Positions 1 through 64,000 of a DNA stretch of 64,000 nt are shown here, one piece after another. The notes under the pieces were generated by a model. It did not search any database, had not been told where the DNA came from, and worked only from the letters and a program-made list of their open reading frames with translations. This DNA is from a cyanobacterium endosymbiont of Epithemia clementina EcSB (GTDB taxonomy: Bacteria > Cyanobacteriota > Cyanobacteriia > Cyanobacteriales > Microcystaceae). The stretch is from positions 1 through 64,000 of the forward strand of contig NZ_CP123991.1 of assembly GCF_029919255.1 (NCBI RefSeq). The letters are read 5' to 3'. The number at the start of each line of letters is the position of its first letter. Position 1 is the stretch's first letter. The translations under genes and the position numbers were made by a program.

Positions 1-460
1 CGTAAGCCTGTCTGTGTAACGATCTTGGGGTAAAGATGTTTTGTCGCGTGTTGTTTCAAAATAGATTTGAAACACCTAAAAATTATTTGGTACGTACTCT
101 AGTCTATAAAATAGGTTTAACTGAGTAATAAAGATTTTAAGGTAACATCCGCCAGAACTCACCAGGATGATGAAGATCATGATGGAATGATGTTTTGTGT
201 TCACCACTAGTAAAAAGCTTAGCTAGAAAAAGATTGTTAAACTGTGATTTGACTGCGAAGAATACTTAACTTAATCAACAGTTTAACCAGACTAGAGCGA
301 GTAGTTTAGGATAGTAAGAAAATCATAGAAACAGCTAAATAATAGTCGCTCACAATAAAATTCAATATTTTATATATAGTTAATCTAATTTTATTGACTG
401 CTCTAATTTTGTAATAGTTGATATTGCAGCCAAGTATTTTTAGTCCTAAAATAATTATCA

Positions 461-520
461 ATTTTCTAGTATATTTCATTAATTTTTAAATTTAAAAATT
501 AATGAAATATACTAGAAAAT
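461..520. repeat. 60-nt perfect palindrome
   Basis: Bases 461-490 are the exact reverse complement of 491-520, with no spacer and no mismatch. The left arm contains CTAGTATATTTC and the centre is TTTAAATTTAAA-like. No gene lies within 900 bases, so a simple terminator role is not obvious. Confidence 0.9.
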
Positions 521-684
521 TTTGTAATATTCTTCAAATAAATAAAGTCATGGCTTTTTCTTTATTTAAAGTTAGTCTTGATACTTCAAACTTTTTTTAG
601 AAAAAAGCAAAATAAAAAGTTACCAAACGATTCATTTATCGACGATAAAAAACTATAGTAAAATTAACAAAAAAATGTTTAAAT

Positions 685-755
685 ATTAAAGATTAGTCAA
701 ATTTTATTTGACTAATCTTTAATTAGATTTACTATAAAAAATAGTAAATCTAATT
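685..755. repeat. Two adjoining inverted repeats
   Basis: The first hairpin has 18-bp arms (685-702 and 706-723, loop TTT). The second has 15-bp arms (721-735 and 741-755, loop AAAAA). They share three bases, so only one can form fully at a time. They lie in a gap, well upstream of the TPR gene at 1461. Confidence 0.85.
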
Positions 756-1460
756 AAAATAAAATTATTTTAGATTAGTTATATATAGAGATATTGCACA
801 GATTTAAAAAGTAATTTTACGAACCACCAATTTTCTTATTATAATTTTATTAATTCCATCTAACTAATTTAGTTAGAGCTTGACAAGCATAAGATAATTA
901 CTTATCTCATCTAGTTATTGATTATTTCAGGAATAAGCTATTTTTTTAAAAAAACCTTAATTATTCTGGCAAAAAAATGTCAGTTTTTATAACTGAGTTT
1001 AGATAAACTCATACATACATTTTAAATTACAAATACCTTTATAAAACTATTTGTAATAGTAAATCTTGATAATCAAGTTCTCAGAAATATTCGTCTACTA
1101 TCTATGCAGTAGAACAAATTTTATGTATTTAAATAGATTAGAAAAGAAAGAAATTTATGCTCTTTTTTATTAATCTAAATGTAGAGATTGATTTAACAAG
1201 TTTCTTGACGATAGTTTTTAATTAAAAAAATAACTCGTCAAAGGAAAAATTCTATCTTAACCAAGTCTATAGTTAAATCAACTTGTCGTCTTAATAGATG
1301 TAAAACTGATTGTTATTGGAGGTTAATCGGAGTGTTTTAAACAATTTAGAACTTAGTCTATAAGAAAGAATATCACCAGATAGAGGGAAGTCTTAAAATT
1401 TAGAGATCAATTAGGCTATTAGAATATTCAAAAATTATTTCTTAACTCCAAGCTAGACTG

Positions 1461-2303
1461 ATGACTAATAATTTTTATATTTTGGGAATTTTAACTAATG
1501 TTCTCACTGTTAGTTCTCTAGTTTCCGCTCATCCATTGCTGTTGTCTCAACAACCAAGCGATACTCCAACAGAATTAACCCCAAAACCAAGCGACACTCC
1601 AAAGTCATCTCAAAAGTTAGATGCTATCGAATGGTATAACCAAGGAGTAGATAAAATTAATGAAGGAGACTATCAAGGAGCAATTACCGATTTTACCGAA
1701 GCTATCGAGTTAAATCCTCAAGATTCTGATGCTTATTACAATCGGGGCTATGCTCAACACGTTTTGGGCAAGCTTAACGAGGCTCTCGATGACTATAATC
1801 AGGCTATAAAGGTCAATCGCGAGTTTGCCTATGCTTATGGTAATCGTTGTTATGCCTTCTTTCAATTAAAAGAATATCAAAAAGCATTAGCTGATTGTTC
1901 CGAAGCAATTAATCTTAATTCTGAATACGCTGATTTTTACATATATAGAGGTAATGCTAAAGATTACCTCGGTAATCATCAAGAAGCTATTGCTGACTAT
2001 ACTGAAGCTATCAGCCTTAATGCTAATTATGCTAAAGCTTATTACAATCGTGGTTTAGCTTATAATCACGCTGGAAAATCAGAAGCAGCGATCAGTGATT
2101 ACACCAAATGTCTAGAATTAAACCCTAATTTAGCTGATGCTTATTACAATCGGGGAATAACTAAATTTATGATAGGAAATCAGACAGAGGCTTTCACTGA
2201 TATACATAAAGCTGCAGAATTATTTAAGGTTCAAGGAAATTCGGATTATGCTAAGCAAGCTCGCGATACTATTGAGAAGTTGCGATCTCAAAATGATACT
2301 TGA
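1461..2303 (+). CDS. Exported TPR-repeat protein
   Basis: A 280-residue protein built almost entirely of tetratricopeptide repeats, helical scaffolds that usually hold protein partners. Residues 1-23 look like a signal peptide (hydrophobic stretch ending VSA-H). A Pro/Ser/Thr linker follows with a short internal duplication (QPSDTPTELTP, KPSDTPKSS). About six TPR units run from residue 56 to 260, with the usual spacing of A/Y-Y-N-R-G and A-I-x-D-Y/F. The length is normal for cyanobacterial TPR proteins. The gene stands alone: dead genes follow and 1.4 kb of AT-rich DNA precedes it. The partner and role cannot be deduced; a periplasmic or thylakoid-lumen scaffold is the likeliest guess. The start is the only ATG that includes the signal peptide. 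Confidence 0.85.
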   Translation: MTNNFYILGILTNVLTVSSLVSAHPLLLSQQPSDTPTELTPKPSDTPKSSQKLDAIEWYNQGVDKINEGDYQGAITDFTEAIELNPQDSDAYYNRGYAQHVLGKLNEALDDYNQAIKVNREFAYAYGNRCYAFFQLKEYQKALADCSEAINLNSEYADFYIYRGNAKDYLGNHQEAIADYTEAISLNANYAKAYYNRGLAYNHAGKSEAAISDYTKCLELNPNLADAYYNRGITKFMIGNQTEAFTDIHKAAELFKVQGNSDYAKQARDTIEKLRSQNDT

Positions 2304-2313
2304 ATTTTTAGTT

Positions 2314-2720
2314 CTAGGCCCACTCAACACTCAAAAGAGTATAGTTCTTTAGTACTTTAGTCCAAAATAAACGGCAATCATCTTTCCAATTAGGAATTAT
2401 GATTAAATATTGAACTTTTTCTTGATTCTCAATAATTTTTCTATAAACTACTACATAGTTTGATATTCAGAAACATTTTAGCTTTATTAACTGTCTTTTC
2501 TCTTTACCCAAATCAACATTTCATTCTATAAACTCAGTTCCCTTGTTTAACTACTAAAAATTAATTCTTTAGCTACTTTTACTGAAATAGGCGATGCTAA
2601 CAGAAAATCAGATTGTTACATAAATTTTTCTGAAGTTGATTAAGGACATAAAACTGTATGTTGTGGAGCTTTCTCAAAAAAAATCAATATTTTTTCTGCT
2701 CAATTTTTGCTTATTTAAAT
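2314..2720 (-). pseudogene. Decayed unidentified gene
   Basis: Reading leftward, a protein-like stretch ends at a stop at 2314-2316 and contains KVQYLIIIPNWKDDCRLFW. Upstream, in another frame, is SDFLLASPISVKVAKELIF, with stops and at least one frameshift between. Residue use is clearly protein-like and unlike the AT-rich filler around it. I do not recognise the family with confidence. Confidence 0.5.
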
Positions 2721-2959
2721 TTCTCTGTTGGAAAGTAAGTTTAAGAAAAATATAAATTTCTAATTTCTGTTCAAAGGAAATATAATGAGAAATATTGTTC
2801 ACAAAAAATAATGGCTTGAGTAGCTTTTGATTACAAAGATAGCTTAACCCTTTTTAATTTCTTTAACTACCTAGCCGTTAATATTTAATTCCCTTTAAAT
2901 AGAATTTTTGTGGCTGCTGACTGTGTAAAGACATTTGGACAGGGAAATAACACAGTCGT

Positions 2960-3917
2960 TGGACAAATAAAATAGTTAACTACTCTTAAAGCAGAGAATA
3001 ACTATTCAGTAGAACTTTCAATTCTACTGGATTTTCGTCAACCTGGCAGTTGTGATATTATATCTGAATCGATACTATTATTAACTGATACGAACCGTGA
3101 TAACATCTTTGATGTTATCGCTATGCCACCCTTGAATTTACACGATAGGTAAATCCTAATCATTTGATTTCTCATGGTTTAGTGTCGTATTGGTAGTTTT
3201 CTTAATAGGGCTAAACAATTAATTTCCCATGTTTGTTTAGTGACTTTATGATGATATATCGGTAATAATCTTCAACAGCTTTAAGACATGTTAGAAATCT
3301 TTTCTTAAGAAATATATTAAGTTCGTCTATTTTAGAGACTATCCTTCTGACGTTGATGATATTGTTTATTAATTAGGAAGAATAAATCAGCAATAGTTGC
3401 GCATTTAGATTTTAAAACGTAGGAGTAATGGGTTACTTGTATAAAGCTAATTTAATATTTATGCGACTTTAGCTAGAACAGTCAATCACTTAATCTTGAA
3501 ACCTTGAAAGAGAATTGCAGTTATAAAAATTGAGAGATAAATCTCTCTTTGTCTTTAAAATATAGGGCATTAAGATGACCTTGTCAGGATTATGAATGAC
3601 GATATAAATAGGCAAATTAAGTTCTATTTATTAATTCAATAATCAGTTTTTTAAGAAGTTTAAAAAAATAAATAAACTAGCAGTTGTAGCTATGATTGGG
3701 TTAAGAAGTTGTGATTAGACCACATTAATAGAAGTAAAAAACACTAAAAATATTTGTATCGGTTAATACCAAACATAAATATTTAGTCTTAATTAAAGAA
3801 CAAGCTTATATTAACTTTTCTAAATTGGAGATAAATACCAAAGCTTTACTGAATTCTTTACCTAGTTTAAAAATTCTTAAACGGAAGCTTATTAATAACA
3901 TATTTAAAATAGTTTGA
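2960..3917 (+). pseudogene. Decayed unidentified gene, about 300 codons
   Basis: The plus strand reads ENNYSVELSILLDFRQPGS and LLLTDTNRDNIFDVIAMPPL in one frame from about 2972 to a stop near 3150. Further on, with stops and frame changes, come YFRDYPSDVDDIVY, a stretch resembling SIYATLARTVNHLIL, and finally KHKYLVLIKEQAYINFSKL ending at TGA 3915-3917. The order and spacing suggest one original protein of roughly 300 residues, possibly with a membrane part in the middle. The family is not recognised. Confidence 0.5.
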
Positions 3918-4196
3918 ACTTAAATTTATGTGAGCAAACATTAAATAAAGATTAAACTTGCTATCTTTTTTCTAGTTTACCAATGACTCATATTATTCGT
4001 GAATTTTTTAAATTTATCAAATCAATATCATATGAGTTAAGAATTATATTTTTAGTGAATTATTCGATTTTCTAGAAGCTACTGTTTTTCTTATACATGA
4101 TGTTTTATAAAAAGATAGAAAAATAAATTCGGTAATAAGACTATTATAAATAGTTTTGGCAAAAAAATGATTGGAGAATTGGTTTTAACTAAAAAA

Positions 4197-4233
4197 CTAT
4201 ATTTGTAGGGTAAGTATTACCCTACAAATATAG
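4197..4233 (-). terminator. Intrinsic terminator of pgm
   Basis: Perfect 17-bp inverted repeat (4197-4213 and 4217-4233, 3-nt loop) with the GC-richest part next to the loop. It lies 14 bases past the pgm stop. On the minus strand the stem is followed at once by a T run, the classic rho-independent layout. Confidence 0.85.
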
Positions 4234-4247
4234 ACTAAGGCAATAAG

Positions 4248-5888
<1,641 letters not shown>

Positions 5889-6079
5889 TTAGCTCTAATC
5901 TTAATAGTGTAAGTGTTTGAATGATTTAGATAACTTCATCAATATGGTAAATTGACTTGGCCTTATTTTATAGTCAATAGACAATGGAACAGTCTTGGAG
6001 TTATTTAGATGCTTGCTTTTTAGGTGATCCTATAAGATTTGTTTTCTTTGCCTATACTCAAATAAGAATTGTATTTCCA

Positions 6080-6694
6080 ATGTCTAAATCTCTCTTATCT
6101 TCTCTGATTATTCCCCAACTGATCATCGGGTTAGGAAATTGCGAAGCAAAATACGATAAAACCCGTCACAATATCGGGTTTGAAGCTCTTGATGCTTTAG
6201 CTCAAACTTGGAAATTATCCTTTACAGAAAATCGCCGTTTTCAAGGTTTATTCTCTGAAGGAATAGTTAAAGGAAATCAAAAAGTTTACTTACTTAAGCC
6301 CCTCACTTACATGAACCTTTCAGGTCAATCAGTTCGCGCCGTCAGCGATTGGTATAAACTATCACTTGCTTCCATTTTGGTAATTTATGATGATATGGAT
6401 TTACCTGTTGGACGAATACGAATTAGATTAGGGGGATCAGCCGGAGGACACAATGGCATGAAGTCAGTTATTGCCTACTTAGGTAGCCAAAACTTTCCTC
6501 GGTTACGCATTGGAATTGGTGAATCTCATTCTTCTAAAGAAACGATTTCCCATGTTTTAGGAAAGTTCAGCTCTGATGAAAAGAACGTTATAAAGAACGT
6601 CTTCCCTTTAGTCGTCAATGCTTTGGACATGAGTCTCAAAGAAGGGGTTGAAAAAGCTATGAGTATTTATAATAACCGCACAATTATCAAATAA
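6080..6694 (+). CDS. pth: Peptidyl-tRNA hydrolase
   Basis: Releases peptides from tRNAs that drop off the ribosome, so the tRNA can be reused. Starting at the ATG at 6080 gives 204 residues, the usual length. An in-frame ATG at 5984 would add 32 residues without family character and I reject it. Signature elements are LIIGLGN, then TRHNIGFEALD carrying the catalytic His, the conserved Asn in TYMNLSGQSV, the Asp in IYDDMDLPVG, and GGHNGMKS near the tRNA-binding face. The next gene, for PSRP-3, starts only 48 bases downstream, so the two are probably co-transcribed. Confidence 0.95.
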   Translation: MSKSLLSSLIIPQLIIGLGNCEAKYDKTRHNIGFEALDALAQTWKLSFTENRRFQGLFSEGIVKGNQKVYLLKPLTYMNLSGQSVRAVSDWYKLSLASILVIYDDMDLPVGRIRIRLGGSAGGHNGMKSVIAYLGSQNFPRLRIGIGESHSSKETISHVLGKFSSDEKNVIKNVFPLVVNALDMSLKEGVEKAMSIYNNRTIIK

Positions 6695-6742
6695 GGTATA
6701 ATACAGTGCCGTAGTGTAGCTAGAATAGACGAGGTTTATCTG

Positions 6743-7072
6743 TTGCAGGAGTCATTAGAGTTAGAGTCAAGATTTCTTTTAAAAGTACTTTGGTTGGATG
6801 CTAATGTGGCAATTACTGTGGATCAGATAGTGGGAAAAGGAACAAGTCCCCTAACTGACTATTTCTTCTGGCCAAGGAACGATGCTTGGCAACAGTTGAA
6901 AGATGAATTAGAAGCCAAACATTGGATTTCAGAAACTGAACGGATTGAGATTCTCAATCAAGCCACAGAAGTCATTAATTATTGGCAGGATCTTCGTAAC
7001 CAAGGCAAGCGCATCTCCATGGCTGATGCTCAAGCCAAGTTTCCAGAAGTTGTCTTCGGTGGAAGTAATTAA
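6743..7072 (+). CDS. 30S ribosomal protein PSRP-3 (Ycf65-like)
   Basis: Small-subunit ribosomal protein of cyanobacteria and plastids, about 100 residues; here 109. Recognised from [19 protein letters not shown], the aromatic segment [18 protein letters not shown], and the C-terminal [13 protein letters not shown] and [17 protein letters not shown]. No ATG is available near the N-terminus; TTG at 6743 fits the length and the upstream codons do not extend the family. It follows pth by 48 bases. In Synechocystis, as I recall, psbN and psbH lie beside this pair; here there is no room for them. It converges on atpC with a 76-base gap. Confidence 0.92.
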
Positions 7073-7090
7073 TCCGATGAGATCAACAGA

Positions 7091-7121
7091 TGAGGGCCGA
7101 GTATTTGACCCTTTGCCCTCA
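7091..7121. terminator. Possible shared terminator between PSRP-3 and atpC genes
   Basis: A 7-bp GC-rich stem (TGAGGGC, 7091-7097, with GCCCTCA, 7115-7121) sits between two convergent genes. There is no strong T run, so the assignment is tentative. Confidence 0.4.
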
Positions 7122-7148
7122 CCTAACTTTTCCCTTGGAATTAAATCC

Positions 7149-7559
7149 TTAAACTAGTCCACCAGACGCTTGAAGACGTGCTCTAGCCCGTTTGAAGGCT
7201 CGGGATGCTCTGATTTTTTCTTGACGGTCATTCCCTTTATTTGCTTGCTCTAAACGGGTTTGAGCTTTACTGAATTCCACTTGTGCTTCTTCTTTGCTGA
7301 TATCATCTTCAACTTCTGCTGAATTGACCAAGACTTTGAGAACATCGTGGTCGACCTCGGCAAAGCCGCCCATAACCACTAAATTTTTCCAATTTTTACC
7401 AGGGCGAACTCGCATGACCCCAATGTCGAGAGCAGTTAAGAGAGGAGCATGACCAGATAAGATTCCCAACTGTCCAGACGTGCTCGGTAAGATTACTTCT
7501 TCTACAGCGTCATTCCAAACGGTCTTGTCTGGAGTAATTACACGGACTTGTAATGTCAT
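7149..7559 (-). CDS. atpC: ATP synthase epsilon subunit
   Basis: Epsilon subunit of the F1 part of ATP synthase. It sits on the central stalk and regulates ATP hydrolysis. At 136 residues it has the usual length. The N-terminal beta-sandwich is present ([19 protein letters not shown], then [19 protein letters not shown]), followed by the two-helix C-terminal domain ([17 protein letters not shown]). It lies 99 bases downstream of atpB in the standard cyanobacterial atpB-atpC arrangement. The gap contains a short inverted repeat (7603-7613 with 7640-7650) but no strong terminator, so the pair is likely one transcript. Confidence 0.97.
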
Positions 7560-7658
7560 ATCAGTTATTCGCTATTAGTTTTAACTATCAGTCATTAGTT
7601 GTCAGTCAACAGTGACTCGAAAGGTATTTATTGTAAGAGACTGTTGACTGAGGAAGAA

Positions 7659-9125
<1,467 letters not shown>

Positions 9126-9764
9126 TTAAGGGATTAGCTTAGAGTTTGGCTAAGGGAGAACCTACTCTCATTAATCTTTTTTCGCCACCCTATAGAGTAC
9201 CACTTCTGGGTGACAGGGGGAATGTCTCTAAGATTGTTTAGAGAAAAATAGTTTTATCAAAACCTGTCATGTAAAAAAAAATCTAAAAACAAAGTTCAAT
9301 CACTAATAACAAGCTTATCAAAAAATAATATTTTAGTGTAAATGACATGTTATTAGATAACAAATCTAAGTTAGATTAAGTCAAATTCAATATTTTTGCT
9401 TAAAATATACCTATATACCTATGACGTTAAGTGCCAAATTCAGATCAACGAATGAGATTCTAAATTTAGAAGAACTTAATAATTACCTGTTATAAAATTT
9501 TAAATTTTAAAAAGCACAGCTTGATTTATTAAAAAAGTTTACTGGGCATAAGCTTATATTTATAAGATTTGACTATCAATAAAACTAATTATATTAATTA
9601 ATTAACTACAAAAAATTTTTTTGAGCAGAAAAATTTATCTATTTTTAAATGAGAGTTAATCAATATAGGTACAAATCGACAGAAGAGTTAAGTTGTTTCA
9701 AAAACAAGAGGATATACACTGATATATTCAAGTTAAAAGTTATATCTATAATTTTAACAGATAA

Positions 9765-9811
9765 AAATTTTCACTAAACCTTAATAAAGGATTAAGGTTT
9801 AGTGAAAATTT
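9765..9811. repeat. Perfect inverted repeat, 21-bp arms
   Basis: Bases 9765-9785 pair exactly with 9791-9811 across a 5-base loop. It lies about 650 bases from atpB and 1.9 kb from the Ppx gene, so it is not an obvious terminator for either. Confidence 0.85.
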
Positions 9812-10419
9812 AGGAATTGTTGTTTATACAAAACTAGTAATAGTACTATAACTTTTTTTAAAAGAAGTAGATAAAATAGAGAATTACATAGCAGTTACTA
9901 ATTAACAAAACTAATGAATTAAAACAATAGAATTTATTGTTTGTTAAATATCATAATAATATAGTCTGATCTATATCAGCTTAATTATGCCGAATAGTCT
10001 TACTTAAAAAGATACAACTTTTTATAAAAAAACAGAAATAACCGGAAACTTAATGAGCATTAAGAGATAAGATAACTAAAATAATTTTTTATATGTTCAT
10101 GTTTTTACAGAAAAAAAATACTTCATTTTTTTAAAATAGTTGTAATAAAGATTTATTGTAAGCTTATTTGTCTTAAAAATTAATCTCTAAATAGAGACTA
10201 AAAAATATATTTATTAACATAAATGAAGTCACTTTTTATAAAAAATAAGAAATTAAAAAATGTTAAAATAAGCTGAGCATAAACTATAGTATATCCCATA
10301 TAACTTTCTAGATTTATACAAAATTACAACTAAATATTGCTAACTAACTAATGTAAGAAACTGAAGTAACAGTAAATATATTTCATCTTGTTAAATAAGT
10401 TAATAATCAGTTAGATAAT

Positions 10420-10660
10420 CAAATAAAGTTTTAAAAATGAGAAGCTAAAGAGCTTGAAAAACTAGTTGAAAATAAAAATCATATCAAGTCCAAATAAGAA
10501 ACTATATGTTTTGCTTAAAAAGCAAATCGATTTAAGTAACAAACAGAAAGTTCAATTAGATTAGATGTATGAAACTTTGTCAGGTTTTTTAAAATGTGCA
10601 AATTAAAATTTTAAGTTTTTTACTTAGTATTTCTTACTAAATTTAATGGCTATTCTTTCC
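10420..10660 (+). pseudogene. Possible coding remnant
   Basis: One plus-strand frame reads PNKKLYVLLKKQIDLSNKQK, then VQLD-stop-MYETLSGFLKCAN-stop-NFKFF. TAA/TAG occur where Gln would fit. The charged helical pattern loosely recalls the middle of ISL3-type transposases, but the match is by eye and weak. Confidence 0.3.
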
Positions 10661-11715
10661 TGATAGAGAAACTAAAAATTTAACCAATGATAATGAGTTA
10701 CTTCTTGAGATTTTCCGCAGTTTTATTAAGGAAATCATAATGATTCATAAATATTTTTTTTTATTAATTACTTTGAAATACTCATTAGCTTAGGTCTCAT
10801 ATATTAAATTTTATAAACTTTATGTTAGCTCTAATTTTAAAGATCAACCTAGCAACTATTCTCTATTAATTTCTAAAATAATTTTTCCCTTTTTATTATA
10901 ATGCTATCTATTATTATCTTTTATTGATCAATAAGACTTATTTTTAGATGATTTGATATCATCAGTTTAATGTTCATTAATTAGATAGATTCAGTCATTT
11001 TGTATTCATTATCAAAATTTAATTCGCTAAGATTTCTGTTGAGATATATGATTATTCATAGTCCTGACTTACCATAGCAGTTAGTTATTTTCCAATGTAC
11101 TTTTAAAGTATTAATTCTAATCCGGCTCCATTTGTATAAAAAATATATATTTACTCTAATATATAGAATATTTTATTCTGTCATATACAGTTATTTTTTT
11201 ATAAAAGTTAATTATTAATTTTTTTTGTTTAAAAAATCTTCTTATTACATGTCTTAGTTTTAGAATTTTGTAAAAAAATCTAAGCTTTTTAAAGTAATTC
11301 TACTCTGTTTAATTTTAGATTATTTAAATACAATTAAATCTATTTAGCAAACTATTTCATATCTTGTCTATATTTATTAGGTACTAGTCTTTATTTTAAT
11401 TGCTAGGCTAATTTTTTTTTAAAAAAATTTAGATATAAAACATATTTTCTATTTTTTAAATGCTGATTTTTTACTAAAAAATACAGAATGTAAATTTAAA
11501 GATGTTTTTTAAGCATTGTTTTATATGAATTGTTTATCTCTCATTCCAAGTAAATTTTTCTAACCTTATTTAGTATTACTAGTTAATTCTAAGAGTTAAC
11601 TATAAAAACTTTTTGACAATAAAAATTTAGGTATGAGCATATTAAGTGACAATGGTAAACTAATTTTGATTAAATTAGTTTTACTAAAGCCAAGTTACTA
11701 CTAATAAATAGAAAC

Positions 11716-13332
11716 TTAGTTTAATGTAGCGAGAACTTTGACTCCAAATTCATTTTCAAAAACCAGTTTATTATAGTCTAGATTCCACAGTTCTAAGCCA
11801 CATTCATCACTAGAATCAGTAGAAAATAAATGTAAATAAAGCCTTTTATCTTTTTCATTATATTTACAGTTAATAGTTTTAACATCTCCTATTTGTCGAC
11901 TATTGAGAGCAACAGCTAAACGCAAAATTGTACTTAGTTGTTTAACTATTTTTCGATAAGTATCAGGCAACTTACTATAGGGCTCATGTTTTTTCTTAGG
12001 GATACTTTTACGATGATAACGAGCTAAATTGGCAATAGTTTCTAATTCAAGTTCTGTAAATCCTAATAGTTCTGCATTACGAATTAAATAATAAGAATGT
12101 TTATGATAAGCAGAATGATTAACATATAATCCACATTTATGTAAAATAGTTGCTGCCCAAAGTAACTCCCATTCTTTTGTTCCCCAATCATAAAAAAATC
12201 CTTTTAATTGCTCAAACAAACTTTGGGCAAATTGTGCTACTCTTTCAGAGTATTCCATGTTAACTTGATACTTATGAGCAATTTGATAAACACTACGATG
12301 ACGTACTTTTCCTTGATAACACAAGCGATCTTCAATTAACTTGTGATTTAACATCCAGTCAACAATCATTCCTTCTCGTAATGCCCGTTCACAAACGGTA
12401 ATGTTATCCAATGTTAGCATGGCCATTGCTTCCATTAAAATTACTCCACCTGCCACAATAATTTCAGCACGTTTATCGGACATGCCTGAAATTTTTAATC
12501 GTTCTTCATAAGTCATTGAAACAAATTTTTTTACCAAGTCTTTAACCTCTTTACGTCCCATTCGATAACCCTGAAGAGGACTAGGAACTTCTCCTAATTT
12601 TTGCAATGCATTGATAGTCACTAGAGTTTCGATCGTTCCAGAAGTTCCTACGAGTTGGGGCTGTTCATTGTCACCTAGTTGACGACGTAATTCATCAATT
12701 GGACGTTCAAGCATTCCCCGTACATAAGCCCGTAAGTTAGAAAATTCTGTTTCACTAACTGGATCAGTAGTGATCAATTCCTCTGTGAGTCTTACTGCTC
12801 CAACTTTGATACTACTGAGAAAACGGGGCTCATGAACATCAGCAAGGATAATTTCTGTTGAACCTCCTCCAATATCAATAATGACATGAGGCCGATCCTG
12901 AAAATCCATACCTGACAAGACGCCTAGATAAATGCGACGTGCTTCTTCATAGCCAGAAATTAGGTTAATTTCAATACCAACTTCTAATGAGACTCGTTGA
13001 ATAAAATCTTTTCCATTAGGAGCTTCTCTAGTAGCACTGGTGGCAATGGCGACAATATGATCCACTTTTAGGCTATTGGCTAAGTCTTTACAGCGTTTTA
13101 GAGATGCGATTGCTCGTTCTATAGCTTCTTCGGTTAACTTTCTAGTTTTTGCTTCCCGTTCCCCTAGCCGCACTGTATCTTTTTGTCGGTTAATAATCGT
13201 GAAGGTAAGCAGAGTTTTATTGATTTCTACTACCACCATATGGATTGAGTTTGTGCCGATATCAATGGCTGCTAATAGACAAGTATTACGGCTGTCACTA
13301 TTAATAAAATTAGACTTAAGAGATGTTGTCAT
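11716..13332 (-). CDS. ppx: Ppx/GppA exopolyphosphatase family
   Basis: Cleaves terminal phosphate from polyphosphate or converts pppGpp to ppGpp; sequence alone does not separate these activities. At 538 residues it is full length. The N-terminal actin-like ATPase fold shows AAIDIGTNSIHMVVVEI near residue 22 and the second phosphate loop VIIDIGGGSTEIILAD near 152. The C-terminal part (from about residue 330) is the helical HD-like domain, with ILHKCGLYVNHSAYHKHSYY carrying its histidines. The gene stands alone between long gaps. A short inverted repeat past the stop (11655-11684) could terminate it. Confidence 0.92.
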   Translation of the reverse strand: MTTSLKSNFINSDSRNTCLLAAIDIGTNSIHMVVVEINKTLLTFTIINRQKDTVRLGEREAKTRKLTEEAIERAIASLKRCKDLANSLKVDHIVAIATSATREAPNGKDFIQRVSLEVGIEINLISGYEEARRIYLGVLSGMDFQDRPHVIIDIGGGSTEIILADVHEPRFLSSIKVGAVRLTEELITTDPVSETEFSNLRAYVRGMLERPIDELRRQLGDNEQPQLVGTSGTIETLVTINALQKLGEVPSPLQGYRMGRKEVKDLVKKFVSMTYEERLKISGMSDKRAEIIVAGGVILMEAMAMLTLDNITVCERALREGMIVDWMLNHKLIEDRLCYQGKVRHRSVYQIAHKYQVNMEYSERVAQFAQSLFEQLKGFFYDWGTKEWELLWAATILHKCGLYVNHSAYHKHSYYLIRNAELLGFTELELETIANLARYHRKSIPKKKHEPYSKLPDTYRKIVKQLSTILRLAVALNSRQIGDVKTINCKYNEKDKRLYLHLFSTDSSDECGLELWNLDYNKLVFENEFGVKVLATLN

Positions 13333-13421
13333 AGACTTAATTTTTCGATTTTTTATAGAATAATGCCTTTGGGCAATTTATTGAACTATTTTTTAAACCT
13401 AATCAAAATAAAATAACATAA

Positions 13422-13467
13422 GCATTACCCAAATATTTTTATAAAAATAAAAATATTTGGGTAATGC
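13422..13467. repeat. Perfect inverted repeat, 20-bp arms
   Basis: Bases 13422-13441 pair with 13448-13467 over a 6-base loop. It lies about 90 bases upstream of the Ppx start, between divergent genes, so it is unlikely to be a terminator. Confidence 0.85.
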
Positions 13468-14595
13468 ATAATTTACTCCTGCTTATAAAAATTGTTTTTT
13501 TACAAAAACTATCAGATATATTAGCAATGTAAAATCGGTAGTAAAAATTATAGACGCAAAATCGTATCATATCATATTTTTTATTTATTAAAAATAATTT
13601 AAGTATCAAGAATTTTTGATGCATATTTTTTAAAAAAATTAGCCATGAAATAGCAAGATGTAAACGTATTTATTTAATTTATAGCAATACATTTAAAAAA
13701 TTACTTTGAATAATAAAAAACATTATTATAACATCTTAGTCAATCTAAATTAAATAAAGTAATAGTTAATTCTTAAAAGATATTAATGTCAGAATAGTTT
13801 ATAAACTAAATAATAAAATATTGAATATCTAAATATTAGAGATTATTCTTAATCTAAATAATTTTAAATTATATTTACTCTCTAAAACTAGATTTAAAAT
13901 CCACAAATGATATTACAGATTTTTTTAAAAAAAACTTAATTTTAAAAGTAAAATGATTAAACTTTTACTGATTACTTCAGTGGTTTTTGAATAAACTTTA
14001 ATTCTTCTATTTAGAACAGTAAGATAGATGTTTTAACAAAAAATTTCTATTAAGTCAGTATTAATAAATAAATAATTTTAAAGAAATAAAATAAATACGT
14101 AAATAACTATTTTATAACTATTTCATAGAAAAAATAGTTATAAAATATAGTCTCTATTTTTTTAGAAAATTAAATTTTATTATTGTTAATAAATAAAATA
14201 TATAGAAATAAAATCCATGATCTAATTGTTAGAAAATTTAATTAATAAAATTAATTATGAGAAATTAACTTTAAGCATATAATTTTTTATCTGAATACTA
14301 ATTACTGCCAAATAAACTATTTTTAGGATATTTATATCCTAAAAATAAATAATTTTTTAAAAAAATAAAGATATTAGAAATTCTTTAGTTCATTGAATAA
14401 GATAATTACAAGAGGTTATAAATAATAAAATAATATCCAAAAATTACATATAAATAACCGATAGTTTATAACTAGTTTTTTTAGACAAAAGAGTGGGTAT
14501 TAAAGTGTTCTAAACAAGCTTTTTTTAAAAGATAGAAAATAGCTATAAGTTCTCAATAAATAGACCTTAGATAGAATCAAGTAAATTAATCTAGA

Positions 14596-14626
14596 TTTAG
14601 ATAAATTTTTTAAAAATTTATCTAAA
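14596..14626. repeat. Near-palindrome, 15-bp arms
   Basis: Bases 14596-14610 pair with 14612-14626 around a single central base. It is immediately followed by the next hairpin at 14642. Confidence 0.8.
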
Positions 14627-14641
14627 CTCATAGTAAAGACT

Positions 14642-14690
14642 AAAAGAATTGAGTATTATTTGATTAGATCAATTAATACTCAATTCTTTT
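14642..14690. repeat. Inverted repeat, 17-bp arms plus inner stem
   Basis: Outer arms 14642-14658 and 14674-14690 pair perfectly. After one mismatch an inner stem (TTGAT with ATCAA) continues, so nearly the whole 49 bases can fold. Confidence 0.8.
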
Positions 14691-15054
14691 GTAAAAAAAC
14701 TTTAGACAAGATACTAAATAGCTTTTATATGCTAATCAGCAGAAAAATATTATAGTTAAAATTTATTTAAATAGGTTTTAAAAAATAGAATAAAAAATCT
14801 AAATTAAACTAATTATATCTAATATATTGCCATTATTATTTTTTTCGCTGTCTAATTTATTGTCAGTCTATTTCATGAGATTAAATAGTCTTGCTACTAT
14901 TTTGTTAGTATATTTTAATTTAAAGTTTTTATTTGTTTACACTAAGTTTATATATAAAATATAGACTGTAAAACAATTTTTTGAAATATATCGCACTGGT
15001 TTTATGGTAACTTCTGTGATAAAAAAGTTATAAATAATTAGTCTAATTTATTTT

Positions 15055-15930
15055 ATGGTTACTCCTTCTAAATCAACCTCTGAACCTACTTGGCTAACGA
15101 TTATTCGACTCTTACGGTGGAATAAACCTGCTGGAAGGCTTATTTTAATGATTCCTGCGTTATGGGCAGTTACTTTAGCGTCTGGCGGAACGCCTCCCCT
15201 CCCATTAGTGGGAATAATTATTTTAGGAACCTTAGCCACCAGTGCGGCAGGTTGTGTTATCAATGATTTGTTGGACAGAGATATTGATTCTCAAGTAAAA
15301 AGGACTCGTACCCGTCCTTTAGCAGAAAAGTCTTTATCCGTAAAAGTAGGTATTATTGTTGCTTCTATTGCTCTAGGATGCGCAGTTATTTTAGCTTTTT
15401 ATCTCAATAACTTAAGTTTTTGGCTATGTATCGCTGCGTTTCCTGTTATTGTTTGTTATCCTTTGTCCAAGCGAGTTTTTCTTCTTCCCCAATTAGTTTT
15501 ATCCTTAGCGTGGGGGTTTGCTGTTTTAATCAGTTGGACAGCAGTGACGGCTCGATTAGAACTTCCTACTTGGATATTATGGGGAACAACAGTATTTTGG
15601 ACATTAGGATTTGACACAGTTTATGCTATGTCAGATCAGGAAGATGATAGAAAAATTGGAGTTAATTCTAGTGCCTTATTTTTTGGTTCTTATGCTGCTG
15701 ATGCTGTAGGAATATTTTTTGCAATAACTGTTGTTTTATTATCCTATTTAGGAATAGTTTTAAGACTTGAAATTGCATTTTGGATTACTGTAGTTATTGC
15801 CCTAGTAGGTTGGACAGTCCAATATTTTTACCTCCGTTCAACAGATATACCAAAATCTGTCTATGGAGAAATTTTTCGTCAGAATGTCATATTAGGTTTT
15901 TTCTTATTATTAGGAATGGTGTTCGGTTAA
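15055..15930 (+). CDS. ubiA: 4-hydroxybenzoate polyprenyltransferase
   Basis: Membrane prenyltransferase joining a solanesyl-type chain to 4-hydroxybenzoate; in cyanobacteria it acts in plastoquinone synthesis. It has 291 residues and about eight hydrophobic segments. The first Asp-rich motif is NDLLDRDIDSQVKRTRTRP (near residue 72) and the second is YAMSDQEDDRKIG (near 196); both chelate Mg-diphosphate. The N-terminal LLRWNKPAGRLILMIPALWA is typical of the cyanobacterial form. It stands alone. Retention in a genome losing photosynthesis is explicable because respiration also uses plastoquinone. Confidence 0.93.
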   Translation: MVTPSKSTSEPTWLTIIRLLRWNKPAGRLILMIPALWAVTLASGGTPPLPLVGIIILGTLATSAAGCVINDLLDRDIDSQVKRTRTRPLAEKSLSVKVGIIVASIALGCAVILAFYLNNLSFWLCIAAFPVIVCYPLSKRVFLLPQLVLSLAWGFAVLISWTAVTARLELPTWILWGTTVFWTLGFDTVYAMSDQEDDRKIGVNSSALFFGSYAADAVGIFFAITVVLLSYLGIVLRLEIAFWITVVIALVGWTVQYFYLRSTDIPKSVYGEIFRQNVILGFFLLLGMVFG

Positions 15931-16087
15931 TTTTCAGTTTTAAATACTGTATAGATAGCAATATTTTTTAAATTTTTTAAGTTTGATAGAATTAAAATGG
16001 TTTTTTTCTTTACTGCCTCAACAATTGTAGTTAAATCTCTTTTCTGGAAAATATTCTCAACTACTTTTTATTCAAAAAATTATTTCC

Positions 16088-16440
16088 CTATAACAATATA
16101 AACTTGCTATATATTCTTCATAACCGTTTTAATGTAGAGTCTTTTTCACATCATCCCACAATAATCTAAGTTCTGTCTTAATGAACTTCTCAGTGGTTTC
16201 AGACAACGAGAATAGGATCTATTGGGGTTAACAATATTTGCTCCTTTAAATTTAAATCCTCAAGAAATAATCATACGTGGGGATACATTGTGTGGCTTAG
16301 GGAATGACGTTTAACAGCAAGAAAGCTAACTGATTGACCACTTCTTAAATCTGTAATCTTTCTTAATAGAGCTAAGGTAAAAAACTTAAATAGAGGCTAG
16401 GTCCTGGAATAATATCAGAATTTTAAAATAAATTAAAGAA
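16088..16440 (-). pseudogene. Decayed unidentified gene
   Basis: One minus-strand frame reads KITDLRSGQSVSFLAVKRHS, then LSHTMYPHV, stop, LFLEDLNLKEQILLTPIDPI, LVV, and on with TGA/TAA/TAG interruptions to about 16088. No frameshift is needed over about 100 codons. Several stops are TGA where Trp would fit. The family is not recognised. The remainder of the gap 15931-17200 shows nothing else clear. Confidence 0.5.
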
Positions 16441-17200
16441 GATAAATTTAGCCAAGACTATAAATTTTACAACATAAATCAAGGCTTTCATCATAAACTC
16501 TACCAAAAGCAAAACTATTGAGCAAACTTTGACACGACAAAAACGATAAATTCCTTCTTTTAAAGATAATTTAAGGTTTTTTATTTTTAAAAAAATACGG
16601 TTTGAGATTTTTTTATTGAGCCCAAAACTTCTATTTTCTAAGGGTCAGCTAGTAATTTCTGAACCTTTAACTAAAAATTTTGGGTTCCTCCAAACTCGTA
16701 GAATTTATTATATTTTTCAGCTACTATTTATTTAGTAATAAGAAAATTGACTATAGTAAAAGTCAATTTTTTAATAACTTTAATTAGTTTAAACGGCTTA
16801 AGGCTATATTTATAATGCTGTTTGAGAGGATGATTTTCAGCAACTGGTCAATGAAAATAAACCGTCTATAATCTTTGCTTAAACAAGAGTTTTGAAAAAG
16901 TGACGATATCCTAAACGAATTTTATGAAAAGTAATCCTATTTTCATAAACTTCCCAATTGGGAAGAAAAGTTAGTTAAAGTCATCTTATCTGTTAGTTTT
17001 TCTGAATCGTCAAAATCTTTCAAAGCTCTGGCTATCATAGTTAGATTTTCGTCCGAGTTTCCGAGGCAAATATCACCAAACTTGAGAAGATTAGCAGTAG
17101 GCTAAGTTTCAACAGTCTTCAATTTACAACAAAGTCTAATACAGAACCTCAGTAGAAGCATGCATTAACTCAATTTATGACTAGAATTATCTTTAGAAAA

Positions 17201-17274
<74 letters not shown>

Positions 17275-17333
17275 TCGCCTTTCCTATCATAGCAAAAACT
17301 ATAAGTATATGGCAAGTTATTTGCTAAATAATT

Positions 17334-18287
17334 TTACAGCATGGATAATTCCCCAATGACTTCAAGACGTTTATAGTTACTAAGACTCATAAATTTTTCG
17401 GCTAAGGTTTCGGCTACACTAGGAGTTATCCAACCCATACTTCGCAACACATGAATAGCTGTAGCGTATTTAGCTCGTTTTGAACCGTCCATTACTTTAA
17501 TGGCTAATCCCATTCCCTGTCCTACACGACCAACACATTGAATGCCTTCAGCTCCAGATTTACTCACGAGTTCTCCTTCAGTTAAACGCATCAATTCTGT
17601 ATCAAAGGCTCCCACCCCAGCTACCATCGTCGGGTAGTAAACCATTGCTCGGACAATTCTTTCTAGGTCTAGGTTATTCCCCGATGCTAACTGAGCGTAT
17701 AAATGAGCCATTTGACTAAGTTTCATAGAGTAGGTAGGAGCTCCACAATCATCGTGAGCACTGATCAATTCTGCTCCTGGCATGGCTAATAATTCACTAA
17801 TTTTGTCTAAAATTAAGTTTTGTACAGGGGAAGATTTTTCAAGATATGTATTAAGGGGCCAGTTGCGTTGTCGACAAATAGCTAACATTGCAGCATGTTT
17901 CCCCGAACAGTTGTGCTGTAAAGGACTTCGGCATCCTTCAGGAATTGGGCATTGCAATGCACTGGGGTCAATATCCGCTCGCCAGAGTACATTGAAAACC
18001 TGTCGTGCCTGTTCAACCGTCCCTTGGTGAGAGCTACAAATAACTGCTAAGTCTTTATCATTAAGCTCATAGCGTTCTAAGGTTCCAGTAGTAACTAGAG
18101 CTAAGGACTGAAAGGGTTTTAGGGCTGAACGAACAAAGGCTGTGGTTTCAGAATTTCCGGCGACTAGTAAGAGTCTTCCACGAGCATCACAAATCATTGC
18201 TTCAACTTGATGGGCTGACTCAACAATGCCCTCCCGTAATAAGTGAACTTCTAGTTTAGGAGTATGGGTGCGTGTTCCTCTGGTCAT
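17334..18287 (-). CDS. Asparaginase II family protein
   Basis: Member of the thermolabile L-asparaginase II family (PF06089), expected to hydrolyse asparagine to aspartate and ammonia. It has 317 residues, normal length. Recognisable elements are the N-terminal HLLREGIVESAHQVEAMICD, SALKPFQSLALVTTG, the HNCSGKHAAMLAICR block, ISAHDDCGAPTYSMKLSQMA, and the C-terminal GEGIQ-like block ending GRVGQGMGLAIKVMDGSKRA. It is the last gene of a minus-strand run RsfS, CGLD27, asparaginase with gaps of 26 and 49 bases, probably an operon. Activity on asparagine is family knowledge, not visible here. Confidence 0.9.
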   Translation of the reverse strand: MTRGTRTHTPKLEVHLLREGIVESAHQVEAMICDARGRLLLVAGNSETTAFVRSALKPFQSLALVTTGTLERYELNDKDLAVICSSHQGTVEQARQVFNVLWRADIDPSALQCPIPEGCRSPLQHNCSGKHAAMLAICRQRNWPLNTYLEKSSPVQNLILDKISELLAMPGAELISAHDDCGAPTYSMKLSQMAHLYAQLASGNNLDLERIVRAMVYYPTMVAGVGAFDTELMRLTEGELVSKSGAEGIQCVGRVGQGMGLAIKVMDGSKRAKYATAIHVLRSMGWITPSVAETLAEKFMSLSNYKRLEVIGELSML

Positions 18288-18336
18288 TCGATTCTAAAGT
18301 TTAGGATTGTGGGTTGGTATTGAATACGTCAAAATA

Positions 18337-18837
18337 TTATTGAGACAGCCACACCATGATATCACCAATGATAATACCTCCAATAATCACTTCTGTACGA
18401 GTTAGACGTTGTAAAATTGGAGTTACTTGATGGGAGACAATTAGGCGATCACGAGTTAACACTTCTGGGGGTTTAAGCCAGGTTTGTCCGTCATACCATC
18501 CTGACTCTTCATAAAAAATTGTTTTTTTTCTTAGGCGATCACCTACATAACACCAGCCTAATCCTAATTGTATGACGACGAAGGAAACCATCAACCCTGC
18601 CCCGAAGTTATTGCACAGGATAAACAAAAAAGGGGATGTTCGAGGAGGAAAACTAACTGCAGCAATGGGACTAGTTAACATCCATCCAATTAATCCTACA
18701 TAAATAATTTTCCGCCAATAGAGTTTGGTTTCTAGAGTTGCCCATCGAAAAAACCACGATTTTTTTAAGTCTTCGTATTCGTTAACCGGTTGTTGTTCAG
18801 TAGGAACAGGACAGATGTTTGTGGGCAATTTCCTCAT
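18337..18837 (-). CDS. CGLD27/Ycf36-type membrane protein (DUF1230)
   Basis: A 166-residue protein of a family confined to cyanobacteria and photosynthetic eukaryotes; the algal member CGLD27 has been linked to iron nutrition. Recognised by CPVPTEQQPVNEYEDLKKSW near residue 10, two hydrophobic stretches (about 45-62 and 72-95), and LRKKTIFYEESGWYDGQTW, then KPPEVLTRDRLI. A final hydrophobic segment ends the protein. It lies between rsfS and the asparaginase gene in a tight cluster. Its precise role is unknown; retention here argues against a function purely in photosynthesis. Confidence 0.85.
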   Translation of the reverse strand: MRKLPTNICPVPTEQQPVNEYEDLKKSWFFRWATLETKLYWRKIIYVGLIGWMLTSPIAAVSFPPRTSPFLFILCNNFGAGLMVSFVVIQLGLGWCYVGDRLRKKTIFYEESGWYDGQTWLKPPEVLTRDRLIVSHQVTPILQRLTRTEVIIGGIIIGDIMVWLSQ

Positions 18838-18863
18838 AATAATTGTATTTGTATAGCTTGTAA

Positions 18864-19271
18864 TCAGGATAATTCAATACGTTCAGCATGACCCCAAAAG
18901 GCTTCTAATTTATAAAATTCTCGTTCTTCAGGCAAGAGAATATGAACGATAACATCCCCATAATCTTGAAGTATCCAAGTTCCTTGTCGTTTTCCTTCGA
19001 TGCGTAGGGGAGATTGTCTACAGGTCTGATCGACCTTTTCCTCGATCGCATCAGCAATTGCTTTCACTTGAGTGGTAGAAAACCCGGTAGCGATAACAAA
19101 GTAGTCACTTAAGTAAGAAATTTCTGTGACTTTCAAGACAACGATATCATCGGCTTTGCGGTCATCAGCTGCTTGGACGATCGCGCAGATGATGTTTGGG
19201 GTTTTTGGGTCAGTTGAATTATCTGTCACCGTTAGAGTGTTCTCTGAGAAAGATTGTTCGTAATTGATCAT
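18864..19271 (-). CDS. rsfS: Ribosomal silencing factor RsfS (Iojap/DUF143)
   Basis: Binds ribosomal protein uL14 and blocks subunit joining when nutrients are short. It has 135 residues with the family core: VQAADDRKADDIVVLKVTEI, then SYLSDYFVIATGFSTTQVKA, IADAIEEKV, GTWILQDYGDVIVHILLPEE, and the C-terminal REFYKLEAFWGHAERIE. The N-terminal 25 residues are Ser/Thr-rich and variable, as usual in cyanobacteria. It is first in the three-gene cluster with CGLD27 and asparaginase. Confidence 0.95.
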   Translation of the reverse strand: MINYEQSFSENTLTVTDNSTDPKTPNIICAIVQAADDRKADDIVVLKVTEISYLSDYFVIATGFSTTQVKAIADAIEEKVDQTCRQSPLRIEGKRQGTWILQDYGDVIVHILLPEEREFYKLEAFWGHAERIELS

Positions 19272-19369
19272 TAAGCTTTGTTTTATCTTAGACCTTCAAT
19301 TATTTATGGTTTAAGCAAGGTCAAAGTGTTAATTATTCTTGGTAACTGCGCTAGAATCTATTTTAGTTT

Positions 19370-19690
19370 GAAAAAATGCCCAATTGCAAGTCAAAATAGT
19401 TCTTGAGATGAATATGACGATGGATGGCTATCCGAATTAAGTTTTTTAAGCAAACGTCGAAGACTTGCTGCACGCTTTCATAAAAGTCTTGCTAACCAAA
19501 TACAACGTATGTACTCTGACTCTAGCGTATTTTCCTAATTATATTCTAAGACATTAGCTGAAAATACGATACACATCTGAGGACTGGCTAGAGTAGAATT
19601 ACTTATAGCTGTCAACATCTCTTTATTTTTTACCTCAAATTGTTCTTTAGTTATAACCGTATTTATTTCTTGCGATGGCTAAAAGTTTAT
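19370..19690 (+). pseudogene. Decayed unidentified gene
   Basis: One plus-strand frame reads KKCPIASQNSS, stop, DEYDDGWLSELSFLSKRRRL, AARFHKSLANQIQRMYSDSS, stop, then LARVELLIAVNISLFF. Only three stops occur in about 95 codons, and a basic helical middle is followed by a hydrophobic end. The family is not recognised. A terminator-like hairpin lies 590 bases downstream on the same strand. Confidence 0.45.
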
Positions 19691-20283
19691 GTGGAGAATA
19701 TAATTGAGCCAAGTCATGCATCAATCTTGTAAACGCTATTTTCTAGAGGATAACCTGATAATAAGTAGCTAATTCAATAAACACTCTCTCTCCTCCTAAA
19801 ATTAGGTTATAGACAATTAGTATAAATTTTGTTTTCTAACCTAATAAATTATCTGCCTTTCTATACTTATCTATCATTAGAAACTGTTTATTTTCCTATT
19901 GGAGTAAACTCATCTTAATAATTTTCAAGCTCTTGTCATAAAAATTACATTCATACTTTCTAAGGTCATTAAATAAATTTACTAAATTTTTACAACCAAG
20001 ATAAATTATCAACAATTAAGTAATTTACTCTTTGAGATATAAAACTTTTTTAAAGTTAACAAACACTTCTACTAAAAAAAATAATTTTATATTTTTTAGT
20101 AAATAGGGTTCTCTACTTCGTAATTTTTCTCTTAATACTTAATTTATTAAGGAGTTTTTATGGGTACTCTTTTAAAAAATTTTTACTCCTATTCTATTGC
20201 TTTTTAAAGTCATATAAATTGCGTTAAAAATCAAAGTATTTTAATGACAGAGTTAAATATTTACTAAAAGATCTTTATCTCTT

Positions 20284-20340
20284 AAAAAGAATAAAAACCT
20301 TTGTTTTATCTTAAACAGAGGTTTTTATTCTTTTTTTTAT
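20284..20340 (+). terminator. Rho-independent terminator, orphan
   Basis: Stem of 17 bp (20284-20300 with 20319-20335) extended by an inner TGTTT/AAACA pairing, followed by a run of eight T on the plus strand. No intact plus-strand gene lies upstream; it probably belonged to a lost gene. Confidence 0.7.
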
Positions 20341-20437
20341 TTTACCAGCTAAACAATTATGAAATTGTATCGGTTTCAAATATTTCACAAATAAATTTTT
20401 AAGTTAACTTTCTGATGACTTTATAATTGCTTTGTGA

Positions 20438-20985
20438 CTAAAGCAAGAAAATTACACCTAAAATTGAAAGCAAAAGCCCTAATACTACCCAAATAAAATA
20501 ATTGTCTTTGGTGTTTATCTGACTTAGATCTTCTGAATTAATCACGAACTTCTTCTGTAATCTGTTAGTAGGTTTGGCAGCAATATATTGGAGGTTGTTT
20601 TGAATTTACACTTCCACCAAATCAAGAATTTATACCATCTATTCTTCAGGACGTTTAAGTTTGGGAGCTTGGAGAATATAAAGAATTTCTTTACTTTGTT
20701 TCCGAATGTCAGAACAGGGGTGACAGGTCAAGGTTTGGCATAAAGTGATCGCATGGTGTAATCTTCCTACAGCTTGATAAGCGGTAACTAACCACATCTG
20801 AACTTCTCCTCCTAGTTGGGATGACAAGTTAACTAATTCGGTTGCTTCTTCGAGAACTTGGACACTCAGATGATATTGGCCTAGTGCTAATAAATCTCGT
20901 CCTACTTGATATTTAAGTTGGAATTGTTCTTAATTTAGAGCAGTCACAATATCAACAGTTTTTAGGGTAAACAATTTCAAACTTA
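20438..20985 (-). pseudogene. Small TPR/C-terminal-anchor protein, inactivated
   Basis: The minus strand stays in one frame through about 175 codons. It reads FTLKTVDIVTALN-stop-EQFQ, LKYQVGRDLLALGQYHLSVQ, VLEEATELVNLSSQLGGEVQ, MWLVTAYQAVGRLHHA, IRKQSKEILYILQAPKLKRP, EE-stop, and after two more stops ends with a membrane anchor, YFIWVVLGLLLSILGVIFLL. This is a conserved cyanobacterial small TPR-like protein (RxKxLLYILxAPxLKRP signature). Four in-frame stops, one at a Gln and one at a Trp position, and no frameshift. A TTG-started piece (20639-20827) is still open but is clearly an internal fragment. Confidence 0.75.
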
Positions 20986-21147
20986 ATAATTATATAGCTA
21001 TAGTCATTAGGCTATAGTAATAGGCAATTAAATGAGGTGATTATTTAAGCTATAGATAGTTATTGATAACTGAAATTTAAATACCCAACAATTAAAGTAT
21101 ATTATTCTGTTATTTATTTTTTTTTAGATAAGGACAGACAACTTTTA

Positions 21148-21270
21148 TCAGTTGATAAGTAGTGGAATGATTAAAGCATAAACAGTAAACATGAAAATTA
21201 CAACCACAATTATCAAAAACAGAAAGTTGCTTATATTATTTTCTGGATAAGATTGAGCAACTTCTCTCAT
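21148..21270 (-). CDS. Small single-span membrane protein, uncertain
   Basis: A 40-codon ATG frame encoding MREVAQSYPENN, ISNFLFLIIVVVIFMFTVYA and LIIPLLIN: a short polar head and one transmembrane helix. It begins six bases past the stop that ends the RluA remnant on the same strand. It is intact while its surroundings are riddled with stops, and it has the shape of cyanobacterial small membrane subunits, but I do not recognise it. It could be a surviving small gene or a chance frame. Confidence 0.4.
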   Translation of the reverse strand: MREVAQSYPENNISNFLFLIIVVVIFMFTVYALIIPLLIN

Positions 21271-21276
21271 AAAAAA

Positions 21277-21790
21277 TCAAGGATTGCCGACTAAAAAATC
21301 ACTGAGAAAAACAAAATAAATGCGAATTTGATGGGATCGTCCTGTGAGAGTAGTTGCTTGTATTAAATTTGTCTCGGAGATATGTTTCAGGATAATACAA
21401 TCTCTGCAAGATGATAATCCATCGTGGTTTGCACGGTAAACACGCACTAAAATAGGATAGAGAGTTTTGCTAATCGATTAGTAAGTTAAAAAACAAGTCT
21501 GCAGATTACTTTTACTTATAAAAGTACTATAAAAATCATTAATATTCCCTTGATGTATCTCTTGAGTAAGATAGAAAGGAAACGTTGGCAACTTTTCTAG
21601 TAAAATCAATCTAGAGGTTTCGCAACTTAAACGTGTAAGAATATTATCCTAGTCGTGAAAAAGTGTTAACATCCGTGGAACACTTTTAAGTAATATCTGC
21701 TACGTTACAATCCTTTGTTACTACCGTACCTGACCAGAATAGAAATACCGTCAGCATATAGTAATCTAAAATCGTCTGCTTAGCATTTGA
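21277..21790 (-). pseudogene. RluA-family pseudouridine synthase, inactivated
   Basis: RNA-modifying enzyme family. Reading leftward: YADGISILVRYGSNKGL matches the substrate-entry segment, LTRLSCETSRLILLEKLP corresponds to the catalytic HRLDxxTSGLLLL motif with the catalytic Asp lost (RLD has become RLS), HISETNLIQATTLTGRSHQI then RIYFVFLSDFLVGNP matches the late TGRxHQIRxHL...GHPLVGDP motif. These lie in different frames with stops between, and the C-terminal end after VGNP is gone. Loss of the catalytic Asp and frame breaks make it non-functional. Confidence 0.8.
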
Positions 21791-22585
21791 AAGCTTGACC
21801 TATTTTTAATAAATCCATCCTTTATTCGTGGTAAATGTCGAAGAATATGATCTAAAAACTAATTATAAATTTAATTTTTTCTAGTTAATTTACTTAAATA
21901 TTTACGTTTATAACTTTCATTAAATAAATGTTATAAACATAAAAAGACAACCATAAAAATCTACAGTAACTTTATACTTAAACGATATCTAAATAGGTAA
22001 GCTTAAATGAGTATAAACTAGAAAATCAGTTAAAGAAAAGAAAACATTAAATACTAGCTTGACTAAAAATTTAGTCTATGATGGGAAACAAAAATATTTT
22101 TTAAAAAATTAATAAAATAAAGATTTACTTAAACAAGGTAAATTAAAACAAGTTAAATTTAACTCTAATTTTCTAGATATATAAATGCATCCCGTTCACA
22201 TTTTTAACATTTATTTATAGCTACTTACCTATCATGGTTGTCATCTTTTTCTTATAACATCAATTCTTCTCAGTTAATTAGCCTCATAGTTTATTATACA
22301 AATTTAGTTTACTCTTAATTTCTTAAGATTTTAGGTTAGGCTTAAAAAAATAAAGAATTTTACTTTCACTCCTAAAGTAAAAACAAAATAAATAATTTAG
22401 TTAGGCTCCAGTTTTAGAGATTTTTATAGAAAAAATTGCTTCTATATCAATTAACTGTTTAATGCTTTAACTATAAGTTTTGTTCTCTATTGACCACTCT
22501 AAAGGGGAATTTGTACCTACAAGTCTACCCAGACTTTAGAACTCTCATTAATATAGGTGATAGCAGTGACATAGATTCACAATAA

Positions 22586-24184
22586 ATGAAAAAGAGTATC
22601 GCATGGTTGGTAGGGAGTTTGAGTGTATTGGAAATCATTACTCCCATTGGGGCATTAGAAAACTCTATAGGCGAAGCAGGAATTAATGCTGAAAAGTTAC
22701 ACAAAGACCCTTATAATCTAACAGGACGTAAAATTGCCATTGGTCAAGTGGAGATTGGCCGACCTGGACAATTTGGGTTTGATAAGATTGCTGCCTGGAA
22801 TCCAAAGATTAATCTAGCAGGAGTCTATTTTCGCAACAATTTTGTTAAACCTAACAGCAATTTAGATAACCATGCGGCGATGGTGGCAACAGTGATGGTG
22901 AGTCAGGATAAACGGTTACCTGGAGTTGCTCCAAAAGCTAGACTATACGCCTCAGCTGTTGGCGAGCTCAAACGAGGAGGACAACCTGAAGAATGTTTAG
23001 CTAGTCAACACGTAGCTCAGCAAAATAGTGGTGATGTTCGGGCGATTAATTTTAGTTTTGGGGAATCTTTACAACGAGATCCTAGAGAAAATGCTAGGCT
23101 TGACGGCAATGCTTTGTTAACTCAATGTATTGATTGGTCGGCAAGGGTTCATGACGTTCTTTATGTGATTGCTGGTAATCAAGGGGAAGGGGGAATTCCT
23201 ATTCCGACAGATCATTACAATGGAATTACCACTGCTTATACGACTAAACAAAAAGGAAAATTTACTAAAATTGATTTTGCGAATTTAAGCGCACTTCCAG
23301 TGGGAATTGGTCGACGTCTGATTAGACGCGAAATTAATACAGGATTAAGGCGGGCAGTGAGTTTAGTCGCCCCAGGGAATAAAATTATTTTATACGATCT
23401 GTCGGGAAAAATTAATGAGGTCAGTGGGACAAGTTTTGCAGCCCCTCATATTACGGCCTCAGTAGCTTTACTCCAGGAATTTGGTGATCGCCAACTACGA
23501 GAAAAACAAGCTAATTGGAGTTTAGATTCTCGTCGCCATCAAGTGATGAAAGCTGTCTTGCTTAATTCTGCTGATAAATTACAAGACCATGGCGATGGTT
23601 TATTACTAGGGATGGTTCGCACAGTTTTAAGTAAAAAAAATCAAACCTGGTTAAAATCTGATGCCTATCGCGACCCAAAGACTCCTTTAGATATAGAGAT
23701 GGGAACAGGACATCTCAACACCTTTCGAGCTTATCAGCAATTTAGTGCGGGTCAATGGAAACCTGATAAGGCAGTTTCTTCTTTAGGTTGGAATTATGAT
23801 ACAATCATTTATAATAAGAACCATGATTATGTAATAAAAACCCCCTTAAGCCAAGGAAGTTATGTGGCTATTACCCTAGTTTGGGATCGCCATGTTGAGT
23901 TAAATGATACTAATAGAAATAAGCGATATAATTTAGGCGAAACATTTCGTGATCGCGGCTTAAATAATTTAGATTTATATTTAATGCCGGCAACAGGTAA
24001 AAATATTTCTCAAAGTGTCTGTTCTTCTATTAGTAAAGTCGATAATATTGAACATATTTTTTGTCAAGTTCCTAACACCGGATTATACAAAGTACGAGTT
24101 CATTATCCTCAACCCCTTAATCAATACAAACAACCTTATGGATTAGCTTGGTGGACTGCTTCTTTGACGTCCCTTCCACAGTAA
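22586..24184 (+). CDS. Secreted S8 (subtilisin-like) serine peptidase
   Basis: A 532-residue protein with an N-terminal signal-like segment (residues 1-23, IAWLVGSLSVLEIITPIGAL). Peptidase S8 elements are His96 in SNLDNHAAMVATVMV, the oxyanion Asn198 in YVIAGNQGEGG, and nucleophile Ser283 in VSGTSFAAPHITAS. At the place of the catalytic Asp (usually V-x-D-[ST]-G) the sequence has IGQVEIGRPG with Glu56, so the charge relay may be altered or the true Asp lies elsewhere. The C-terminal 150 residues form a beta-rich extension (LSQGSYVAITLVWDRHVEL) typical of secreted forms. It stands alone between decayed regions; codon use resembles intact neighbours. Confidence 0.85.
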   Translation: MKKSIAWLVGSLSVLEIITPIGALENSIGEAGINAEKLHKDPYNLTGRKIAIGQVEIGRPGQFGFDKIAAWNPKINLAGVYFRNNFVKPNSNLDNHAAMVATVMVSQDKRLPGVAPKARLYASAVGELKRGGQPEECLASQHVAQQNSGDVRAINFSFGESLQRDPRENARLDGNALLTQCIDWSARVHDVLYVIAGNQGEGGIPIPTDHYNGITTAYTTKQKGKFTKIDFANLSALPVGIGRRLIRREINTGLRRAVSLVAPGNKIILYDLSGKINEVSGTSFAAPHITASVALLQEFGDRQLREKQANWSLDSRRHQVMKAVLLNSADKLQDHGDGLLLGMVRTVLSKKNQTWLKSDAYRDPKTPLDIEMGTGHLNTFRAYQQFSAGQWKPDKAVSSLGWNYDTIIYNKNHDYVIKTPLSQGSYVAITLVWDRHVELNDTNRNKRYNLGETFRDRGLNNLDLYLMPATGKNISQSVCSSISKVDNIEHIFCQVPNTGLYKVRVHYPQPLNQYKQPYGLAWWTASLTSLPQ

Positions 24185-24199
24185 CTCTTCTTAAGTAAG

Positions 24200-24440
24200 T
24201 CGAAGCCTGATCGCTAGGTTCCCACAACAAAATAAATTTTTGCCGTCAAGTTAACTCTAAAAAATATAGTAGGGGTTAAGGTTGACCTGTTTTTTTAAAA
24301 CTGTTAGAGTTCATATTCTCCCTCCATCAGGGGACAAATTATAACTGTCGGCTAGTTTAGCTTTATAGTTAAAGCCAATAACCCTGTCCCTAAAATAATC
24401 CATAATCCGATTTTGTTAACTTCAATACTCTTAATAATAT
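24200..24440 (-). pseudogene. Decayed unidentified gene
   Basis: A single minus-strand frame reads SIEVNKIGLWIILGTGLLAL, TIKLN, stop, PTVIICPLMEGEYEL, stop, and later LTPTIFFRVNLTAKIYFVVG with stops between, up to the 3' end of the peptidase gene. One membrane segment followed by a beta-rich part. Not recognised. Confidence 0.45.
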
Positions 24441-25010
24441 GTTATTTCAAATACATAATCATTTTGCTAATTAGTTTATGCAAACTGAATAATCAGAGCA
24501 ATAAATTCTCTATTCTCAATTATCGATATCTTTCGATATTTTACTAACAGATTTTTTGGGGATTAAAGTAAGGAGTCTGTTCCTCTTTAGCAAGAGAATT
24601 CACATATTTAATCATGATTTTAGCAATTTTCAAATGTTTATCCTCAATTTTAATCTCTCAATAATCACCCCAATCCTCAAGTTATTGGAGTTTTCTACAC
24701 TCTCTGAGTACCAATCTAGAAATTTATCTATTGAAATCAGTACTTTATCAATCTGTGGCAATTTATTTCAGTATTTAATTTAATTTGTCTTTATTTTTTT
24801 TAAAATCTATAGATACTTGTTAGCTACAATGAGTCCTTTGATTGTTTTTTAAAAGCTCTCCAATATATTTTATATTTTCTTTAAGGAAAGTTGATTCTTT
24901 ACTACTTATTTTTTAAAGGAATAGTTTCTCTTTTTCTTCAAAAATCTATAAATTATTTTTTTTTATTATATTTTCTAATAGCTTCACTAAATCTAATTTT
25001 TTTAAACTTT

Positions 25011-25262
25011 CTATTTTTGAGAATTTCTACATAATATTTTTGCTCTTGTTTTCGTTCTAAAGAAAATTTTAGGTCTCAAGTAAACTTTGATAATTACTGT
25101 TCTTCTAATTCTGTTAGCTGAATTTTTAGATAGACTTAGATTCAGTGATCGCTTTTTTAAAACTATTTTTTTATTTATAAAAGTTTTGTTACCAGCAACA
25201 TCTACAATCATAATTGTAGTAGAGATGCATTCTCTCTTTTTATAATTATCATTAACAATCAA
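25011..25262 (-). other. Open frame, possible Ig-like-repeat remnant
   Basis: An 83-codon minus-strand frame contains MIVDVAGNKTFINKKIVLKK, which resembles the D-x-A-G-N-x-T turn of bacterial Ig-like repeats, but the remainder is Lys/Arg/Ile-rich and atypical. It lies next to the plus-strand cadherin/RTX remnant but on the opposite strand. May be chance. Confidence 0.25.
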
Positions 25263-25584
25263 ATATTCTCAAAATTTCTATTGAAAATATTTGTATAGGA
25301 GAAAAATTATAAAGCTTTAAATGACAACAATCAACAATGTATCTTTATTATTTTTCTTCTTCAAGTTAACAAGAGAACTATCAATATAAATTGTATCAAA
25401 GTCGATAATTTTATGATCACCTCTCATAACCATATAGCAACTAATAGAATTTTATGATTTCTTACTAGAAAAAATATTAATTAAAAATAGTTATTCGAAT
25501 GAAGTCATTAATACTTTAACCACTACCGACTGATGAAAAAAATGTCTAGCTGTACTCTGGTGAGTATCCCAAAAAAGGATTAAG

Positions 25585-26190
25585 CTTCAACAATAATCAA
25601 ATAATTGTTGCTAATGGCACGTGATTCGATTTTGAAACTAAAACTAGCCACACTATTTTAATTTAAACTACTGACAGTCAAGTATTATCCCCTGACTATC
25701 AATTTACAATTTAGGTTGATGACCTTTTGGAAAATATTTCAACTGTCGTCTGAACTGAAGATAGACAAAAAAATAGTTATGACACAGTACTCCCCACTAA
25801 CGCCCTAATTTGTTGAAAATTCTCAAACTTTGATTATGAATAGTGGTCAAAATTAAGTTAATGTTATCTATACTCCAGGAGATAATTATAGTTCAGACCA
25901 ATTCAGAGGATGATAGATATCATTATTTATCGAGACTGATGACCGTATTGATGCAGGACTTGGCAATGATCTGATTTCATTAGACCCTGGTAGAGATAAT
26001 GACTTAGTTACAGCGTATTAGGGTTTAAACATTTTCTATTGAACTCAAAATGACGATCCTTTACCCGCCAATATCAATGTTATGGCAATCACAACTTATC
26101 GAAAGAAGAAAATATTAAAATCCTTACAACCAGCTTACAATTTGGTTTCCTCAGAAGCGATTAGAATCTTCATCAAGATAACTTGAACAC
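25585..26190 (+). pseudogene. Cadherin-like/RTX calcium-binding protein, inactivated
   Basis: The plus strand stays largely in one frame: NNQIIVANGT, stop, FDFETKTSHTILI, stop, TTDSQVLSPDYQFTI, stop, VDDLLENISTVV is a cadherin-like repeat (expected consensus FDYETxTSYxLTVxxTDSxGL...FTIxVxDV). Further on, TDDRIDAGLGNDLISLDPGR, then DNDLVTAY has the acidic Gly-Asn-Asp pattern of hemolysin-type calcium-binding regions. At least ten stops. It was probably the end of a much larger secreted or surface protein, since the repeats start abruptly. Confidence 0.65.
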
Positions 26191-26263
26191 AATTATCTAT
26201 TTAATAATTAATTAAATTAGATCAAATATAAAAATGTCATTATCTTCTGAGGTTATGACTTAA

Positions 26264-26296
26264 ATAGCGGTAGTAGAAATAACCCACTACCGCTAT
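26264..26296 (-). terminator. Hairpin downstream of clpC
   Basis: Perfect 11-bp stem ATAGCGGTAGT/ACTACCGCTAT (26264-26274 with 26286-26296), 44 bases past the clpC stop. The T run after the stem is weak, so it may terminate poorly or only protect the 3' end. Confidence 0.55.
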
Positions 26297-26339
26297 AAGT
26301 TAGGATTAATAATTCAGGTAGTTATCCGATAACCCGTCA

Positions 26340-28808
26340 TTAATCTGTAGCCTTTGCTAACAGATCTTGCTTTTTTTCGTTGGGTATAACCTTAACTTTA
26401 CCCTCTTCATCAATATCTACTAATGCTGTATCCCCTTCACCAACTCGGCCTAAAAGAATCTCCTCAGCTAAGACATCTTCAAGGAGACGCATAATCGCAC
26501 GACGTAAAGGCCGTGCCCCATAAGCAGGGTTATATCCTTCTTCCACCAAACGTTCTTTGAACTTTTCGGTAACACTCAAAGTAATAGTCTTTTCAGTTAA
26601 GCGAGCAAAGACTTCTTTAAGGAGAATGTCAGAAATTTCCTTAACCTCATTCTTATTTAACTGGCGGAAGACAATAATTTCATCGAGACGGTTAAGGAAT
26701 TCAGGACGGAAGTAATTCTTCAATTCCTCATTAACCAAAGCTCGAATCCGGTTATATTGGGCTTCTGTTTTATTGTCTTCAAATTCAAATCCAAGGCCAC
26801 CACCACCTTTTTCGATCACTTTAGACCCAATATTAGAGGTCATGATCAACAGGGTATTTTTAAAGTCCACTGTACGACCCTTAGCATCAGTAAGGCGACC
26901 GTCTTCTAAAATTTGCAAAAGCATATTGAAGACATCGGGGTGTGCTTTCTCAATTTCGTCAAAGAGAACCACCGTATAAGGACGACGGCGCACTGCTTCG
27001 GTCAACTGGCCTCCTTCGTTATAACCCACATATCCAGGAGGAGATCCAATTAACTTAGATACTGTATGACGTTCCATGTATTCGGACATATCCAGACGGA
27101 TCATGGCATCTTCTGAACCGAAGAAATAAGCTGCTAATGCCTTAGTCAACTCAGTCTTACCTACTCCAGTAGGTCCAGAAAAGACAAAACTAGCAATGGG
27201 ACGGTTAGGGTTTTTCAAACCGACTCGCGCCCGGCGAATCGCCCGTGACACTGCTTTCACCGCATCTTCTTGACCGATCAAACGCTGGTGTAGAGTATCT
27301 TCCATGTGAAGCAACTTCTCGGATTCAGTCTCCGTCAGTTTGTTCACTGGAACTCCAGTCCAAGAGGCGACGATATGAGCAATCTCCTCGGAGTCTACAA
27401 AAGGTTCATCGTTATCTCCTTCTGCTTTCTTCGTTGAGGATATTGACCTAATTTCCTCTTTAATTTCCATTTCACGATCACGCAGTTCTCCAGCCTTATC
27501 AAAGTCTTGAGCTCGGACTGCATCGTCTTTTTGTTTAAGAATAGAACGAAGCTCTTTATCGAGTTCCTTAGCTGCCGGAGGTAATTGGGAATTAATTAAC
27601 CTTACCCGCGATCCTGCCTCATCAATGAGGTCGATTGCCTTATCAGGAAGATAACGGTCTGAAATATAGCGGTCTGAAAGCTTAGCGGCAGCTTCCAAAG
27701 CTTCATCCAGTATTTTCAACTTATGGTGTTGTTCATAACGTTCTCGTAATCCATAAAGAATCTCAATAGTTTCGTCAACAGTGGGTTCGCCCACTACAAC
27801 CGGTTGGAAACGACGCTCCAAAGCTGCATCTCGTTCGATATGCTTTCTGTATTCATCGAGGGTGGTAGCCCCGACGCACTGTAATTCCCCCCGTGCTAGG
27901 GCTGGTTTAAGAATATTAGCCGCATCAATTGCTCCTTCAGCTGCCCCTGCACCGATAAGAGTATGCACTTCGTCAATCACTAAAATTACATTTCCAGCCT
28001 GACGAATTTCGTCCATGATTTTTTTCAGACGTTCTTCAAATTCCCCACGATATTTAGTTCCGGCGACTAACAAGCCAATATCGAGGGTAACTACTCGTTT
28101 TTCTTCGAGGATATCGGGGACATCTTTGGTGGCAATACGTTGAGCGAGACCTTCAGCAATCGCAGTTTTTCCTACTCCTGGTTCTCCAATTAAAACAGGG
28201 TTGTTCTTGGTTCTACGACCGAGAATTTGGATCACCCGTTCAATTTCCTTTTGTCGTCCTACGACGGGATCAAGTTTTCCTTCTCCAGCCATATTGGTCA
28301 GATTAGAACCAAATTCGTCTAGAGTTGGAGTTTTAGTTCGTCCAGATGGACCTCCTCCAGCAGCTACTTCAGCCGTTTCTCCAAGTTGTCGAATCACTTG
28401 AGTCCGAACTTTGGATAAATCTACTCCTAAATTTTCAAGAACCCGTGCAGCTACCCCTTCTCCTTCACGGATTAATCCTAGGAGGAGGTGTTCGGTTCCA
28501 ATATAGTTATGTCCGAGTTGTCGAGCCTCTTCTAATGAAAGTTCAAGTACTCTTTTAGCTCTTGGGGTAAAGGGAATTTCGACGGCGACAAACCCTGAAC
28601 CACGTCCAATAATTTTTTCGACCTCAACGCGAGCGTCTTTGAGGTTGACACCCATTGACTTGAGAACTTTGGCCGCCACTCCAGTTCCTTCACCAATTAG
28701 CCCCAGAAGAATCTGTTCCGTCCCAACAAAGTTATGTCCAAGACGGCGGGCCTCTTCTTGAGCCAGCATTATGACCTTGATAGCTTTTTCTGTAAAGCGT
28801 TCAAACAT
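26340..28808 (-). CDS. clpC: ATP-dependent Clp protease ATPase subunit ClpC
   Basis: Hsp100 unfoldase that feeds proteins to the ClpP/ClpR peptidase; essential in cyanobacteria. It has 822 residues, complete. In order: two Clp-N repeats (about 1-75 and 78-145), first AAA module with Walker [10 protein letters not shown] near residue 207 and [15 protein letters not shown] as Walker B, a UVR-like coiled-coil ([20 protein letters not shown] near 425), second AAA module with GPTGVGKTE near 548 and [17 protein letters not shown], then a C-terminal domain. It is followed by a hairpin. rimI lies 139 bases upstream on the same strand. Confidence 0.98.
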
Positions 28809-28947
28809 GATTTATTTGTCCATCACCTGCTGCTTTCCCTTGTAAGCTGATTCTAGCACTCAATATCCCAGAGAATAATCTAAAAACTTCCTTAAATTTT
28901 TCTTGCTAGTTAATCATCTTGGTTGCTATTTATCAGGTTGACCATAT

Positions 28948-29541
28948 TCATTTTATTTTCTTACCTGATTTATCATCTCTCTTTAAATATAAATCTAAAT
29001 CGCTAATTAGCCAATTATATTGATTGAGACGATCACTAATACGTAACCGCCAATGAGACAAATCTTCTCGAAATCGAGGGTGGTCTAAATCCCCTCGCCA
29101 CAAAATTAAAGCATCCTCTCCGGTTTTCTGATAATAGCTTTTGCGTCTTCCTACTAGTTGAAAGCCAATTTTTTGATAGACTGCAAGAGCTGATTGATTA
29201 GAAACCTTCACTTCTAGGGTAGCACGTTCGAGATTACGGTTAGCGGCTTCTTTTAACAAACTGTAAAGCAATAGTTGTCCCAATCCTTGCCCTTGATAGT
29301 CGGGGTGAATCATCAATAATACAATATGAGCTTCTTCTAAAATCGTCCAAAAGCAACCGCAACCAACAATAAAGCCGAATTCTTCTATAGATAGAACCAA
29401 TAAGCTACTATTCGGGTTATCTAATTCTCTCTGATAACCTTTTTTTGTCCATAACCCTCCTAAACAAATACGATCTAACTCAACCAATTGAGTCAGTTGG
29501 TCATAGTGGGGTGTGTTTAGGATAAGACGTGAGGAGAACAT
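28948..29541 (-). CDS. rimI: Ribosomal protein S18 alanine N-acetyltransferase
   Basis: GNAT-fold acetyltransferase; RimI acetylates the N-terminus of ribosomal protein S18. The core covers residues 12-152, with the acetyl-CoA loop in IHPDYQGQGLGQLLLYSLLK and the C-terminal SNQSALAVYQKIGFQLVGRR, then KSYYQKTGEDALILW. The length of 197 exceeds the usual 150 because of a charged C-terminal tail (RISDRLNQYNWLISDLDLYL) also present in several cyanobacterial forms. It lies upstream of clpC on the same strand. Assignment to RimI rather than another GNAT rests on the motif and is probable. Confidence 0.85.
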   Translation of the reverse strand: MFSSRLILNTPHYDQLTQLVELDRICLGGLWTKKGYQRELDNPNSSLLVLSIEEFGFIVGCGCFWTILEEAHIVLLMIHPDYQGQGLGQLLLYSLLKEAANRNLERATLEVKVSNQSALAVYQKIGFQLVGRRKSYYQKTGEDALILWRGDLDHPRFREDLSHWRLRISDRLNQYNWLISDLDLYLKRDDKSGKKIK

Positions 29542-29668
29542 TAAATTATCAATTTAGGCTAAATGGTAAATCAAGGTTAAAGGTAGCTGTAATATCAAGA
29601 CAAAGAGTTTGGGTGAATGGCGACTTTGAAGATGAATTTGTTGATATCCAGCAGAAAAAATATATATT

Positions 29669-29714
29669 TCTAAGTAAAATGTTTTTTTTAACTAAAAAAA
29701 GCATTTTACTTAGA
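29669..29714. repeat. Inverted repeat, 13-bp arms plus A/T stem
   Basis: Outer arms 29669-29681 and 29702-29714 pair perfectly and an inner T7/A7 pairing extends the stem. It lies 128 bases upstream of rimI. Confidence 0.75.
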
Positions 29715-29965
29715 TGAACTCTAATAAACCAGTAACAGAACTAGTTTATTAAACAGGGTTCAAAATTGTTAATTTTCATTAAAAGTTATTAATTAAGTCA
29801 TATTATATGATTTTTTCTCTGAAAAGACTATTTTTATAAATTTTATATTCTGCAGTATATAATTTTACTATAGAGATATAAAATTTTTATTTATACATTT
29901 AAAATTTAAGTCTCTAAATAATACCTATAGACTAATTATCTAGTATTTTAATACTCTCGATTAAG

Positions 29966-30006
29966 GTCAATATTTTAACATATTTTTAATATGTTAAAAT
30001 ATTGAC
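29966..30006. repeat. Perfect inverted repeat, 19-bp arms
   Basis: 29966-29984 pairs with 29988-30006 over a TTT loop. It sits more than 400 bases from rimI and 1 kb from mnmE. Confidence 0.85.
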
Positions 30007-30379
30007 TATCAAAAATACTAACTTTACTATGCCCAATCCTATTTTCTCAGTCACAGCAATATGCTATTTACTTATTCTTAAAAACTTACAGACATACCAA
30101 TTACTAGATTTTAAATAAATATTTAGACTAAGTCCTAACTTTTTTTACTTTCGAAGTCTACTTCTATTTATTTTCTTAAGATGTTTCTCAGTCTTACGAT
30201 AGTCTTAAAAAACTTATATCTAATTATTCTTGCTGTTAGTGTAGGTATTTCAATCAAAAATAACCACACAACGTTCAGTAAGTTATGATTTTTATAGATA
30301 AAATGTTGAATATCTTCTTAGATAAATATATAAATAGACAACTATTATATTGTCTGATAGTTTGTAATTGTCTAATCTA

Positions 30380-30435
30380 AACAATAGATGGTCAGTCAAA
30401 TTAAATATATTTAGTTTGACTGACCATCTATTGTT
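30380..30435. repeat. Perfect inverted repeat, 21-bp arms
   Basis: 30380-30400 (core CAATAGATGGTCAGTC) pairs exactly with 30415-30435; the 14-base loop is itself AT-rich and partly self-complementary. It lies 110 bases past the end of the minus-strand remnant at 30545. Confidence 0.85.
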
Positions 30436-30544
30436 ATAGAGAAGATTTTATTATTTCTACTATTGAAAAGCTTTTATCTACTTACTTTGTACTTAAGCTT
30501 AATGACATCATTCTTTATATCTGATATAATCTTTCCTAAGTATT

Positions 30545-30770
30545 TTAAACTTTTATAGCAGGTTTTATAAAAGCTGCTATAAGAGTTGGGCATGCTCTTT
30601 TTACCAAGACTTGACACGCAACCAATTTAAGTTCTCTTTTGTTGGAAAACTCTTTTTGTAGAAAACTTGAATAAATGTAAATTGCTTTTCGACTGATTCC
30701 ACAGTTATCGTGACATAATAATACCGAAGGTATTTATTTCAGACGATCTGAACTGTCTAAACAGCTCCAT
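30545..30770 (-). pseudogene. Coding remnant, unidentified
   Basis: A minus-strand frame open for about 55 codons reads CGISRKAIYIYSSFLQKEFS, then NKRELKLVACQVLVKRACPT and LIAAFIKPAIKV before its stop at 30545-30547. Just upstream in another frame is MMELFRQFRSSEINTFGIIM. It looks like a helical basic protein broken by a frameshift. The pattern faintly recalls the end of an IS110-type transposase but I do not assign it. Confidence 0.4.
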
Positions 30771-31050
30771 CATATTAACTGATACTGATTTTTTTTACAG
30801 TTTAACTGAAATTTAAAGATAAAAATTCACGTCGAAACATCTCAATCCAGACAATAGTGGTATGAAAACCAAAATTGTCATGCCGCTTAAGGTTAAAAAT
30901 TTTACACTTTACCGCTAAAAAACTCCGCACTGGTAGGACTTGAATACAAAATACTATAAAGGAATATAAATAATGGCAATATTTAGAGTGAGGATAATTG
31001 AGTGATTTTAACTAAAAATAAGAATATCAATCCAAAAAATCAGTTAATGC

Positions 31051-32433
31051 ATGACTATGACAATTAATCAAGGAGAAACAATAGCTGCAATTGCTACAGC
31101 TATTGTCCCCGAACAAGGTAGTATTGGGATTGTGCGTCTATCAGGAAACCAGTCCTTAGCCATTGCCAAAACCTTGTTTGATATCCCTGGAAAGCAACCC
31201 TGGGAAACCCATCGTATTCTCTACGGTTACATTCGCCATCCTCGAACCCAACAGGTGATAGACGAAGCCCTTTTATTATTGATGTTAGCTCCCCGTTCTT
31301 ATACTCGTGAGGATGTTGTGGAATTTCATTGTCATGGAGGCATGATTCCTGTACAGCAGGTTCTAGAATTATGTTTAGAATTAGGAGCAAAACTAGCACA
31401 ACCTGGGGAATTTACTCTACGGGCATTTCTTAATGGTAGAATTGACTTAACCCAAGCTGAGAGTATAGCAGAATTAGTGGGAGCGCGCTCACCTCAAGCA
31501 TCTCAAATGGCATTAGCTGGGTTACAAGGAAAACTAGCAAAAACTATACATCAACTTCATGATGATTGTTTAGATATCCTCGCGGAAATAGAAGCTAGAA
31601 TCGATTTTGAAGATGATTTACCCTCTTTAAATAAAAGATCAATTATTGAGGGTTTAGAGAGAATTTTAGCGAAATTACAGAAGATTCTAATCACAGGCAG
31701 TCAAGGAGAATTACTTCGCAGTGGAATTAAGGTAGCTATTGTCGGTCGTCCCAATGTGGGAAAATCGAGTTTATTCAATGCTTGGAGTCAGTGTGATCGC
31801 GCTATTGTTACTAACTTACCAGGAACCACTAGAGATCTAGTAGAATCACAGTTAGTGGTGGGAGGAATTCCTGTTCAAGTGTGGGATACTGCCGGAATTC
31901 GAGACACTATGAATGCAGTTGAAAAAATAGGAGTTGAGCGATCACGTTATGCTGCTGATCATGCTGACCTTGTTTTACTGACCATTGATGCCCAAGCAGG
32001 ATGGACTGCTGAGGATCAAGAAATTTATCAACAGGTAAATCACCGTCCTTTAATTTTAGTTATTAATAAAATTGATTTAGGAACAGTAAAACCAACAGAA
32101 TTTCCCTCGAAAATTAAACAAACTGTTAAAACAATCGCTGCAGAGAATCAAGGAATTGAAGCTTTAGAAAAAGCTATATTAGCATCGGTTAAAATCCAAG
32201 AAATAACAGCAGCTAATTTAGATTTAGCCATTAATCAACGGCAAGCAGCAGCTTTAACCAGTGCTAAACTTGCCATAGAACAAGTACAAGAAACCATAGC
32301 TAATCAATTACCTTTAGATTTTTTAACAATTGATCTACGTGTCGCCATTAAAGCATTAGGAGAAATTACCGGAGACGAAGTTACAGAATCAATTTTGGAA
32401 AAAATCTTTAGCCGTTTTTGTATTGGTAAGTAG
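31051..32433 (+). CDS. mnmE: tRNA modification GTPase MnmE
   Basis: With MnmG it installs the carboxymethylaminomethyl group on U34 of several tRNAs. It has 460 residues, complete. The N-terminal folate-binding domain starts [20 protein letters not shown] and includes [14 protein letters not shown]. The inserted G domain has [14 protein letters not shown] (G1), PGTTRD (G2), WDTAGIR (G3) and NKID (G4). The C-terminus ends in FCIGK, the conserved catalytic Cys motif. The gene stands alone. Either ATG at 31051 or 31057 could start it; the choice changes two residues. Confidence 0.97.
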
Positions 32434-33442
32434 TAAGCTTATTTACTCAAATTATAAAATTTAGCAAGTAAGTAACTTTAAATCAATATAAAAAAATGAT
32501 TTTATATTCTTATGTTTAAGTAATTGGGCTTACATTTCTAATACTTAAATTTACATCTTTTAGAACAACTAAACTCAGTAGATTATATTTATCTTTAAAT
32601 ATTTTTTATTTTTTAAATTAGGTTTTGTTTAAAACTATTTTTCTTCTATTTTATTTAGATATCTACTAATTTAGAGTAGATATCTAAATAAGATTATTTT
32701 CCTTTCCGTTATTTAAATTTTACTTTAAATAAACCACTTGTGTAAACCAAGTAACTATCACAAACAATTACTGTATTTATTTCTTTTATGGTGTATTTTG
32801 GGTTTTAATACTAATCTTTATCTATAAAGTTTACTGTTTTTCAGAGGATATAAATAGACTCTAGGAGTTACTTTTATTTATTCTTTATTTTTAGCTTATC
32901 TTTGAAAAAAATTACGGGTTATTTTCTAATATAATTTTATTTTTTATACCATTTAAAATATTTTATATTTTTGTTATTTATATTTTTCAGTCATTTAAAA
33001 ATCTTCAAATTATTCTTTTTCTTGGATAATCCAGATAAAAATTGTTTCTTCGATTATATTTTGTTACATATAATTACTTTCGTTCTCATTTTGAAGATCT
33101 TTTTTATATTTTATGTTAACTTTTACTTTCATGATTCTTCATAACTAGAAAGCTATTTTTTAACAAAAATTATAGTTTTTACTTATTTAAGTTTACCTGC
33201 TTATCTGAAAAGAATAAAACAGTTAGTAACTGAGACAACACAATAACCACATTATTAATTAATTGCTTTTCAGATGAATAGGTCAGCAGGTGTTTTTCAT
33301 TTTTTATGTTTTTTAGATATTGAATTTCAGATCAAACTAACTTAATTTTTTCAAAAAAAACTAAATAATATCGATAATCAGAGCTTGAAAAGTATCGATA
33401 TCTATTAAAATAGTGGTAAGCTAATTTAATTAAATAGTTATT

Positions 33443-33523
33443 ATGTCAAGTTTAGACATTGCTGATCTGAAAAACCCTAAACAAACTCTTCTTAACCAAA
33501 AAAGACGAGTAATAGTATACTAG
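33443..33523 (+). CDS. Possible 26-residue peptide gene or gene stub
   Basis: ATG frame encoding MSSLDIADLKNPKQTLLNQK, RRVIVY, then TAG. It is followed after 22 bases by a strong terminator (33546-33599). The residue mix is protein-like (charged, no long homopolymers), but I know no family. It may be the retained 5' end of a deleted gene together with that gene's terminator. Confidence 0.3.
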   Translation: MSSLDIADLKNPKQTLLNQKRRVIVY

Positions 33524-33545
33524 AAATAGTCCAAAATGGTAAAAC

Positions 33546-33599
33546 AATCGAGATATTACCAAATTTGCAGAATTTTTTTGGACATATCTCGATTTTTTT
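33546..33599 (+). terminator. Rho-independent terminator
   Basis: Outer 11-bp stem AATCGAGATAT/ATATCTCGATT (33546-33556 with 33584-33594), inner CCAAA/TTTGG pairing, followed by a T7 run on the plus strand. It probably ends the small frame at 33443 or the gene it came from. Confidence 0.7.
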
Positions 33600-34023
33600 A
33601 TGGTCAAAATAGCCTAACTCAAAACTCACCAAAATCTATCTAAAAAACAGACAGTGATAGAATGTTAAGCTCCAGGATCTAATCCTTTAGAAACAGATGA
33701 TAGACAAAATGTCTTTGAGTTCTATTAATCTGTTAAGTCGTCCTTAAAAAGGCATCTTACATATTTTTCTCTGAATTTTCACCTTATATTCTTATTTGAC
33801 TAGAAAATTAGTCTAACAAAAGATAGGCATTTGGCGAGACTTGTACGCTATTTTGTCTGATAAATTTTAAGACGACAATTGTTATACAGACATCCACTAA
33901 ATCATCAGGCAGTAGTTCACCAAAATCTATCTGTGGAAGTGTTATTCTTATATTTATTCCCTAAGCACCGTAATAGAATGGGGAAAGAGATATGAGCCTT
34001 TGATAGTTAATCGTATAACTTGA

Positions 34024-36936
34024 GTGAAACAATCCTTAAATCCGTCTCCATCAAACTTAGACAAGCTTTTTCCCTTTGAACTAGATGGGTTTCAAAAAGA
34101 AGCAATTACAGCCCTTGCAGAGAGAAAGTCTGTTGTTGTCTGTGCGCCCACAGGTTCAGGAAAGACCGTTATTGGGGAATATGCAATTTACGATGCCCTA
34201 GAAATGGGTAAGCGTGTGTTCTATACTACTCCCCTGAAAGCCCTTTCTAATCAGAAATTTCGTGATTTTCAAGATAAATTTTGCCCAGAAATCAACCAAG
34301 ACAAGAAAAGCCCAGTGGGGTTAATCACGGGAGATATAGTGATTAATGCTAATGCTTCCATCGTCATTATGACCACTGAGATTTTCCGCAATATGCTTTA
34401 TCAAACCCCTATCGGCCAGGTAGGAACGTCTCTAGAAAACGTGGCTACTGTAATTTTAGATGAGTGCCACTATATCAGCAATCGAGATCGCGGAACAGTC
34501 TGGGAAGAATCGATTATTTATTGTCCTCCTACTATCCAACTAGTCGCCCTGTCGGCTACTATCGGCAACCCCAAGGACCTTACCAATTGGATCAACCAAG
34601 TCCGAAAAACTGCTCCTGGTATCGACCTAAAGACTGATGAAGTCAGTCTGTGTAAATTGATTAATTCCGATTTTCGTCCTGTTCCCCTGCGGTTTTACTT
34701 TAGTAGTAAAACGGGACTTTCTCCGCTTCTTAACCAGAAACAAAATGCCCTCAATCCTTGTTTGAAATCTAAGGGACAGCAAAACAAAAAACGGCGACTT
34801 AAACGCGAAGATTGCCCCGGACTAATGACAGTGATTAGGCAACTCTATAAACAGGACTTACTTCCTGCTATCTATGTTATTTTTAGTCGTCGGGGGTGCG
34901 ATCAATCAGTACAGAGACTCGATGGTCTAACCTTAGTTTCTCCAGAAGAAGCTCACACTCTACAATACAATCTATTAACCTTCTTTCTCTCTAAAAATCT
35001 CCCCCTTCAAGAAAGCTTGCTTCAGGCGGTTCAAATTGAAAACCCTCTCCTGTACGAACCATTATTAAATTTTTTATCTAACCCATCCTATGATGCCGAT
35101 CTGTTTGACTGTTTCAGAAAAGATGGAGAAACTAAAACCCATCTATTTCAATTATTAGCTAAGAATTGCCAATTAGTCAGAGGAGATCAACTCGAACCTC
35201 TAACCAGAGGCATTGCTGCCCACCATGCGGGAATTCTACCTGTTTGGAAAGAATTAGTAGAGCAGTTGTTCGAGGCAGGTTTAGTTAAAGTAGTGTTTGC
35301 CACTGCAACCTTATCAGCAGGAATTAATATGCCAGCAAGAACTACGGTGATATCTGCCCTCTCCAAACGCACCGATAGTGGACATAGCATGTTGACTCCA
35401 TCCGAATTTTTGCAAATTGCGGGACGGGCAGGACGACGAGGAATGGATGAAGTAGGTTATGTAATAACGGTGCAAACTCCCTTTGAGGGATCAAAAGAAG
35501 CCGCTCATCTAGCAATGGCCGACTCGGAACCTCTACAAAGTTGTTTTACTCCGTCCTATGGCATGGTTTTAAACCTCTTACAAAAACATACCTTAGATGA
35601 AGCCAAACATTTACTAGAAAGAAGTTTTGCAGAATATCTGGCCCAATTAAAATTGGAACCTGAACAACGGAATATTGCCAGTTTAACCACTGAATTAACA
35701 AAAGTGGATGTCGATTTAGCAGGACTGACAGAAACCGATCTCTTTACTTACGAAAAACTTAAGGCTCGTCTTAAAGAAGAACAGCGATTGTTAAAAATTC
35801 TACAACAGCAAGCAGAGAAAACCCATAAACAAGAAATATCTCCTCAATTAGATAAGTTGAATTTAGGGGATATTCTTTATCTCAAAGGAAAACAGCTAAA
35901 ATCATCCCGTCCTCACTTAGCTGTATTGGTAGCAATAGTTCCTGGATCAGGAAAATCTCATGATTATCTATGTTTAGGGGAAGATAACTATTGGTATAGA
36001 GTAAAACGTGGCGATGTGGTCGATATCAGTGGGACTTCTCTACCTCTCAATTTAGTTAAGGAGCTAAATTTGCCCGATCTTGATATCCTTCCCTTCGGGA
36101 AAAGTCATAAAGGCGATGAGAACTTTGTGAAGATCCGTAATCAAATAAGCGATCATGCTTTTTCTTTAAAGATCGCTCCGGAGGTTATCAAGCAACAGCA
36201 ACGTGTTGCTCAAATTCAAGAGAAACTAGATAGCCATCCCCTCGCTCAACAAAAAAATCCGACCCGTTTATTAAAACTACACCGTCAACGCTTGAAACTC
36301 CGAGAACAACTTCACATTAGCCATGTAAAATTTCATAAACTCCAGTCTCGTCAATCCTATTATTGGGAAGAATTTCTTAATTTAATCGATATTTTACGAG
36401 AATTTAAAGCATTTAGTGGTTATGAACCCACAACTCTAGGCCAAGCCTGCGCCGCTATTCGAGGAGAAAACGAACTTTGGTTAGGACTGGTAATTATGTC
36501 AGGATCTCTCGAACGTCTAGAGTCTCACCATCTGGCTGCTGTGGTGAGTGCCTTAATTACTGAAACTTTGCGTCCCGATACTTGGACGAATTACTTACCC
36601 TCTCAAGAAATTTTAGATTTTTTTAACTATTCAGATGAAGAAGAAGTAAGTTTGAAGGAAATTCGTCGTCTTCTTTTCCAATCTCAGTCCCGGTATGATA
36701 TAACTATTCCAGTGTGGTTAGAGTTAGAATTAACAGGAGTAATTGAACAATGGGCCTTAGGGACAGACTGGCAGGAATTATGTAAGAATACAAGTCTTGA
36801 CGAAGGGGATTTAGTGCGCTTATTGCGGCGAACTATAGATCTGCTTTCACAAATTCCCCAAATTCCAAATATTTCTAGCTATCTCAAGAGTTCGGCTAAA
36901 GATGCTTTGACTAAACTCAAAAGGTTTCCAATTTAG
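34024..36936 (+). CDS. Ski2-like DEAD/DEAH-box RNA helicase
   Basis: Large helicase of 970 residues, a family conserved in cyanobacteria and related to Ski2/Mtr4 RNA helicases of exosome pathways. Motif I is APTGSGKT (41-48), motif II DECH (146-149) in ILDECHYISNRDRGTVWEE, motif III LSATIGN; the second RecA domain has HAGILPVWKELVE, FATATLSAGINMPARTTVIS and the motif VI sequence QIAGRAGRRGMDE. The C-terminal third, with LRLREQL-like coiled coil and ending near IDLLSQIPQIPNISSYL, fits the DSHCT/arch region. The start is GTG at 34024, immediately after an in-frame TGA, so no upstream start is possible. Expected role is RNA unwinding or turnover. Confidence 0.93.
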   Translation: MKQSLNPSPSNLDKLFPFELDGFQKEAITALAERKSVVVCAPTGSGKTVIGEYAIYDALEMGKRVFYTTPLKALSNQKFRDFQDKFCPEINQDKKSPVGLITGDIVINANASIVIMTTEIFRNMLYQTPIGQVGTSLENVATVILDECHYISNRDRGTVWEESIIYCPPTIQLVALSATIGNPKDLTNWINQVRKTAPGIDLKTDEVSLCKLINSDFRPVPLRFYFSSKTGLSPLLNQKQNALNPCLKSKGQQNKKRRLKREDCPGLMTVIRQLYKQDLLPAIYVIFSRRGCDQSVQRLDGLTLVSPEEAHTLQYNLLTFFLSKNLPLQESLLQAVQIENPLLYEPLLNFLSNPSYDADLFDCFRKDGETKTHLFQLLAKNCQLVRGDQLEPLTRGIAAHHAGILPVWKELVEQLFEAGLVKVVFATATLSAGINMPARTTVISALSKRTDSGHSMLTPSEFLQIAGRAGRRGMDEVGYVITVQTPFEGSKEAAHLAMADSEPLQSCFTPSYGMVLNLLQKHTLDEAKHLLERSFAEYLAQLKLEPEQRNIASLTTELTKVDVDLAGLTETDLFTYEKLKARLKEEQRLLKILQQQAEKTHKQEISPQLDKLNLGDILYLKGKQLKSSRPHLAVLVAIVPGSGKSHDYLCLGEDNYWYRVKRGDVVDISGTSLPLNLVKELNLPDLDILPFGKSHKGDENFVKIRNQISDHAFSLKIAPEVIKQQQRVAQIQEKLDSHPLAQQKNPTRLLKLHRQRLKLREQLHISHVKFHKLQSRQSYYWEEFLNLIDILREFKAFSGYEPTTLGQACAAIRGENELWLGLVIMSGSLERLESHHLAAVVSALITETLRPDTWTNYLPSQEILDFFNYSDEEEVSLKEIRRLLFQSQSRYDITIPVWLELELTGVIEQWALGTDWQELCKNTSLDEGDLVRLLRRTIDLLSQIPQIPNISSYLKSSAKDALTKLKRFPI

Positions 36937-37765
36937 TTTTGTAAATTTCAATATGTGGTGTGTGTTTATAAGCGTGTTCCTATGCTGAGCCATATCTAAA
37001 GACTGGGGTTTCTCGTTGAATGGCTAAAACCTTTTAAATACCATTCAAGTATCCAGAATCTACAATTACCTCAATTCTAAATAGGTGAAGAAAGATTGAT
37101 CGTTTGGAGTAACTTTTTATAAGTTATTCTCGTTTACCTCAAAATAAATTTTTAAAGGAGGAACAATTTATATGTCTATTTTTTTAGAAAGAGTTAATTG
37201 ATTATTTTCTCTTATCGAACTAAAAAAAAGAACTTTGCAAGGCTAATAATCATACACATAATGTTTTTTGAGACTATAAAGACTACAAAGACCAGAAAAC
37301 ATAAATTTATGTCTCATTTTCGTTAAAGTGTTGCAGGAGAAAGAGTTCTCAAACATCACTTATAGTGGTGCAATCTGCTTATTTTTTAAACATATATAAA
37401 AACTTCTATATCTTGTTAGGATAGGAGAAAAATCAGTAGTACATCATAGCTTTACATTACCTCTGAGGGAATGCTATTAAAAATCATCAGCAATAAATAT
37501 ATTGGAATTATCCAGGATAATAATAACTTTAAATGCTCTTTAATTTTAGCTTGTCGTCAAAACTAAGGGGTATTATTCTCTATAAGTTTACCATCATTAT
37601 CAGTAAATATAATTCGGAAAAATCATCTAATACATGATTGATTCTAAACAGTTAATAACAGTTAAAAAGATATATCAAAAATTAACTGCTGAAAAATTTT
37701 AGAAGTCATAACTAGGATTCTGCGTTTCCTTTCCATTATATAATGGAAAGGAAACGCCAGTCTCT
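36937..37765. other. Gap with an orphan ribosome binding site
   Basis: At 37157 a good AGGAGG sequence precedes ATG (37172), but the frame closes after nine codons (MSIFLERVN). Protein-like fragments such as GIIQDNNNFKCSLILACRQN appear near 37494 on the plus strand, hinting at a decayed gene. A short palindrome (37729-37750, CTTTCCATTATATAATGGAAAG) lies just upstream of the tRNA. Confidence 0.35.
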
Positions 37766-37852
37766 GGAGAGGTGGCAGAGTGGTTGAATGCGGCGGTCTC
37801 GAAAACCGCTTCTGGGGCAACTCAGACGAGGGTTCAAATCCCTCCCTCTCCG
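37766..37852 (+). tRNA. tRNA-Ser (CGA)
   Basis: An 87-nt class II tRNA with a long variable arm. Acceptor stem GGAGAGG/CCTCTCC, discriminator G, anticodon CGA in the loop CTCGAAA, T loop TTCAAATC. CCA is not encoded. Its 5' and 3' parts are nearly identical to those of tRNA-Ser(GGA) at 41264, which lies in the opposite orientation. Confidence 0.95.
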
Positions 37853-37904
37853 TTACAATTACGAAGTTTTTCAGGTGGGCGGGGCCCACCCTACGACGGT
37901 TTGT

Positions 37905-38339
37905 TTATCCTAGTCTTGCTAAAATATCTTGGGCATGACTGTCAGTTTTTACCTTTTCGTCTACGTGGTTAATTTTACCTTCAGCATTTATAATATAGGT
38001 GACACGCTTAGAATAGCCGTCGCCGTCTACATCGTAGGCTTTAGAGATCTCTCCATCACTATCAACAAGGAGTCGAAAAGGTAAGCCATACTTCTCCTTA
38101 AATTTTTTGTGAGAGGCTTGGTCGTCCATACTAACTCCAAAAACAACTATTCCCTTACCCTGATACTGATCGTAATTATCACGAAAACCTTGAGCTTCTT
38201 TAGTACAACCAGGGGTATCGTCCTTTGGATAAAAGTACATAACAACGATTTTGCCTTTGAAATCAGATAAGGAAATAGTTTTGTCCTCATCATCTATAGT
38301 AGTAAAGTCTGGTGCAATAGTTCCAACGGATAAAACCAT
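37905..38339 (-). CDS. Peroxiredoxin, BCP/PrxQ type
   Basis: Reduces hydrogen and organic peroxides using thioredoxin-like donors. It has 144 residues, normal length. The peroxidatic Cys45 is in YPKDDTPGCTKEAQGFRDNY. Most PrxQ proteins carry a resolving Cys five residues later (CTxEACxF); here that position is Gln50, and no other Cys is present in the protein, so it should work as a 1-Cys enzyme. Other landmarks are the N-terminal APDFTTIDDEDKTISLSDFK and FRLLVDSDGEISKAYDV. The gene is divergent from the Npun_F0494-type gene and adjacent to the tRNA-Ser gene. Confidence 0.93.
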   Translation of the reverse strand: MVLSVGTIAPDFTTIDDEDKTISLSDFKGKIVVMYFYPKDDTPGCTKEAQGFRDNYDQYQGKGIVVFGVSMDDQASHKKFKEKYGLPFRLLVDSDGEISKAYDVDGDGYSKRVTYIINAEGKINHVDEKVKTDSHAQDILARLG

Positions 38340-38450
38340 AGTTCCTAAGTTCTTAGATTAAAAGTTTGTTAGTTTCGATCATAAAGTTTTACATGTTTCT
38401 TGAACACCTTTAATAATAAAGATGTTGGACTTTTCCCCAAAAAAATCTTC

Positions 38451-38870
38451 ATGGCTGCTTCTTCAACTCAACTCTCGAATCCCTCAGACCTCAACTATTC
38501 TAGCAAGACCATAAAACGGGCTGAACGTGCTTTATGTTGCACTTCGTTTAAGTTATCTTTATTTGTTGCAATGAGGACGAATAGTGTTCCTCTATCTAAA
38601 ATTGCTCGATCTGCCGGTGTTAAAGAAAGATATACTCAAAAATTTCTTTCAGAACAAAAAACCGAAAGAGACTTAATGTGGTTAATTACTGTGGGTATTC
38701 TACGACGGGAAGTTGATGGACAAGGAATCACCGATAGTTTTCGTTTAACCCCCTTAGGACGAAAAGTTATCGCTACGTGGGAAAGCCAAGGAAGACAATT
38801 GTCTCAACCTTCATGGTGGGATAGTATCGTAAATAACTTAACCCGTTGGTTTCAACTTCTCTTATTTTGA
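38451..38870 (+). CDS. Conserved cyanobacterial protein, Npun_F0494 type
   Basis: A 139-residue protein of a cyanobacteria-specific family of unknown function. Recognised from TIKRAERALCCTSFKLSLF, VPLSKIARSAGVKERYTQKF and the well-conserved VGILRREVDGQGITDSFRLT, then PLGRKVIATWES. The middle part has the look of a winged-helix or helix-turn-helix domain, so DNA binding is possible but unproven. ATG at 38451 is preferred; a TTG at 38400 would add 17 unconvincing residues. The next gene, cobQ, begins 67 bases downstream. Confidence 0.82.
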   Translation: MAASSTQLSNPSDLNYSSKTIKRAERALCCTSFKLSLFVAMRTNSVPLSKIARSAGVKERYTQKFLSEQKTERDLMWLITVGILRREVDGQGITDSFRLTPLGRKVIATWESQGRQLSQPSWWDSIVNNLTRWFQLLLF

Positions 38871-38937
38871 AAATTCGAAAAGTCATCAGCGCAGCTGAGC
38901 ACAAGTCTTGTGTCCTTAATATAGGTTCAACTGATTT

Positions 38938-40422
38938 ATGAACTCTATCATGGTGGTAGGAACAACGTCCCACGCCGGAAAATCTTTTCTCACTGCAGCT
39001 ATTTGTCGAATTTTAGTTCGTCAAGGATGGAATGTTACCCCATTTAAAGGGCAAAATATGGCATTGAATGCCTATATTACTCATGATGGTGGGGAAATCG
39101 GGCACGCCCAGGCAGTACAGGCGTGGGCAGCTAAAATATCCCCTACGGTCGAAATGAATCCCATTTTACTGAAACCACAAGGAAATATGGTTTCCCAAGT
39201 CATTATGAAGGGAAAAATGATAGGAACAACCCATGCGGCCGAATATTACGAAAAGTATTTTGATAAAGGATGGAATGCTATTACATCATGTCTTGAGCAT
39301 CTAAAAACAAGGTATGACATGATCGTCTGTGAAGGTGCCGGAAGTCCTGCTGAAATAAATCTAAAACACCGGGATTTAACAAATATGCGAGTCGCCCGCT
39401 ATTTAAATGCAGCGACCATTTTGGTAGTAGATATTGATCGCGGAGGAGCATTTGCTCATGTGGTGGGAACCTTACAACTTCTTGAATCTGAAGAAAGGGC
39501 ATTAATTAAGGGTATTATTATCAATAAGTTTCGGGGACAGCGATCGTTATTGGATTCAGGTATTGATTGGTTAGAAAATTACACTGGAATTCCTGTCTTG
39601 GGAGTTATTCCCTGGCGTGATGTTGTATTTCCTTCGGAAGATTCTTTAAATTTATTAGATCGGCAATCATCTAATACAAAAGGAGAGTTAACCATTAATG
39701 TTCTTCGCTTACCTCACATTGCAAATTTTACAGATTTTGATCCTTTAGATGCAGAACCAACAGTTAATTTAAAATATCTTAATCTACAAGATTCTTTAGA
39801 CTATCCTGACGCAGTAATTATTCCAGGCTCCAAAACTACTATCGCTGATTTGATTGAACTTCATAAAAGTGGAATGGCAAAAAAAATACAAGATTATATA
39901 AAGTCGGGAGGTATTGTTTTTGGGATTTGCGGCGGGTTTCAAATGTTAGGAAAACAGATATTTGATCCTGGGCAATTAGAGGGCAATCAGGATTACTCTT
40001 TAGGACTAAATTTACTTCCAATGAAAACAGTTATTACCCCTAAAAAGATTTGCCGTCAACGACAAGTAATATCTAATTATCCAGAATCTAATTTAATCGT
40101 AACAGGGTATGAAATTCACCAAGGAATTACTTGTTTGATTAAGTCCTCAAACATAGAAAAAGCTATCACTTTGTATTCTTTATTTGATGATTCTAGTTTA
40201 GGGGTTGTTAACAATACTTATTCTGTTTGGGGGTGTTATCTACATGAACTATTTAATAATGGAGTCTGGCGACGGACTTGGTTAAATTTTCTGTGTCAAC
40301 GTAGGGGTTTATCTATTTTACCTACAGCGATTAGTAATTACTGCGAACAACGGGACACCAATCTTGATATATTAGCTGATTTAGTGGAGGAATTTGTTGA
40401 TCTAAAACCAGTATTAAATTAG
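38938..40422 (+). CDS. cobQ: Cobyric acid synthase
   Basis: ATP- and glutamine-dependent amidation of four side-chain carboxylates of the corrin ring (adenosylcobyrinate a,c-diamide to adenosylcobyric acid). It has 494 residues, complete. The N-terminal synthetase domain has MVVGTTSHAGKSFLTAAICR and FKGQNMALNAYITHDGGEIG, the middle CEGAGSPAEINLKHRDLTNM; the C-terminal class I amidotransferase domain has the nucleophile Cys in VFGICGGFQMLGKQ and the His in VWGCYLHELFNN. With cobK at 43.7 kb and a CobW-family gene at 62.4 kb, this shows corrinoid synthesis is retained. A ferredoxin-like gene follows 35 bases on. Confidence 0.97.
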   Translation: MNSIMVVGTTSHAGKSFLTAAICRILVRQGWNVTPFKGQNMALNAYITHDGGEIGHAQAVQAWAAKISPTVEMNPILLKPQGNMVSQVIMKGKMIGTTHAAEYYEKYFDKGWNAITSCLEHLKTRYDMIVCEGAGSPAEINLKHRDLTNMRVARYLNAATILVVDIDRGGAFAHVVGTLQLLESEERALIKGIIINKFRGQRSLLDSGIDWLENYTGIPVLGVIPWRDVVFPSEDSLNLLDRQSSNTKGELTINVLRLPHIANFTDFDPLDAEPTVNLKYLNLQDSLDYPDAVIIPGSKTTIADLIELHKSGMAKKIQDYIKSGGIVFGICGGFQMLGKQIFDPGQLEGNQDYSLGLNLLPMKTVITPKKICRQRQVISNYPESNLIVTGYEIHQGITCLIKSSNIEKAITLYSLFDDSSLGVVNNTYSVWGCYLHELFNNGVWRRTWLNFLCQRRGLSILPTAISNYCEQRDTNLDILADLVEEFVDLKPVLN

Positions 40423-40457
40423 TTAACAAATTGTTAATCTTTAAGTTTTAAAAAACT

Positions 40458-40697
40458 ATGACAGTTAAAGTACAATTTATCCCTGATAAAATCACGATTG
40501 AAGCTCAACCTGGTGAACTTATATTAGATGTAGCAAAAAGAGCAGGAGTGTTTATCCCCACAGGATGTTTAATGGGTTCTTGTCATGCTTGTGAAGTGGA
40601 ATTAGGACAGGGTAATCCTGTCTGTTCTTGTATCAGTGTAATTCCTGCTGGAAGTGATTCTTTAAATATTTATATCTATTCCGACCCTATTTGGTAA
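40458..40697 (+). CDS. Small [2Fe-2S] ferredoxin-like protein
   Basis: 79 residues with the plant-type ferredoxin fold: N-terminal beta hairpin (VKVQFIPDKITIEAQPGE), helix LILDVAKRAGV, then the cluster loop with Cys37, Cys42, Cys45 and a late pair Cys56/Cys58 (TGCLMGSCHACEVELGQG, NPVCSCISVIPAG). It is shorter than photosynthetic ferredoxin (about 97) and the last Cys comes early. It sits 35 bases after cobQ on the same strand, probably in one transcript, and a strong terminator follows. A role as electron donor in corrinoid synthesis is an inference from position. Confidence 0.85.
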   Translation: MTVKVQFIPDKITIEAQPGELILDVAKRAGVFIPTGCLMGSCHACEVELGQGNPVCSCISVIPAGSDSLNIYIYSDPIW

Positions 40698-40733
40698 TTA
40701 TCAGAAGATAATAGATAAAGAAATAGAATCTCT

Positions 40734-40784
40734 GTTATTAAATAGTAAATTTTTAAAGGTTTCAAAAATTTACTATTTAATAAC
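40734..40784 (+). terminator. Terminator after cobQ-ferredoxin
   Basis: Perfect 21-bp stem (40734-40754 with 40764-40784, 9-base loop) 37 bases past the stop codon. The stem is AT-rich and no long T run follows, so it may act in termination or 3' protection. Confidence 0.6.
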
Positions 40785-40970
40785 TTATTGATGTTTTTAT
40801 AAAAATGACAGACATCAGAAAAAAGTGTCAAGATAGCTATCTATAACATTTTCTAAGACCATTGCATAATTTTTCCATTAACAGAATTTACAAGCTAAAT
40901 TGATATCTAGCTGTTTTTCTTCTATAGTCACTTTTATAAGCTAATTTATTTAGTAAATAACTTCTTGCTA

Positions 40971-41147
40971 CTATACATCGATTTTTTCTAAAGATCCGAC
41001 ATCTTCAATTAAATTTTCTGGACCAACTTGGGATAAATTGCCAGACTTCAATTGCTTAATCGTTTTTATAAACCAAAGGATAAAATCCCAATCGTATCGT
41101 AGAGGGGTTTTAGCTATAAAGTCATAAATATCCAGACTTTTATTCTA
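40971..41147 (-). pseudogene. DUF29-like remnant
   Basis: A minus-strand frame open for 57 codons reads NKSLDIYDFIAKTPLRYDWD, FILWFIKTIKQLKSGNLSQV, then GPENLIEDVGSLEKIDV and stop at 40971-40973. It resembles the start of DUF29 proteins (YxxDFxxWxxxTxxxLKxGxFxxxDxENLIEExESL). A stop precedes the segment in frame and the remaining two thirds of a DUF29 protein are absent. Confidence 0.45.
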
Positions 41148-41263
41148 ACTCAATCTGAACGCAGTTGAAGTCCAGAAAACGACTGAGGTCAAGCATTGTC
41201 CGTGCAACACAATTGCAACTCAGATAATAATCACGGTTAACTTTTAATTTCTAACTGTATCTA

Positions 41264-41350
41264 CGGAGAGGGAGGGATTCGAACCCTCGTTAAAGTTACC
41301 CTTAAACAGCATTTCCAGTGCTGCGCCTTCAACCACTCGGCCACCTCTCC
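41264..41350 (-). tRNA. tRNA-Ser (GGA)
   Basis: An 87-nt class II tRNA on the minus strand. Acceptor stem GGAGAGG/CCTCTCC, D-arm GCCGAGTGGTTGAAGGC, anticodon GGA in CTGGAAA, long variable arm, T loop TTCGAATC. CCA is not encoded. It shares both ends with tRNA-Ser(CGA) at 37766 in inverted orientation. Confidence 0.95.
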
Positions 41351-41439
41351 AGGTGGGTCACAATCAATAATTATAGACCAAAATGTTCTATTAGATCAAG
41401 TTTTTTACAAAAAATTTGGGCAAAGGACAAAGTAAGGGG

Positions 41440-41960
41440 AATGTTTTATTGTCTTTTATTATTAAGAGGAATATCATTGAGACTTTAGCGCTTGCCATTC
41501 ATCACGGCAAATACCCAGTAATTCCGTTATTTTCACCATAAATATCTAGGAGTCAACATGATAAATAGAAAATATTCTAACATCCTCACTTGCAGATAAG
41601 CATAGATAGGCTCGCAGAACATCATTTCTTGTTTTTAACACAAGAAGTTTATTTTTTTCATAATGTATTTAGCTAAATAATCTCCAATATACTTTTTTTC
41701 TATTTTTGTTAGTTTTTCACCTCTTCAGCAATGAAGACCAAGACAAATTGACAACGAAAAGATTGAAATATAGGCTAATTGATAACAATAACCATTAATG
41801 ATGTCCAAAATTAAATGGGAGATTGATTCAAAAATCATATCAGCACTCCTCCAATTTCTTCATGAATGGCTAAATGTCCAACATCTTATCCCTTGTACTA
41901 ACATTACTCATTTATAACTGGTAGCAGTAAAGATTGAGTTGTATAATCCTCAGGTAACAA
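41440..41960 (-). pseudogene. Decayed unidentified gene
   Basis: Minus-strand fragments in consistent order: NGYCYQLAYISIFSLSICLG, stop, RGEKLTKIEKKYIGDYLAKY, IMKKINFLC, then after a frame change LKTRNDVLRAYLCLSASEDV, and finally MVKITELLGICRDEWQALKS followed by Q and stop. Each piece is protein-like and they are collinear over about 170 codons. The family is not recognised. Confidence 0.4.
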
Positions 41961-42052
41961 TCTCGACAGTAGTTGCAAATTTAACAGGTAATTCGGTGAA
42001 AGGAATATTATTATCAATGGTATTAGAAATGGCAATAACATTCTAGTTTCCC

Positions 42053-42108
42053 TATTGGGCTTAATCGTAGATGGTATCGATAATTACCATCTACGATTAA
42101 GCCCAATA
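42053..42108. repeat. Perfect inverted repeat, 24-bp arms
   Basis: 42053-42076 (core GGGCTTAATCGTAGATGG) pairs exactly with 42085-42108 over an 8-base loop. It is one of the least AT-rich hairpins in the window. It sits about 150 bases past the 3' end of the minus-strand remnant ending at 42255 and may have been its terminator. Confidence 0.85.
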
Positions 42109-42254
42109 TTTTATATTTTTTGAGAATCGCGGCTTAGTTTTCTGTCTGAGTTGAGATGTATTAAAAACTACTTGAATGACTGCATTTAACTCGGAATAGT
42201 CCCTCCTACTGGAGAGAAGTCCGACCAGTTTTATTTCCAAAGTATTGGAGTTAA

Positions 42255-43140
42255 CTATAAATACGTCCGCCAAACAAGAGCATAGTTTTGTAGTGCTTTC
42301 ATTATACTGAGTTCATTCAAATCATATATTTTTTCTTCTAGGATACTGATATATTCAAGATCATGACGGAGCAAAGCACTAGCAACCTGAGTAATTTTAG
42401 CTTCAGCCATCCTTTTTCACAACATCTATCGTGTTGTGAATACCACTAGTCGCTGTTAAGTTTGTATCAATGTTATGATAGAGAATAGAAGTCTAACGTA
42501 TGGGCAGACGCACGGATTGAAGGGTATTCAACAACACATCAATATACACTTTTAGGTTTTTTAGATTAATATTTTGTTGATAGGATAGATTAAATAGTAC
42601 CAGTCAGTCAGCTCCTGCTTGAGTTGGTCATTTAGCTATATTAGCCATTTTGTTGAAATGAAGACCAATTTTGATAGTTACAAAGATGTTGATTTCTGCT
42701 TTCAGATTTAGCAGAATGTCGAGGTAGTTCTATTTTACCTCTCCCCCTACAATATCTAGATAGGTGGAAACGTAATATATATTGAATTCTTGGACATCAG
42801 CCTCCGTCTGTTGAATTTGTTTAGCATGATTTAAGCAATCACCGAGGGTAGACATATTAAGAATAGTAATGATTAGTAATCTTTACCATTTCTTTCGCTT
42901 GACAAATATGATTTAGATATTCTTGGGAACCTGCATAAAAAATTTCTAGTTCAGGGAAGTAGGTTAATGCTTACAAAAAGCTTTCTGTACTGTGAGTAAA
43001 ATAATGATAAAATTTTAGGTGTTGTTTGTGTGATTTTTCTTCAAAAAAGAGTGCAGAATAACCACCGTGGCATCCTTTTCTTCCATACGTTTTAAGTTGT
43101 TAATTTCTTTAGTTAATGAGGTGTGCAACTCCACTACCAG
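42255..43140 (-). pseudogene. Decayed helical protein gene, unidentified
   Basis: Minus-strand fragments include GDCLNHAKQIQQTEADVQEF, NIYYVSTYLDIVGGEVK, LDILLNLKAEINIFVTIKIG, LNTLQSVRLPIR, and an open ATG frame of 51 codons at the 3' end (42255-42410) reading MAEAKITQVASALLRHDLEY, then ISILEEKIYDLNELSIMKAL, QNYALVWRTYL. Stops and frameshifts separate them. Composition is helical throughout, about 290 codons in all. Not recognised. Confidence 0.5.
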
Positions 43141-43698
43141 AGTAGATTAGTAAGCTAATTACGTATAGGGTTTTTGTTAAACTAATTAAGGTTACTCCTC
43201 GTAAGAAAAGTTAGAGTTTATACTGCGGCTTCATTTTTTTTAAAAAAAATAAGATATGAAGTTATTACAAGCATGTTGTCTCTTAAACCCTAAAAAACTG
43301 TAATTACTTTGTTTACTATATCTAATATATTGTACTTTTATTTTAACGATTTGTCTTAACTTTTTTTTTCTACTCAACATCTTTTTATATTTCTTTTAAG
43401 TTTTTTAGTCTTAAGTCAGAATAAATTTGAGATTGAATAAATCTAATTTTTACTGAAAAAATGTTAATCAATTTTTAAAAAACTTCTGTGCTCTTAGGCA
43501 AATCATAAAAAGTAACTTAGACTAGAATAATTTATTATTTATATTCAATCGATATCTTTATTGCTTCTGTATCAATATTTAGCATTTAATAGATTTCTGT
43601 ATTAAGTATATGTATTAAAAAAATTAGTAGAGAATAGTAGTAGTATATATACTGGTAATTATTTTTATATTTATAAATACTATTGATAATAGCTAATT

Positions 43699-44481
43699 TT
43701 ATATTTTACTCATGCCTAAAATATAAAAATATTGACGACAAAACCTAATTATATCTGATAACTTATCTGTTTGTTGAGGATAGCTAACTAAAGGTCGTTT
43801 AATAATAATTATTTTTACTCCTAATTCAGTTGCTACTAACCTTTTTATTAACTCTCCTCCCTGTCTTCCGGATGCTTTAGTAACGACTAAAGAAATATTC
43901 CATTGCTGCCATAATGCTTGTTCTAATTCTGCACTAATAGGAGGCCGTAGGGCAATTAGGTGATCATTGCTAAAACCGGCTTTTATAGCCACTTCTAATG
44001 ATTCTATTTTAGGAAGAACACGAGCAAATAAAACAGCACGACCTTGCCAAACTTTAAATAAGGGTAATGCTTTATAGCCAATAGTTAATAAAGTTCTTTC
44101 TCCTTGAAGATAATTACCTTTAATCAAAGTATCAAAATTATCGAGAGTAATGATTTCAGGAGAAGGAGGAAGGGATACCCGTTCATAGCGAAGATAAGGT
44201 ATGCAATTTTCTTTGGAAACAGTGATTACCTGCCGAGAAATTTGCACCGCATAAGGATGAGAAGCATCCACAATAGCGATAATCTTTTCTTGTTGACATA
44301 AGAGTCGAATCTGGCCTGGATTTAAAGTACCTATTTTGATAGTTAAATAGGAGCTTATAGGATAGAGAGTTTTAGCATTTTCTGTAGTTACAGTAACGAG
44401 ACAAGTGAGTCGTTCTGAAACAATAGATTCAGCAATTGTGACACTATCTCTTGTTCCTCCAATTAACCAAATTTTTTTCAC
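43699..44481 (-). CDS. cobK: Precorrin-6A (cobalt-precorrin-6A) reductase
   Basis: NADPH-dependent reduction of a ring double bond in cobalamin synthesis (CobK/CbiJ family). It has 260 residues, normal length. Signs are the N-terminal IWLIGGTRDSVTIAESIV nucleotide-binding start, IVDASHPYAVQISRQVI, YLRYERVSLPPSPEI, LLTIGYKALPLFK, FARVLP, and the late LVVTKASGRQGGELIKRLVA. Its presence with cobQ supports a retained pathway. The distinction between cobalt-free and cobalt-bound substrate cannot be made from sequence, though cyanobacteria generally use the early-cobalt route. A small membrane protein gene lies 34 bases upstream on the same strand. Confidence 0.93.
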   Translation of the reverse strand: MKKIWLIGGTRDSVTIAESIVSERLTCLVTVTTENAKTLYPISSYLTIKIGTLNPGQIRLLCQQEKIIAIVDASHPYAVQISRQVITVSKENCIPYLRYERVSLPPSPEIITLDNFDTLIKGNYLQGERTLLTIGYKALPLFKVWQGRAVLFARVLPKIESLEVAIKAGFSNDHLIALRPPISAELEQALWQQWNISLVVTKASGRQGGELIKRLVATELGVKIIIIKRPLVSYPQQTDKLSDIIRFCRQYFYILGMSKI

Positions 44482-44515
44482 AGTAAATGATTACATAATT
44501 AATAACTAATAATGC

Positions 44516-44713
44516 TTATTCTCGTCCTTTTAAAGCTTTTTGAAAATTATGACGATAGGAAGTGTCAAAAAAAATTAAAACTGGCCATAATAGACTTAAA
44601 ATTAACTTGTTAGGTAATTGACGACTAAAGTTAGTGTGGCTATAGCCTTTGATAAATTTCCAGATACCAGCTAAATAAACAACTAATATAGTAAACAGGA
44701 TTAATTTAACCAT
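44516..44713 (-). CDS. Small conserved membrane protein
   Basis: 65 residues: an N-terminal transmembrane helix (LILFTILVVYLAGIWKFIKG), a basic loop YSHTNFSRQLPNK, a second hydrophobic stretch (LILSLLWPVLIFF) and a polar tail DTSYRHNFQKALKGRE. I recall similar small proteins in cyanobacteria, with the G-x-W-K-F...N-F-x-R-x-L-P and NFxKALKG pattern, but no function. It is upstream of cobK by 34 bases on the same strand. The intact frame and family-like pattern support a real gene. Confidence 0.7.
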   Translation of the reverse strand: MVKLILFTILVVYLAGIWKFIKGYSHTNFSRQLPNKLILSLLWPVLIFFDTSYRHNFQKALKGRE

Positions 44714-47021
44714 TTTTATTTTCTTTTCAAGAAGTTAGTTAAGGATACATCTCTTTACAATTCTATCTTAACTGTCAACAAATTGAGCTACGCAACAACA
44801 TTTTTTAACTCTAATCAACTTTGTATAAGGCATCTCCTGTTTATCTGAACAATGATCTATATGACTAACCGAATAAATTATCAATTGAACTCTCTTGTAT
44901 TTCAAGATAAGTTAACCTACCAGTATAATCCATGTTATCAGATAATAATTTTAACTTGAAGTAAATTACTCATTATTTTTTTAAAAATTTAAACATCTTC
45001 TCTCACTCACTGTAAAATTTATTTTTTATCTCTTAATTTCTGATTATTATGTTAATATCCATAATTTAAATATGCCTTATTTATGCTTTGTAAAAAGATC
45101 ATTTAGAATAAAAAAACATTTTTTATATTATTAATTAATATTTAAAACTTCATAAAATAGTAGTACTTCAGTTTGGTTTTAAATTTATATTTAAGTATCA
45201 TTTAGACTATTTAATAAAAATTAGCTACTATCTATTATATAGATTTTTTACATCAATTTTTTTTAATTATTTAATTATTTTAATCTACCAACTATTTTGA
45301 TTAGACGTAGATCAATTAATCATATTTATTCTTTATATTTTTTACCTGTTCCTATATAACCATTGATTACGAAAGATAAATTATCTTCTTCGATTAAATT
45401 AGTAATCATATTATAAACAATTATTTTTTTGCTGAGTATTTACAATTTATTTAATTTAATATTTCTAATGTGTTCTAAAAATAATTGATAGTTTTAGATA
45501 GATTACAAAATTTTAATTAAGCTAACTATAACTTAAATATTTTTCTAATTTTAATAATTAAAGCAATTCTTTATTTTTTTTAAAAATTGATTAAACAATA
45601 ACAAAATTTTTTATAAATGAATTACTCATTTATAAAATAATTAAAAATTAGTCAACAACTTTTACATTGAATGTTGAGGTAACTATGCTAAAAACTGTTT
45701 AATTTGAGAACGATAGAAATAACCTGCTACTCAAATAATAAGATCTGTCTTCTGATTTCACAAAAAAAGATCTTTCTTAACTACTTTAATAAATTACTTC
45801 AGAGTAGTCATACTGTTATTTTTTATGTCCACAACTTCTAGCCATCTTACAATACCTGTAAATATGAAAGTAAAAGTAATCACCATTCTTTCAAGAACTT
45901 ACTGCTATTGTTTTGGAAATTCAAGGTAAATATTTTTTACCACCTCTAATAGATACTAATTTATTTTAGTAAACTAAAACAATATTTTATTCCAAACTAA
46001 ACCTGACTTAAAAAATATATAAAATAACTAGTTTATTTAAATAAAAAATCTCTTATTTAGTAGTTTTAAAGTCGTTTATAAATCAAAAGCATTTATCACT
46101 AAGCCTGCTTCATAAAAACTGGTAAATGCATCTTGGAGTAAGACTACATTATTTAATTTTTAAAGTAAAGTTTAAGTTAATATTTTTTTAAAAAATTAAG
46201 TTCTGATTCTAATATTTCTATTTTAAAACTAACTTTTTATAGAACAATTGTTTTTATAGTATAGGTTTGATAAACTACTACTTAATTTTTTAAGCAATAA
46301 TTACTCTAGCTAAGAAATAAAAATGTACTTGCTATAGAAAATACTTTCTTGATTAAATTTTGTTTATTGCCAACAACATTTTCTATTTATCGCTAGGTTT
46401 TTAAAAGTAGTCTTAACTGTAGCTTAAGTTGTATTAAAGTCTGATTATTAAGTTTAGAAAAAACTTAAATAATTCTATTATATAATTTCTATTAAATAAA
46501 TTCTAAATTAATTTAAGAATAAATAGCTAATTCAGCCATAGATCCGTAAGCTTTTATTTGCTATTTTAGCATTAAATACTACTCTAATAACAGCATGATT
46601 TCTCAGTAAAATAAAGGAAACAAAAATATTTTTACAAAATAAATTTTGATCTTCTTATTCTAAAAAAAATCTGGAGTTAACTTTGATTAATTTTTAAAAA
46701 TTAATGCTTAATACTTTATTCATGCACTTAAAATAATTGGCAATTATCCTAAGATAACAAGATCATTTATCAGTTAAATCACTAGTATTTATGGGCTTAA
46801 AATAAATAATTAAAATAAAATCTAATACCTAACTAAAAGAGCTTTTGTTAGTTAAACAGGGTAGTTTCTATACTATCCACAAAAATCGTTTAATTAAAAT
46901 TATGGTTAAGAATAAGTCCTAGAAGAATGATAATCAGTAATTAATAATTTCTAATCAAGAATAGTTAATCACTTAACTTAAAAAGTATCTATAATAAGTG
47001 GTAAATTCAGTAATTTAATTT
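44714..47021. other. 2.3-kb AT-rich gap
   Basis: Extremely AT-rich and without an intact gene. The only protein-like spot is plus-strand 45825-45969: an ATG frame MSTTSSHLTIPVNMK which, after a one-base shift, reads FQELTAIVLEIQGKYFLPPL, IDTNLF, stop. This may be the start of an old gene. Nothing else stands out. Confidence 0.4.
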
Positions 47022-47162
47022 ATGGCACGTCAACGTTTAAAATCAAATTTACCTAAGAAAACTTGTCCAGTTTGTGGATTTTCTTTTGTCTGGCGAAAAA
47101 AGTGGGCTAAGTGTTGGGATGATGTAAAGTATTGCTCCGAACGCTGTCGTCGGCATGGTTAA
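47022..47162 (+). CDS. DUF2256 small zinc-binding protein
   Basis: 46 residues: MARQRLKSNLPKKTCPVCGF, then SFVWRKKWAKCWDDVKYCSE and RCRRHG. Two CxxC-type pairs (C15/C18 and C38/C42) with the W-R-K-K-W-x-K-C-W-D-x-V-K-Y-C-S-E-R-C-R core mark the DUF2256 family, short proteins found in many proteobacteria and cyanobacteria, of unknown function and likely zinc-binding. The gene is complete, starting at ATG, and is followed after 36 bases by a dead gene on the same strand. Confidence 0.88.
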   Translation: MARQRLKSNLPKKTCPVCGFSFVWRKKWAKCWDDVKYCSERCRRHG

Positions 47163-47198
47163 AAGTTCAAATAATTATTTAAATTTTTAACTTAATTT

Positions 47199-47914
47199 AT
47201 GACTACAGTTCAAACTAAATTGAGTATTCAGGACAGTCCAAGTTTACTTACAAGTATAGGGAGTTTAGAAAGTATCTATTAATCCATCCATAATATTGTT
47301 AGTGAAATCTATCAACTACTCAACAATTAAGTAAGTTATGTACAACAGGTAATGTAGTCTTGGGTTGTCAATACCTTGAAAATGAACCCCGTTTTAATGC
47401 TGAAACTAGATTCAATTTTACAATCCAATGGACCAGTTTGCATAAGTGCTTCATTAATAAATGGAATTAAACAAAAAATAAGTGGCGCAATCAAGGTTTA
47501 TCACGTTGAAATTTCCATTGAATTAGCTATCTTCTTTAAAGACAAAGTGCTTGAATTATTTTTGCTCTCAATTCAGCTAAATTAGCCGAAAAACTCAAAA
47601 TTTTTATTTATAATATTTTTACAGAATTTCGTATTTTCGAATAGCTCAAAAAGTAAAAAAACAACTTTTAAAGTAATACATGGGAATTAACTGCTCAACC
47701 GTCTTCAGAAACGGGGCGGAGCCATTGGTGGGGTTATCCTGAATAGCTAAGGGAACATTACTGCGGGAACCTCTATAGGGGTTAATTTTAAAGATTAGAG
47801 CTGATGAGTGACTCAGTGATGACTGACTACGAACTATGCTTATGCTGACTCCCACAGTGATTAGGTTGTACGGGAGTGGGAAAAATATCGTCAATAGCAA
47901 TGTCTAGCACTTAC
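47199..47914 (+). pseudogene. Single-frame nonsense pseudogene, unidentified
   Basis: From ATG 47199 one frame can be read for about 235 codons: MTTVQTKLSIQDSPSLLTSI, GSLESIY, stop, SIHNIVSEIYQLLNN, stop, VSYVQQVM, stop, SWVVNTLKMNPVLMLKLDSI, then an uninterrupted stretch (LQSNGPVCISASLINGIKQK, ISGAIKVYHVEISIELAIFF) to a stop at 47583, and further on QKRGGAIGGVILNS, stop, GNITAGTSIGVNFKD and DSHSD, stop, VVREWEKYRQ. Most stops sit where Gln would fit. It ends in front of an 18-bp hairpin. The family is unknown to me. Confidence 0.55.
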
Positions 47915-47942
47915 CTGAATGAAAATTCAGGTAAGTGCTAGA
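47903..47942. repeat. Perfect inverted repeat, 18-bp arms, GAAA loop
   Basis: 47903-47920 pairs exactly with 47925-47942 around a GAAA tetraloop. It separates the plus-strand dead gene (47199) from the minus-strand remnant ending at 47977, so it may once have been a shared terminator. Confidence 0.8.
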
Positions 47943-47976
47943 ATGAACCTGTCTGATGCTATGTAAAAATCCAAAA

Positions 47977-48117
47977 CTAACCAAAGGAAATTAGCCGCAA
48001 CAGTTCTTGAATCAAAGTTGGCTTATTACTTGGATTAAAATCTGCAAAATCATCCTCCCCACCTATCAAGATAGTTTTTCCATAAAATAACTCTGGAATG
48101 AAACCTGACAGGATTTA
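47977..48117 (-). pseudogene. C-terminal fragment of an unidentified gene
   Basis: A minus-strand frame open for about 43 codons reads SGFIPELFYGKTILIGGEDD, FADFNPSNKPTLIQELLRLI, SFG, stop. It is strongly protein-like and looks like a true C-terminus, but the upstream part is disrupted by stops. The relic of psb30 lies 94 bases upstream on the same strand. Confidence 0.5.
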
Positions 48118-48210
48118 TGGGTTATTGTAACTAGGAGACTACAGAAAACAAAGAGTAGGTCATAGACGATAGGAACAACTAGCTATCAACTATTTACTAT
48201 TTGTTAATTT

Positions 48211-48330
48211 CTAGAAACCACCACCACAAAACGTCAGCAAACGGATAACCATAGGACCTGAGATTGTAATTAAGCCGACAAAAGTTAATTGAAAAATAGA
48301 ATCTAGATTTAAGGCTGTTAATAATTCCAT
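48211..48330 (-). pseudogene. psb30: psb30 (ycf12) photosystem II subunit, relic
   Basis: A 39-codon frame from ATG 48328-48330 reads [39 protein letters not shown], stop. Psb30/Ycf12 of cyanobacteria is about 39 residues with MELxAALNLEPIFQLTFxxL, then IxLAGPxVIFLLAFRGGDL. Position by position the match is clear, but the transmembrane core has an Arg where Phe is expected (VIRLL for VIFLL), and the C-terminal FRGGDL has become FCGGGF. The frame is intact, but the substitutions suggest loss of selection, in keeping with no other photosystem gene being present. It could still be expressed. Confidence 0.75.
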
Positions 48331-48485
48331 TTTTTCTTCTTAACGTTTCTGTCATAAGTTGAGTGTGAAGGGTAAAGAGCAAAAAAACATAGTCAATAAC
48401 GTCTGACAATATTTCAGTTTTTTTAAGTCATAATACAAAAATCCATAAAATTTTATTACAAACTCAGGATAAGGTTCTTTAAATT

Positions 48486-48857
48486 ATGGCGACTTGGCAA
48501 TGTGTAACAGAATGTGGAGCTTGTTGCAATCTTGATCCAGTAGATTACCCGAACTTAGAAGATTATTTGACCTTAGACGAAATAACCCATTATTTTAGTT
48601 TAGTAGGAAAGGGGAGGTGGTGTATCAACTTTGATCATGACACCCGTAAATGTCGTATTTATCAAAAACGTCCCGATTTTTGTCGGGTAACACCTCATAC
48701 ATTTGAGAAAATGTATAAGATTGAGAGAACAGAGTTTAATGACTTTGCCATCGAATGTTGTCAGCAACAAATCGCAGGAGTTTACGGAGAAAATAGCCTC
48801 GAAATGGAGCATTATAAACAAGAAGTAGTAGTAGATAGGAAAACGAGAAGTGAATAA
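48486..48857 (+). CDS. YkgJ family cysteine cluster protein
   Basis: 123 residues of the YkgJ/UPF0153 family (PF03692), thought to bind zinc or iron through conserved Cys. Cys residues lie in CVTECGACCNLDPVDYPNLE (6, 10, 13, 14), RWCINFDHDTRKCRIYQKRP (46, 56), DFCRVTP and ECCQQQ. The overall pattern C-x3-C-x2-CC ... C-x8-C-x-I-Y-x-x-R-P-x-x-C is complete. The function is unknown. It is followed by the remains of a GDT1-type manganese exporter on the same strand, with which it was probably linked. Confidence 0.9.
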   Translation: MATWQCVTECGACCNLDPVDYPNLEDYLTLDEITHYFSLVGKGRWCINFDHDTRKCRIYQKRPDFCRVTPHTFEKMYKIERTEFNDFAIECCQQQIAGVYGENSLEMEHYKQEVVVDRKTRSE

Positions 48858-49029
48858 ATCGGTAACTTTGGGATGTTCTCTTCGGGACAGATTTTTGATC
48901 TCTAAGGGAGAGATAAGTCCAAAATTAACTTAAATCCCACAACTGCAAAATCTACCGAAACCAATGCTAATTTAGCTGTTTTATTTTCTAGTGAATGATT
49001 AAACAAGGAGTAAATTAAACTTAATAGTT

Positions 49030-49620
49030 AGATAAAAATGGTATTTCCAGCCTGTTTGTAGTTCCACTTTTGTATCAATATTTTTGCGCAAATTGGTTAC
49101 AGAACAAAATTAGCAACGTTATTAATTAGTTCAAAATATCAATTTCCTTTTTTTATAAGTAGTACTAATTAAGGTAATTAATACTACTTTACTTGAGGTA
49201 TTAATTTGGTGTTTATTATCTTGTCATTTATACTCTGAAACTTTAGATTTAGTTGCAGGTTTCCTTTTACTTACAATTGCAGCTTTATTTATCAATAAAA
49301 AACTAGTTGAACATCAAACTTATTAATCATAATAGATTCGCAATTATTTGGGTTAAGTGTCATTGATAGTATTTTTAGCAGAGATTTATGTTAAAAGTTA
49401 ACTGATAGCTATTTCGTTAAGATAGAGTTTTAGGTCTACTAATGTAGTTTTTGGAGTTAAACTTCAACATTAATTCTCACGATATTTTTAGACGTTATTA
49501 CTTGGATTATAGTAACTTTAATCTTACTGAACAAGTTTTAAAATATTGGCTATTGTCGTATTTATATGGATAACATCAAGGAATTTACGCAATATTTTAA
49601 AAAATAAGTCTTTCTTAAAA
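49030..49620 (+). pseudogene. TMEM165/GDT1-type Mn2+ exporter, inactivated
   Basis: Two copies of the UPF0016 half-domain can be traced. First: FCINIFAQIGYRTKLATLLI, then SSKYQFP (expected FxxxFxAEIGDKTQLATLLxSxxxxxP), and after a frame change TLDLVAGFLLLTIAALF. Second: SLIVFLAEIYVKS, stop, LIAISLR, stop, SFRSTNVVFGVKL, where the E-x-G-D-K motif has become EIYVKS. Both signature motifs have lost the acidic Asp needed for cation transport, and stops and frameshifts are frequent. In cyanobacteria this family exports Mn2+ and supports photosystem II, so its loss fits loss of photosynthesis. Confidence 0.7.
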
Positions 49621-50254
49621 TCAATAAATACAAACTATTACTATTTTAAGAATTGCATTTTTTCTATATGATTGGGCTAGAAAACTATTTCTAATCTACG
49701 AGATATCATATGATATAGTCACTGGTTAATTAGCAGTAACTACTCTTATATCTTTCTTTTTAAATAGTTTTAATAAGTATTAAGCTAGAGAAATACATTG
49801 AAATAAATAGATTATGTAAGTTAGTTATTGAGAATAAATATTTTCCAAATTAATTTTAGATTGGAGTTTATTGGCAAGTTACTATTTTAGTAGTAAACGG
49901 TATTTATCTAGCAGTAGTTAATGTTGAAGTAAATAGTTGTAGTCTGTAATTTTTATATCAGTAAAAACTTAATAAGTATACAAATTTTAAATATAAACTA
50001 GTTTAATAAGTATTAAAATATACTTCGCTTATTTGTTTATATATGTTGAATTTTACTCTCTCCTAAAATAGACTTATATTTCTCAAATTTGCAATTTTAA
50101 CTTACAACTTCTTAAAAACTTGTTTAGATTTTTTTAAAAAAATAGAGGTAACCCATGCTTAATTAATTTTTTTGTACCATCAATATGTGAGATTGAAGTA
50201 TCTACTTTGTCCAATAAAGTTGATGTAAATTAAAATTATAACTAAGAAATAATA

Positions 50255-50419
50255 AACCGAGTTTTAGTTAATGCTCACGAACGTGACTTCCAGGCACGTA
50301 AAAAATATATTAAATACTGTAGCCAAAATTGTTGTATTTATAGCTTTAATTTCAGAAATGTATTCGAAAAACTAGGAGAAAGATTCATTTGCGTGCATCA
50401 TTTGTATTCAACTATATAA
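50255..50419 (+). pseudogene. HNH endonuclease fragment
   Basis: A plus-strand frame open for 54 codons reads NRVLVNAHERDFQARKKYIK, YCSQNCCIYSFNFRNVFEKL, GERFICVHHLYSTI, stop. It matches the zinc-finger and first half of HNH nucleases (ARxxCIxxxGxxCxVCxFxF...GxxFIxVHHL). No ATG opens the frame and the C-terminal half is missing, so it is a fragment. Confidence 0.6.
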
Positions 50420-50603
50420 AGCTATATAGTTTTAAAAACTTAATTTTAAGACTTTCTAAAAAAAGTTTAATAACTATTAAACATTGGTTAAATAATCAAA
50501 TGGCGATGTTACTAATTGTCGTTATAGTGCTATTTACTTTTACTAAGTACTGACATCATTGTGTCGAGTGTTCGCATCTTTTTGCGGAAAAAATAGTAAT
50601 AAT

Positions 50604-51326
50604 TTAGGAGGCAATTGCCACTGATTTTGAAGGATCTTGTTTTTGATATAATTCCCTGAGAATTGCTTCTAAATCATTAGTTAGCTTTTCGGAACTACTT
50701 TTCATTCTTTTTGAATTATATTTAGCTACTTCTATAGGTTTTCCAATAGTCACTGTTACATCGGTTCCCCAACTGGGATAAGGTTGAATATATCGAATCC
50801 CAACGGGAAGAATTTTAATTTGAGAGCCTGGTTTTTCGGATTCCACTTCTAGGGCAATACGGGCGACTCCTCGCTTAAGAGGATGAACTTTATTATCCCG
50901 AAAAATCCCTCCTTCTGGGAAAATAACTAACATTTCTCCTGCTTTTAGGAGCGCAACACTATGTTCTAAACTGCTTAATCCTGGACGTTTAACATCAATA
51001 GGAAAACCTCCTAAATGGTGAATTAGACAGCCTTGAATTCCCTTCATTTCAGTTGATGTTACCATAAACCGTACGTCTCGGCTACTAACAAGTCTTCCTA
51101 CAGCTTTAGGGATAATCAAAGCATCCCATCGAGAACGATGGGTTGGCGCAATAATTGTCGGCCCAGTTATTGGAATATTTTCCTGTCCAGTAATTATAAT
51201 TCGACCAAAAAATGAAGGCAATACTAACCAACACCCTAGATGGTATACCAACTTAACTAACCAGGGATTAATAGACGATTCAGTAAAGTTACTAGGTAAA
51301 GTGGATGAATTCATAAAATTAGGCAA
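50604..51326 (-). CDS. plsC: 1-acyl-sn-glycerol-3-phosphate acyltransferase
   Basis: Transfers a fatty acyl chain to lysophosphatidic acid, giving phosphatidic acid for membrane lipids. It has 240 residues, normal length. The HX4D catalytic motif is H63-RSRW-D68 in APTHRSRWDALIIPK; the substrate-binding motif FPEGG is at 136-140; a third block LPVGIRYIQPYPS follows. A hydrophobic segment near residues 22-45 would hold it at the membrane. Gene neighbours are a UPF0104 membrane protein 480 bases upstream on the same strand. It could act in general phospholipid synthesis; no other PlsC is in the window. Confidence 0.92.
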   Translation of the reverse strand: MPNFMNSSTLPSNFTESSINPWLVKLVYHLGCWLVLPSFFGRIIITGQENIPITGPTIIAPTHRSRWDALIIPKAVGRLVSSRDVRFMVTSTEMKGIQGCLIHHLGGFPIDVKRPGLSSLEHSVALLKAGEMLVIFPEGGIFRDNKVHPLKRGVARIALEVESEKPGSQIKILPVGIRYIQPYPSWGTDVTVTIGKPIEVAKYNSKRMKSSSEKLTNDLEAILRELYQKQDPSKSVAIAS

Positions 51327-51805
51327 AATACAATTGAAAAAATTTTAAAAAATGATTTTCTATAACTAGAGTTAGTTTCAGCTTTACTTTAATCTGTCTT
51401 GTAAATTAATGTCTCAAAAGTAGAGGACAGTTAGCCGAGTGTCATTCAGGCAAAACCTATACAATCAGTAATCCTTGAAGATTGACGACAAAAACGAATA
51501 ATCGAGCATCGCGACTTCTACGAAGACATAGTTTGAAAAAAAAGTTAAATTTTGTCTTCGCAAGATTCTAGTAATTACAGTGCTATAAATATGGAGTAAC
51601 AGTGAAATTTATTTCAATTACATTGATAATATAACTTTTTTTTAGACTTTTAAAAAACTACACGTTAAATATATTTCTATTCTATCTAAGCTAGAAGTCA
51701 CTTTTTAGTGTTTTTAATAATATGATTTAAATATCAATAATTAATTTTGATAAAAGATTTTTATCAAATACGCCTATTGAAAACTTACATAAGTGCTTTA
51801 TTGAG
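51327..51805. other. Gap without recognisable gene
   Basis: Part of it (51410-51560) has higher GC and short protein-like runs but no frame I can read or identify; the rest is AT-rich. Confidence 0.4.
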
Positions 51806-52723
51806 TTATTCTTTTGTTAATAGTCCTAATCCTGCCCCTGTAACTTCTGCTAAGATACTAATTAATCGAAAGATAGTAATGGTACTAAAAACTATTTGAA
51901 TGGGAAAGTTTTCTGTTTTTAGTAAAATAATAATTGTGGCTTCAAATACCCCTATTCCACTAGGCGCGCCAGGAATTACTAATCCTAATAACCAGGCAAA
52001 ACTAAAAGCATTTAATAATAAAAAAAATTGAAAAGTTGATATTGGAATAAATGCCATCCAAGTCAAGATAAACCCTAGTCCTCTCAGCAAAATAAATACC
52101 ATTTCTCCTAATAAAATTGTCTTAGGATATTGTTCTAAATAAATATTTTTCTGAACATTTTCTTGCTTAATTCCTTTGAGATAAAAAAGTATTTTATTTA
52201 CAAAAAAAGGATGAATTGCTAATAATCCAATTAACATAGTTAATATATTTATAATAAATAGCCAAAAATTATAAGTGGTTTTATCAGTTCTAATAAGATG
52301 ACTTAATAAAGTAATTATCAAAGCTGAATTAGCCATAAATAAAGGTTCTAATAAAACGCTAAAACTAGCAATTTTTAAGGAGATTCCTTGTTGAGAAATA
52401 GCTAAAATACGTCCATAAAAATGTCCTATATTTCCGGGTATATATTTAGAAATATTGGTAGTTAGATAAACTTTTAGTCCCCATGTTTTTTTTATTGGGT
52501 GCTTTAGCATTTGTAGGAGTTTAACCCAAACTAATGCAGACCAAATATGAGAGAAAAAAGTAACTAAAAATGCTAAAGTTAATAGATAAAAACTTTTCTT
52601 ATTAAGAGTTATTTTTATGATAGTACTCCAATTATTTTGAAAAGTATTTACTATGAACAATAGGGACATTCCAAAAATAAACCATTTTAAGTATTTTTTA
52701 AGAAAAGCAACAGTTATTTTCAT
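51806..52723 (-). CDS. UPF0104/LPG-synthase-TM family membrane protein
   Basis: 305 residues with about eight transmembrane helices. Recognised as the flippase-like UPF0104 family (related to the membrane part of lysylphosphatidylglycerol synthase, PF03706) from KVYLTTNISKYIPGNIGHFY then GRILAISQQG near residue 86, and the C-terminal WLLGLVIPGAPSGIGVFEAT, then IIILL. The N-terminal WLKWFIFGMSLLFI-like helix starts the fold. No soluble synthase domain is present, so it is not MprF. The function is unknown; roles in lipid or glycan transport have been proposed for relatives. larC lies 92 bases upstream on the same strand. Confidence 0.88.
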   Translation of the reverse strand: MKITVAFLKKYLKWFIFGMSLLFIVNTFQNNWSTIIKITLNKKSFYLLTLAFLVTFFSHIWSALVWVKLLQMLKHPIKKTWGLKVYLTTNISKYIPGNIGHFYGRILAISQQGISLKIASFSVLLEPLFMANSALIITLLSHLIRTDKTTYNFWLFIINILTMLIGLLAIHPFFVNKILFYLKGIKQENVQKNIYLEQYPKTILLGEMVFILLRGLGFILTWMAFIPISTFQFFLLLNAFSFAWLLGLVIPGAPSGIGVFEATIIILLKTENFPIQIVFSTITIFRLISILAEVTGAGLGLLTKE

Positions 52724-52815
52724 ATAGCAGTTTTCTTTAAATGTCCTTTAAAAAATATTTGAGTAAAAATAAAAGAAAAACTTAAAATAAGTTATTTACA
52801 TTTTCTGTATTTTCT

Positions 52816-54057
52816 CTATTTTTTATGCCAAATATTCAAAACCATCTGTTGAACAGTTCTTAATGGTTGGTCAATTTTTCTAGCTAACACTGCGCAGTCT
52901 TCATATTCTGGTTGAACATTAATGATAGTTTTCTGTCCATTAATTTCTTGACTAGCAATTTTAACTCTTACCATACCATAATCTGTATGTATTTCCTGGA
53001 TTTCTCGGTTTAATATAGAGCGATCTTGAATGAGAGAACGTATTCCCAATGTAGTTGTTTCCTGAAAGATAATTTTCTCACAATCTACCATTTTATCCAG
53101 GGGACAAATTACGGTTAATAAAATTCCTGGGCGAGACTTTTTCATGCCAATAGCTTGTGTAAATACATCCACAGCTCCCACTAAAAATAACTTTTCGAAA
53201 AGGTAGCTAATTATCTGGGGGTTAAGATCATCAATCTGAGTTTCTAACACAGCAATTTTTTCTGATCTATTATCTGAGCTGGTAATAGTATCTCCGCTAA
53301 GAGATTCTCCAATCCATAACTTTAAAATATTGGGAATAACTAATTCCTGCGAACCTGCTCCTAAGCCAACTTTTTGCAATTTCATTGGAGGAAAAAATCC
53401 AAATTTTTTTACTAAAGTTGCCGCAATAGCTGCCCCTGTCGGTGTTACTAATTCTCTATTAATATCATTGCTATAGATAGGAACTTGACGAAATTCCCAT
53501 AACTTAATTACTGCTGGAACAGGAACTGGCAAACATCCGTGAGCTGTCCAAACTATTCCTCCACCTGTCGGCATAGGTGAACAATATAAGGCTTCTATCC
53601 CCAACCAATCCAATCCTAAACAAGTTCCTACAATGTCTACAATGGCGTCGGTAGCTCCTACCTCATGAAAGTGTACTTTTTCTGGTGTTACTCCGTGTAC
53701 AGCTCCTTCTGCTATAGCTAATTGACGGAATATTTCCAGACTCCATTGAGTTGCCTGGGAGGATAAATTAGCTTGTTTAATCATTAATTCAATTTCAGGT
53801 AGATGACGCACACTATAATTGTGGCTATGATGATGCTCAGTTGACTGATTATCTTTCAACAAGTCAACATGAACCTTAGTAGCTAATTGTCCTTGACGAT
53901 AGACCTGTTCTTTCCACAAACGATATTCTACTTTAATACCTAATTTTTGGAGTTTTTCTATTAGATATTTTAAAGGAACACCACTGTCAACTAATGCTCC
54001 CAGACACATATCCCCAGCGATTCCTGTTGAACAATCTAAATACCCTATTTTTTTCAT
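52816..54057 (-). CDS. larC: Nickel insertion protein LarC (DUF111)
   Basis: LarC inserts nickel into the pincer cofactor of lactate racemase and related enzymes, using CTP. It has 413 residues, full length, in one frame (some LarC genes need a programmed frameshift; this does not). Signs are the start GYLDCSTGIAGDMCLGALVD, a His-rich patch EHHHSHNYSVRH near residue 76, VHFHEVGATDAIVDIVGTCL near 128, and VTPTGAAIAATLVKKFG near 206, and the C-terminal SRPGILLTVICPLDKM. LarB, LarE and a racemase are not in the window. With a hydrogenase protease at 60.2 kb it points to nickel use in this cell. Confidence 0.95.
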   Translation of the reverse strand: MKKIGYLDCSTGIAGDMCLGALVDSGVPLKYLIEKLQKLGIKVEYRLWKEQVYRQGQLATKVHVDLLKDNQSTEHHHSHNYSVRHLPEIELMIKQANLSSQATQWSLEIFRQLAIAEGAVHGVTPEKVHFHEVGATDAIVDIVGTCLGLDWLGIEALYCSPMPTGGGIVWTAHGCLPVPVPAVIKLWEFRQVPIYSNDINRELVTPTGAAIAATLVKKFGFFPPMKLQKVGLGAGSQELVIPNILKLWIGESLSGDTITSSDNRSEKIAVLETQIDDLNPQIISYLFEKLFLVGAVDVFTQAIGMKKSRPGILLTVICPLDKMVDCEKIIFQETTTLGIRSLIQDRSILNREIQEIHTDYGMVRVKIASQEINGQKTIINVQPEYEDCAVLARKIDQPLRTVQQMVLNIWHKK

Positions 54058-54224
54058 TACTTTTATAGATTTTCTATTGTTTACTAAAACAACATCATTA
54101 TCTTGAGTTCATTTTAATACTTAAAATAAGATTTTATCTTTGATGTTTAACATGGCTAAAGTATAGAATCTCCATTCTAAAATAATCGCAAATCTCATAT
54201 TATTGAAATAATTGTAAAAAAGCT

Positions 54225-54800
54225 GAAACAAGGGGTAATTATGTTATATCCTTACCGATACAGTTTATGCTATTGGTTGTGATCTCAATCAAAATCAGCT
54301 GCACAGCTGGTTAAGCAATTAAGACAATCATTTAATTATAAATGCTTGACCTGTCTCTGTTATTCTTTGTATAAGATTACTGGTTATGCTTGTATCTTTA
54401 ACAAAGCTTATCTGATGATGAAGCGGATTATTCCTGGTACTTATACTTTTTTTCTGCTAAGAATAAAACTAGTCTCTAAATTGGTGGTGAGTTCCAAATA
54501 AAAAGACATAGAAATCTAAGTTCCTGCCAGTAGTATTTATTAAATAATTTTAGAAATTTTAGATATTGTATTTTATTATGTAAATCTTCTCAATAAGAAA
54601 AAAATTTTTTATCATTAAATTTAAAAAAGCGAATTTTTTTGATATCTAGATAATCAAGTTAATTTAATTATTGAAAATAGATTTCAATTTAGATTTGAAG
54701 TATCTACTATTTGAGAGATGACTTCTGATAATCCTATAGTTGTCTTACAAAAATTAAATTGGGATAAGTTGCAGAATAGAGTTACTGTAATAATTTAACT
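54225..54800 (+). pseudogene. Sua5/YciO-type protein, inactivated
   Basis: Related to threonylcarbamoyl-AMP synthase (YrdC/YciO fold). Plus-strand pieces: PTDTVYAIGCDL-like (TDTVYAIGCDLNQ in one frame), then after a one-base shift KSAAQLVKQLRQSFN, LCYSLYKITGYACIFNKAYL, MMKRIIPGTYTFFLLRIKLV (expected PGPYTFIL), and near the end FEVSTI, stop, EMTSDNPIVVLQKL, NWDKLQ (expected STILDMTSDxPxVVRxGxG). Collinear over about 190 codons with a frameshift and many stops. The cell still needs a functional TsaC for t6A in tRNA; it would have to be elsewhere. Confidence 0.8.
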
Positions 54801-54859
54801 AGATTACTCAATTACCTATTATTAACTTAAGTATATCTCAAATATAAAAATTATTACTA

Positions 54860-55132
54860 TAATAATTTCTAAAGTTATGGTTATTGAACCTCGTATTTTA
54901 GTTAAAAGTTGATATTCTTTCTATGGAAATTTTAATTATAAAAAAATTTTTTAATCAACTAAAATTAAGCTCAATTTTGTTTTAAAAAATTATTCAAAGT
55001 CCCTTAAAAAGATTCTGCGAAGTTTTTACTGTTAAATTCAACAACCTCAAGTAAAATTAGTACGAAATGTTGTAGAAGAAATGTTAGATGTTACCCGTGA
55101 TATACGTAAAAATTCTCCTACTTTTGGATAAT
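54860..55132 (+). pseudogene. Decayed unidentified gene
   Basis: After the YciO remnant come short plus-strand pieces MVIEPRILVKS then stop, and QQPQVKLVRNVVEEMLDVTR, DIRKNSPTFG, stop. Protein-like but too short to identify. It ends immediately before a long hairpin. Confidence 0.35.
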
Positions 55133-55137
55133 GGGTA

Positions 55138-55186
55138 GGCAAATTCCTCAGTAAAAAACATATGTTTTTTTACTGAGGAATTTGCC
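55138..55186. repeat. Inverted repeat, 23-bp arms with one bulge
   Basis: GGCAAATTCCTCAGT with an A run (55138-55160) pairs with 55163-55186; one extra T bulges in the right arm. It stands just after the plus-strand remnant ending at 55132 and may have been its terminator. Confidence 0.75.
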
Positions 55187-55414
55187 CATGGATTTATTGT
55201 TCTATCAGATAAGGCAGAGTTTATTTAATAAAGCGACGGATTATTCTGTCCCACAGTATGAGAAAACTATTTTTTGGAATGATCTCGATATTGAGATCGG
55301 CTAAAAATTAACTGAGCTGGACAACCAATACTGTCAAAAAAGATCAAACAGTGGTTCTCTTAAAAGATTTAGAAATCTTTAGTTAATTGATTTATGTCTA
55401 TCCACTGAGGTAAA

Positions 55415-56278
55415 CTATGAAGGTGTTTTTTCAAGACCTTTTAAGAGGGCTCTAATCCTAGGAGCAGCTAAAAATACTTCAGCATCTTTTAATAATTTAG
55501 TCCCCCAGAGATTATCTTCTAGAAATTGTAATTCGCCATAGCGACTGTCCAATTTTAAGGCAGCTTCCCCTAACTTAAGTCCTTCCTCTGTTTTTCCTTG
55601 GGAATATAAGGCTATAGCTAAAGCTAACTTGGGTTCTGCTTGTTCGGAATCAATTGTTAATGCTGCGCGCCACTCTTCGATCGCGCTCTTGGTGTCTCCT
55701 TGCTCGTACTTAATCAAACCAATATTATTAACCGCAGGCCAAAAATCTTTCTCTTGGGCAATTGCCTTTTTATAAACAATAATTGCGTCTGTCGTTTTTC
55801 TTAATTTTAGATAGGAATTACCTAAATCAAACAAAGCTGCGGGGACATCTGGTTTAAGGACAAGTCCTTGTTCCAATTCCCTTGCCGCCGTTTTATACTT
55901 TCCTTGTCGAAAATAGGCATTTCCTAAGGTAAATTTAATTCCTGCTTCTTCTGGAGCTATGGATAATGCTTTTTGTAATACTTCAATCGCTTGATCTACT
56001 TCTTCTTTTTGAAGATATAAAGTTCCTAAAATAAACCAAGGTTGATATTGAGTTGGGGCAAGTTGAGTGGCCAGTTTAGCCCTTGACAGGGCTAACTCGT
56101 ATTGTTGAAAGCGAACTAACTGTACCGCATCCTCGGCTAATTCTAAACCCCTTTGTTCCAATTGTTCTAAGTTTAGTTTGGGAGTGTAGGGCAGAAGGGC
56201 CTGTCCCATCACGGGGGTCATCAAAGTCCAAAAACCTGTCAAAGCAAATAGGGAAAGCAACCAGTTACGTTTAGGCAC
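55415..56278 (-). CDS. Exported TPR-repeat protein
   Basis: 287 residues with a signal-peptide-like N-terminus (LLSLFALTGFWTLMTPVMGQ, then A) and about six TPR units from residue 45 to 260 (QYQPWFILGTLYLQKEEVDQ, AGIKFTLGNAYFRQGKYKTA, PAALFDLGNSYLKLRKTTDA, WPAVNNIGLIKYEQGDTKSA and so on). The length and layout match conserved cyanobacterial TPR proteins of unknown partner. It stands alone: a dead region lies downstream and 1.4 kb of AT-rich DNA upstream. It is not closely similar to the TPR protein at 1461 beyond the repeat pattern. Confidence 0.88.
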   Translation of the reverse strand: MPKRNWLLSLFALTGFWTLMTPVMGQALLPYTPKLNLEQLEQRGLELAEDAVQLVRFQQYELALSRAKLATQLAPTQYQPWFILGTLYLQKEEVDQAIEVLQKALSIAPEEAGIKFTLGNAYFRQGKYKTAARELEQGLVLKPDVPAALFDLGNSYLKLRKTTDAIIVYKKAIAQEKDFWPAVNNIGLIKYEQGDTKSAIEEWRAALTIDSEQAEPKLALAIALYSQGKTEEGLKLGEAALKLDSRYGELQFLEDNLWGTKLLKDAEVFLAAPRIRALLKGLEKTPS

Positions 56279-57671
56279 GGTATTTTATTAAAGTCCTTCA
56301 GAATAGCTAGTCGGTCATCCCAATTATTGTAGTCTGTCTCGTTCCAATTTGCTTGGACGATAGTGTTGGCAAATTTGGAGACTGTAAGTTGTGTTGAGAC
56401 AGAGTTAATTTAAATTTAAAAAACTAAAAAAGTATTGATTCTAGCAAATCTGTTGTACCAAAAATAAAACTATAAGAATAAAGTTTTAGTGTTAATGATA
56501 GACTTATCAACAGCTATGACTTTTATACATAAATATTCTAACAAGGTTTTATGTATAAATCAGAGGATAGTATAATCAATACTTTTATTTAATTTATATT
56601 TTTTTATCAAAAGCTAAGTTGTATGAATAAAATTTATATTTATATAAATAAAACTATTGCCAATTATTATTTTTTAAATAAAATTAAACTCTTTCAATTT
56701 ATAAAAAGCATACCTAATAGCAACTTATTAATTATTGTGATTTAACTACCAGTTAAATTAATTTAAATTGAAATTTACTATAAAAAGTACATTAATTAAA
56801 AAAGTTGTTTACCTCAGAAAAGATGGTTATAAAATTAGATGTATATAGATGCCGATAACAAATTAGTAGAAGAGTTAGTCTACCCCAAAAATAAAAGAAT
56901 ATCTTCTGATAAAATAGAATAATTTTTCTTGAAAAAATTAAAAATAGTGAGATTAATAGTGTGACTAAAAAATACAATAAGTAAACAATTACTAAAAGTA
57001 ATTTTATTAAATAATCAAAGATTGATAATACAAAAAAAATAAATATCGCAACGGTTGATATTTAATAAAACGATCATGATTAAAATCAATAATATCTGGA
57101 AGAATAGTAAAATATATATAGTTTCTTTTGAAAAAGAAGAATACTTAATTGAATAATCAAAAAAAATATTAAATTATAAGTTCAGACCAATAAAATACTA
57201 ACTTATAGCCAAATATCTTTTTAATTCTAAATAAAAAAATGTGTGTTATCTTTAACATACAAGATCTAAAAAAATAATACATTATATGTAATGCTACTTA
57301 CTGATAATATCTTGCTAAGATAAAAGACTAAATAGCATAAGTATTAAACTCAGCTTGTTATCTTTAAAAACTTAATTTACTTATTGCATAAATATAAAAA
57401 AATCAAAGATATTAACAATAAATTTAAGTTGACTAAAAAAATAATTTATAGATTGATAAATTGTGTCAATGTTTAATTATAGTGTTTTTTACAGTTAATA
57501 CTTTACCAGTAAATTTAGTACTATAAATTTAGTCTAATTAAAATAGTTTTGGTTGTTATTAGTATTACTTGTATAATTAACAAAGTTATAGTCTTTTACA
57601 GCTTGGACAAAGATAGAATAATATTTCCATTTTTTATACTTAATTATGTTTTTATCTAGGACAGTTTTACT
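56279..57671. other. AT-rich gap, nothing recognised
   Basis: No gene or readable remnant seen on either strand. The 100 bases next to each gene presumably carry the promoters of the divergent TPR and fghA genes. Confidence 0.5.
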
Positions 57672-58523
57672 ATGCGTCATAGTCTTACCCTAAAATCAAA
57701 ATATCAATGTTTTGGCGGAACTGTTGCTTATTATAGTCATCAGTCTCAATGTTGTAATCATCAGATGAATTTCGCGGTTTATTTGCCTCCTAAAGCAAAA
57801 ATAGAGCCTATTCCAGTTTTATATTATTTATCAGGATTAACCTGTACAGAGGAAAATTTTATCGTAAAAGCTGGAGCACACCAGTTTGCTGCTAAATACG
57901 GTATTATGCTAGTTGTTCCTGACACTAGTCCTCGTGATACAAAAATCGCAGAAGAAGATAAAACTTGGGATTTAGGAAGTGGGGCAGGGTTTTATGTCGA
58001 TGCTATCATCGAACCATGGAAAAGCCATTATCAAATGTATAGTTATGTTGTAAAAGAGTTGCATAGCCTAATACAAAATAATTTTAACGTAAATGGTGAT
58101 AAAACTAGTATTTTTGGCCATTCCATGGGAGGTCATGGGGCGTTAGTTTGTGCATTAAGGAATCCTCAACAATATACCTCAGTTTCTGCTTTTGCTCCTA
58201 TTACATCACCAATTCATTGTTCTTGGGGAGAAAAAGCATTTACAGCTTATTTGGGAAATGATAAAAGTAATTGGTATCAATATGATGCAAGTGAATTAGT
58301 AAAACAAACTCAGCTTCAATATCCACTTTTAATTGATCAGGGCTTAGCTGATCCTTTTTATCGTCAGAAGCAGTTATTACCAGAAAAATTTAAAGAAGCT
58401 TGTGAATATGCGGGACAATCTTTAATTTTGAGATATCAAAAAGAATATGATCACAGTTATTTTATGATTTCTAGTTTTATTGAAGATCACATCAGCTATC
58501 ATGCTATGTATTTAAATAGTTAA
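57672..58523 (+). CDS. fghA: S-formylglutathione hydrolase
   Basis: Hydrolyses S-formylglutathione to formate and glutathione, the last step of formaldehyde detoxification. It has 283 residues, full length, alpha/beta-hydrolase of the esterase D family. The nucleophile Ser151 is in SIFGHSMGGHGALVC; the conserved block PDTSPRDTKIAEEDKTWDLG, SGAGFYVDA is intact; the catalytic His is in KEYDHSYFMISSFIEDH. The substrate-defining N-terminal YYSHQSQCCNHQMNFAVYLP is also present. The matching formaldehyde dehydrogenase is not in the window. The gene stands alone between long gaps. Confidence 0.95.
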   Translation: MRHSLTLKSKYQCFGGTVAYYSHQSQCCNHQMNFAVYLPPKAKIEPIPVLYYLSGLTCTEENFIVKAGAHQFAAKYGIMLVVPDTSPRDTKIAEEDKTWDLGSGAGFYVDAIIEPWKSHYQMYSYVVKELHSLIQNNFNVNGDKTSIFGHSMGGHGALVCALRNPQQYTSVSAFAPITSPIHCSWGEKAFTAYLGNDKSNWYQYDASELVKQTQLQYPLLIDQGLADPFYRQKQLLPEKFKEACEYAGQSLILRYQKEYDHSYFMISSFIEDHISYHAMYLNS

Positions 58524-60230
58524 TCTGACTTAAGTAGAAAGAATAACTTTTGCTGTAGTTTACAGAAAAAAATAAACTATTCGAGGTTTAATTTAAGATT
58601 TTAAAGATTTTCCCCTAAAGACTTTTTATAAACGTGAGTTTTATTAAAACTTATTGAATAGAAAAAGAAATAATAGTTTTCTTACATAAGAATCAAATAC
58701 TTGCTTATACAAAAAATAGGTGTTACGGTTAATACCCCTACTATGGGTTGCTTGAACTAAAAAATTAACTTTTAAAAAACTCTATATCTTAAAAGTTTAT
58801 ATAGATAGAAATTATCTATATATAGTTAACTACATCTATTAGACTTAGTTCTTATTGACATAACTAAATTAAATTAGTCATAAATTATTACTATATAAGA
58901 GCAACTAAAAGAGAATAAAATTATATTTTAATTAAAAATTAAAATATAATTTTATATTAGAGCACTCTCTACATCAAAACATAGACTTTTCTTCTTTATT
59001 TAAGTTATGACAAATATTGTGTTTGCTACGATTACATATCAAACAATAATCGTGTTGTTATAATCACGCAATATAAGTTATTTTTTTATAGAATTTTGAA
59101 TTTTATGATTTTTTTGATTCGAGATTTTTTTTTACTTGTAGATGTTTTATAGAGAACAGTTAAATTTTTTTATTATTTTTCTAGATTAATATTTTGTGTA
59201 CAATGATTCGGTAATCTATTTCAACAGTCTAAAAATATTCCATCTGATCCTTTCTAGGATATATATAAAATCTTTGTGGCGAAAATATCTTTAAACTTCT
59301 CAATTAGCTTAGTTTTTATCTAGTACTAACGATCAAGTTAAGCGATATTAAACTAATTCATAAAAATGACGTAACTTCTCAAAAATAAAGCGCTACTTTA
59401 GGCTCTGCTAAACAGTGAGTAGTCTATATAAAAAAATGTTATCTTAAAAAATTCTTCTTAACTAACTGTATCAAAACTATAGTAAACAATAGCTAAAAGT
59501 TTTACTTTGAGATATTTTAGAACTGCAATCTCTATAAGATTCTAATTTTTAGAGTTACAGAATGCAGTCACAATAAGAGTCTTGGAAATTATTAGCTACT
59601 AATTTATCAAATCAAGTCTAAAAAATCTTAAAAAATACTTCGTGCTTCGTGCAGATAAAGCTTACACAATAAAATTTAATATTTACATCTCAAATATTAA
59701 ATTTTATCTAATAAATAAAAAGTTCTAATTTAGTTTTTGCGCAGGAAGTTACCATCTATAAACGAGTGATAAACATCGATCTGTAAGATAAAATTTTCTA
59801 TATTTTAATATATTTAATATCGCAGCAATAAAAGCGCATTGAAAGCTTGACTACAAAGCTAAAAAAGTTAGAATAGAATAAGTCTAATTTACACCTAGAA
59901 ACAAGCTAAGAGATTAAGAAAGAACCATTCGCTTTAGCTAGAGAAGATAAGTGTCTCTAGGGTTAGCTGGACAATAAAAAACTTGAAATGAGTAGAACAG
60001 TTTTTCTGATGGTAAAAAACAATACATTGACGGCTGATTAGTAATAGGTAGTGTTGACTGTAGAGAGAGCCGGATGAAGATAGATAAAAATTGGTGAAAC
60101 AATAATGTCCTATCCTTAGGTAGAGAAACTGGTACCCATCATACGCTTGTTTGACTCGTTCATAAGTTATCCTTAAAATTGGTCATCTTAAATTTAGGAC
60201 ATCTTTTTTCTTTAAATTTTTATACTTTCT
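58524..60230. other. AT-rich gap with a hairpin and weak remnants
   Basis: Holds a 17-bp-arm hairpin (58917-58953). A plus-strand stretch at about 59500-59690 reads DILELQSL, stop, DSNF, stop, SYRMQSQ, stop, ESWKLLATNLSNQV, stop, KILKN in one frame, with stops at likely Gln positions; not identified. No hydrogenase structural genes can be traced upstream of the maturation protease. Confidence 0.4.
58917..58953. repeat. Perfect inverted repeat, 17-bp arms
   Basis: 58917-58933 pairs with 58937-58953 over three A residues. Entirely A/T. It lies about 390 bases past fghA, too far for its terminator. Confidence 0.75.
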
Positions 60231-60698
60231 ATGCTGACTATTATTGGCTGTGGTAATCTGAATAGATCTGATGATGCTGTGGGGGTTGTAATTTCTCAAA
60301 AGCTTCAAAGATTTCTTGTAGAACATCATGTTTCTAATGTTCGTGTCTATGATTGTGGAACGGCTGGAATAGAAGTTATGTTCCAAGCTAGGGGTAGTGA
60401 GAAATTAATTATTATTGATGCGTGTTCAACCAACTCCTCTCCAGGAACTATTTTTGAAGTTCCTGGAGAGGAATTAGAAAATTTACCAACACCAAGTTAT
60501 AATCTACATGATTTTCGGTGGGATCATGCCTTAGCAGCCGGACGCAAAATTTTTAAAAAAAATTTTCCTCAAGAAGTAATCGTCTACTTAATTGAGGCAA
60601 AAAACTTAGAATTAGGATTGGAATTAACTCCTCCAATACAAAAAGCTGCTGTAGTAGTTTTAGAAAAGTTAAAAAAGCAAGTTCTAAACTGGTCATAA
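60231..60698 (+). CDS. Hydrogenase maturation protease (HupW-like)
   Basis: Cleaves the C-terminal extension of the large subunit of a NiFe hydrogenase after nickel insertion. It has 155 residues, normal length. The nickel-sensing residues of the HybD family have counterparts here: the acidic pair Asp14-Asp15 in GCGNLNRSDDAVGVVI (the family has E or D), Asp63 in IIIDACSTNS, and His93 in YNLHDFRWDHALAAG. It is likely the protease for uptake hydrogenase (HupW), which recovers hydrogen from nitrogenase; a bidirectional-hydrogenase protease (HoxW) is the alternative. The 3' end abuts the convergent [2Fe-2S] protein gene with one base between stops. Confidence 0.9.
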   Translation: MLTIIGCGNLNRSDDAVGVVISQKLQRFLVEHHVSNVRVYDCGTAGIEVMFQARGSEKLIIIDACSTNSSPGTIFEVPGEELENLPTPSYNLHDFRWDHALAAGRKIFKKNFPQEVIVYLIEAKNLELGLELTPPIQKAAVVVLEKLKKQVLNWS

Positions 60699-60699
60699 C

Positions 60700-61248
60700 T
60701 TAAGTGTAATGTTTCTTAAGTAAATTATCTACTTGTCCGATACTAACCTGATTATATTGAATTTTGTCGGGTAAGACTACTACATTCGGTCCTTTTTTAC
60801 ACTGTTTAAGACATCCTGTCAACCTAATTTCTACTTGATTCTCTAAGCCCCGATCAACTAATTTTGTCTTAATTTGTTGATATAAAATTCTTCCTCCTTG
60901 GTCCCAACACCTAGCTTTTTTACAAACTAAAATTTTCTTTTTACTAGCTTTTTCCGGTATAATCATTACACCTGATTCTTGAGGTTGAGTTAAAATTTTA
61001 ATAGTTTCAGCTTTAAGCTTAAAAATTGCCATCTTACCTTTTGTTTCCCTAGTTCCTTGAACTTCTAGCCAGTCCTTAGGAGAAAGGTGTGTATCTAGAT
61101 AAACTTTTAACTCTTCAGAAATTTCAATTAAAAATTCTCTTGAACCCACTCTCATACGCAAATATTTGATTTTTATTCCGTCTTTCATAACAAAGCTTTC
61201 TAATTGTCCGACAAGGCGGAAGGGAGAAATCATTAAAAACTTTGACAT
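60700..61248 (-). CDS. (2Fe-2S) thioredoxin-like ferredoxin domain protein
   Basis: 182 residues. The N-terminal half (1-90) is a beta-rich domain with no family I can name (FRLVGQLESFVMKDGIKIKY). The C-terminal half is a thioredoxin-like [2Fe-2S] ferredoxin: Cys109 and Cys114 in KKKILVCKKARCWDQGG, Cys146 and Cys150 in IRLTGCLKQCKKGPNVVVLP. This domain appears in cyanobacterial proteins next to hydrogenase or in NuoE/HoxE relatives. It converges on the hydrogenase protease gene, with one base between their stops. Involvement in hydrogen or redox metabolism is suggested by position only. Confidence 0.85.
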   Translation of the reverse strand: MSKFLMISPFRLVGQLESFVMKDGIKIKYLRMRVGSREFLIEISEELKVYLDTHLSPKDWLEVQGTRETKGKMAIFKLKAETIKILTQPQESGVMIIPEKASKKKILVCKKARCWDQGGRILYQQIKTKLVDRGLENQVEIRLTGCLKQCKKGPNVVVLPDKIQYNQVSIGQVDNLLKKHYT

Positions 61249-61734
61249 ATTTTTTTATTTATTAATAAAGTAATTGATAATTAAATCTATTAGTGATATC
61301 AACATTGATTTAACTAGTAGATTAATTCTCAACAGAAAGCTAAGCATTACCTAACTACATTCTAAAGCTGGGCGAAATCAATAGGACTAGTTAGAATTTA
61401 CAAGACTGTTAGTATATAAATACTAACAGTCTTGTAAATTCTAAAGACAAATTATATACACTTCAACGCTCACTTCAATTAGCTTCTATAGCTTAAGTTA
61501 ATATCAAAGAACGGCCAGCTTAATCTATCGATATCAATAAACGCTTATTAGTCTCAAGTATCTCAATAAAATTGATTAGTGTCAAAAACAATTCAGAACT
61601 AGATTCAATCTGGATTCACCCATTTTGCCCTAAGCCTAAATTTTTTAGTATATTCTTTAGGGGGTCAATAAACTGTTGCTAAAATGAGGTATTTTATATA
61701 TGTATAGTTTAACATAAAGAAGGGGACAACGAAA
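61249..61734. other. Divergent intergenic region
   Basis: Lies between divergent genes. Apart from the perfect hairpin at 61391-61444, nothing is readable. The last 50 bases before dps have TATATATGTATAGT and a GAAGGGG ribosome-binding-like sequence, but promoter boxes are not certain. Confidence 0.45.
61391..61444. repeat. Perfect inverted repeat, 25-bp arms
   Basis: 61391-61415 (core TTACAAGACTGTTAGT) pairs exactly with 61420-61444 over a 4-base loop. It lies between two divergent genes, 140 bases from one start and 290 from the other, so it cannot be their terminator; an operator or a decayed terminator are options. Confidence 0.85.
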
Positions 61735-62286
61735 ATGACGACCACTCAAGGCTTGGTACGTGCTTTTGGAGAAGTGGGAGAAAACTCTGTCCTACTAGAC
61801 AAGAGCGTTACTATTCCTATTTGTGAAGGATTAAACATGTTGATAGCTAGTTTTCAAGGGCTATATCTTCAATATGAAAAACATCATTTTATTGTAGAAG
61901 GTTCAGAATTTTACTCTTTGCACGAATTTTTTAATGAAAGCTACGATGATGTTCGCGGTCATGTTCACGATCTCGCTGAACGTTTAAATGGACTTGGAGG
62001 AGTTCCCGCTGCTAGTTTTAGTAAATTAGCTGAATTGTGTTGTTTTGACCCTGAAGCAGATGGGTCTTACGGCTGCCGCGAGATGGTAGAACATGATTTA
62101 GGGGCAGAACAAGAATTAATCAAGCTACTCCGCAAACAAGCCGCTCAAGCTGAAAGTTTAGGAGATAGAGCAACTCGTTATCTTTATGAGCAAATTCTTC
62201 TTAAAACAGAAGAACGGGCTTATCATTTAGATCATTTCTTAGTTAGCGACAGCTTGACTCTAGCCTTTGTTAATAATGGAAACTAG
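61735..62286 (+). CDS. dpsA: Dps-family ferritin-like protein (DpsA)
   Basis: Ferroxidase that stores iron, consumes peroxide and protects DNA, forming 12-subunit shells. It has 183 residues, the size of cyanobacterial DpsA. Ferroxidase-site residues expected at subunit interfaces are His51 (YEKHHF), His63 ([11 protein letters not shown]), Asp79 and Glu82 ([14 protein letters not shown]). A long N-terminal stretch ([20 protein letters not shown]) precedes the bundle. A GAAGGGG sequence lies 12 bases before the ATG. A terminator shared with the convergent CobW-family gene follows. Iron storage suits a nitrogen-fixing cell. Confidence 0.95.
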
Positions 62287-62335
62287 GACTTCCCTAGAGT
62301 TTTCCTCGGGGCAAACAAACAATACCTGATTGAAC

Positions 62336-62363
62336 AAACTCCCATCAAAAAAAATGGGAGTTT
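62336..62363. terminator. Bidirectional terminator between dpsA and cobW-type genes
   Basis: Stem AAACTCCCA/TGGGAGTTT (62336-62344 with 62355-62363), A-rich loop, T run on the plus strand and A run on the left, so it can work on both strands for the two convergent genes. Confidence 0.8.
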
Positions 62364-62371
62364 TCATCTTT

Positions 62372-63418
62372 CTAAGTTAATGCACACTTAATCTCTTCTA
62401 ATGTTAATTGACGACCAATAAACACTAATCGAGTTTGGCGGAGTTCATTAAATTTCCAAGGACGATCATAAAAGGTATCAAAGCGATTACCTACCCCTTG
62501 TAAAACTAATCGCATAGGTTTAGATGGAACATTTACAAACCCTTTGATACGATAAATTTCTTGGGTTTTAATTATTTTTTTTAGTTGATTTACCAAGCTT
62601 TCTAGATCAAATTCTTGATCTAAAACTACTTGAACCGAATTAATGTCATCATCATGATCATGGTCTTCTTCCTGATTAGGATGACTAGGGCGACTCTTCA
62701 AATTATCCTCAACAGCTGCATTAAACCCTAACAAAACATTAGGATTAATTTCCCCATTATTACAAGAAACTACTTTAACTCCTAGCCTTAATTCTCCTTC
62801 TAACCACTTTCTGACTTGATGAAATTGAAGCGGTCCAATTAAATCAATTTTAGTCAACAACACTAAATCTGCACAGGCTAACTGGTTTTTAAATAACTCC
62901 TCAATTGGGGTTTCATGTTCTAGGTTAGGATCAGCTTTTCGTTGCGCTTCTAAGGCAGCTGAGTCCATCACTAGAGTCCCTGAAACCAAAGCTTGAGTAT
63001 CTACTACTGTTATTACCCCATCTACGGTGGCGCTGTTACGAATTTCTGGCCACTGAAAAGCTTGAACTAAAGGTTTTGGTAATGCCAATCCAGAGGTCTC
63101 AATTAGTATACAATCAATGTCCTCACGCCTTTCTAATAATTTCTGCATAATTGGAAAAAATTCTTCTTGGACGGTGCAACACAAACAACCATTAGTTAAT
63201 TCGATGATATTAGTATTTAAGTTTTTATCCTCATTGCAAATTTGACAATCTCGCAAAAGTTCCCCATCTATTCCTACTTCCCCAAATTCGTTAACTAAAA
63301 CAGCAATTCGTCTTTTTTGATTATGTTGTAGTAGATGACGAACTAAGGTTGTCTTACCTGCTCCAAGAAAGCCAGTTATAACCGTAACAGGAATTTTATG
63401 CATAGTAAAGTTCAGCAC
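62372..63418 (-). CDS. CobW-family GTP-binding metallochaperone
   Basis: P-loop GTPase of the COG0523 family, which delivers metals (Co, Zn) to target enzymes. It has 348 residues. Walker A GFLGAGKT (16-23), the metal-binding CxCC motif at 78-81 in ELTNGCLCCTVQEEF, the switch region GLALPKPLVQAF, the G4 motif LLTKIDL (TKxD), and the C-terminal domain after a His/Asp-rich segment EEDHDHDDD, which probably holds metal. Which branch (CobW proper, YjiA or ZNG-like) cannot be settled by eye, though cobQ and cobK elsewhere in the window make a cobalt role possible. It converges on dpsA. Confidence 0.92.
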   Translation of the reverse strand: MLNFTMHKIPVTVITGFLGAGKTTLVRHLLQHNQKRRIAVLVNEFGEVGIDGELLRDCQICNEDKNLNTNIIELTNGCLCCTVQEEFFPIMQKLLERREDIDCILIETSGLALPKPLVQAFQWPEIRNSATVDGVITVVDTQALVSGTLVMDSAALEAQRKADPNLEHETPIEELFKNQLACADLVLLTKIDLIGPLQFHQVRKWLEGELRLGVKVVSCNNGEINPNVLLGFNAAVEDNLKSRPSHPNQEEDHDHDDDINSVQVVLDQEFDLESLVNQLKKIIKTQEIYRIKGFVNVPSKPMRLVLQGVGNRFDTFYDRPWKFNELRQTRLVFIGRQLTLEEIKCALT

Positions 63419-63548
63419 ACCTCAAATGACATCTTTATCAAGAATTCTCATTGAAAAACACTAAAAAATATTTAAAAAACTCATTGATTTTTAGTTGCAT
63501 TTTTCATAGTACCATCTTAGCTCAAGAGTAGCAAAATCATGTTTCAGT

Positions 63549-64000
63549 TCAATTCAAATTAAATACAAGAGAGCTTAAAATTAATACACCAAATCCTAAA
63601 CGATACCAAACGAAAATCCAGGTATCACGGTTTTGTAAATAGCGGGTTAACCAAGCAATCGCTAAATAGGAAAAAATCGCTGAAGAAATGACTCCAACAA
63701 TAACAGGAAATAAGATTTCTTTAGAAAAGCCTAGGACTAAAACTTCTTTAAATTCTGCAAACCCTGCTATAGTAATAGCTGGAATTCCTAGCAAAAAAGA
63801 AAACTTAGCTGCCGTTGCTCGTTCTAAATTTATAAATAATCCAGCCGTCATAGTAGAACCTGAACGAGAAACTCCTGGAATTAAAGCTAGAGTTTGGGCT
63901 AGTCCTATTAATACCCCGTCTTGTAATGTTAATTGTCTAAAATCTCGTTTATGAGTTCCTAACTTTTCTGACAGAGCTAACAATACAGCCATCACGATTG
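63549..64000 (-). CDS. uppP: Undecaprenyl-diphosphatase UppP (3' part)
   Basis: Membrane phosphatase that recycles undecaprenyl diphosphate in wall synthesis. The window holds only the C-terminal half: residues up to the edge are in frame with no true start, so the GTG/ATG near 63990 should not be taken as one. About 150 of the usual 270-310 residues are present. The catalytic/phosphate-binding block is IGLAQTLALIPGVSRSGSTM, then TAGLFINLERATAAKFSFLL; the last hydrophobic helices end in LVFNLN. Five or six membrane helices are visible here. Confidence 0.95.
   Translation of the reverse strand, partial: IVMAVLLALSEKLGTHKRDFRQLTLQDGVLIGLAQTLALIPGVSRSGSTMTAGLFINLERATAAKFSFLLGIPAITIAGFAEFKEVLVLGFSKEILFPVIVGVISSAIFSYLAIAWLTRYLQNRDTWIFVWYRLGFGVLILSSLVFNLN

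Follow-up and report, generated by a model that had tools for sequence, protein, structure and literature searches.

The closest described cases of photosystem gene decay are those of the spheroid bodies of diatoms, whose descent from photosynthetic cyanobacteria is already established (PMC2246100, PMC5638926). In the spheroid body of Rhopalodia gibba, pseudogenes of psbC and psbD were described in 2008, either truncated or with stop codons (PMC2246100). Concerning the spheroid-body genome RgSB, the sections of PMC5638926 drawn on here report no working photosystem genes, and in the same source the Rhopalodia gibberula spheroid body is credited with chlorophyll-synthesis genes that have open frames and a raised dN, and which were suggested to be pseudogenes without visible lesions. 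In the part of PMC12903740 used here, 24 photosystem II core proteins are given as lacking an orthologue in any rhopalodian endosymbiont. A limited literature search yielded no paper joining 'Psb30' with 'spheroid body'.

The locus considered here is a psb30 (ycf12) relic found in the window, that is, in the whole analyzed stretch of 64,000 nucleotides. Like psbC and psbD of the R. gibba spheroid body, which belongs to the same endosymbiont group, it is a photosystem II gene that decays now that photosynthesis has been lost, but the R. gibba genes are truncated or interrupted by stops, while the psb30 frame is still open. With the R. gibberula chlorophyll-synthesis genes, it shares the condition of being the open frame of a suspected pseudogene. 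Chlorophyll-synthesis genes are much longer than psb30, and the short length of the latter is the likely reason for the survival of its frame.

Identity and surroundings of the psb30 frame

The features of the locus are summarized in Table 1. The translation of the relic is complete, with the ATG, the 39 codons of the frame and the TAG all intact. The Pfam model PSII_Ycf12 (PF05969) covers residues 8–37 with 37.9 bits (cut-off 24, E 1.7e-9), and the best solved chain for the 39-residue product is 7n8o_Y, over residues 1–38 (E 8.5e-11). In a profile search of the 3.07 Mb genome, the frame was the sole match to PF05969 at E ≤ 10. In a control with 14 well-known genomes, none gave a match over the cut-off. 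This speaks for the specificity of the model; its sensitivity is not complete, because the cyanobacterium Synechococcus elongatus, which was among the 14, stays under the cut-off.

The relic is divergent to a gene of the CxxCxxCC family (PF03692). The same arrangement occurs in SU2, UBA12306 and Rippkaea orientalis PCC 8801, i.e., in 3/3 of the same-genus genomes that keep psb30; these three form the photosynthetic comparison set used in this work, UBA12306 being a metagenome-assembled genome taken as free-living. The synteny with three photosynthetic relatives excludes a chance likeness, and the frame is a psb30 relic from a photosynthetic ancestor. So, the Pfam match, the solved chain and the synteny bear out the proposal of an earlier note, made from the sequence alone, that a 39-codon minus-strand frame aligns with Psb30/Ycf12.

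Compared with the Psb30/Ycf12 of the three relatives, the frame has the same length (UBA12306 is one codon shorter), N-terminal half, neighbour and orientation. It differs from them in 11 residue changes with respect to the inferred ancestor, including F30R, R35C and D38G, in its weakened start signals and in having no complex left to join. By eye, the stretch that reaches up to the start codon is CAGGAGAAAACATG in SU2, UBA12306 and PCC 8801, and AAGAAGAAAAAATG in the window. A generic promoter scan of positions 48180–48520 gave two sites, the chance expectation being 1.3.

Table 1. Position and state of the elements of the psb30 locus in the window.
Feature	Positions	Strand	Remarks
psb30 (ycf12) relic, open 39-codon frame	48211..48330	-	12 replacement and 7 silent changes with respect to the inferred ancestor
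Former ribosome-binding stretch	48331..48341	-	Before the ATG: AAGAAGAAAAA here, CAGGAGAAAAC in SU2, UBA12306 and PCC 8801; by eye
Former -10-like stretch	48387..48400	-	GTTATTGACTATGT here, TATTATAGACTATGG in SU2, UBA12306 and PCC 8801; by eye
Intact divergent neighbour, CxxCxxCC (PF03692) protein	48486..48857	+	Syntenic anchor; control for purifying selection
Broken remnant, presumably isoaspartyl peptidase/L-asparaginase-like	47170..48150 (limits estimated)	+	Open in SU2 and PCC 8801; neutral yardstick

Host genome and its other photosystem genes

The genome consists of one contig of 3,072,807 bases, and the GC content of the window is 0.32. The traits of spheroid-body genomes (2.5–3.1 Mb, low GC, broken photosystems and grouping with the spheroid-body genomes EtSB and RgSB) are all found in it. 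In a tree of the flanks from seven genomes, the three photosynthetic ones separated from the spheroid bodies at support 100, while the branching among the spheroid bodies was poorly resolved in the flank trees (support 55–79). From its sequence, the genome would be of the diatom spheroid-body (diazoplast) type, with a life inside a diatom suggested by its relatives. A further genome, EpSB, was taken as that of the spheroid body of E. pelagica.

Nine photosystem families were searched genome-wide (PF05969, PF00124, PF00223, PF00421, PF02533, PF01737, PF00283, PF06596 and PF05151). Inside positions 1–64000 only PF05969 was matched, so that, for these families, it is correct that the window holds no other photosystem gene, as the earlier note had stated. 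That note had also proposed a search for psbA, psbD and psaA in the rest of the genome. PF00124 (D1/D2; psbA/D) gave three matches at two places with 2–5 stops each, PF00223 (PsaA/PsaB) gave four matches at one place with 2–19 stops, and PF00421 (CP43/CP47; psbB/C) gave a single sub-threshold piece with three stops. For PF02533 (PsbK), a match above the cut-off, containing a stop, was accompanied by a weak one, and by eye the frame is broken; for PF01737 (PsbZ), the match above the cut-off also contains a stop, and a further piece, weakly matched, lies in a different frame. In the control searches at E ≤ 1, PsbK was matched in 4/14 genomes and PsbZ in 6/14, over the cut-off in one genome each.

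The results with other small subunits were less clear-cut. PF00283 (cytochrome b559) matched a sub-threshold piece without internal stop, the control search giving matches in 8/14 genomes. This piece is probably part of a broken psbF/psbL remnant spread over frames, of which the PsbL part is our assumption, though it may be a chance match; when two frames of the putative remnant were rescored, only one of them matched b559, and that below the cut-off. PF06596 (PsbX) also gave a sub-threshold match (E 0.04, 18.6 bits with a cut-off of 25; control matches in 6/14 genomes). The PsbX-like frame (G000:C1:611863-611928, minus strand; L075) is open from an ATG for 33 codons and then reaches a stop. 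It may be another short relic of photosystem II that is still open in part, or a product of chance. The profile search with PF05151 (PsbM) gave no match in the genome. The psbK, psbZ and probable psbF/psbL remnants lie elsewhere in the genome (L073, L076, L077 and L047), with stops or broken frames.

Considering the partners of a working Psb30 (D1/D2, CP43/CP47, PsbK and PsbZ), all their matches have stops or broken frames. According to the part of PMC4862242 used here, Psb30 belongs with PsbK and PsbZ in the CP43 pre-complex and, since the psbK, psbZ and psbB/C remnants are broken, the module joined by Psb30 is broken in this genome. It is hardly conceivable that the genome is that of a photosynthetic cyanobacterium and that the psb30 changes are sequencing errors: stops interrupt every psbA/D, psbB/C and psaA/B match, the completeness score of the genome being 99.78%, and the psb30 substitutions are partly common to independently sequenced sister genomes.

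Residues of the relic and state of psb30 in sister genomes

Psb30 was searched for in 59 genomes, including the one under study, and 52 gave a match. The seven without a match were three other spheroid bodies, two genomes of 1.4–1.5 Mb (G013 and G021), which by their size we take to resemble UCYN-A, and two genomes of the same order (G037 and G044). Residues were compared with the best-scoring 30 of the 51 other matching genomes, a set that contains several identical proteins and leans to the consensus. Nine of the 39 residues of the relic were absent from those 30 relatives (D10, S11, T22, M27, R30, T33, C35, G38 and F39). Position 30, an Arg in the relic, is Phe in 30/30 relatives; position 35, a Cys, is Arg in 29/30; and position 38, a Gly, is Asp or Asn in 30/30. 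So, F30, R35 and D/N38 of the working Psb30 are not kept, and the Arg in the membrane helix and the altered C-terminus (FCGGGF), on which the earlier note had remarked, are real departures from these relatives.

Concerning the sister spheroid bodies, psb30 was found beside the same neighbour gene, and broken, in 3/3 of the genomes examined. In RgSB it has a one-base deletion and stops; in EtSB, a TAA at codon 14 and the loss of the 3′ end; in EpSB, an ATA in place of the ATG, a TAA at codon 14 and a frameshift. That psb30 had wholly gone from EpSB was ruled out by this remnant at the orthologous place. With the poor resolution of the spheroid-body flank trees, the TAA that EtSB and EpSB both have at codon 14 may go back to one event or to two. 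At codons 5, 11, 24 and 27, the changes of the relic are common to, or fall on the same codons as, those of RgSB, EtSB and EpSB. Relaxation therefore looks older than the split of the sisters, and from these alignments the constraint on psb30 was probably gone before that split.

Selection and rate of change on the psb30 branch

Of the 19 changes that separate psb30 from the inferred ancestor, 12 are replacements and 7 are silent, codon 22 contributing one of each (13 and 6 if both are taken as replacement). Using the substitution spectrum counted from the non-coding flank, the omega of the branch was 0.79 (interval 0.29–2.4), a value lowered by the pre-symbiosis time under selection that the branch spans. 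NG86 omega was 0.02–0.10 for three pairs of photosynthetic relatives. For the relic it was 0.45 versus SU2, 0.26 versus UBA12306 and 0.32 versus PCC 8801, over paths that include selected branches, and for the working CxxCxxCC neighbour it was 0.23 versus SU2. The pairwise NG86 values were not taken as the main measure because they add the silent changes of the photosynthetic side and ignore the strong G/C-to-A/T bias. With an omega of 0.1, 12 or more replacements in 19 changes would have a probability of 1.5e-5; with an omega of 1, 12 or fewer would have one of 0.39. Purifying selection as strong as in the photosynthetic relatives (0.02–0.10) is excluded; weak selection is possible. The earlier note had named intact psbA, psbD and psbB, together with a dN/dS well below 1, as evidence against a relic. 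This combination was not found, the partners being broken; the branch omega, at 0.79, is not well below 1 either, although its interval reaches down to 0.29 and the NG86 values are 0.26–0.45.

The proportions of polarised sites changed were 20/109 (0.18) in psb30, 223/836 (0.27) in the asparaginase-like remnant and 40/273 in the CxxCxxCC neighbour. In Fisher tests, psb30 was slower than the remnant with P 0.06 and than all the non-coding flank with P 0.08, while the comparison with the working neighbour gave P 0.44. At the neutral rate about 30 changes would be expected in psb30, the Poisson probability of 19 or fewer being 0.02, or 0.05 by a second estimate. In RgSB and EtSB, the psb30 rates (0.278 and 0.290) did not differ from those of the flanks (P 0.82 and 1.0); the difference between the window and RgSB had P 0.11. 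The psb30 of EpSB, although broken, was slower than its flank (40/108 versus 404/803, P 0.01), so that a slow rate alone is no proof of use.

These rates bear on the possibility that selection on psb30 ended later here than in the sisters, the gene being kept for a while and its decay being recent. The rate in the window, lower than in the neutral remnant (0.183 versus 0.267) and than in RgSB and EtSB, is in agreement with it. However, changes at codons 5, 11, 24 and 27 are shared with the sisters or fall on the same codons, residues invariant in the 30 best-scoring relatives have been lost, the broken gene of EpSB is also slow, and no Fisher test of the psb30 in the window reaches 0.05. We consider this possibility unlikely. 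It is quite improbable, too, that a slightly constrained psb30 outlived photosystem II and that its membrane peptide is produced, or was until recently, for some use outside the photosystem.

A related alternative is that the 39-residue peptide is still made and, with photosystem II gone, serves in some new capacity as a small membrane protein. The intact ATG, frame and TAG, the still hydrophobic character of most of the predicted helix and the thylakoid membranes kept in the E. clementina endosymbiont, as described in the part of PMC11070190 used here, could accommodate it. It is nevertheless very improbable, in view of an omega that agrees with a value of 1 and greatly exceeds that of the photosynthetic relatives, the Arg within the helix, the start-site signals, which by eye are eroded, and the frame broken in all three sister genomes examined.

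Probability of an open frame under neutrality

Neutral evolution of psb30 was simulated with 4000 runs for each of two substitution spectra, the AT-biased one being set by hand. With 20 substitutions, the frame stayed open in 24% and 30% of the runs, with a mean of 11.1–11.9 residue changes (11 observed); with 25 substitutions, it stayed open in 18% and 25%. When the indel rate of the asparaginase-like remnant was added (15 gap events in 1056 sites), an open frame was obtained in about 5% of cases at 20 substitutions, and with as many changes as the neutral rate predicts the chance would fall below about 5%. Not one indel occurred in psb30, against an expectation of about 1.7 (P 0.19).

Genes shorter than 50 codons number 11 for photosystem II and 3 for photosystem I in the account of PMC5126843 used here. 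With a chance of about 5% each, 0.7 survivors are expected among these 14, and one open frame is not surprising. Since an unselected short frame is open in about 5% of cases, recent use of psb30 is not needed either. The earlier note had argued that the frame is still open and that decay is thus recent or the peptide still made. This argument finds no support, given that relaxation looks older than the split of the sisters and that about 5% of such frames are open without selection.

Perfect hairpins and other observations in the window

The window contains 19–20 perfect hairpins with arms of 13–29 bases (20 listed, 19 without overlaps), at positions that include 460-521, 37722-37757, 42053-42108, 47903-47942, 55138-55186, 60435-60472 and 61391-61444. 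No such hairpin was present in one set of ten block-shuffled windows, and a second set of five averaged 0.2. In samples of 60 kb, perfect hairpins numbered 14 in RgSB, 20 in EtSB, 4 in EpSB, 4 in G013, 1 in PCC 8801 and 0 in SU2; the lower coding density of spheroid bodies may account for part of the excess.

At least one flank could be placed in the RgSB sample for 17/19 hairpins, and for 2 of these 17 a hairpin of RgSB lay no more than 250 bases from the anchor. Both flanks aligned to RgSB within 33 bases for the hairpins at 37722, 40734, 47903, 55138, 58915 and 60435. RgSB had a perfect hairpin at 0/6 of these places, and its spacers there are of nearly the same length (45, 80, 44, 58, 69 and 40 bases, respectively), which suggests that the hairpins arose where they now lie, through template switching or the perfecting of imperfect repeats. 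They are possibly template-switch products accumulating in decaying DNA. The hairpin at 47903-47942 (18-base arms) lies within the asparaginase-like remnant, and no second copy of it was found in the genome with up to 3 mismatches allowed. The open reading frame 60231-60698 contains the one at 60435-60472 (15-base arms), and coding sequence may thus be reached by such events as well. The hairpin richness of the window and of two sister genomes may be worth more than the psb30 relic itself.

Two open genes of the window, at 38938-40422 and 43699-44481, resemble vitamin B12 synthesis genes, one of the pair being CbiJ/CobK and one, presumably, cobyric acid synthase-like. According to the sections of PMC5638926 used here, B12 genes are kept in RgSB, and 14/17 are lost or broken in EtSB.

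Significance of the relic

It is very likely that psb30 is here a pseudogene yet to take a stop codon or a frameshift. The direct evidence consists of the homology, the synteny, the broken partners, a share of replacements far above that of the photosynthetic relatives, and the broken orthologues. We infer from it that no psb30 product is made and that the loss of photosystem II was the cause. The spheroid-body ancestor would have lost photosystem II and left the one-helix Psb30 of the CP43 module, with PsbK and PsbZ, without a partner, whereupon selection would have ended. The 117 bp would then have drifted, with replacements accumulating, the ribosome-binding and -10-like stretches eroding and the frames of the sisters breaking, while the frame in the window probably stayed open by luck, being a very small target.

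The earlier note saw in the relic a clue that the lineage was photosynthetic. The relic was indeed inherited from a photosynthetic ancestor but, this ancestry being already known (PMC2246100, PMC5638926), it adds nothing new on the photosynthetic past of the lineage. It belongs to the ordinary decay of the genome of an endosymbiont that does not photosynthesize. It displays the decay of one gene at different stages, with an open frame under hardly any constraint here and broken frames in the three sisters, and it is a caution that, where a genome is shrinking, the openness of a short frame says little about its function.
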